Below are positions 1 through 29,851 of a stretch of DNA of 29,851 nucleotides, piece by piece. The translations under genes were made by a program, and so were the position numbers. The notes under the pieces were generated by a model. The model ran no database searches. It saw nothing but the letters and a program-made list of their open reading frames with translations, and was not told the origin of the DNA. The DNA comes from a virus: the IMG/VR virus record IMGVR_UViG_3300046028_004496, positions 1 to 29,851 of that record. One strand, given 5' to 3'. Every line of letters starts with the position of its first letter. The first letter of the stretch is position 1.

Positions 1-1
1 T

Positions 2-349
2 AGATTAATAGACGCAGATGCTTTGTTGGAAGCAATTAAAGCTGACAGATATACAAACGCGCAAGATGCGATTTTCTTCATAACCAACGCCCCCACAGTT
101 CAGCGTGAAGGGTGGGTTCCTAAACTAGGTGATTTAGTACACCCAAGCGAAGAAGTTTGTAAAAAATATACCGAATGGAAGCCAGACGAGTTACTTAAAA
201 TTGTAGGAATTAATTACAAAAGAAGCTCTATATACTACGGTAAATATACGGATGAGGTTGATTTAACCATTGTTGAAATGGCTAATGAACATGGTGCGAC
301 AGACGGATGGAATTTTACAGACGTTGTGCCAGCCGCACCAAAGGAGTAA
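2..349 (+). CDS. Early phage protein, 5'-truncated by window edge
   Basis: The reading frame is open to the first bases of the window. Codons 2-22 encode RLIDADA, directly before the TTG at 23 that could be mistaken for a start, so the gene very probably begins upstream and only its C-terminal ~115 residues are seen. The stretch RLIDADALLEAI followed by ITNAPTV resembles a small uncharacterised phage family that starts with an IDADALL segment and has an APTV segment; I recognise that pattern but know no function. The rest is a mixed, soluble sequence with no membrane segment. Its stop codon lies inside an 18-base sequence (341-358) that also holds the Shine-Dalgarno and start of the next gene and is repeated at the next gene junction. 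It is the first visible member of the + strand early block. Coding status is confident; function is unknown. Confidence 0.7.
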   Translation, partial: RLIDADALLEAIKADRYTNAQDAIFFITNAPTVQREGWVPKLGDLVHPSEEVCKKYTEWKPDELLKIVGINYKRSSIYYGKYTDEVDLTIVEMANEHGATDGWNFTDVVPAAPKE

Positions 350-355
350 ATAAAG

Positions 356-706
356 ATGGGAACTATCTACAAAACAGGATTAGACACATGGGAACATGGT
401 GCGCCTTTTGATTACTACATGGGTAAACCTAGAAAAGAATTACTTGGCCCCTGCCCTAGATGTGGTAGCCGTACAAGTTCTTATGGTGGTGGGATGGATT
501 GCCATAAACCTTATTGCGCAAACAATAGTGATGTATTCGCTCATAGAGCAGACCCATTCCCTGAATGGTGGAATACAGACGTTCAAGTCTACGTGGATGG
601 TGATATGTGGTGTGCTGTTGGCGATGGGTTTACAAATATTCAGGAAAGTCCGTGCGGATTTGGTAGAACTCCGAATGAAGCCGTTAAAGAATTAAGGAGT
701 AAATAA
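356..706 (+). CDS. Small zinc-finger phage protein (Lar-like N-terminal ribbon)
   Basis: This 116-residue protein has a zinc-ribbon-like cysteine cluster: CPRC at residues 33-36, then C49, H50 and C54. That resembles the short CPxCG ribbons of Lar/restriction-alleviation-type phage proteins. The C-terminal half (about 78-112) carries DGDMWCAVGDGF and GFGRTPNEAV, a pattern found in many phage proteins of unknown role in which a short hydrophilic domain ends in TPxEAxxxL. The start is ATG 356, preceded by AAGGAG with good spacing. The gene is flanked by two perfect copies of an 18-base junction sequence (341-358 and 694-711), so it looks like an exchangeable cassette. An antirestriction role is only a possibility: the Lar family also alters host restriction enzymes, but the resemblance here is limited to the cysteine ribbon. 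Confidence 0.7.
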   Translation: MGTIYKTGLDTWEHGAPFDYYMGKPRKELLGPCPRCGSRTSSYGGGMDCHKPYCANNSDVFAHRADPFPEWWNTDVQVYVDGDMWCAVGDGFTNIQESPCGFGRTPNEAVKELRSK

Positions 707-708
707 AG

Positions 709-1020
709 ATGACAACGAATAACGAGGCGTTTGAACTGTTTTTAAGCAAGGATAAAGGAGTTTTAAGATTTGGTGAAGAGCTTACAGACGGAACTTTTGA
801 TAATAAAAAGACGAACACAAGGCAGGTTTTTGTGAATGGAATTATGGCCTATGACATACCTTCTTACGTCATACCAAATATGCGAGACAGGGCTGGAAAC
901 AAGGTTGAAATGTTCGAGTTCGGACACTTTCCAGACTTCCCTATCAATCATCTTCCTGACGCTACGAAAATGACGCCTTCTAACGCCACATTAACCACCC
1001 ATCCGATTGACGGGATTTGA
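709..1020 (+). CDS. Hypothetical early phage protein
   Basis: A 103-residue protein that I do not recognise. It starts at ATG 709, two bases after the previous stop, with AAGGAG about nine bases upstream. No membrane segment, cysteine cluster or catalytic motif is visible. The sequence is hydrophilic with several Asp/Phe-rich turns (for example FGHFPDFPINHLPD near residues 71-84). Its stop at 1018-1020 falls just before the next gene, whose preferred start is ATG 1034. Codon use and spacing match its neighbours, which supports it being real. It probably belongs to the same early transcript as the flanking genes. Function unknown. Confidence 0.6.
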   Translation: MTTNNEAFELFLSKDKGVLRFGEELTDGTFDNKKTNTRQVFVNGIMAYDIPSYVIPNMRDRAGNKVEMFEFGHFPDFPINHLPDATKMTPSNATLTTHPIDGI

Positions 1021-1033
1021 GAGCGATAAAATT

Positions 1034-1624
1034 ATGAACAGTGAACAAAATACAGTGTCCCCATCGCTGGAGAAATTAATAATTGCTATTAATCGTGCCA
1101 ATGTAGAGTTTGGTTTTGATAAAAACTTAGGCATAGCTGATTTAATAAACAATTGCCTAGATGCAACCACCGAAGCCAATAAACGGATAGCAGAGCTTGA
1201 GAGTAAATTAGAGATGGAAAATAAAAACATTACTAACATTAGCGATAGAAACATTTCTTATGCAGGACAAGTAGAGAAACTCCAAGCATCTAATAACAGA
1301 TTGCAAGCCAAACTTACAGCCGAAAAAGAATATGTCAATGAACTGCTTAAAAGTAGCAATCACTTATTTGTTGAGAATGAGCAGTTGAAAGCATCTAATT
1401 ACAGATTAAGAGAGGCTTTGGATAATTTAATTGACCAGTGCCTAAACAATAACATTTCGTGTAAAGAGGCTTTAGAGGCTTTAGCATTCACACCATCACA
1501 ATCACTCACCGAGCATGATAATGAACTATTGGAACGGGCTGCGAAAGCCGTAGATCGAGCGAGATGGTTAGGAACTGATGTGGTACTTGCTATCCGCGCA
1601 TTAAAAACAGAGGTGACAAAATGA
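1034..1624 (+). CDS. Coiled-coil early phage protein
   Basis: About 196 residues from ATG 1034. An upstream in-frame TTG at 1007 lies inside the preceding gene and has no better ribosome site, so I prefer the ATG. Residues ~45-125 are strongly heptad-like and rich in Leu, Glu, Asn and Lys (KRIAELESKLEMENK, VEKLQASNNRLQAKL, ENEQLKASNYRLREAL), predicting a long coiled coil. The LQASN/LKASNYRLREALD part looks like an internal duplication. The C-terminal part (EHDNELLERAAKAVDRARWLG) is helical. Phage early regions often encode such coiled-coil proteins ending in an LREALE-type segment; the roles are mostly unknown. The stop overlaps the next start (1621-1624, ATGA), so the two are probably translationally coupled. 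Confidence 0.65.
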   Translation: MNSEQNTVSPSLEKLIIAINRANVEFGFDKNLGIADLINNCLDATTEANKRIAELESKLEMENKNITNISDRNISYAGQVEKLQASNNRLQAKLTAEKEYVNELLKSSNHLFVENEQLKASNYRLREALDNLIDQCLNNNISCKEALEALAFTPSQSLTEHDNELLERAAKAVDRARWLGTDVVLAIRALKTEVTK

Positions 1625-1983
1625 CTGAATCACAAAAGATGTTTGAGGCGTGGTTTAAAACAACAAATCAAACATTGACTATGAAAGATTGGTCTTATAG
1701 ATGCTATCAGCAAGCATTGCAACACCAGCAGCAGCGTATTGAGGAGTTGGAAAGAAAGCGCATTGAAGCTGATAAACGCGCAACTAAGTACGCATTTCAA
1801 AATGATGTTATGGCTTTGCGTTTAGGTAAAACTGAAAGTAAATTAAAGATAGCGGTTGATGCTTTGAAGTTTTGCAGCGATTGCAAACATTATAACAATG
1901 AGCCAACAGGTAAGGTTGTATTAGTTGATTACGGTTGCAAAGCAGACGAAGCACTTAATTCATTAAATGGAGTTAAAAAATGA
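1621..1983 (+). CDS. Hypothetical early phage protein with coiled coil and Cys pair
   Basis: A 120-residue protein starting at ATG 1621 inside an ATGA overlap with the previous gene. The N-terminus (FEAWFKTTNQ, DWSYRCYQQAL) resembles the FExWL...AWxACQ opening seen in many small phage early proteins. Residues ~33-55 are a Gln/Glu/Arg-rich helix, probably coiled coil. The C-terminal third has CSDCKHY and one more Cys in YGCKAD, a possible small metal or disulfide cluster (four Cys counting Cys28). It ends ADEALNSLNG, like the EAL-type tails of neighbouring families. Its own stop overlaps the next start by four bases (1980-1983). No enzymatic function can be assigned. Confidence 0.6.
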   Translation: MTESQKMFEAWFKTTNQTLTMKDWSYRCYQQALQHQQQRIEELERKRIEADKRATKYAFQNDVMALRLGKTESKLKIAVDALKFCSDCKHYNNEPTGKVVLVDYGCKADEALNSLNGVKK

Positions 1984-2492
1984 CATTATTAAAAGAATCT
2001 ATTCTTTCTCAAGAAATGTTAAAAGATATTCTTTCTTATGATAAAGATACTGGCGTATTTATATGGATAAAGAAAATTAATCCAAGATCAGGTAAAGTAA
2101 AAGTGGGGAATATTGCAGGCGGTTTAAGCAATGGATACCGAGTAATTAAAATAAACAATAATAATTATTGTGCTCATAGGCTGGCTTGGCTTTATATATA
2201 TGGTAAGTGGCCTAAAAATGAGATAGACCATATTAATGGCATTAGGTCAGATAATAGAATTGAAAATTTAAGAGATGTATTACATTCAGAAAATTTGCAA
2301 AATCAAAGGAATCCTAGAAAAAATAGCAAACTAGGAATAATGGGGGCTTCATTACATACTGATGGTAGGTATCAAGCACATTTAAAACATAATGGAAAGA
2401 TTAAATATATTGGTCTATTTGATACGCCAGAACAGGCGCATGAAGCGTATCTAATAGAAAAACGTAAAATTCATAAATTTTGCACAATATAG
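1980..2492 (+). CDS. HNH endonuclease with AP2-type DNA-binding domain (copy 1)
   Basis: A 170-residue free-standing HNH nuclease of the phage homing type. Residues ~15-95 hold the HNH core: AHRLAWLYIYGKWP, then EIDHINGIRSDNRIENLR with the DH and N residues of an HNH_3-type active site. Residues ~115-165 form an AP2-like three-strand DNA-binding region (GRYQAHLKHNGKIKYIGLF, then EQAHEAY). Such proteins cut one or both DNA strands and can spread their own gene. The start is ATG 1980 (overlaps the previous stop, GGAG upstream). In the two 60-base stretches I counted, its G+C is 27% and 35%, against about 37-42% in neighbouring genes, consistent with separate acquisition. A paralogue of the same domain order lies at 20124-20678. 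Target site unknown. Confidence 0.85.
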   Translation: MTLLKESILSQEMLKDILSYDKDTGVFIWIKKINPRSGKVKVGNIAGGLSNGYRVIKINNNNYCAHRLAWLYIYGKWPKNEIDHINGIRSDNRIENLRDVLHSENLQNQRNPRKNSKLGIMGASLHTDGRYQAHLKHNGKIKYIGLFDTPEQAHEAYLIEKRKIHKFCTI

Positions 2493-2502
2493 AGGTGAAG
2501 TG

Positions 2503-2748
2503 ATGAATGAAAGACCAGAGAGATTAGTACTAAACACCGAGCTTGGTAAAGAAGTTATAACTTACGTGCTACAAGCTTACTTTTCATTTGGCAACAAAGA
2601 AGGTGAAACCAAATATCAAAGATGGTCATACGCTGAAAGCACCATGAGCCATGACATAGATGATCTTAAAGAATCGCTAGAAGATTTCATTAAAGATGGC
2701 TACGAGGCGCGTATTGTTAAAATTACTACTAAGGCAGAGGTGATATGA
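2503..2748 (+). CDS. Hypothetical early phage protein
   Basis: An 81-residue protein. I choose ATG 2503 rather than the adjoining GTG 2500 because AGAGG at 2491-2495 is then seven bases upstream. The sequence is acidic and soluble: an aromatic mid-section (YVLQAYFSFG, YQRWSYAES) followed by an acidic helix (DIDDLKESLEDFIKDGYEA). No catalytic motif, membrane segment or Cys cluster is seen. The stop overlaps the start of the HTH gene by four bases (2745-2748), so it is probably co-translated with the excisionase-like gene. Function unknown. Confidence 0.6.
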   Translation: MNERPERLVLNTELGKEVITYVLQAYFSFGNKEGETKYQRWSYAESTMSHDIDDLKESLEDFIKDGYEARIVKITTKAEVI

Positions 2749-2927
2749 AAAATATCTACACAATTAAAGACTGGATGGAATATTTAAATGCCAGCAGATC
2801 AACAGTGTCACGTTATATTAAAGCAGGTTTAATTCCTAAGCCTGATCTGGTTACTCCACGCCCGATGTGGAAAAATCAGCCTATTTTAAATGGCCTTCAA
2901 TCCAATCAGAATAATGCTGCATCATAG
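2745..2927 (+). CDS. Small helix-turn-helix protein, excisionase-like
   Basis: A 60-residue protein with a winged-HTH/MerR-AlpA-style domain: YTIKDWMEYLNASRSTVSRY is the helix-turn-helix and the following KAGLIPKP is typical of the wing entry. Tryptophan and basic residues follow (PRPMWKNQ). Proteins of this type act as recombination directionality factors or small repressors. It lies next to the integrase on the opposite strand, with the two 3' ends overlapping by 47 bases (2881-2927), which supports an excisionase role by context. The last ~15 residues are encoded in that overlap and look unstructured (Asn/Ser-rich). An alternative is a transcription regulator of the early operon. HTH identity is fairly sure; the excisionase role is inferred. 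Confidence 0.65.
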   Translation: MKNIYTIKDWMEYLNASRSTVSRYIKAGLIPKPDLVTPRPMWKNQPILNGLQSNQNNAAS

Positions 2928-4062
2928 CGATTCTATGATCAAGATACTCAGCGCGATTATAAGAAGCTCGCACATCATCAATCTCATTATGTGCGAGTTG
3001 CCGTTCTATCCAATCTTTATCAAAGCGCCGGCGCCCGTCTAACGTTTCATTATTCAATACAGTAGAAGCCAGCGACCTAAAGCCGTGACCTGTCATCTTG
3101 CCGCGATACCCTAAACGATACAATGCAAATAATAGGGTATTTTCACTAATAGGATGGTTAGGCCGCTTTAATGATCCTAATACATACTTGTCATCGCCCG
3201 TGTATTGCTCAAGCTCTTTTATGATACTCAGCGCAAAATCTGACAGCGGGACAACATGAGGCTTCGGCGCTTTGCCTGTAACTGTTTTCATTCTGGCAGC
3301 TGGAATAATCCAGAAGCGCTTATCTTTAATCTCACTTCGTTCAAAATAACGTAGCTCAGTAGTCCGCACAAAGGTAAGTGCCAGCAATATTAATCCCAAC
3401 CTGGTAACTGGTTCATCATAGCTTTTAATCGCTTGAAATAAATCTTTAGCCTCGCTTACGTCAATACATGGCATGTGTGTACGCACTGGCGCACGTAGCA
3501 CGCTACATAAATTAGTCGCAGGGTGTAGCTGTACTTCGTCAATATTAACGGCGTAGGTGAATATCTGCCCTAGCCTGCTGGCTATCCTATTGGCCGTTTC
3601 AACTACGCCCTTGTCTTGAATGCCGTGTACCAGAGCAACCAGTTCTTTACGTGTGATCTTATCCATAGGCTTGTCACCGATATGCTGAAATACATACTGG
3701 TCCATACTCGCTTGAATGATGGCTTTATGCTTTGTGCTTTTTAAATCGGGTAGATGATGCTTATACCATTTCTCTTCAACAAACTGCTTGAACGTGAGCA
3801 CATTGCTTTCAGTCAGCCCATGCAGTTTAAGCTTGGCTTGTTCATCTTTAAATTCTGAATTAAGCAATCTGGCTTTGGCTAAACTTATTTCTGGGTACAG
3901 GCCGTAAGTCTGCGTCTGGTACTTACCTTTAGTATCTTTATAGTTATATCGCCATGATTTTATATTTCTTGGCGTAACTACCAGATAAAGCCCTGCCATA
4001 TCCGCAACCTTGTATTGCTGGTCTTTTGGCTTTAATGAATCTATCTGCTTTATGGTTAGCAT
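2881..4062 (-). CDS. int: Tyrosine-type site-specific integrase (P4 family)
   Basis: A 393-residue integrase catalysing integration and excision between phage attP and host attB. Residues 1-80 are the DUF4102-like arm-binding domain typical of the P4 family (GLYLVVTPRNIKSWRYNY, TYGLYPEISLAKAR). About 88-190 is the core-binding domain. The catalytic domain has all expected residues: R233 in LTFVRTTELR, K259 in ARMK, H326 and R329 in GHGFR, H358 in QLAH, and the nucleophile Y368 in ASYNRAEYLDHR. The start is ATG 4062 with AAGG about seven bases upstream. Length and order match intact family members, so it is probably functional. It converges with the excisionase-like gene. Candidate arm-type repeats lie upstream of its start at 4101-4110 and 4321-4330. 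Confidence 0.95.
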   Translation of the reverse strand: MLTIKQIDSLKPKDQQYKVADMAGLYLVVTPRNIKSWRYNYKDTKGKYQTQTYGLYPEISLAKARLLNSEFKDEQAKLKLHGLTESNVLTFKQFVEEKWYKHHLPDLKSTKHKAIIQASMDQYVFQHIGDKPMDKITRKELVALVHGIQDKGVVETANRIASRLGQIFTYAVNIDEVQLHPATNLCSVLRAPVRTHMPCIDVSEAKDLFQAIKSYDEPVTRLGLILLALTFVRTTELRYFERSEIKDKRFWIIPAARMKTVTGKAPKPHVVPLSDFALSIIKELEQYTGDDKYVLGSLKRPNHPISENTLLFALYRLGYRGKMTGHGFRSLASTVLNNETLDGRRRFDKDWIERQLAHNEIDDVRASYNRAEYLDHRIAMMQHYSDWIEGHLK

Positions 4063-4100
4063 GCTGATGCCTTAAACTGATTTCCCTAATAACCTACGCG

Positions 4101-4110
4101 ATACCCTAAA
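4101..4110 (-). repeat. Candidate integrase arm-type site, copy A
   Basis: ATACCCTAAA on + (TTTAGGGTAT on -), identical to the copy at 4321-4330. The larger 14-base CGCGATACCCTAAA at 4097-4110 also occurs inside int at 3102-3115. It lies 39 bases upstream of the int start, so it could also be an operator for int. Role inferred only from position and repetition. Confidence 0.35.
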
Positions 4111-4271
4111 ATATTTTGGCTAGGGTTGGTTTACCATGTGTAACGTTGACGCATATTGAAGGTATATGAATACCAACAACGGTAGGGAGTATAAAGCTTT
4201 CGGGGGATTTTGTGGGGAACTTTGAATGGTATTGACGAACTATGATAAAACTTGAAAAAGACTTACTGGTA

Positions 4272-4286
4272 GGCAGTAGCTCTGCC
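4272..4286. repeat. Short dyad GGCAG-N5-CTGCC
   Basis: Perfect 5-base inverted repeat with a 5-base centre, located between the two ATACCCTAAA copies. It could be the core recombination site or an operator. On the - strand a TTTTT run follows about 12 bases after it, so a weak terminator for the rightward-lying late genes is a third option. Confidence 0.25.
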
Positions 4287-4320
4287 ATATTTCTATTTAA
4301 AACATGTACTTAAAAAACTA

Positions 4321-4330
4321 ATACCCTAAA
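4321..4330 (-). repeat. Candidate integrase arm-type site, copy B
   Basis: Second exact copy of ATACCCTAAA in the same orientation, 220 bases from copy A and on the far side of the dyad at 4272-4286. Flanking of a core by same-type repeats is what integrase arm sites look like, but binding is inferred. Confidence 0.35.
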
Positions 4331-4400
4331 TTTCTACTTAAATGCTAGTTAATTGGAATTTTTTATTCGTCTTAATGCCGCGCATTATACTGAATAAAAT

Positions 4401-4526
4401 TTAGCTTGCAATATAAACAGCATAATGCCAAGCATAGGCCCCTACTGTAAAAAGCAGGAATAGAAAGATAACCAGATAATGCTCGATTATCTTCCATGCT
4501 CTAAACCATTTGTCAGGTTTTATCAT
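4401..4526 (-). CDS. Small single-span membrane protein (41 aa) after the giant gene
   Basis: An uninterrupted ATG-to-TAA frame of 41 codons begins 12 bases after the stop of the giant gene, on the same strand. The product begins MIKPDKWFRAWK, basic and amphipathic, then has a hydrophobic span at about residues 15-30 (HYLVIFLFLLFTVGAYAW) and a short tail YAVYIAS. Positive residues before the span predict N-terminus inside. The ribosome site is weak (AAGTGA about ten bases upstream), and the gene may depend on translational coupling with the giant gene. Position at the end of the late transcript suggests a role in ejection, lysis or superinfection exclusion, but nothing in the sequence decides this. 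Moderate confidence that it is a gene. Confidence 0.5.
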   Translation of the reverse strand: MIKPDKWFRAWKIIEHYLVIFLFLLFTVGAYAWHYAVYIAS

Positions 4527-4538
4527 TTTGCAATGTTA

Positions 4539-7500
4539 TCACTTAACATTATCATCGTACATTGATATAAACATATCGTATATTTCAGCTTCTTCTTTCT
4601 CGATTTTGTTGATCTCGTCTATTTTCTGACTTAAAGATAATGTTTCATCTGCTTTAATTTCAGCTACTAAATCACGCTTAACGTTTGCCATTTTAATCAT
4701 GCGTTTAGATGCTTTAGCCATGTTTGCCAATACGCCTTTACGGTCTGTAAGATCAGTAAATGCATCTATATCTCTTGCTTTTTTTGCGTCTGCCAATTGA
4801 CCTGCTGCAACATCAGCTTCATTCTTACGCTCCCAAAATGCTGCACGCAAATCTCTAATTCCAGTTTCGCGCACAAATCTACGCACTACTGGAATATCTC
4901 TTGCATCTTGAGGAGCAACACCTTGTAATCCATTAATAATAATGTTCCCTGAATCTAAAACAAACTGCCCTGTACCACCAGTAAGTGACTTAACCCAATA
5001 TTTAAGCGTTTCCGGTGAAACATCTATCAATCCAGCTTCAAAATCAGATCCGCCTGTAATTAAGTTTAAGCCACCTGCTGTTGTGTCATAAAGGCTTCCA
5101 TATGTTCCGCGATTCATTAATTGTGAATCAGGTGTAGATTCTTTCCATTTTCTTGGTGTAATTGGATTGCCAAAGTTATCCTGGTTGACTAATTCAGTTG
5201 CACCAACGGCCATCTTAGGTGTGGTAGGCAATACCTGGAATAAATTAATATCGCCGTTTTCATCAATCGGTTTGCCAATTGCCGATACGTTTTCAAATAC
5301 GCTTGATGCTAAACGAATAGCCAACTTATCCAAGTCTTTGCCTTGTTGCGCATCCAGCATGACATTACCCAACGTCCAGAACATACGGTATCCGTAAGGT
5401 AAGGTGATCGTAACTTGAACGCCAAACATATCAATTACAAGGTTTCCATCTTTCACATAGTCAGGCGTGTTGTTCCATTTTTCTTTATCTTCATCATCGC
5501 CACTTAATTGCATCAATCCTACTGTAATTGCTGCAAGCGTCATGCTGCCAGCTAACGCTCTAGCCTGATTTTTATGTGGGGAATCAAATAAAGCATCATA
5601 GATCAGCTTTGTGCCTTGCACAGATGGATTAAAAAACAAGTAGAGCGCACCAGCTGCATTTGATTTTTCACCCTTACGATTAAAGTTCATTAAGTTCTTA
5701 GCTTGTGCAGCAGATTTAGCCTTGCTCATTCCGCTTTCACTTAATGTTTTATACGTGGCAACACGTAGCGCATTTTCCGTAATGGCATTTAGATTTTCCA
5801 TCAACGATAAGAAATGTCCGATAACCGGTATTTTTTTAAATCCAGATATTCCAGATTTTAAAGCTGCCATTGTATGCGCTGTTTTTTTACTCTTGCCTTC
5901 GCCTATTGATTTTGTATAAACCCGATCATAAGTAGCTCTGGCCCCGGAATACTCATCAAATGAAGCTTGTATATCATTGCCGATACGTTCTAAGTCTGAA
6001 AGATATGCGCCGCCGGTTGAGCCGCCCATAGCTCTATACTCATTAACTAATGAAGATGCACCTTTATTTTTAAAATGCTTAACCAGTTCTTTAACTGCAT
6101 TAGGATAGTTAGCAAATATTTTTGCTGCAGTTGTAAAACCTTCATTGCCTGTCAGCGTGATAAAGCCCTGTATTGCGTCACGAATAGGGTTGGTTAAAAT
6201 AAAGTCCGGGCTATAACCGGTATAAACTTTAGATAAGAAGTTGTTAATTTCTCTTGATGCGCCAAGTATAGAATTCAGATGCTCTACACCTAAGTTTTTA
6301 TATTCACGCGCTGCAATTTCATCATTAATCTGCACCCTTACCGCATGACCAGCAATGTAAACGTTCACCTCGTTATCGGCTAACATTGGTGAAGCTTGCA
6401 ACATAACGCGAACAGGGTCTTGAGTCTTATCAATTGAGAAGTCTGATCTTGTGGCACCTAATGCAGCTTGTGCTTGAATGTACATATTAGCTTCAATCTT
6501 TGTATCAAAAGATGCAAGGTCTAAGCCTTTATGTGCAACTACATAAGCAGTTTCACCTTGTTTCAATACCTTTCGCTTTACTGGTTTGCTGATAGTGATA
6601 ATGTCATCATTTTGTACTTCAAGTGCAAATTTAATCAGCGCTTTACCTACGCGATTTTTTTCATCTAACGTAATTGCTGATTCATGGTCACGTAAAATAT
6701 TCTCAATAATAGCTTCATCACGTAAGCCGTGGCCTAAGCGTTGTTTTGTTTTACCATTTACATGAAGCCCTTTACCAAGTCCGGCCTTAATGTTGTCATC
6801 ACCACCTTTAACCGGCACATAAACATCATAGGTATTTTCCCATGCTGCTACCATTTCTGGCGTAAGCAATCCGGAATCAAGTTTGATCTGCTTTGTCTTA
6901 TCTGTGATTGAGCGCCATTCATTGGCAATGGTTTTTAATTCAGCAAAGTTAGGCACGGCTTTAAAATCTTTCATAGATGCCGCTGCATCAGCATCTGATA
7001 TGCCGTAAGCAGTAGCATCTACATCACCTTGCAATTCTCTAGCGCGCTTGTTGGCCTCTGGTGCGTGTTGCACTTTTAAATAATCACCAACTTGCTCCAT
7101 CGTAATGCCAGCAGACTGCGTGCGCTCGATTAAAGGCTTTACAAATCCTTCTCTGAAATCTTCTTTGCGAGTAGATATGCGGCCACTCATTAATGTTTCT
7201 GATAAGAAAACATCTGCAGCCTCAGATAGGTTTACGCCTTGAGAAATAACCCAATCTTGCAATACTTTAAAGCGGTTGAATTTGTCTTGAATAACACGTT
7301 GAGTTGCCTGCGCCTTTGTTTCCTCTGGCACAGAGCTTTGTGGGGTGCTGCGAGAGTATAAAGCGTCAGTTAATCTATTAGACCGTAGTTGCGAGGCCCC
7401 ATCCCCCACGCCAGAGTTAGCCAGCCATGATCGTCCAGCTGCTTCCTCGCGTAAAATGGAACCGATTGTAGCCGCGATTTTAAGCGTACCACGGCCTGCT

Positions 7501-10500
7501 GCTCCCTCGGTGACATTTCCTCGAATGTCCTGCGCGAGTTTTTCAAAGTCATCATCGGTGAATTGCTCGCCTGTGATGGTGTTTGTGAAGTCGCCTGTAT
7601 CTCTACTGTATTCAACATTTTCAATTCCCGGAGCTTGCTCTTTGGTTACATTGTATGTGGCAAATAGCAAATGCGCAAGGTTGAATTGATCATCCCCTGT
7701 TTTCCATGAAAGGCCATATTTCCCAAGTGCTTGCAGCTGGTCTTTATGTGGCTTGATAAAGTCTGTGTCACCGAACTTAGTAGCCAGTGAAGCCATGTTT
7801 ACCATTCTGCGAATAATAGCTGCAGATGTAATGCCTTCTGGATCACCAATAAATACTTTGCCATTATTGGCCGCATAGTTGCCAATGATTGTATAAAGTA
7901 AAGAACCACCGTCACCCTCTTTTGAATCGGCAATATTAACCCATACGTTATTATCTTTTTCAGTAACGTAAGTTACGTTTTTGTTTAGCGCAGATTTAAA
8001 AATGTAAGTTGTTTCATCGTCACCGTCCATGTTTCTTACTTTGGTAACTGTAATAATGCCTTCTGAAACTTCTTTCGCAACCTTGTCTAAATCAGTTTCC
8101 ATTGAAACAGGGTAGCGGTAAGGCGTATCACCAAGTTCACCGATTACTTTAGTCCATGCCATCACCAGTTTTTTAGCATCTGCTTCTGGTATTTCTTGCA
8201 CGCCAAATGAAATGTCTTTTTGATCACGGTTAAATGCGGCAACCATATCAGAAACAAACTGTTGCTTGTTGGCCCCATTCACTACAAAGCTGCGCGCAGG
8301 AATAATGTAGTCATTGATAATTTCATTGTCTGAAAGATCAAGTTTCACGCCGATACTGCGTAGGAATTTACGAATAGCTACAATCGCTGATTTAACAAAG
8401 CTTAATTGCGGTGCGGTCTGCGCCATTTCTGCAAGAACTTCTTCTGCAGCAATACGTTTGTCACTTACTTTAGTTAAGTCAAGGCCGTATTGTTTGGCCT
8501 TTTTAGTCATATCAGCTTTACGCAACAAAGCCACTCGGTCAAGTATTGCACTAAGCTCTTTGCCAAATGTACCACGCAGGCCATAGTGACCTAGTGTTTC
8601 ATGGAACATGACGCGCACAACATCGGCTGCGCTGTTCATTTCACTAGCTACAATGTAAACCTTGCCTGCATCAAAGAAACCTTCTGGCTGCCCGGCTGCG
8701 CCTTGCGATAACTGTCTGTCGTTCTCTTCGCGTACTGCTTTGCGAATAGCCGGGTCGTTCATATCATCAACAACGATTATTTCAGGTGCATTTTTCCAGT
8801 TAGCGCGAATAGCGTTTACTGCTTTTTGTACTGAGGCTTTTGGTAAGCCAGTTATTTTTACAGCATCGCGCTTAAATAAAGGCAGGCCGCCCATTACTTT
8901 CTCGCGCATTTCAGGTGTGATAGTGAAGCCTAGTTGTTGCTTGTAACGTAATGCATTATAAACATTGCTACCAACTTCAATAAGTTCTCCATTATCTGCA
9001 GCTTTATCTAGTACGGATTCAAACTTTTCGTCTGATACGGTTTGCATGTTGATTGACTCAACTTTGCCGCCTATTTTCTTGAGTACGTCTTTAGCAACTT
9101 TAGGCACAATGCTGTCATAGAACGTGCGCATACCTTCGCCGCCTACTTTAAGATCCACGCCAGACAACTCATTCATGTAGCCATATTTGCCTTGTACTTG
9201 CGTGCGACTCCCTTCACCGTCAATAATTTTCTTGGAAATTTCCTTTCCTACAAAATCTTCTAACTTGTTTTCGGAAATATCATCTCCAAGCATATTGCCG
9301 CGGCCACCAGTAAGTGCGCTTACAGCATAAGTACCATTTTCATTTTTTGCATACAGCAGACTATCAACCTGCTTACTCAAATCATACAAATCAGCCGCTT
9401 GCTGGCCATTGATTAAAGCAACCTTATCAAATCCGTTTTCAGCCGCATAACGTACCATGCGTTTGAGTGCGAGCGATAAATAAGCATCGGTCTTTTCAAC
9501 GAAAGGCGCTGTAGGAATTAACCCTGCTTGTGGCTTATAAGAATCAATCAGGTACGGATTTGATTTTCTATTAGCTTTAACATAATCAAAACTTTCTTGT
9601 TGCGTTTTAAATTCAGCAACAACTACTTTTGTATCGTTATCAATTACTTTAAACGGAGTTTTATCAGCAAATCCTTTTTTACGCCCATCAGACGACCAAT
9701 CACTTTGCAGTTCATTAATAAACAAAACCTTATTGCCGTCAGCATCTACACGCTCGTCAAATCTTACGTGTGCGAGAATGTTTTTTTGGTCAAAGTGACC
9801 AGATTTGTAGGTTTCAGGCTTAATCTCAACCATTCTATTTAGTGCATCTTGGGCTTCTTCCTGTGTATAGTAAACATAAGGCAGCGCATTAGGGTCACCA
9901 TCTTTTTCAATGTAATACCGTTCTTCACCACGATAATCAACAGGGTTAATTTTCAAACGTGACAGTAGATTTTCATCTATCGTTGATTTGCTAGGAAGCG
10001 TCAGCAACAACTCTTTATAGTTCTCTCCGCCTGCCACGGTGTATTTTTCGTACTTGGTTTCATCTACATATTCAGGAGTTGAGCGCAAGCGATCATCTAA
10101 ATCATTAAACTCATTTTCTAGCGATTCATATTTAACTTTTGCATCACCAGTAAGATCAGGAATTATTCCAAATTCTTCTACAAGTTTTGTAACTTCATCG
10201 TTAATTTCTTCCATGCGAGATTCAACACGCTCACGCCATTTATCGCCAAGCATCGTTTCCGTAACCTGCACACCGTTAGAATTTAAGTAATCCAACACTT
10301 GTTCTTTAGTGACTAATCCTGTTTTAAAATCAAGCCATTCATTTACGCCTGTCCACTCAATTTCATCTGGCTTAACGCCTTTTTGAGTTAGGTTTTTAAT
10401 CATGCCTTTCCAAATAGAACCTTGCGCTTTATTGGTTTTAATTTCATCAATAGCATTTGAAAGTGCTGAGTAGAAAATTGGTGCGCTGACAGAATTGCCA

Positions 10501-13500
10501 CGGCTAAACATAGCTACGCCGCCGTTGTCGGCTTCCTGTTTCTCGACAACTACCATACGCGCATTAACGCTAGTATTTACCGGCAATGAAGCGTCTTTGA
10601 ACGTACCTTCTTCTAGCTTCTCGGAAGTACCACCTACTGATTCAAGCCAATCACGGAACTCGGTAGCACGTTTGTCACTACCAAAAAATACACCTTCGCC
10701 CATAATAGCGACTAGCTTACCGTTTGGTTTAAGCAAGTTATAGGCGTGCCGAATATGTTCTTCATCGCGGCGATTGCTGAATGGTGGATTCATGATAATG
10801 CGGTCATATTTCTCGGAAATATCCAGGAAGTCACTGCCAACCACATTAAAACCTTTAAGTTCTAATAGTTCGCGTCTGTCACCATTAAACTCAACTACAT
10901 CAGGTTCAAAGCCTGCATCACGAATACGCTCGGCAATATGCCCCATACCGGCAGAAGGCTCTAATACATTCATGCCATCCTGAATATCTGCCGCGTCAAT
11001 CATTTCATCAGCGGTGCTTGCCGGTGTCGGGAAGAAGTCTAAGCCGTCATTACGGCGGCCTATCATCTTGCGTTCAAGTTCTTTGATTTTATCCGGCTGC
11101 TTCGTATTCTCTTTAAGTCCAATGAACTCACGTAATGCTGCACGCATTTCAGCAGGGTTCTCAATGCCCATACGTGCTAATTTTTCACGCTTGTCATAAG
11201 CATTGTCAAACTGCCAAGGCATGTTTAATTTGCTGGATTTGCGATTTGCTTTGCCAATCTTTTCAACAATATCTTTCCCGAGATCCGCAGACAGAGTAAT
11301 TTGCTTATCATCATCACCATCCCATACGCCTCGCTCTTTAGCGGCACTAGGGCTGTCAATAATGATATTTTCACCACGCTTGAATGGCAAAACTATTGCC
11401 TTGCCTTTAAAACCAGAGCGTTTAATTGCCTCTTCTGCCAATGATTTAGAACTGAATACTGCACGCTCACCTGTACTTGTTGTGAATCGTGATACTTTAT
11501 AGATATTCTCTTTTGCAAATTTCAAATAAGCATCGGTAACATCATCGGCAACGGATAGAATGCGATTGCCAAGCAACTTCAACCCATCAGTTTCAGCCAT
11601 AGCTCGGCCTAAACTTGCCAAATCTGAGCGATACAATGTATATGCAGGAAAGTCCGCGTAATCCGCTGTTTCTTTTGTCGGTGCATCATACTGATGTTTC
11701 TCATAATCCCCATAAGCAGGATATTCGGCACGCAATTTTGTGTACTGCGCGGCACTTGTCAGGCTTTGCAATAATTCAACCTGTACTTTTTGGCGCACCT
11801 TGCCTAAGTATTTGGCGGCTCCTGATTCAATTGCCTGTGCGATATTACGCATGGTAATGGCCATTGCCTTATCTGCACTTGCTGCAGCTTCTGCGCGTGC
11901 TGCCATACCTGCCCTGCGGCTGGTGTTAGATTTGCGCTCACGGCCTAATTCTTCATCGGCTTTTTCTTCTAACTTATCAGCCATTTCAGTTAAGCGCTCT
12001 ACCGCTGATTGTGACTTGTCATCCTCGAATGCACTGCGGCGTTCTTTGGCTTGCTCTTTTGCGGCAGAATTATCACCGCCAGCTAATTGCACAAAGGCTT
12101 CTGCATTTTCTCTGGTAGTAAATTGGAAGCCTGGCACTGCACCGCGACCACGGAATGATGAATAGTAACCGCCAAGTTTTTTCGCACCGGAATTAAGTGT
12201 GTTGTAATCCTCTTTGCTGACACGTTCAGAAAGTTGCACCACGAATAAATCATGGCCTTTCTGTGTGTGCTTGGTTTCAATGATGCTACCTTCTACCGTT
12301 TGACCGGCAACGCTTACGCTACTCTGTGCTAATTCTTTGCGGCCTGCTCGGTCTGCAATAGTTCGTTCTGCATAAAGATTGTCATAGGTTTCACGATGAT
12401 CCGGCGTAAGCGTCATGCGTGCTTCTTTGAGTGACATACCATCACCCATTTTTCCGCGCAAATAATTAGTATAGTCATCTAGCGTTTTAGGGTCTTGCAT
12501 CCCTTCTTTACGCTCTGCTAATCTGGACTCGCGTTCTGCCTTGGCTTCCTGCAATTTATACATCGCTTTATCAAGCGATTCTTGAGTTATAGCCTCAACT
12601 TGAGATTTGATGCTTTTATATTTATCTTCACCAAATCCGTATGAATAACTTGTAAGCCCAGATTCGCCAGGTAATAAAAAGTCGCTTACCATATCAGCAT
12701 AAAGCGCACTCACTACACGGTCTTTTTTCTCGCTCTTATAGCGTGATTCTAAGCGTGCGCCGCCACGGTCAAATAACTGTTGCTTGGTAAAGTTCTGATT
12801 TAAGTACTCAGTGATAGATTTTTCATTCTCGATTAAGTAGTTAAATGCCGCTTTGTAATCATCGGCATTGGCAATGCCTTTGCTGTATTCATCCATTGCA
12901 TTGTCGTATAGGCTAAGTGGAGTTTGTAATTTCTCTTCTTGTGCTGTCGGCTCTGCATAAGCATCAGCCACCTCATCGGCCGTAACTTTCCCCTCGCGCA
13001 CATCTTTAATTGTGTCGAGCTTCTCCTTACCTTTAACGCCTGCTGCGGTGAGTGCTTCTGTGGCTTTGGTTACTTCGTCAATTGCTTGACCGTTGCTTGA
13101 TTGATTAACTGTATTTTCTGCAACGTCCGCGCCAGTGCTGGACTCTGTTGTTGATTGTGCTTTTAATTCTTTAATCTCTGCACGTAATTCATTGATTGTG
13201 TCATTTACCCTACCTACGTTTGCATTGTAAGTAGTAGTCTGCGCTCTGGTTGCTGATCCATTGCGGTACTTTTCCATATGCTTTGTCTGCATATCAGTAC
13301 GTTTTGCAATTTCTTTTTCAAGCCTAGCTTCTAAAGATTGAATCTCTTTACTTGGCTGCGCGACTTCTGGCGCTGTAAGTAAATCACCCTGCCCTGCAAA
13401 CTGGTTATCAATAACCTTTGCATCGTTATCTTTGGTAGTTTTTGCATCTTTACCAGTAGCGGTTAGATCAAAACTATCTGCAGCAATTGCTTGGCGTGCT

Positions 13501-16379
13501 TTGCGCTCGTCCTCAAGCTTTGCCGCTGCATCGGCTTTTTCTGCTTCGCTACTGGCCTTGGTTTCTGCCTCTTGCGCCGCAATGCCTGCGTTTATTTCTT
13601 CATTGGTTTGGCCTGCTAGAGCAAAATCATCAGTTACTTGCGCTTGCTCACTGGTGTTAGTTTGCGCTCCTTCTTGAGTTCCTTGGCTGCTTCCAGTACC
13701 GCCATTCTCGCTGTCGGTGTTAAAGACGCGAGCATCTGTAGCACTTTCTCTTTCTTCGCTACTTGCTTGTTGGAGTTGTCCATTTATTTCATCCTCTGTA
13801 AGTTCGTCTGCTACGTCTGCAACTGCGTTGCCTTCATATTGCAATGCCTTGAGCTCTTCTTCAACTGCGTAAGGCAGCACGCTTTCACCATTGCGGATTC
13901 TATCCGCTAGGTAATCATACGCCTCTGTTGAATCAAATGCTTCATCATTTGCACCGTTGGCTTCAAGGCGCATGTTGTACGGAAGGTAATCATCCAGGTC
14001 GCCGCCTTCGATCAAACCTTTTAATGAGCGCTTGCTGTTTAATTTAAATATCTTGTTGTAACCGCCCGGCGCAAAGCCACGCTGCTCACCGGTAATATCT
14101 AATTTTTCAGAATTTAAAATACCGCCCAAATCATTGATTGTAGTTAGCAGCGATTTAATTTTAGGCGCTTTAGGTTTAGCGGCTTTTGGTTTTGGTGTGC
14201 TAACTTCTTTTGCGCCTTCTGCAACCTGTGCAGATGGGAACTCTGAAACATTAGTTAGCAAGTCTTTAATTGGTGCATTCAAACGAATAACATCAACGTT
14301 ATCTTCATTCTGTAGCTTTGATAACCATTGGTGGTGTCCATCTAATACGTGATTATCAGATGAAACTAGAATAGAACGATCACCGCCAACGTATTCACTA
14401 GCCTGTTTAACTTTAGCTTCCGAAAATTCCTGTTGTGTTGGTTTGAGTGATGACGCCGGTACCGTTTCCTGCTCATGGCTAATGCCACGCGCATTTAGAA
14501 AATTGACCATGGCGCCACGGTGTTCCGCTTTAATCTGCGGCATTTCTGAACGTGGAATATTTAACGTGCCGGTATCAGGGTTAAATGCGGTCCACTCTTT
14601 ATTAATCTTTTCGCCGGCCACCGGCACTTGTACGTCTTTTGCCGTTTCATCGACACGTTTTTGTGATGTGTTTACGCTATCGACATTAGTAATGCCGCGC
14701 AAAGCCAATTCAGCATCAATTTTGCTGATAACTGTTGCGTCCGTAGTCATGCTGCGCATCTGCGGCAGAAAGTCGTCTGCAGCAGCTGCAAATGGGCGAT
14801 CTAGTGTACTGTCGGTATTGCTTCCAGTTCCAGTAGCCACATTGCCCGGCTCGCTTGATGTAAATGTTTCGGTAGCGTTACCCAATCCTGATCCGTCTGG
14901 CTGTACAGGTAAATCTGCCACGCCTCCTTGAGGCTGATTATCTGCGCCTTCAATGGTTCCTGTAGCCAATCCGGTAGCGGCATCATTCGTATTGCTGACA
15001 TTATCATCCCCTAGAATATCAGCTGCATTAATTGCCTCTGTAGCGCCTTGAACTTGCGCAAGTAAGTCTGTATCGGTGATTGAGTTTAATAAGCCTGGTG
15101 CTGCCGGAATATCCAAAGCTTTTTCAGCCAAAGCAATAGCATCTTCTACGGTTGCATCTGGATTAGTGATGTTGGCTAGTGCGTTGTCGGCTTCGGCAGT
15201 TTTAGCTTGATCTTCTTGTTTCTTTTGCTGTGAAGCATTAAAGGCCACTAACAATTGCTTATTAATTTGCTCGGCTTCATTAGTGCCTGCCGGTGCGTCC
15301 AGTTTGCTTGCAATACTAGTTAGAATTGCACCGCCTGCGCCCATGCCGCTAGATTGCAAGATAGTTGCAAGCGCGGTATCTTTAACAGCCTGCTTGTAAT
15401 CTTCAAAACTAGCGTTTTGATTTAAGCCAATTTCCGGGGTCTTATCAACTAAGAATTGCAGCGTAGTTGTAAACTCTTCTGCAGGCAGTTCTTTTAAACT
15501 GCTTTCCAGCATGGCCGTACCAAGTTCAGCAATGCCATTGCCTTTAACGGCTTTATTTAAACCTTTGGTAAGCTTGTCAAAGCCACCTAGTTTTTCGCCT
15601 ATCACTTCGGCGGCGGCCATTGGTGCAGATCTAAATGCTGATTGTAATGGGCTTAAATCTTTATCGCGGCCTTCGTTATACTCTTGCAAGGCTACACCGC
15701 CAAACATAGCAGGCAATGCACTGCCGCCGGTAGCTGCACCCACTACTAAAGCCGGGGCCGTATTGATCACAGATGATATGGCGTTAGCGCCTGCCTCTGG
15801 CAAATCTTGCACAATTGATTCTTTTGCAAAGCCTTCAACTGGCGTGCCGCGCAATACTGCACGATTCTCAATTTCTTTTGCGTAAGCGTTTTGATTTTCA
15901 GCTACTTTAGCCAAAGTTTCAGAATCGGTTATATCAGCAATAGACTTGATTAAGCCTGCTTCCATTTTACCAAGTCCAGCATACCCACGATTCAAGCCAA
16001 CTTTAGCAACGCCAGAAAAGCCATCTACAATTTCAGCGCCTTTATTAAGCGTGTTTGGCTTCTTGTTTTCTTCAACAACTTTTTTAAATGATTTATCTGC
16101 AGTCTGATCTGGCTTAACTTCTTTGCCATCCATGCCTTCAACTACTGACTTGGTGCGCAATTCGTCTGCAATGGCTAAAGGCAATCTAAGCGCATTGTCT
16201 TTAATGTAGCTTGCAGCTTCTTTAACTGTGCCGCCAAACGTTCTCTCTGGCGCTTTTGGTGTGCTTGCTTGGGATGGGGCTTTTAGAATGTCACTTTCAA
16301 TAGCAGACGTAATATCCGCATCGGTCATTGAATCAGGAAAGTCAACAAGGCCAACGCCAGGTACATCAATACGTTTCAT
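4539..16379 (-). CDS. Giant polyvalent ejected virion protein (methyltransferase, ParB-like and metallopeptidase-like domains)
   Basis: About 3,946 residues in one frame, 40% of the window. Visible order: N-terminal IDVPGVGLVDFPDSM segment; Ala/Gly-rich helical region ~100-370; Ser/Thr/Gly linkers ~400-545; ParB-like nuclease region ~640-710 with LDGHHQW (D679-W684); coiled coils ~940-1500; class I adenine methyltransferase ~1775-1960 with motif I EPSAGMGH (1807-1814) and motif IV NPPF (1864-1867); large-polyvalent-protein segments with INELQSDWSSDGRKKG (~2220) and TPEMREKVMGGLPLF (~2488); metallopeptidase-like HETLGHYG (2593-2600); then an LPD38-like region from ~3300 with hydrophobic patches to ~3700 and a charged helical C-terminus. 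I see no helicase motifs, unlike P1 DarB. Such proteins are packaged and ejected to protect incoming DNA or form a conduit; that role is inferred from family and neighbours. ATG 16379 is preferred over TTG 16385 because GGAG is then eight bases upstream. Confidence 0.9.
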   Translation of the reverse strand: MKRIDVPGVGLVDFPDSMTDADITSAIESDILKAPSQASTPKAPERTFGGTVKEAASYIKDNALRLPLAIADELRTKSVVEGMDGKEVKPDQTADKSFKKVVEENKKPNTLNKGAEIVDGFSGVAKVGLNRGYAGLGKMEAGLIKSIADITDSETLAKVAENQNAYAKEIENRAVLRGTPVEGFAKESIVQDLPEAGANAISSVINTAPALVVGAATGGSALPAMFGGVALQEYNEGRDKDLSPLQSAFRSAPMAAAEVIGEKLGGFDKLTKGLNKAVKGNGIAELGTAMLESSLKELPAEEFTTTLQFLVDKTPEIGLNQNASFEDYKQAVKDTALATILQSSGMGAGGAILTSIASKLDAPAGTNEAEQINKQLLVAFNASQQKKQEDQAKTAEADNALANITNPDATVEDAIALAEKALDIPAAPGLLNSITDTDLLAQVQGATEAINAADILGDDNVSNTNDAATGLATGTIEGADNQPQGGVADLPVQPDGSGLGNATETFTSSEPGNVATGTGSNTDSTLDRPFAAAADDFLPQMRSMTTDATVISKIDAELALRGITNVDSVNTSQKRVDETAKDVQVPVAGEKINKEWTAFNPDTGTLNIPRSEMPQIKAEHRGAMVNFLNARGISHEQETVPASSLKPTQQEFSEAKVKQASEYVGGDRSILVSSDNHVLDGHHQWLSKLQNEDNVDVIRLNAPIKDLLTNVSEFPSAQVAEGAKEVSTPKPKAAKPKAPKIKSLLTTINDLGGILNSEKLDITGEQRGFAPGGYNKIFKLNSKRSLKGLIEGGDLDDYLPYNMRLEANGANDEAFDSTEAYDYLADRIRNGESVLPYAVEEELKALQYEGNAVADVADELTEDEINGQLQQASSEERESATDARVFNTDSENGGTGSSQGTQEGAQTNTSEQAQVTDDFALAGQTNEEINAGIAAQEAETKASSEAEKADAAAKLEDERKARQAIAADSFDLTATGKDAKTTKDNDAKVIDNQFAGQGDLLTAPEVAQPSKEIQSLEARLEKEIAKRTDMQTKHMEKYRNGSATRAQTTTYNANVGRVNDTINELRAEIKELKAQSTTESSTGADVAENTVNQSSNGQAIDEVTKATEALTAAGVKGKEKLDTIKDVREGKVTADEVADAYAEPTAQEEKLQTPLSLYDNAMDEYSKGIANADDYKAAFNYLIENEKSITEYLNQNFTKQQLFDRGGARLESRYKSEKKDRVVSALYADMVSDFLLPGESGLTSYSYGFGEDKYKSIKSQVEAITQESLDKAMYKLQEAKAERESRLAERKEGMQDPKTLDDYTNYLRGKMGDGMSLKEARMTLTPDHRETYDNLYAERTIADRAGRKELAQSSVSVAGQTVEGSIIETKHTQKGHDLFVVQLSERVSKEDYNTLNSGAKKLGGYYSSFRGRGAVPGFQFTTRENAEAFVQLAGGDNSAAKEQAKERRSAFEDDKSQSAVERLTEMADKLEEKADEELGRERKSNTSRRAGMAARAEAAASADKAMAITMRNIAQAIESGAAKYLGKVRQKVQVELLQSLTSAAQYTKLRAEYPAYGDYEKHQYDAPTKETADYADFPAYTLYRSDLASLGRAMAETDGLKLLGNRILSVADDVTDAYLKFAKENIYKVSRFTTSTGERAVFSSKSLAEEAIKRSGFKGKAIVLPFKRGENIIIDSPSAAKERGVWDGDDDKQITLSADLGKDIVEKIGKANRKSSKLNMPWQFDNAYDKREKLARMGIENPAEMRAALREFIGLKENTKQPDKIKELERKMIGRRNDGLDFFPTPASTADEMIDAADIQDGMNVLEPSAGMGHIAERIRDAGFEPDVVEFNGDRRELLELKGFNVVGSDFLDISEKYDRIIMNPPFSNRRDEEHIRHAYNLLKPNGKLVAIMGEGVFFGSDKRATEFRDWLESVGGTSEKLEEGTFKDASLPVNTSVNARMVVVEKQEADNGGVAMFSRGNSVSAPIFYSALSNAIDEIKTNKAQGSIWKGMIKNLTQKGVKPDEIEWTGVNEWLDFKTGLVTKEQVLDYLNSNGVQVTETMLGDKWRERVESRMEEINDEVTKLVEEFGIIPDLTGDAKVKYESLENEFNDLDDRLRSTPEYVDETKYEKYTVAGGENYKELLLTLPSKSTIDENLLSRLKINPVDYRGEERYYIEKDGDPNALPYVYYTQEEAQDALNRMVEIKPETYKSGHFDQKNILAHVRFDERVDADGNKVLFINELQSDWSSDGRKKGFADKTPFKVIDNDTKVVVAEFKTQQESFDYVKANRKSNPYLIDSYKPQAGLIPTAPFVEKTDAYLSLALKRMVRYAAENGFDKVALINGQQAADLYDLSKQVDSLLYAKNENGTYAVSALTGGRGNMLGDDISENKLEDFVGKEISKKIIDGEGSRTQVQGKYGYMNELSGVDLKVGGEGMRTFYDSIVPKVAKDVLKKIGGKVESINMQTVSDEKFESVLDKAADNGELIEVGSNVYNALRYKQQLGFTITPEMREKVMGGLPLFKRDAVKITGLPKASVQKAVNAIRANWKNAPEIIVVDDMNDPAIRKAVREENDRQLSQGAAGQPEGFFDAGKVYIVASEMNSAADVVRVMFHETLGHYGLRGTFGKELSAILDRVALLRKADMTKKAKQYGLDLTKVSDKRIAAEEVLAEMAQTAPQLSFVKSAIVAIRKFLRSIGVKLDLSDNEIINDYIIPARSFVVNGANKQQFVSDMVAAFNRDQKDISFGVQEIPEADAKKLVMAWTKVIGELGDTPYRYPVSMETDLDKVAKEVSEGIITVTKVRNMDGDDETTYIFKSALNKNVTYVTEKDNNVWVNIADSKEGDGGSLLYTIIGNYAANNGKVFIGDPEGITSAAIIRRMVNMASLATKFGDTDFIKPHKDQLQALGKYGLSWKTGDDQFNLAHLLFATYNVTKEQAPGIENVEYSRDTGDFTNTITGEQFTDDDFEKLAQDIRGNVTEGAAGRGTLKIAATIGSILREEAAGRSWLANSGVGDGASQLRSNRLTDALYSRSTPQSSVPEETKAQATQRVIQDKFNRFKVLQDWVISQGVNLSEAADVFLSETLMSGRISTRKEDFREGFVKPLIERTQSAGITMEQVGDYLKVQHAPEANKRARELQGDVDATAYGISDADAAASMKDFKAVPNFAELKTIANEWRSITDKTKQIKLDSGLLTPEMVAAWENTYDVYVPVKGGDDNIKAGLGKGLHVNGKTKQRLGHGLRDEAIIENILRDHESAITLDEKNRVGKALIKFALEVQNDDIITISKPVKRKVLKQGETAYVVAHKGLDLASFDTKIEANMYIQAQAALGATRSDFSIDKTQDPVRVMLQASPMLADNEVNVYIAGHAVRVQINDEIAAREYKNLGVEHLNSILGASREINNFLSKVYTGYSPDFILTNPIRDAIQGFITLTGNEGFTTAAKIFANYPNAVKELVKHFKNKGASSLVNEYRAMGGSTGGAYLSDLERIGNDIQASFDEYSGARATYDRVYTKSIGEGKSKKTAHTMAALKSGISGFKKIPVIGHFLSLMENLNAITENALRVATYKTLSESGMSKAKSAAQAKNLMNFNRKGEKSNAAGALYLFFNPSVQGTKLIYDALFDSPHKNQARALAGSMTLAAITVGLMQLSGDDEDKEKWNNTPDYVKDGNLVIDMFGVQVTITLPYGYRMFWTLGNVMLDAQQGKDLDKLAIRLASSVFENVSAIGKPIDENGDINLFQVLPTTPKMAVGATELVNQDNFGNPITPRKWKESTPDSQLMNRGTYGSLYDTTAGGLNLITGGSDFEAGLIDVSPETLKYWVKSLTGGTGQFVLDSGNIIINGLQGVAPQDARDIPVVRRFVRETGIRDLRAAFWERKNEADVAAGQLADAKKARDIDAFTDLTDRKGVLANMAKASKRMIKMANVKRDLVAEIKADETLSLSQKIDEINKIEKEEAEIYDMFISMYDDNVK

Positions 16380-16414
16380 GCACAATACTCCAATTAATTG
16401 TAAGAGTATTGTGC
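16380..16414 (-). promoter_or_regulatory. Hairpin over the giant gene's Shine-Dalgarno
   Basis: Perfect 11-base inverted repeat: GCACAATACTC (16380-16390) and GAGTATTGTGC (16404-16414), with a 13-base centre that contains the palindrome CAATTAATTG. In the - strand RNA the stem ends immediately before the ATG (16379), and three of the four Shine-Dalgarno bases (GGAG) are inside it. This can hide the ribosome site, act as an RNase III-type processing site between the upstream gene and the giant gene, or be a DNA operator. It lacks a U tract, so it is not an intrinsic terminator. Confidence 0.65.
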
Positions 16415-16431
16415 GTTAACCCATGTGTGTG

Positions 16432-17268
16432 CTAATCGTAAACTACGCCCTTGCCCGGTACGTATCTTCCAACTTTATCAGCCTGTTTAGGCACTTTTGT
16501 TTTGACTGAGCGCTCTTTAATTGGATTACCGGACGTATCAACTTCTATTGTTTTCTCGGTGACTTCATCCATGACTTCATCATCCTGCTTAATCTTATTC
16601 AGCTTATCAAAGCCTTTATCAGTAAGCTTGCCATTCTTAACATACTCGGCATTATCTTTGTATGCCTCGATAAAATCACGCTTACGTGTTGCCGCTTCCG
16701 TTTCTGCGCGCGGTGCGCGTCCTGCTGCACTTACTTTGGCTTTCTGACTGACTAATATACTAGCTGCTTTAGCCGGGTCGCCACCGGCCATGCGCCACGC
16801 TAATTCAAGTTCGGTTTTAGGTACATTTAATTGCTTACCACCTTCTAATACTATTTTTGCGGTACCGCTTTGCTTATCAAACGCCATTACAGACCCATCA
16901 TCTAACTTAACACTTTCAAAGCCTTTGCTTTCTGGTGCCATTTTTTTAATGGTTTCCGCTGATTTAAAATCGCCGCCTTTTATAGCGCGATCAAATCCAT
17001 CTTGCATAGTGGCCGGTCTGGTTGTTGCGCCTTGTTCGCCTTGCACTTCAACGTCTGTCATGTACGCTTTATTGCGATCCATCTCTGCCGCCGCACGTTT
17101 ATCATCTATTTTGTACCCGGCTTCTTTTAACAGTAGCTCTTTTTCAACTTGCGCATCCATTAATGCAAGCTTTAAGTCAAAGTCTTGTTTTTTATCCAGC
17201 TCTTGGCCTCGCCCTTCCGAGTAACCTTTAGCCGCACCTGCCGCCATAAATCCTAGTAATCCTGACAT
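16432..17268 (-). CDS. Putative internal virion/ejection protein
   Basis: A 278-residue protein. The N-terminus MSGLLGFMAAGAAKGYSEG is Gly/Ala-rich and amphipathic and is followed by a long charged helix (~25-70), a layout common to podophage internal virion proteins encoded next to the giant ejected protein. The middle (DGSVMAFDKQSGTAKIVLEGG, ~121-142) looks like a short beta unit. The C-terminal part is Lys-rich and ends GRYVPGKGVVYD. The start ATG overlaps the previous stop by one base (TAATG), indicating coupling. The giant gene follows after 52 bases holding the hairpin. No catalytic motif is visible; role inferred from context. Confidence 0.6.
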   Translation of the reverse strand: MSGLLGFMAAGAAKGYSEGRGQELDKKQDFDLKLALMDAQVEKELLLKEAGYKIDDKRAAAEMDRNKAYMTDVEVQGEQGATTRPATMQDGFDRAIKGGDFKSAETIKKMAPESKGFESVKLDDGSVMAFDKQSGTAKIVLEGGKQLNVPKTELELAWRMAGGDPAKAASILVSQKAKVSAAGRAPRAETEAATRKRDFIEAYKDNAEYVKNGKLTDKGFDKLNKIKQDDEVMDEVTEKTIEVDTSGNPIKERSVKTKVPKQADKVGRYVPGKGVVYD

Positions 17269-17729
17269 TATTGCGCCCCTTGATACTGTGATAAAGCTTG
17301 CTCTGAAATTTGGGTAAACTGTTTTGGATCCACGCCAAAGCCTGTCATTAATGCATCAATCATAGTTTGCATAGCAACTGCAATAATGTCTGGCCCGATC
17401 TCTTCCCCGGTAACTTTCTCTAGGAACTCTGCAGCCTGCGCTAACAAGTATGTGCCTGCCGGTACAATCACTTCACCCGGCATGGTCTGGTTGCTCTTCT
17501 TGTAGAGTAATGCCATCAAGCTTGCAATCTGATTGCCTAACGTTTCGCTAATGTCGCCTTCGTTCTGGTTGAGCAACTGAATAATATCTTCGTGCGTTTC
17601 TTTAGAAAATATAACCTTCATGCCTGCTTTGACTACTCGCGCAAACGCTTCTTGAAATTCTTTAGGCATATCGGTTGCTACCTTTTCAGCAATAGCTTCT
17701 GGCCTGCCGTTAAATTCTTGCTGTTCCAT
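17268..17729 (-). CDS. Hypothetical protein of the ejection-protein block
   Basis: A 153-residue, mostly helical acidic protein (RPEAIAEKVATDMPKEFQEA at the start, then MKVIFSKETHEDIIQLLNQ). A more hydrophobic second half (MPGEVIVPAGTYLLAQAAEF, ~83-102) is followed by IIAVAMQTMIDALMTGFGV. No known motif. Starts at ATG 17729, two bases beyond the stop of the upstream gene, and ends in a one-base overlap with the next gene, so it is firmly within the operon. Similar-sized proteins sit at this position before giant polyvalent genes in related podophages, which suggests a structural or chaperone role, but I cannot assign one. Confidence 0.55.
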   Translation of the reverse strand: MEQQEFNGRPEAIAEKVATDMPKEFQEAFARVVKAGMKVIFSKETHEDIIQLLNQNEGDISETLGNQIASLMALLYKKSNQTMPGEVIVPAGTYLLAQAAEFLEKVTGEEIGPDIIAVAMQTMIDALMTGFGVDPKQFTQISEQALSQYQGAQ

Positions 17730-17731
17730 TG

Positions 17732-18757
17732 TTACGCACTCCCCATTTGTGAAGTTAAACCGCCACCGGCTTTAGCTTGCTGAATTTGATTATATTCTTC
17801 TGTCGTTACATACTTGATCTCGCCGCCAATAGATACAGCGATCTTGCCAGTTTGAGCCGCACCAGGTTGGCCGCCGTAAACGTTATGGTCTTGATTAACT
17901 GTTGGCATATTTGTTGGTTGATACTGCATGTTTCTCTGACGTTGCGCTAACAGTTCCATTTGCTGCTGTTGTGATGCTGCTTGAGTATTAATGTTATCTA
18001 CCTGAGCATCAAACAACGGTTGCTTTTGTTCCATCTCTTCATACTTCATGTAGCCATCGGCTAGGCCGCCTAGTGATTTAACTGCGCCAGAATCACTATT
18101 GAGCGCACTTAATAGTCCGTTGCCAGCGCTTGATGCTGCATCGGTTGCTTTTCCAAAAACTGATGATGAAACTCCATCCAATCTTGGTAAAGCACCAGAA
18201 GCAAATTCTGCGTCAATAGAACCTATGGCAGGGGATGCGTTATCTAAAGCACCACCTACACCTGCTGTATCTTTAATTGCACCAGCTGCCGCACTGTCTG
18301 TAATGCCTAGACCGCCCTTGATGCTTTCAAATACGCTCTTAACTGCACCGCCGGAAACGGTATTAAAGAAATTAGACGTACCATCTGCCGCGCTTGAGAA
18401 CGGATTCATAAAGCCGCCATCTACGCCAGTGAACGCACCTACACCAAAGCCAGCCAGCCCGGCTACTGCGCCAATGGTTGATAATGTTTGATTCCCGGTC
18501 AGCGCCCCCAATCCTGACGCAATGCCGCCAACAATCATTAATCCCCCAAGTATCGAACCCATAACTGTTGTAGCAGCCGCGTATGCGGCCACACCTGCGG
18601 ATACAGACATATATGCACCAGCGACAGCAACAGCCGGGCCGTTCTTTTCACCATACGGTGTGCCGCGCTTTGCATCTGCAAACGGCATTTCTGCGGATAG
18701 CAGCCGAGTATAAGATATAGTTTTATACTCAAGTTTTGGTATTTGAATGGCGATCAT
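17732..18757 (-). CDS. Gly/Ala-rich internal virion protein (T7 gp14-like position)
   Basis: A 341-residue protein. Residues ~42-110 are a long Gly/Ala/Val hydrophobic tract (AVAGAYMSVSAGVAAYAAA, then MGSILGGLMIVGGIASGLG and IGAVAGLAGFGVGAFTG) able to cross membranes, as expected for ejected channel-forming proteins such as T7 gp14. Residues ~115-245 are Gly/Ser/Ala low-complexity. About 255-295 is Gln-rich and probably coiled coil (QAASQQQQMELLAQRQRN). The C-terminus has GKIAVSIGGEIKYVTTEEY. ATG 18757 has AAGGA eight bases upstream and overlaps the previous gene by 29 bases. The comparison with T7 gp14 rests on composition and gene order, not on sequence identity. Confidence 0.6.
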   Translation of the reverse strand: MIAIQIPKLEYKTISYTRLLSAEMPFADAKRGTPYGEKNGPAVAVAGAYMSVSAGVAAYAAATTVMGSILGGLMIVGGIASGLGALTGNQTLSTIGAVAGLAGFGVGAFTGVDGGFMNPFSSAADGTSNFFNTVSGGAVKSVFESIKGGLGITDSAAAGAIKDTAGVGGALDNASPAIGSIDAEFASGALPRLDGVSSSVFGKATDAASSAGNGLLSALNSDSGAVKSLGGLADGYMKYEEMEQKQPLFDAQVDNINTQAASQQQQMELLAQRQRNMQYQPTNMPTVNQDHNVYGGQPGAAQTGKIAVSIGGEIKYVTTEEYNQIQQAKAGGGLTSQMGSA

Positions 18758-19112
18758 TTTTCGTGTCCTTGTCTAGCCAAAAGTATTCGTGCTGTTCATC
18801 TTCATGCGTTTTTTTAAATCCAAACAATTCAACTAGCTTTTTATGTTTGTCATTCTTAAATAATCGCGTTATTAAAAATTCATGTTTATCAATAAGTTCA
18901 TCTACTACTTCATGCATCATCGTTTTGCGGCCCATGATCATGCGAAAGTTCTTGTTCAATGCAAAATGTATTTCGTTGTTCTGCATCATTACTTCACCTA
19001 TCTGCACATCACGGTACATTAACGGCTCAATATTCCATTTAGATAATGCAAGCTTGGCCTGTTCTAATGTAATGTTTTCTTCATGCACCAAGTAATCTTG
19101 TATTTCTTTCAT
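18729..19112 (-). CDS. Small acetyltransferase-fold-like internal virion protein (T7 gp13-like)
   Basis: A 127-residue protein. Its second half, RLFKNDKHKKLVELFGFKKT followed by EHEYFWL, matches the end of GNAT-like folds (a conserved residue run, helix, LGF turn, final strand), and T7 gp13 has the same style of ending. The usual acetyl-CoA-binding Q/RxxGxG/A loop is replaced by NFRMIMGRKTMMHEVVDELI, so activity is doubtful. The start is a TAATG overlap with the previous gene. It lies between the repeat-bearing gene at 19112-19945 and the gp14-like gene, which fits the T7 gp13-gp14 order. Identification is a fold-level guess; an uncharacterised structural protein is the alternative. Confidence 0.5.
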   Translation of the reverse strand: MKEIQDYLVHEENITLEQAKLALSKWNIEPLMYRDVQIGEVMMQNNEIHFALNKNFRMIMGRKTMMHEVVDELIDKHEFLITRLFKNDKHKKLVELFGFKKTHEDEQHEYFWLDKDTKNDRHSNTKT

Positions 19113-19945
19113 TAAAAATCTAGTAACCCATCAAAATTTAAACCGCCGATCTTGCCTAAAATATTCAATCCAGTTTTAAGCATTTCATTCTGATTTGTTA
19201 CTGCTGCAGTTTTAGCTTCTGGCGTTAGATCAGGATTTTGTAAAATGTCGCTGATATTCCGCACTGATTGCTGGTACAGTGAACCGGCTGCGGCTTCTGA
19301 TTGCAGAATGGTTTTATAACTTGCTTCAATATCTGCCAGTTGCAGCTTATTACTCTGGTCCATAAACTGCTTGATAACCACGTTCTGCTCGTTAGCATTA
19401 AAAATATTAGTTTTATTCTGCTCTGCCGCATTGAACTGATTTGTTTGATTCTGGTTTTGCGCATTGAACTTGTTAAGTTCCTGCTCTTTGTTGGTATTAA
19501 ATTGGCTATTTTGCTGTGTTTGACTAGCATTGAATGTATTGGATTGCTGCTCATTAGCCTGGTTTGTCGCCAATACATTGGTATTTACCCCGGCGTCATA
19601 TTGCGCAATTGGTAAAGCTCTGTCCATTACCGCCGCTTGCCCGGCTTGTACCGCCATTGAACTATTCAATAAACCACGACTATTCGCGGCCTGTTTGGCT
19701 TTGGCTGCGGCTTGCTGCATCAATGGTGAATCTGCGCCTATAACATTGTTTACTTGTTTGCTTAACAGCTCCTTATCATCCACGGTGCGCGTGATAGCAG
19801 AAGTTAGCCCCGTGGGCGAAGCTGCCGTAGGTGCTGCTACTGCTGTCGTTGCGTCTTGATTGTCTGCCAGCTGTGGCGTAGCACTTACGTTGTTGTAATT
19901 GCTAATGCCATCTAAAGGCGTCCATGAGTTGCTATTTGTTGCCAT
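19112..19945 (-). CDS. Internal virion-like protein with 11-residue repeats
   Basis: A 277-residue protein. The N-terminal 55 residues are Thr/Ala/Ser-rich. About 60-115 is helical with a GLLNSSMAVQAGQAA segment often seen in podophage internal or injection proteins. Residues 135-189 are five exact-length 11-residue repeats of the type xNxFNAxxQxx with Phe at 138, 149, 160, 171 and 182, predicting a right-handed coiled coil. The C-terminus ends GLNILGKIGGLNFDGLLDF. ATG 19945 has AAGGA six bases upstream. It is the first gene of the ejection unit and lies just after a promoter-like motif at 19971-19991. A role as an internal core or ejection protein is inferred from composition and position. 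Confidence 0.65.
   Translation of the reverse strand: MATNSNSWTPLDGISNYNNVSATPQLADNQDATTAVAAPTAASPTGLTSAITRTVDDKELLSKQVNNVIGADSPLMQQAAAKAKQAANSRGLLNSSMAVQAGQAAVMDRALPIAQYDAGVNTNVLATNQANEQQSNTFNASQTQQNSQFNTNKEQELNKFNAQNQNQTNQFNAAEQNKTNIFNANEQNVVIKQFMDQSNKLQLADIEASYKTILQSEAAAGSLYQQSVRNISDILQNPDLTPEAKTAAVTNQNEMLKTGLNILGKIGGLNFDGLLDF
19379..19543 (-). repeat. Five tandem 11-residue (33-base) coding repeats
   Basis: Encodes residues 135-189 of the preceding feature. Each unit centres on FNA or FNT with Asn/Gln around it, with exact 11-residue spacing of Phe. Repetition is clear in protein and degenerate in DNA, so it is old or under selection for protein structure. Confidence 0.8.
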
Positions 19946-19970
19946 GATAATTCCTTATGGGATTTTTTTT

Positions 19971-19991
19971 ATTGTGCGCCTGTCCACCTGT
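19971..19991 (-). promoter_or_regulatory. Weak third copy of the late promoter-like motif
   Basis: TCCACCTGT at 19983-19991 (ACAGGTGGA on -) is the core shared with the motifs at 22478-22489 and 28681-28692. It lies 38 bases upstream of the ejection-unit start, and a CACAAT -10-like hexamer is at 19971-19976. The -35 side is poor. Low confidence as a promoter. Confidence 0.35.
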
Positions 19992-20053
19992 TTGCCTGCT
20001 ACCTATTAAACAGCAAACGCTTATAGTCAGCGGTATGGATTTGTATGCTAGAA

Positions 20054-20092
20054 TTGACAAAGCCACATTGAACGACTAATTCAATGTGGCTT
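20054..20092 (+). promoter_or_regulatory. TTGACA hexamer plus 13-base inverted repeat
   Basis: A perfect TTGACA (20054-20059) directly precedes a perfect inverted repeat: AAGCCACATTGAA (20060-20072), seven-base centre CGACTAA, TTCAATGTGGCTT (20080-20092). It may be an operator overlapping a promoter for the HNH gene that starts 32 bases later; a -10 match is only partial (ACTAAT 20075-20080, spacing 15). Alternatively, read on -, it may be a terminator for the lysis unit, but only a short TTT follows the stem. Confidence 0.5.
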
Positions 20093-20123
20093 CTAATCAC
20101 TTCACCTTTACGAGAGGTTACGC

Positions 20124-20678
20124 ATGACTAAGCAAATTCTAACGCAAGAAGAACTTAAATCGCAACTACATTACGATCCTGATACTGGAATTTTTACAAG
20201 AACTAAAACATTAACAAATTGCTGTAAGATTGGAGATGTTGCTGGGTCTAAATTAAATAATGGATACATCATAATAAGAGTATTAAATAAAAAATATTTA
20301 GCTCACAGATTGGCTTGGTTATATATGACTGGGAATTTTCCAAGTCAAACTATAGATCACATCAATAGAATTAAAGATGATAATAGATTGTGCAATTTAA
20401 GACATGCAGATCAATCACATAATAATTTAAATGTTTGTAAAAACGTAAGCAATACATCAGGATATAAAGGCGTAAACTGGAATAAAAACAGAAAAAAATG
20501 GGCAGTAAGATGCACAGTTAATGGAGAAAGAATATTTTTAGGATATTTTGACGATGTTAAATTAGCAAACATTGCTTATGATGATTTTGCAAAAAAACAC
20601 CATGGTGAGTTTTATTATGGTCACTTACAACCAACAAGTTCACAAACAGAATCTCCCCACACACGAATCTCATTGTAA
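20124..20678 (+). CDS. HNH endonuclease with AP2-type domain (copy 2), against the late genes
   Basis: A 184-residue HNH nuclease of the same architecture as the gene at 1980-2492: NGYIIIRVLNKKYLAHRLAW and TIDHINRIKDDNRLCNLRH form the HNH region (~45-100). The AP2-like part is GYKGVNWNKNRKKWAVRCTV to FLGYFDDVKLANIAYDDFA (~113-160). Start ATG 20124 with GAGAGG seven bases upstream. It is the only + strand gene in the late half and its end overlaps the i-spanin gene by 58 bases antisense. Four 60-base stretches that I counted have 27-33% G+C, against 43% in two flanking late-gene stretches. This strongly suggests a mobile homing-type insertion between the lysis and ejection units. Probable self-spreading nickase/nuclease; its target is unknown. 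Confidence 0.88.
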   Translation: MTKQILTQEELKSQLHYDPDTGIFTRTKTLTNCCKIGDVAGSKLNNGYIIIRVLNKKYLAHRLAWLYMTGNFPSQTIDHINRIKDDNRLCNLRHADQSHNNLNVCKNVSNTSGYKGVNWNKNRKKWAVRCTVNGERIFLGYFDDVKLANIAYDDFAKKHHGEFYYGHLQPTSSQTESPHTRISL

Positions 20679-21214
20679 TCTAAAGTTGTAATGACGCACG
20701 CACCCTCTAGTATTTTATATTGTTCTTGTAATCTACTATTGGCTGCGTCACAGTTTTTCCAGCCTTCGGCAAGCTCTTGTTTATATGTGTCGGGTGTGGG
20801 CAATCCAGCGGCGGCCTTACGTTCCTGTTCAAGTCGCATCCAATCAGCATAAGAATTGAGCCGGTAAGTACTATTAGTTTTAACATCGTATAAATCCTTT
20901 ATCTCTTTGGTATAGCGTTTGCGATCAAGATTAAATTTTTCAGTTAGTGCAATAGTTTCAGCGTGCGCCGCTTCAATATCCTTTGCGTGCGCCTTCTCTT
21001 TTAAGTAATTTTCAAGCTTTCTGTCACTCATTGCTTTAGCATCACTCACTAAATGCTGATCATATTCAAATTGAACCCGGTCCAGCTTTGCGTATAAAAA
21101 CCAGATTGTTAAAAGCAATGCTACGAATAAAACAGGCAGCCAGTTCTTTTTTACAAACTCAAACACACCGCCAAAGAATAGTTTTAATGCCAATAAAATA
21201 GGTGAACTAAACAT
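20621..21214 (-). CDS. Rz: Inner-membrane spanin (Rz-like)
   Basis: About 197 residues. I prefer ATG 21214, which overlaps the amidase stop by eight bases; an in-frame TTG lies six bases upstream. Residues ~26-43 are an N-terminal membrane anchor (WLPVLFVALLLTIWFLYA), followed by a periplasmic helical region rich in Lys, Glu and Ala (~45-120), as in i-spanins. The C-terminal part (LEGACVITTLDYNEIRVWG) is typical of phage Rz-type lysis proteins. The o-spanin is encoded inside it in another frame (20707-20886). Together they fuse inner and outer membranes at the last step of lysis in Gram-negative hosts. The last 58 bases overlap the HNH gene on the other strand. Confidence 0.8.
   Translation of the reverse strand: MFSSPILLALKLFFGGVFEFVKKNWLPVLFVALLLTIWFLYAKLDRVQFEYDQHLVSDAKAMSDRKLENYLKEKAHAKDIEAAHAETIALTEKFNLDRKRYTKEIKDLYDVKTNSTYRLNSYADWMRLEQERKAAAGLPTPDTYKQELAEGWKNCDAANSRLQEQYKILEGACVITTLDYNEIRVWGDSVCELVGCK
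20707..20886 (-). CDS. Rz1: Outer-membrane lipoprotein spanin, embedded (Rz1-like)
   Basis: A 59-codon frame completely inside the i-spanin gene, shifted by +1. It begins MLKLIVLTGSILMLIGCD: a short basic start, a hydrophobic stretch and a lipobox LIGC with the lipidated Cys at residue 17. The mature part is short (42 residues) with prolines (RPPLDCP, HPT) as in Rz1 proteins. AAGGA lies eight bases before ATG 20886. Signal, lipobox, length, position and frame offset all match embedded Rz1 genes, so I regard it as real though it is easily missed. It should pair with the C-terminus of the i-spanin across the periplasm. Confidence 0.85.
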   Translation of the reverse strand: MLKLIVLTGSILMLIGCDLNRNVRPPLDCPHPTHINKSLPKAGKTVTQPIVDYKNNIKY

Positions 21215-21749
21215 ATTCAATCGGCTTCATGCCGCCCTTAATCCAATCAGAAACTGAAAACCCCGGGCATATTTTTACCCACTCGTTACGTTCAATCACG
21301 CCATTACCGTTAAGATCAGGCGAAAAGTCACGATGACCTTTAATGCTAATACCCATTTCATGCAATGCATTGAGTGCGGATTTTCCGTTATCACATATCC
21401 TGCCGCGAATATTCCCGGACAAGGTAACAATCAACTGCTGCAAGCTTTCAAATTGTGCTGTGCTGAACTTGTCTGTACCAATCATGCAAATGCCAATAGA
21501 TTTAGCATTGCTGCCTTGTACGTGCGCGCCAATCTCCTCAAGCCCTCTTCCCGGCTGAATTTGTCCATCTACTGTAATCACAAAGTGATAACCTACATGC
21601 TTTACTTGTGGGTTGAAATTTCTGGCCGCTTGAGTGCTTCTTTTAAAGCCTCTGGCTTTGTGCATGCTGTCAATGTCAGCAATGGTGAAGGGTTTCCCGT
21701 TTGGTGTTGCGGCGCAATGAATAATGATGTCTTTAATTAAACGCTTCAT
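21207..21749 (-). CDS. N-acetylmuramoyl-L-alanine amidase endolysin (T7 lysozyme type)
   Basis: A 180-residue Amidase_2 enzyme that cleaves the amide bond between MurNAc and the stem peptide. Zinc ligands by comparison with T7 lysozyme: H11 in IIIHCAAT, H139 in KGHRDFSPD and C161 in VKICPGF. Y54 in HVGYHFVI and K159 fit the catalytic Tyr and Lys. The DLNGNGVIERNEWVKICPGF stretch is a T7-type insertion. No signal peptide, so export depends on a holin. ATG 21749 has AAGG seven bases upstream and overlaps the upstream membrane-protein gene by 17 bases. T7 lysozyme also inhibits T7 RNA polymerase; nothing here shows that. Highly confident call. Confidence 0.95.
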   Translation of the reverse strand: MKRLIKDIIIHCAATPNGKPFTIADIDSMHKARGFKRSTQAARNFNPQVKHVGYHFVITVDGQIQPGRGLEEIGAHVQGSNAKSIGICMIGTDKFSTAQFESLQQLIVTLSGNIRGRICDNGKSALNALHEMGISIKGHRDFSPDLNGNGVIERNEWVKICPGFSVSDWIKGGMKPIEYV

Positions 21750-22062
21750 CTTTTGACCTTCTGTCCGGCGTTTGTTTAATTTTTTTTAAGAATAGGCTAT
21801 AAAAATATGGATGATATTTGTTTAAATAAATCATTAACCTAAAGTACGATTCCGGCCACATGAACAATGCAATCGTGGCACCAAACAAAACACTCACACC
21901 GCTATGCGTTTCAAAAATCAGGTAGAGGCCGCTCATAGAAGCCCCTACATATTTGGCAATCATGCAATATCTGTTTTCACCATCTGTCACGGACGCCAGG
22001 TAAATAGAATCGCCTAGCAAATACAGCCCGATCAATATTGATAGAACAACTTCCAATGTCAT
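21733..22062 (-). CDS. Lysis-cassette membrane protein (holin or antiholin candidate)
   Basis: A 109-residue membrane protein with about three hydrophobic spans: ~4-22 (EVVLSILIGLYLLGDSIYLA), ~38-52 (YVGASMSGLYLIFET) and ~54-70 (GVSVLFGATIALFMWP). The C-terminal ~20 residues are charged (KKIKQTPDRRSKDE), the usual cytoplasmic tail of class I holins. Start ATG 22062 overlaps the stop of the upstream holin-like gene by four bases (ATGA), and its end overlaps the amidase. Which of the two adjacent membrane proteins is the pore-former and which the regulator cannot be told from sequence. Confidence 0.65.
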   Translation of the reverse strand: MTLEVVLSILIGLYLLGDSIYLASVTDGENRYCMIAKYVGASMSGLYLIFETHSGVSVLFGATIALFMWPESYFRLMIYLNKYHPYFYSLFLKKIKQTPDRRSKDEAFN

Positions 22063-22427
22063 TTTTGCACTCCAAGTAAATTAAATTTAGATTTGAAAAA
22101 CTCTATTAACGTATCTCGGCACGGCTTATCAATGACAGCAAAGCCTAAAAAGAAAGCTACTGGTCGCTGCGGTATGTTCTTGATGTTCATCCATTCATCG
22201 AAAATCCACACAATGCCGTGAACCATGACGCACGCCACAAAAGTAGATAAGATAATCAGCACAATAGATCTTCTAATTTGCAATGCAGGGTTACGGTAGA
22301 TAGCCCAATACGCACCGCCAAAAGCTGTGATCACTACACCTATCGGCAAATCAAATAGCGTGCTGGTTACTGCTGTCATAAAAGCCATAATCCACGGGCT
22401 TATTGCGTGCGTTAATTGATCATGCAT
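22059..22427 (-). CDS. Holin-like membrane protein
   Basis: About 122 residues from ATG 22427, chosen because AAAGG is six bases upstream. A longer frame to TTG 22475 would begin inside the promoter motif. Membrane spans: ~9-24 (SPWIMAFMTAVTSTLF), ~27-43 (PIGVVITAFGGAYWAIY) and ~52-74 (SIVLIILSTFVACVMVHGIV), with a weaker fourth (RPVAFFLGFAVID). The C-terminus has charged residues. First gene of the lysis unit, ATGA-coupled to the next membrane gene and two genes before the amidase. This matches holin families of betaproteobacterial podophages in style. A holin role is likely but not proven by any signature. Confidence 0.65.
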   Translation of the reverse strand: MHDQLTHAISPWIMAFMTAVTSTLFDLPIGVVITAFGGAYWAIYRNPALQIRRSIVLIILSTFVACVMVHGIVWIFDEWMNIKNIPQRPVAFFLGFAVIDKPCRDTLIEFFKSKFNLLGVQK

Positions 22428-22465
22428 TTTTTGCCTTTGTAATATTTTTGTATTTTTATGAACCA

Positions 22466-22493
22466 ATACTAGCAATATCCACCTGTGTCATAA
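22466..22493 (-). promoter_or_regulatory. Promoter-like motif before the lysis unit
   Basis: On the - strand: TTATGA (22488-22493), 16-base spacer containing ACAGGTGGA, then TAGTAT (22466-22471). The 13-base ATCCACCTGTGTC is identical to that at 28680-28692, with the same placement beside a terminator. Predicted start near 22459 leaves a ~32-base leader to ATG 22427. Sigma70-like matches are partial, so a phage-activated promoter is possible. Confidence 0.6.
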
Positions 22494-22512
22494 CTGGATT
22501 AATAGGCGTAAA

Positions 22513-22532
22513 AAACCGCAATTAAGCGGTTT
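22513..22532 (-). terminator. Intrinsic terminator after the tail unit
   Basis: Stem AAACCGC-AATTAA-GCGGTTT on +; on the - strand the stem is followed by a T run (GCGGTTTTTT), 17 bases after the stop of the 22549-22878 gene. Good intrinsic terminator for the right-to-left transcript. Closely similar in sequence to the terminator at 28706-28734. Confidence 0.85.
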
Positions 22533-22548
22533 ATTAGTATTTCAATTT

Positions 22549-22878
22549 TTAATCTAAATGGTTGCCGGTGTGGTCAAATGGATTCAGTAGTAAATCCCCA
22601 ATATAACGCGCTAACTTTCCCCTTACCGTATGTTGTTTGGCATGACGCTTTAACCGATCAGTCACCAACCACTCTTTAGGCAATTCAAAAAATACCAGTG
22701 TGAACACTAGAACATTATTGATGAAGTCTAAAAGTATGCTGATAGTCACGAATGGAACACACAACACCCACAACAAGCCATTGAGTTTCTTTTCAGCATG
22801 TGCGCGTATCATTGCCATGCTTGCAACGTACATAATGAAAAACAGGTACAGGTCTATAAGTAGATATAAAATTATCAT
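22549..22878 (-). CDS. Phage membrane protein of unknown function
   Basis: A 109-residue protein with an N-terminal membrane span (~2-22, IILYLLIDLYLFFIMYVASM) and one or two further spans (~34-65, LLWVLCVPFVTISILLDFIN and VLVFTLVFFELP). A conserved-looking cytoplasmic end follows: ELPKEWLVTDRLKRHAK, ending LLNPFDHTGNH. I have seen this pattern in uncharacterised small podophage membrane proteins but know no function. Start overlaps the tail-fibre stop by four bases (ATGA). As the last gene before the terminator and directly upstream of the lysis unit, it might contribute to lysis or to exclusion of other phages; this is context only. Confidence 0.6.
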   Translation of the reverse strand: MIILYLLIDLYLFFIMYVASMAMIRAHAEKKLNGLLWVLCVPFVTISILLDFINNVLVFTLVFFELPKEWLVTDRLKRHAKQHTVRGKLARYIGDLLLNPFDHTGNHLD

Positions 22879-24377
22879 GATAGATAGGCAATATTGACTG
22901 AGCCGTTGTCGAAAGTACCAGCACCGGGATAAATTCGCACAATATCTAAAGCGCCTGACAATGCTTTTCTACCACTCACTATAAGTGTGTTATGCGCCGC
23001 AGCGTTAGCAGTTAAAACCCCAGACGCCACCCAAATATTTGATGTTGGGTCAAGCAGTGTTAATGTAATTGAACCTGATAATAGAGCACCCACTCCGATA
23101 GATTCGGTATTAAATCCGGAAGTATTTGCTGTACCAACTGTTGTATCAGCTACTGTGGAAATAGCACCTGAGCCGCCTGTGTACCCCGTATTATCAGGCG
23201 AGCCGCCAGTGCCAATACGAACACCAAAGAAAGTGCCTGCAGAACTGGAAACTCTGTCAAAGTTGATAGTAATCTGCTTAATTCCAGCAGGAAGAGAACC
23301 ATAATCAACAGCACTGCCTGACGTAGTATCAACGGGAGTTCCTAACGTTAACCCTGTGCTGGAAGCACTTAAATTTCCTGCGCTTAAAGTTAACCCAGAA
23401 CCTACTGTAATTTCTTCAATAGCACCTGTGCTTGCAGTTGTGCGCCCTAATATTTTATTTGTATTTTGTGTATATCCTGATGTAGCAATTGACCCTGACG
23501 GCATTAATGCTGATACTAGAACAGTTTTTAATTTATCAGAATCGCTAGTGTCTTGAATTAATACTTTGTCATCCGTTGCTACCGTTACAGCGGCCGCCGT
23601 GATGTTAGTACAGGCAGTCAAAGAGGTAATGTCACTGTTGGCGCCTTTTAGCGCATACGCTGTACCTGCATTTGTATCTGCACCTGTGCCGCCTTGCGCT
23701 ACCGATAGAGGGGTGCTTAATGCAGATAAAGAAGTAATATCGGAGTTGGCGCCAGATGCGGCAAAATTTCCTACTGAAATATAAATCGTATCAAAATAGG
23801 CTTTAAGCGTAGCTTTGACGTTTGCCCAAGTAACCTTTTTCAATATGCTTGTGTCTGCACTGTCAATTACGCCTAGCGTGTCCGCATCTACTGGAGTTGC
23901 TTTAGCTGCTGCAGCATTAATTGATTTTTCGCGCGTATCTACATCTGTCTGTAATTCTGCAAGTGCCGCATTTAACTCTGTTGCTGCCAAGTTTCCACTT
24001 GCTGCAGTAGTAATCGCATTGTCTGCAGCAACAATGGTTTTATTAGTCAGCGTTTGCGTTGCCGCATTAAGCGTAAGCGTATCAGCTGCTACATTTGGTA
24101 TAGCGTGCATGCTGTCAGCATCTACACCTACGTTGCCACCTGCAATTGTCAAATCACCAGTTACAGTAGCGTTAGTACCATCGTCTGAAATAACCGATGT
24201 TGTTTCTAATCCTGTGCCAGCAGAATTTACTTTAACTAACTTATTGCCATTAGCTGTTAATGTCGGCAGTTTATTAAATCCGGCTTCCACTGAATCAAGC
24301 TCTGCACGCATACTGGCAGATGAACCGCTTGCGCCTGTCTGTGGGTAGCCTGTTGAATCGTAGTATTCGTTTGCCAT
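22875..24377 (-). CDS. Tail fibre / receptor-binding protein
   Basis: A 500-residue Ser/Thr/Ala/Gly-rich protein. The N-terminus (ANEYYDSTGYPQTGASGSSA, then a helix SMRAELDSVEAGFNKLP) fits a short virion-attachment domain. The middle holds fibre-type repeats: GANSDITSL occurs twice (~208-216 and ~244-252) around a TPLSVAQGGTGADTNAG segment characteristic of phage fibres and collars. The C-terminal ~160 residues form a beta-sandwich-like domain (GIKQITINFDRVSSSAGTFF, SGSITLTLLDPTSNIWVASG, SGRKALSGALDIVRIY) seen at the ends of several phage fibres and probably contacting the host receptor. Ends in ATGA overlap with the following membrane gene. Confidence 0.75.
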   Translation of the reverse strand: MANEYYDSTGYPQTGASGSSASMRAELDSVEAGFNKLPTLTANGNKLVKVNSAGTGLETTSVISDDGTNATVTGDLTIAGGNVGVDADSMHAIPNVAADTLTLNAATQTLTNKTIVAADNAITTAASGNLAATELNAALAELQTDVDTREKSINAAAAKATPVDADTLGVIDSADTSILKKVTWANVKATLKAYFDTIYISVGNFAASGANSDITSLSALSTPLSVAQGGTGADTNAGTAYALKGANSDITSLTACTNITAAAVTVATDDKVLIQDTSDSDKLKTVLVSALMPSGSIATSGYTQNTNKILGRTTASTGAIEEITVGSGLTLSAGNLSASSTGLTLGTPVDTTSGSAVDYGSLPAGIKQITINFDRVSSSAGTFFGVRIGTGGSPDNTGYTGGSGAISTVADTTVGTANTSGFNTESIGVGALLSGSITLTLLDPTSNIWVASGVLTANAAAHNTLIVSGRKALSGALDIVRIYPGAGTFDNGSVNIAYLS

Positions 24378-24387
24378 AATTAACTGC

Positions 24388-26427
24388 CTATCTTAAAAGC
24401 CTGCGTTGCGTGTAATGAATAATTGCGCTGTTTACGGTAAATGGACTAAACAAGTCCGATGTGCTGCGTAATATCAGCGATATGTTTTCAGCGGTTCCGG
24501 TTAAGTCTTGCTCTGCCGGTAGTAATGTACGGCCATCCCAATAGAACTGGTCCCATACAAAGCTATCCCAATACACGTTACCAAATGAGGTTTGAATATC
24601 ACTTAATATGCCCTGATCTATTTCCGTGCTTGAGTAACCAATTTCATAAGAGGCTTTTAATTCCGCATAACTGCCGCCGGTAATCTCGTAAACTGCTTTT
24701 CTGTATCGCTTTCTTAACCTTGGGTTTTTCATAAAAGAAAATGCCAAATTAAGGTATGAAATAATCGGCTCACCATCAAAGCTAGTGCCACGTTCCATAC
24801 GATACACAAATCCATCTGTGTCGCCTGCGTAGATAAACTCTTCACCGTTATTGCTCTCGTATGAACTGATCACGGTCATGGTATGTGCGTACTGAATTGG
24901 CATTGCGCCTTTAAATTCCCCATTTTGCATAGTGATATGTAAGGCATAGCGATCATTGAATAAAAGCCGGTACTGATCACGTAACCGCACAATGCAACTG
25001 CCAATAGCACGAGTTACTCTTGATTCAATAAATGGACGTATGAATTTCGTCAGCTGCGCACTTGAAAAGTTACCAAACTGATCAGTCGCTGCAATCTGGC
25101 GCACGCCTAGCGCATCCATTACATAGCCTTCGCCAATGTTTTGCATGGTGTAAGAAAATCCACCCACTTCAAATCCAAGCGTTACCAGTTGAAAATCAGC
25201 TGCGCTATTACCATAAAGTACCGATGTTTTATTTGTAGTGAAAATAGCTAGTGCTGCACTCTGGTTAGAGCCGGCCATTGGCATAAATCCGGTGATGGTG
25301 TCACCCATAGCTAATTCATTAGCGCCTGATATGATGGTCCAAACGTAAGGCTCACCTGGTGCGCTGTTTTGAGCGCTAGCACCAAATGACAGGAACAGAT
25401 GATTAACATGCACATCAATGTGCTTTGGTGTATCTGTAGCCATCCCGGTGCTAATTGGTACAAAGGTAGTACCATCAAACTCAAATGCACGGTGTACGCC
25501 ACTAGCGCCATACATTTTTAATGTGCCTGCTCCACCACCAAAGTTGTAGTTAAGACAGTCGTAACGGCCACCGGGGTTTAAAGTAATTGCAGATTGCGCT
25601 CCGCTTAACGTTACTGCGCCTGCACCGGTACTGGTTGCTGCGCCTGCTGCAAAGTTTCCACCTGTAGGCACGCCAATAATCAAACGTCCGGCATTAACAC
25701 CAGAAAGTAAGCTGCCTGTTTCAACGACTACCCGGTTAATGGTTGCTGTAACGCCGCCTTGTGTCAGTGTGTCGCCATCTTCTACGCTAATATTTGCGTT
25801 AGTAAATGAAATCTCATAACCAAGATCAATCAGCGTCCAGCCACTAGCAGATGATTTGTATAGATCTGCCGCTGTGCCGCCTAGATTATTTCTAAATGCA
25901 TACACATTGCCGTTATACCGGTGCACGCCTAGAATACTTCCGCTGCCTGGTACCGCTTGAATGTCTGCCCGGTAAACATCAGCGGCCATGTTTTTATATT
26001 GCGCTGACTGCAATGGAGTATCAGCCAGGCTAGAAATTGCTGCGCTGGTTGTTGCGGCTTTTACTACGCCTAATACGGTAATGTTTTCACCGGAAACAAA
26101 AGTTCCGGTAAGTTTAGTAAACACAATTGCACTTGCAGTAACGGCAATGACTACACCGGTAGCGCCACTGGTTGCGCCGGTAATTACATCATTGGCTGCC
26201 ACTGCGCCGCTAAAAGTGCAGGATAGTGAATAAAACAATGCGTCAGAAGGTTGCGGCCTGCCATCTAAGCGCTCGTAACCGGCTACTCTACGATAACCGC
26301 CATCAATATCAATTTCAAAGTTAAGAGAATCACGGCACATGCCATCCGGAATAGACAAAGGCGGCGATACTAGATTTAATCCACCTTTAAGCGCAAAGTA
26401 GGTAGTTAAGACTTGTGGCAGATTCAT
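24388..26427 (-). CDS. Large beta-rich tail/virion structural protein
   Basis: A 679-residue virion protein. The N-terminus FALKGGLNLVSPPLSIPDGM followed by FEIDIDGGYRRVAGYERLDG is a pattern found in podophage tail or tail-hub proteins. Inserted beta modules follow: a GATSGATGVV-type unit (~84-112) and a GDTLTQGGVTATI unit (~215-245). About 330-600 has blade-like repeats (HIDVHVNHLFLSFG, EFIYAGDTDGFVYRMERGT, YVMDALGVRQIAATDQFG), suggesting a beta-propeller. The end (RLRKRYRKAVYEI, SEIDQG-like, FYWDGRTLLP) is typical of the same family. A role comparable with P22 gp10 or a tail nozzle is possible, but only by fold type and position. Confidence 0.6.
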   Translation of the reverse strand: MNLPQVLTTYFALKGGLNLVSPPLSIPDGMCRDSLNFEIDIDGGYRRVAGYERLDGRPQPSDALFYSLSCTFSGAVAANDVITGATSGATGVVIAVTASAIVFTKLTGTFVSGENITVLGVVKAATTSAAISSLADTPLQSAQYKNMAADVYRADIQAVPGSGSILGVHRYNGNVYAFRNNLGGTAADLYKSSASGWTLIDLGYEISFTNANISVEDGDTLTQGGVTATINRVVVETGSLLSGVNAGRLIIGVPTGGNFAAGAATSTGAGAVTLSGAQSAITLNPGGRYDCLNYNFGGGAGTLKMYGASGVHRAFEFDGTTFVPISTGMATDTPKHIDVHVNHLFLSFGASAQNSAPGEPYVWTIISGANELAMGDTITGFMPMAGSNQSAALAIFTTNKTSVLYGNSAADFQLVTLGFEVGGFSYTMQNIGEGYVMDALGVRQIAATDQFGNFSSAQLTKFIRPFIESRVTRAIGSCIVRLRDQYRLLFNDRYALHITMQNGEFKGAMPIQYAHTMTVISSYESNNGEEFIYAGDTDGFVYRMERGTSFDGEPIISYLNLAFSFMKNPRLRKRYRKAVYEITGGSYAELKASYEIGYSSTEIDQGILSDIQTSFGNVYWDSFVWDQFYWDGRTLLPAEQDLTGTAENISLILRSTSDLFSPFTVNSAIIHYTQRRLLR

Positions 26428-26429
26428 TG

Positions 26430-27368
26430 TTATACGGTTTCAAGATAAGGCGTTGCAGAAGCTAACTCATTACTAACTAGAGATTGCCCGTTATTGGCTC
26501 CGCTCTGTATGTTGCGTGCATCGCGTTTAATCATTGGCTTTAGCTTTTCTGCTAGGGCTGCATAGGCATTTGCGTTCTTCATGCCGTTACTGTCTGTGAT
26601 GCTTTTGCCTAGTGCATTAATATCATTGGCGGCACTTTCTGCAACATCAAGATTGCGATAAAGAACATTAAATCCATTAAACTTTTCGCCTTTAATAAAA
26701 CGAGACGGATCAGATTCAACTAATCTTTTTGTTTCTTCTTGGGTGTATTTGTTGGTGCTGCTAGTAGCTGGTTGATATGCTAATATTCCATCTGTTCTTG
26801 CAGGCCGGTCTTTCCCAACTAACCCACCGATATAGTTGTTGTACTCTTCCATTTTTTTGATAGCATCAGCCATCGCTTCTTCTTTTGACGAATACATTTT
26901 TCCTTTTGTAGAAAAAGAAGATTGAAGCTTTTCTTTATTGCTTCCATACCCTGAAACATCTGTTTTTATATTGTCTTTATCTGGCATAGTCAGCCCGATA
27001 TTTTCAATTGGCTTACCACCCCCTCTTGTGTTGTCTTGCGAATAGTCTCCAGGCGTTCCTATAACTGCATATCTTGTAGTAGATTTATTGGCGATCTGAT
27101 CTTTTAAGATTGAGTACCTATCGTTGTATGAACTGATTGCATTTTTATATTGATCATCTTTGTTAATCTCGCGCGCCAGCTTGTCAGTTTTACGTGATAA
27201 GTTTCGCGTTCTAAATGACGCGCTATCACCAAGCGCATCTTCAACATCACGCTTATTGGATGAAGATATGCGCTCCAATTCCGGAATGGAGTTCAATTTA
27301 GCAAAAGCTTTGTAATACTCGGCTGCTGCCGCTTTTTTTGCTTTTCGTTTTAACGCTGATGCGCCCAT
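26430..27368 (-). CDS. Hypothetical virion-associated protein
   Basis: A 312-residue protein of unknown function, strongly charged and helical. The N-terminus MGASALKRKAKKAAAAEYYK is very basic. About 40-95 is Arg/Lys/Asp-rich (RTRNLSRKTDKLAREINKDD). The middle is polar with little hydrophobic content (GDYSQDNTRGGGKPIENIG). The C-terminus (NAYAALAEKLKPMIKRDARN, GQSLVSNELASATPYLETV) is helical. Start ATG 27368 has an AGGAATTATT ribosome region like those of other late genes. It lies between the adaptor-like and the large tail-protein genes, so it is probably a head-tail joining or minor virion protein; no motif supports anything more specific. Confidence 0.55.
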   Translation of the reverse strand: MGASALKRKAKKAAAAEYYKAFAKLNSIPELERISSSNKRDVEDALGDSASFRTRNLSRKTDKLAREINKDDQYKNAISSYNDRYSILKDQIANKSTTRYAVIGTPGDYSQDNTRGGGKPIENIGLTMPDKDNIKTDVSGYGSNKEKLQSSFSTKGKMYSSKEEAMADAIKKMEEYNNYIGGLVGKDRPARTDGILAYQPATSSTNKYTQEETKRLVESDPSRFIKGEKFNGFNVLYRNLDVAESAANDINALGKSITDSNGMKNANAYAALAEKLKPMIKRDARNIQSGANNGQSLVSNELASATPYLETV

Positions 27369-27376
27369 AATAATTC

Positions 27377-28051
27377 CTAAATAAGAGGTGCCGCGATTTG
27401 CACGTCCGGCAATTGGTTAAGCTCTAAGCGGCCCATGTAAAACCTAATGTTTTTCTGGGCGCGTGCGATCACTTCGCCTGCGGATTCATACAGCCCATAC
27501 GCTTCTAGCGCCTGCCATACAACCAATTCATGGAACTGCGCTGGCATTTCTGGTACATCGGCATCTACCGCTAGTTGCTGTGGTGTTTTCCAGTACTGGC
27601 CGCTTACGGTAAATACACCATCTGGTTTAGGTCCAAGATATAACTTCTGATCTGGCGCGATTGAAAAGCATATCGGCGTGCCTGCCGGTTGTGGCCCGGT
27701 TAAATACAGGCTGCGATACTTGCGGTATAACAGTTCACCAAGTTCAAATTCATTAGAGATACCTACGCTGGTGCGATAAGAATTAATCGTATCTACGTCC
27801 CACTGGCTGAATCGCGTAGCAATACCGGCTTCCAATGCGGTGTAATCTGCCTTGTTTGCAGTGGTATTAAATTCAAATTCAGTGCGTAGCCAGTTCCAGT
27901 TAGGGCGCTGCATCTGTATCATTTCATAGGCGCTGATTACCCAATTCACAATACGGCCCATTTCACCGGATTGGCCTACTACTGTAAGAGGTCCAGTGCC
28001 ACTAATGCCCGCCTCTTGCCTGACGCGCCTACATATCTCTAAGAATGTCAT
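27377..28051 (-). CDS. Head-to-tail adaptor-like protein
   Basis: A 224-residue protein starting MTFLEICRRVRQEAGISGTG with helical ends and a beta-rich middle. The first ~50 residues (IVNWVISAYEMIQMQRPNWN followed by WLRTEFEF) match the opening helices of podophage head-tail adaptor/tail-completion proteins that bind under the portal. The middle (ICFSIAPDQKLYLGPKPDGV, TVSGQYWKTPQQLA) has the family's beta strands. The end is a helix with ELVVWQALEAYGLYESAGE and the GRLELNQL segment. Start ATG 28051. Order after capsid-associated genes and before tail genes fits the call. A related adaptor or stopper protein is the main alternative. Confidence 0.65.
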   Translation of the reverse strand: MTFLEICRRVRQEAGISGTGPLTVVGQSGEMGRIVNWVISAYEMIQMQRPNWNWLRTEFEFNTTANKADYTALEAGIATRFSQWDVDTINSYRTSVGISNEFELGELLYRKYRSLYLTGPQPAGTPICFSIAPDQKLYLGPKPDGVFTVSGQYWKTPQQLAVDADVPEMPAQFHELVVWQALEAYGLYESAGEVIARAQKNIRFYMGRLELNQLPDVQIAAPLI

Positions 28052-28058
28052 GGTTTAC

Positions 28059-28607
28059 TTATGCCCGGCGCATTGCACGCAACTGGCGCAACCATTCAAT
28101 GCCTTCGCGCGTATCTTCAATAATGGTAAATGGGTAAATATCCGCACTACGCGCACGCTGAAATGATTCCTGCACACCTTCGCGGTTAGTCTGCTCGTGG
28201 TTTTTATATTTGACTTGGCGCGCCTTAGCTAACACTTCCAGGTATTTGCGCTTCATTTGCACCGGAGTACCGCGCGGAACCCATTGCAAACCATTGGGGC
28301 CGGGACCTACGCCATTGACTGACAAAAATACATACTTTTCAGCATCAATGTCTGTGCCTTCTGACAATTCAACTGTTACCATTTCTTCAAGAAAGGCTAA
28401 CTTTCTAGCTTTATCATTAAGACCATGAACAGATTGAATTTCAATGTCGCTACCAATTTCCTGCTTTACGCCACCTTCCGCAAAATGCACGGTCTTTTCT
28501 GGTGCTACTTCCAATTCCTCTGACTTGATCGCGCCAGATTTAATAACCGGTGAGTCTTTTGCTGCAGCAGATTTGCGTGGTTTTGTGGTTGAGCTTACTC
28601 TAGCCAT
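28059..28607 (-). CDS. Hypothetical head/virion-associated protein
   Basis: A 182-residue protein. The N-terminal ~65 residues are a basic then acidic, Ser/Lys-rich disordered region (KPRKSAAAKDSPVIKSGAIK). The middle (~70-130) is a small folded unit with EEMVTVELSEGTDIDAEKYV, then FLSVNGVGPGPNGLQWVPRG and helical KRKYLEVLAKARQVKY. The end is charged (FTIIEDTREGIEWLRQLRAM). Similar proteins are found between capsid and adaptor genes in N4-gp56-type podophages, with no known function to my knowledge. Start ATG 28607 with GGAG about ten bases upstream. First gene after the terminator-promoter module at 28669-28734. Confidence 0.6.
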   Translation of the reverse strand: MARVSSTTKPRKSAAAKDSPVIKSGAIKSEELEVAPEKTVHFAEGGVKQEIGSDIEIQSVHGLNDKARKLAFLEEMVTVELSEGTDIDAEKYVFLSVNGVGPGPNGLQWVPRGTPVQMKRKYLEVLAKARQVKYKNHEQTNREGVQESFQRARSADIYPFTIIEDTREGIEWLRQLRAMRRA

Positions 28608-28668
28608 GAATGGGTTACTCCTTGTATGAGTTTTAAAACAAATTTAGAATCTAAACTTTCAGATACAA

Positions 28669-28696
28669 AAGATAGCGCAATCCACCTGTGTCGCAA
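28669..28696 (-). promoter_or_regulatory. Promoter-like motif before the head-tail unit
   Basis: On the - strand: TTGCGA (28691-28696), 16-base spacer containing ACAGGTGGA, TATCTT (28669-28674). ATCCACCTGTGTC (28680-28692) is shared exactly with the lysis-unit site. The predicted leader is about 55 bases and holds an imperfect palindrome TTTAGA-A-TCTAAA at 28643-28655. Sigma70-like matches are four of six in each box. Confidence 0.6.
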
Positions 28697-28705
28697 TTTA
28701 GACGT

Positions 28706-28734
28706 AAAAAAAGCCGCAGTTAAGCGGCTTTTTT
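28706..28734. terminator. Bidirectional intrinsic terminator after capsid-side genes
   Basis: Stem AAAAAAAGCCGC / GCGGCTTTTTT with loop AGTTAA; T runs are present on both strands. It is 24 bases after the stop of the 28759-29124 gene on the - strand, separating the highly expressed capsid-side genes from the head-tail unit. Confidence 0.9.
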
Positions 28735-28758
28735 AAACATCAATCAGTTAAGTATTGA

Positions 28759-29124
28759 TTAACCTTGCGCTCTGAAATAACAAGTTTTACTTGCTAAGAT
28801 CAAAGCTAATGTAGCGTTTTGCAGTACGCGGAAACCAGTGTCGGTTAAAGTAATGCCACCGTTACCGCCGGTAACTTCCAGTGTACGAGTGCCAGCAGCT
28901 ACAGTTTTAATACAACTATTAGCGTCCATACCTTCGTAAAATTCACCGCCTACACGATCAGTAGCGTTAATAAACTCTACATATTTTGGTTTAAAACCAA
29001 TATCAATTTCTGTGTAGTCTGTAGCCGTAATTGCTGTTGCATCAAAAACTACTTTACCTACTGCTAACTGGCCGTTTGCTTGTGTTGGATTAAGCGTTAC
29101 GGTACGTGTTGTATTTTCTGCCAT
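28759..29124 (-). CDS. Small beta-rich head-associated protein
   Basis: A 121-residue protein with alternating hydrophobic/polar strands and many Thr/Gly (TRTVTLNPTQANGQLAVGKV, YTEIDIGFKPKYVEFINATD, TRTLEVTGGNGGITLTDTGF). No charged coiled coil or membrane span. Its size, composition and position two genes after the major capsid suggest a decoration or head-fibre protein. Start ATG 29124 in the sequence GGAATTATCATGGC, which also starts the gene at 19945. It ends just before a strong terminator, as expected of an abundant structural product. Function is by context only. Confidence 0.6.
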   Translation of the reverse strand: MAENTTRTVTLNPTQANGQLAVGKVVFDATAITATDYTEIDIGFKPKYVEFINATDRVGGEFYEGMDANSCIKTVAAGTRTLEVTGGNGGITLTDTGFRVLQNATLALILASKTCYFRAQG

Positions 29125-29158
29125 GATAATTCCCTTCTAATGTTCTTTAATGAATCGC

Positions 29159-29359
29159 TTATGCGGTCAGCGTGAGTGTCGGCGCAACTGCGGTTGTGTC
29201 GGTTGCAATTGTTGCATTTGCGTTGTAGTCAGTGATCAGCTGTGCAAGTTGCGTTTTAAGCGCCGTTAAATCAGTCAGCGTATCTTCCAGCAACTTGCGA
29301 ATTTCTTTAGCGTCTGACTTGTCAGCTAGTGCGCCGGTGCTTTGTTTAATTGAGGCCAT
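29159..29359 (-). CDS. Small head-associated protein with coiled-coil
   Basis: A 66-residue protein. Residues ~10-46 are a heptad-like helix (KEIRKLLEDTLTDLTALKTQ, then LAQLITDYNANA), followed by a Thr/Ala-rich tail (TTAVAPTLTLTA). Such short coiled coils with Thr-rich tails occur in trimeric head fibres and capsid-associated proteins. Start ATG 29359 with AAAGGAAA upstream. Lies between the major capsid and the beta-rich protein on the same transcript. Real gene by ribosome site and spacing; role inferred. Confidence 0.6.
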   Translation of the reverse strand: MASIKQSTGALADKSDAKEIRKLLEDTLTDLTALKTQLAQLITDYNANATIATDTTAVAPTLTLTA

Positions 29360-29386
29360 ACCATTTCCTTTACTATGATAGTTTTC

Positions 29387-29407
29387 AATGGGGCATTACG
29401 CCCCATT
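29387..29407 (-). other. Stem-loop after the major capsid gene
   Basis: Perfect 8-base stem AATGGGGC-ATTAC-GCCCCATT, beginning seven bases after the capsid stop on the - strand. GAAAAC follows, so there is no U tract: more likely an mRNA 3'-end stabilising or processing hairpin than a full terminator. Confidence 0.55.
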
Positions 29408-29413
29408 TATTGA

Positions 29414-29851
29414 TTAAGCTAAGTTAGGTGTGCCGCTTTCAACTACCGCCATCCAGCCTTGATTCAAAACTAGCGAATCATAGTAGAACTTAGCGCCTGC
29501 GTAACCACGTTGGCCCAATGGGTCAGCCTTGTCTGGCACGCCTGGTGGAACCCAAGTAGGACTAATTGCATCAACGCCGCGCAACATTACGTTACCCCAT
29601 GCTTCTTCTGCCGCTACGATACAAGGGTAAACGTCAATCAGTGAGCCGCCGGTTGAGGCCAGTGCTGTTGCACCAACTGCCGCACCTGCATTGATGTAAG
29701 GTGCAAGTTCTGGTGAGCATACAAAACGAAACTCTTCACATGAACCTAGCTCTGCTTCTGATACCACTCTACGATTACCATAATCTGCTACATGGATAAA
29801 GCCAGGCAGATCACGAATTGCCGGGGCCATATCTGTGTGGCAATACACAAT
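29414..29851 (-). CDS. Major capsid protein, N4-gp56 family (C-terminal part, 5' end off window)
   Basis: The frame is open to the window edge; the codon at 29846-29848 that could serve as a start is an internal GTG, with ATT before it, so the N-terminal part lies beyond 29851. The visible 145 residues match the C-terminal part of N4-gp56-type major capsid proteins: VYCHTDMAPAIRDLPGFIHV (a soluble-domain strand-helix region), EAELGSCEEFRFVCSPELAP, then the hallmark KADPLGQRGYAGAKFYYDSL and NQGWMAVVESG. This protein forms the icosahedral shell. It is the first visible gene of the late transcript, followed by a stem-loop and two small head-associated genes. Confidence 0.75.
   Translation of the reverse strand: MVYCHTDMAPAIRDLPGFIHVADYGNRRVVSEAELGSCEEFRFVCSPELAPYINAGAAVGATALASTGGSLIDVYPCIVAAEEAWGNVMLRGVDAISPTWVPPGVPDKADPLGQRGYAGAKFYYDSLVLNQGWMAVVESGTPNLA

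What the first reader, a model, noticed from the sequence alone, without database searches (positions are those of the whole stretch)
16380..16414. An 11-base perfect hairpin holds the ribosome site of the giant gene
GCACAATACTC and GAGTATTGTGC flank a 13-base centre and end directly before ATG 16379, with GAG of the GGAG site in the stem. For a 3,946-residue ejected protein needed in low copy, this could limit translation, couple it to ribosomes from the upstream gene (52 bases away), or be an RNase III-type cut that separates the two messages. Perfect arms of this length at a start codon are unlikely by chance.
Basis: partly seen in the sequence, partly recalled or inferred. Interest (0 to 1): 0.68.

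Follow-up and report, generated by a model that had tools for sequence, protein, structure and literature searches.

The report
Hairpin hiding giant gene's ribosome site
In front of a giant phage gene, whose protein is probably ejected into the host with the viral DNA, the messenger RNA can fold into a tight hairpin that buries the ribosome landing site; the trick is known from other phage genes, but it recurs with unrelated sequences at giant genes of at least two other phage groups.

Summary
The hairpin is real and exactly where stated. On the minus strand GCACAAUACUCU / GGAGUAUUGUGC (12 bp including one G-U, 11-nt loop, -17.7 kcal/mol) ends on the base before AUG 16379, and all of the GGAG ribosome site is paired. 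It is the strongest start-site hairpin of 20 minus-strand starts in the window, with the least accessible ribosome site. Among 1,032 starts in related loci, only this gene and the giant genes of Escherichia phages PTXU04 and Pondi have a ribosome-site-burying stem of 11 bp or more. DarB-like giant genes of Burkholderia Lessievirus phages also carry a long leader hairpin with the ribosome site inside. The window's hairpin itself is not conserved: its nearest relatives have a terminator-like hairpin in the same gap, and most distant relatives have no gap, so there is no covariation evidence. Most likely it is a cis-acting translational brake of a known phage type (as in T4 e, soc, I-TevI). A ribosome stopping at the upstream TAG does not reach the stem, so simple coupling is weak and the release step is open. 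RNase III cutting and termination are poorly supported. All evidence is computational.

The parts
16403..16414 (-). 5' arm GCACAATACTCT
16392..16402 (-). 11-nt loop TACAATTAATT
16380..16391 (-). 3' arm GGAGTATTGTGC, holding the ribosome site GGAG (16391-16388) and the 8-nt spacer
4539..16379 (-). giant ORF, 3,946 aa, ATG start; Pfam LPD37 and LPD38 matches and a weak methyltransferase match (polyvalent, DarB-like)
   Evidence: start supported by alignment
16432..17268 (-). upstream gene, 278 aa, stop TAG 16434-16432, 52 nt before the giant ATG; the order 153-aa, ~280-aa, giant gene is shared with relatives
16416..16424 (-). 2-codon ORF ATGGGTTAA in the gap, ending 1 nt before the stem; possible reinitiation site (speculative)
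   Evidence: read; no evidence of use
16408..16435 (-). weak promoter-like match TTAGCA-16-CACAAT whose start point (~16401) would fall in the loop and drop the 5' arm; chance of such a match about 10%

Best explanation
The RNA leader of the giant gene folds, as soon as it is made, into a 12-bp hairpin that buries the whole ribosome site and ends on the start codon. On the long late message this keeps new ribosomes off the giant ORF and so lowers or delays synthesis of a 3,946-residue, probably ejected protein needed in few copies. The structure and the burial of the ribosome site are predicted directly from sequence. That translation is lowered, that the purpose is stoichiometry or timing, and how the hairpin is opened are inferred. 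Because a -17.7 kcal/mol stem should block initiation almost completely at equilibrium (general knowledge), some release step is likely: reinitiation in the gap, a transcript starting inside the hairpin, or a factor in trans.
For: 12-bp stem with the whole GGAG inside, -17.7 kcal/mol, 0 of 200 shuffles as good; opening SD-AUG costs 11.9 kcal/mol. Strongest hairpin and least accessible ribosome site (0.24) of 20 minus-strand starts in the window. Of 1,032 starts in related loci, only this giant gene and the giant genes of PTXU04 and Pondi have SD-occluding stems of at least 11 bp, although only 21 of the 1,032 starts belong to genes of 1,000 aa or more. Lessievirus DarB-like giants have leader hairpins of about -36 to -51 kcal/mol with the ribosome site in the 3' arm; the SD stem is 94% paired over 12 sequences against 45-60% when slid. 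The same architecture is established for T4 e, soc, 49 and I-TevI (PMC3014915, PMC2988022).
Against: Not conserved: L002, L010/L011 and L007 have a terminator-like hairpin in the gap instead, and most other relatives have no gap, so there is no covariation for this hairpin. Sequestration in L002 and L007 is not above shuffles. Hairpins of some kind are common in the 35-90-nt gaps of these late operons (22 of 59). In Lessievirus the covariation score does not clearly exceed shuffles (49 of 500 reach it). The host is unknown and there is no expression data.
Confidence: 0.6

Rival explanations
1. Translational coupling: ribosomes from the upstream gene open the hairpin, so the giant protein is made only in proportion to the upstream protein.
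For: Same strand and 52-nt gap; E. coli rpmI-rplT is coupled by RNA unfolding across a 52-nt gap and f1 VII/IX by a hairpin (PMC12548453). The 2-codon ORF ATGGGTTAA ends 1 nt before the stem, so a ribosome there would cover most of the 5' arm. Most relatives have the giant start abutting or overlapping the upstream stop, an arrangement typical of coupling.
Against: A ribosome at the TAG covering 10-15 nt leaves all 12 bp intact, and even 18-20 nt leaves a 9-11 bp stem. Spacings over 30 nt usually show little coupling (PMC12548453). The 2-codon ORF has no evident ribosome site and no known conservation.
Confidence: 0.15
2. Timing switch of the T4 soc/e/I-TevI type: long read-through transcripts carry the closed hairpin, while a promoter in the gap starts transcripts inside the loop that lack the 5' arm and are translated freely.
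For: One promoter-like match (TTAGCA-16-CACAAT, 8 of 12) would start at about 16401, inside the loop. The switch is documented for T4-type late genes (PMC2988022).
Against: Only 8 of 12 matches; about 10% of random 22-nt intervals contain such a start. The phage's late promoters are unknown.
Confidence: 0.1
3. Message boundary: the hairpin blocks 3' exonucleases, terminates transcription weakly or is cut, so the abundant upstream structural messages are separated from the giant message.
For: The nearest relatives and two cultured phages (Bas95, vB_Pun_Y3) carry terminator-like hairpins in the equivalent gap.
Against: No U-tract follows the stem on either strand, the stem is not G+C-rich, and the terminator scan does not list it. 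12 bp is short for RNase III (general knowledge). Neither reading explains why the ribosome site lies inside the stem.
Confidence: 0.1
4. Chance, or a DNA-level dyad such as a protein-binding operator, with no effect on the message.
For: Perfect dyad not conserved in relatives; no second copy of the dyad in its own record or in IMG/VR.
Against: Shuffle rate of an SD-occluding stem this long is 0.004 for this leader, and the only comparable cases in related loci are also giant genes. A lone dyad inside a late operon is an unusual operator site, and no copy of the arm with fewer than two mismatches exists elsewhere in the window.
Confidence: 0.05

Closest known systems
T4 e, soc, 49 and I-TevI ribosome-site hairpins (PMC3014915, PMC2988022)
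   Same: Stable helix hides the ribosome site of a phage gene on a polycistronic message; consensus ribosome site about 8 nt before AUG.
   Different: T4 cases have late promoters placed so that late transcripts lack the 5' arm, and experimental support; here neither is shown, and the gene is a giant, probably ejected protein.
Giant-gene leader of Escherichia phages PTXU04 and Pondi (L019:22690, L031)
   Same: 11-bp stem holding the whole ribosome site 8 nt from ATG of a ~2,200-aa gene in the same place of a related structural module.
   Different: Unrelated sequence, 7-nt loop, more G+C-rich; hairpin ends 5 nt before ATG; those phages carry a csrA gene, the window record does not (it may be incomplete).
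Lessievirus (Bcep22-like) DarB-like giant-gene leader
   Same: Gap of ~76-84 nt folds into one hairpin with the ribosome site in the 3' arm before a ~4,500-aa giant gene whose C-terminal part is related to this one.
   Different: Much longer (about -36 to -51 kcal/mol) and conserved across the genus; unrelated sequence; mostly GTG start.
E. coli rpmI-rplT and phage f1 VII-IX coupling (PMC12548453)
   Same: Inhibitory structure at the downstream start, co-directional pair; rpmI-rplT also has a 52-nt gap.
   Different: There the upstream ribosome disturbs the structure; here the stem begins 18 nt past the stop and is not reached by a terminating ribosome.

Membership tests
SD-sequestering translational hairpin | ribosome site inside a stable helix at the start of the gene | tested here: met
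   12 bp, GGAG fully paired, -17.7 kcal/mol; outlier of the window's starts
SD-sequestering translational hairpin | stem reduces translation, restored by compensatory mutation | not testable with these tools
   needs reporter or ribosome profiling
T4 soc/e/I-TevI timing switch | promoter whose transcripts lack the 5' arm | tested here: inconclusive
   one 8/12 match with start in the loop, about 10% by chance
Translational coupling by unfolding | ribosome terminating on the upstream gene covers or crosses part of the stem | tested here: not met
   terminating ribosome covering +10 to +15 nt leaves 12 bp; reinitiation on ATGGGTTAA not testable here
Intrinsic terminator | G+C-rich stem followed by a U-tract | tested here: not met
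   no U run after the stem on either strand; not listed by the scan
Conserved structured RNA element | same structure with compensatory change in relatives | tested here: not met
   nearest relatives have a different hairpin or no gap; no Rfam match at gathering score
RNase III site | long double-stranded stem with mapped cleavage | not tested
   12 bp is short for the enzyme (general knowledge); no cleavage data

The most novel reading that the evidence does not exclude
Giant ejected 'polyvalent' proteins of podoviruses are often, as a property of the gene class and not of any one sequence, kept low or late by a leader hairpin that hides their ribosome site; the hairpin has been invented independently in several lineages (this group, Xuquatrovirus, Lessievirus), with a terminator in the same gap as the alternative solution, and is opened by a dedicated phage or host signal.
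Probability: 0.2. Interest if true: 0.65.

Novelty: new member of a known kind. Interest (0 to 1): 0.45.

Why it matters
Giant ejected proteins are made from the same long late message as abundant structural proteins, yet few copies fit in a virion. A leader brake would be a simple answer to how that ratio is set. The cultured E. coli phages PTXU04 and Pondi and the Lessievirus phages carry comparable leaders, so the idea can be tested in laboratory strains without culturing the window's phage.

Tried and rejected
Homologous hairpins: the exact dyad occurs nowhere in IMG/VR; no relative of the giant start or of the 153-aa neighbour was found in bacterial genomes, nor of the giant start in plasmids; a search with the shared N-terminus returned only the four known records. 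Terminator plus SD-hiding hybrid in L002, L010, L007: L007 has a 9-bp stem over its ribosome site outside its terminator, but SD pairing there is not above shuffles (p = 0.25), so it is not claimed. Leader peptide through the hairpin: PTXU04 has a short ORF that crosses its hairpin and ends in TAATG, but the frame is not kept in Pondi (sequences), so dropped. csrA as regulator: present in the tested cultured phages with SD-hiding hairpins, but also in Vibrio phages without one, and in none of the window's near records; left as a lead. The claim 'every giant gene has a brake' is false: most relatives, HMO-2011-type phages, Pavtok and MetMV have no such hairpin.

Full report
What is there. On the minus strand, GCACAATACTC and GAGTATTGTGC flank 13 bases and end on the base before ATG 16379. 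Folding adds a U-G pair, giving 12 bp and an 11-nt loop at -17.7 kcal/mol; 0 of 200 shuffles of the 43-mer fold as well (the stretch was chosen for its stem, so this overstates significance). All of GGAG (16391-16388), 8 nt from ATG, is paired. The ORF is 3,946 aa with Pfam LPD37 and LPD38 and a weak methyltransferase match, the make-up of phage polyvalent proteins thought to be ejected with DNA (PMC5512222). The ATG is supported by N-terminal alignment with L002. The upstream 278-aa gene ends at TAG 16434-16432, 52 nt away.

Is it more than chance. A shuffled window is expected to hold about 0.17 perfect stems of 11 bp or more with loop 3-20; the window holds three (this one, 20060-20092, 28707-28734). 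With the ribosome site held fixed and the rest of this leader shuffled, an SD-occluding stem of 11 bp or more arises with probability 0.004. In the window the giant gene has the lowest hairpin energy and the least accessible ribosome site (0.24) of 20 minus-strand starts. In the wider leader the fold is only moderately unusual (MFE p = 0.025, SD pairing p = 0.03).

Relatives. The giant start has no match in cultured phages, plasmids or bacterial genomes. IMG/VR gave a handful of records. In L002, L010/L011 and L007 the gap of 69-77 nt holds a terminator-like hairpin (GGGTTGGATA..TATCCAACCC TTTATTGTTT; GGGATAGAGC..GCTTTATCCC TTTTTTTATTT), not this one. In L003 and L005, and in nearly all of the further records reached through the head-closure and 153-aa proteins, the giant start abuts or overlaps the upstream stop.

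The wider pattern. In all starts with a ribosome site from the related loci fetched up to (1,032), only three have an SD-occluding uninterrupted stem of at least 11 bp: this gene and the giant genes of Escherichia phages PTXU04 and Pondi, whose identical hairpins share one origin. Only 21 of the 1,032 are genes of 1,000 aa or more, so two independent hits in that class are unlikely by chance (about 0.0004, my arithmetic; the loci were gathered around such genes and the test was framed after seeing PTXU04, so this is descriptive). Searching with the giant's C-terminal part then led to the Lessievirus phages, where the ~80-nt gap before the DarB-like giant folds into a hairpin of about -36 to -51 kcal/mol with the ribosome site in the 3' arm. 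Over 12 sequences 94% of cells of the SD stem pair, against 45-60% when slid, but double changes are few and 49 of 500 shuffles reach the covariation score. The JC1 paper does not use the word hairpin. As a control, hairpins of some kind are common in gaps of 35-90 nt of these operons (22 of 59 at p <= 0.02). All seven gaps before the gene in the giant's position in that set have one, against 15 of 52 others (the Bas95 gene in that position is only ~735 aa), yet in most the ribosome site lies outside the stem.

Mechanism. Opening SD to AUG costs 11.9 kcal/mol. By general knowledge of initiation energetics such a stem should nearly silence the gene, which implies a release step. A ribosome terminating at TAG and covering 10-15 nt leaves the stem whole, so plain coupling is weak; reinitiation at ATGGGTTAA, 1 nt before the stem, could open it. 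A promoter-like match would start transcripts in the loop, as in T4 soc and I-TevI, but such a match is expected in about 10% of intervals (PMC2988022, PMC3014915). A U-tract is absent, and 12 bp is short for RNase III. Best reading: a cis translational brake of a known phage type, release step open.

Shown: structure by prediction, burial of the site, rarity, recurrence at other giant genes. Inferred: effect on translation, purpose, release. Nothing here was measured.

Noticed in passing
L161:2732-2811, L166, L168-L170, L172, L174, L176-L180: Lessievirus giant-gene leader: the conserved 5'-arm stretch GGTTTGAT could also pair with a central ATCGAACC conserved in most members, so the leader may have two alternative folds. 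No Rfam match.
   Followed up: partly
L019, L031, L021, L161, L166, L168, L170 records: Cultured phages with SD-hiding giant-gene hairpins carry a csrA gene; Vibrio phages without the hairpin do too, so the link is unproven.
   Followed up: partly
window 20124-20678 (+) and 1980-2492 (+): Two ORFs: 1980-2492 looks like an HNH-type endonuclease by its sequence (my reading, not searched); 20124-20678 lies in the structural operon on the opposite strand.
   Followed up: no
window 28707-28734 and 20060-20092: Two further perfect hairpins between genes of the late operon, the first with A and T runs on both sides (terminator-like in both directions); such hairpins are common in gaps of these operons.
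   Followed up: partly
L002:4901-4971, L010:5631-5701, L007:3337-3415: A terminator-like hairpin ends about 20-30 nt before the giant start with little room for a promoter after it, so the giant gene would depend on read-through.
   Followed up: partly
L010/L011 giant gene: The first ~37 residues match L002 closely, then the protein diverges (27% to the window over the first 400 aa), as if giant genes are shuffled behind a shared start.
   Followed up: no
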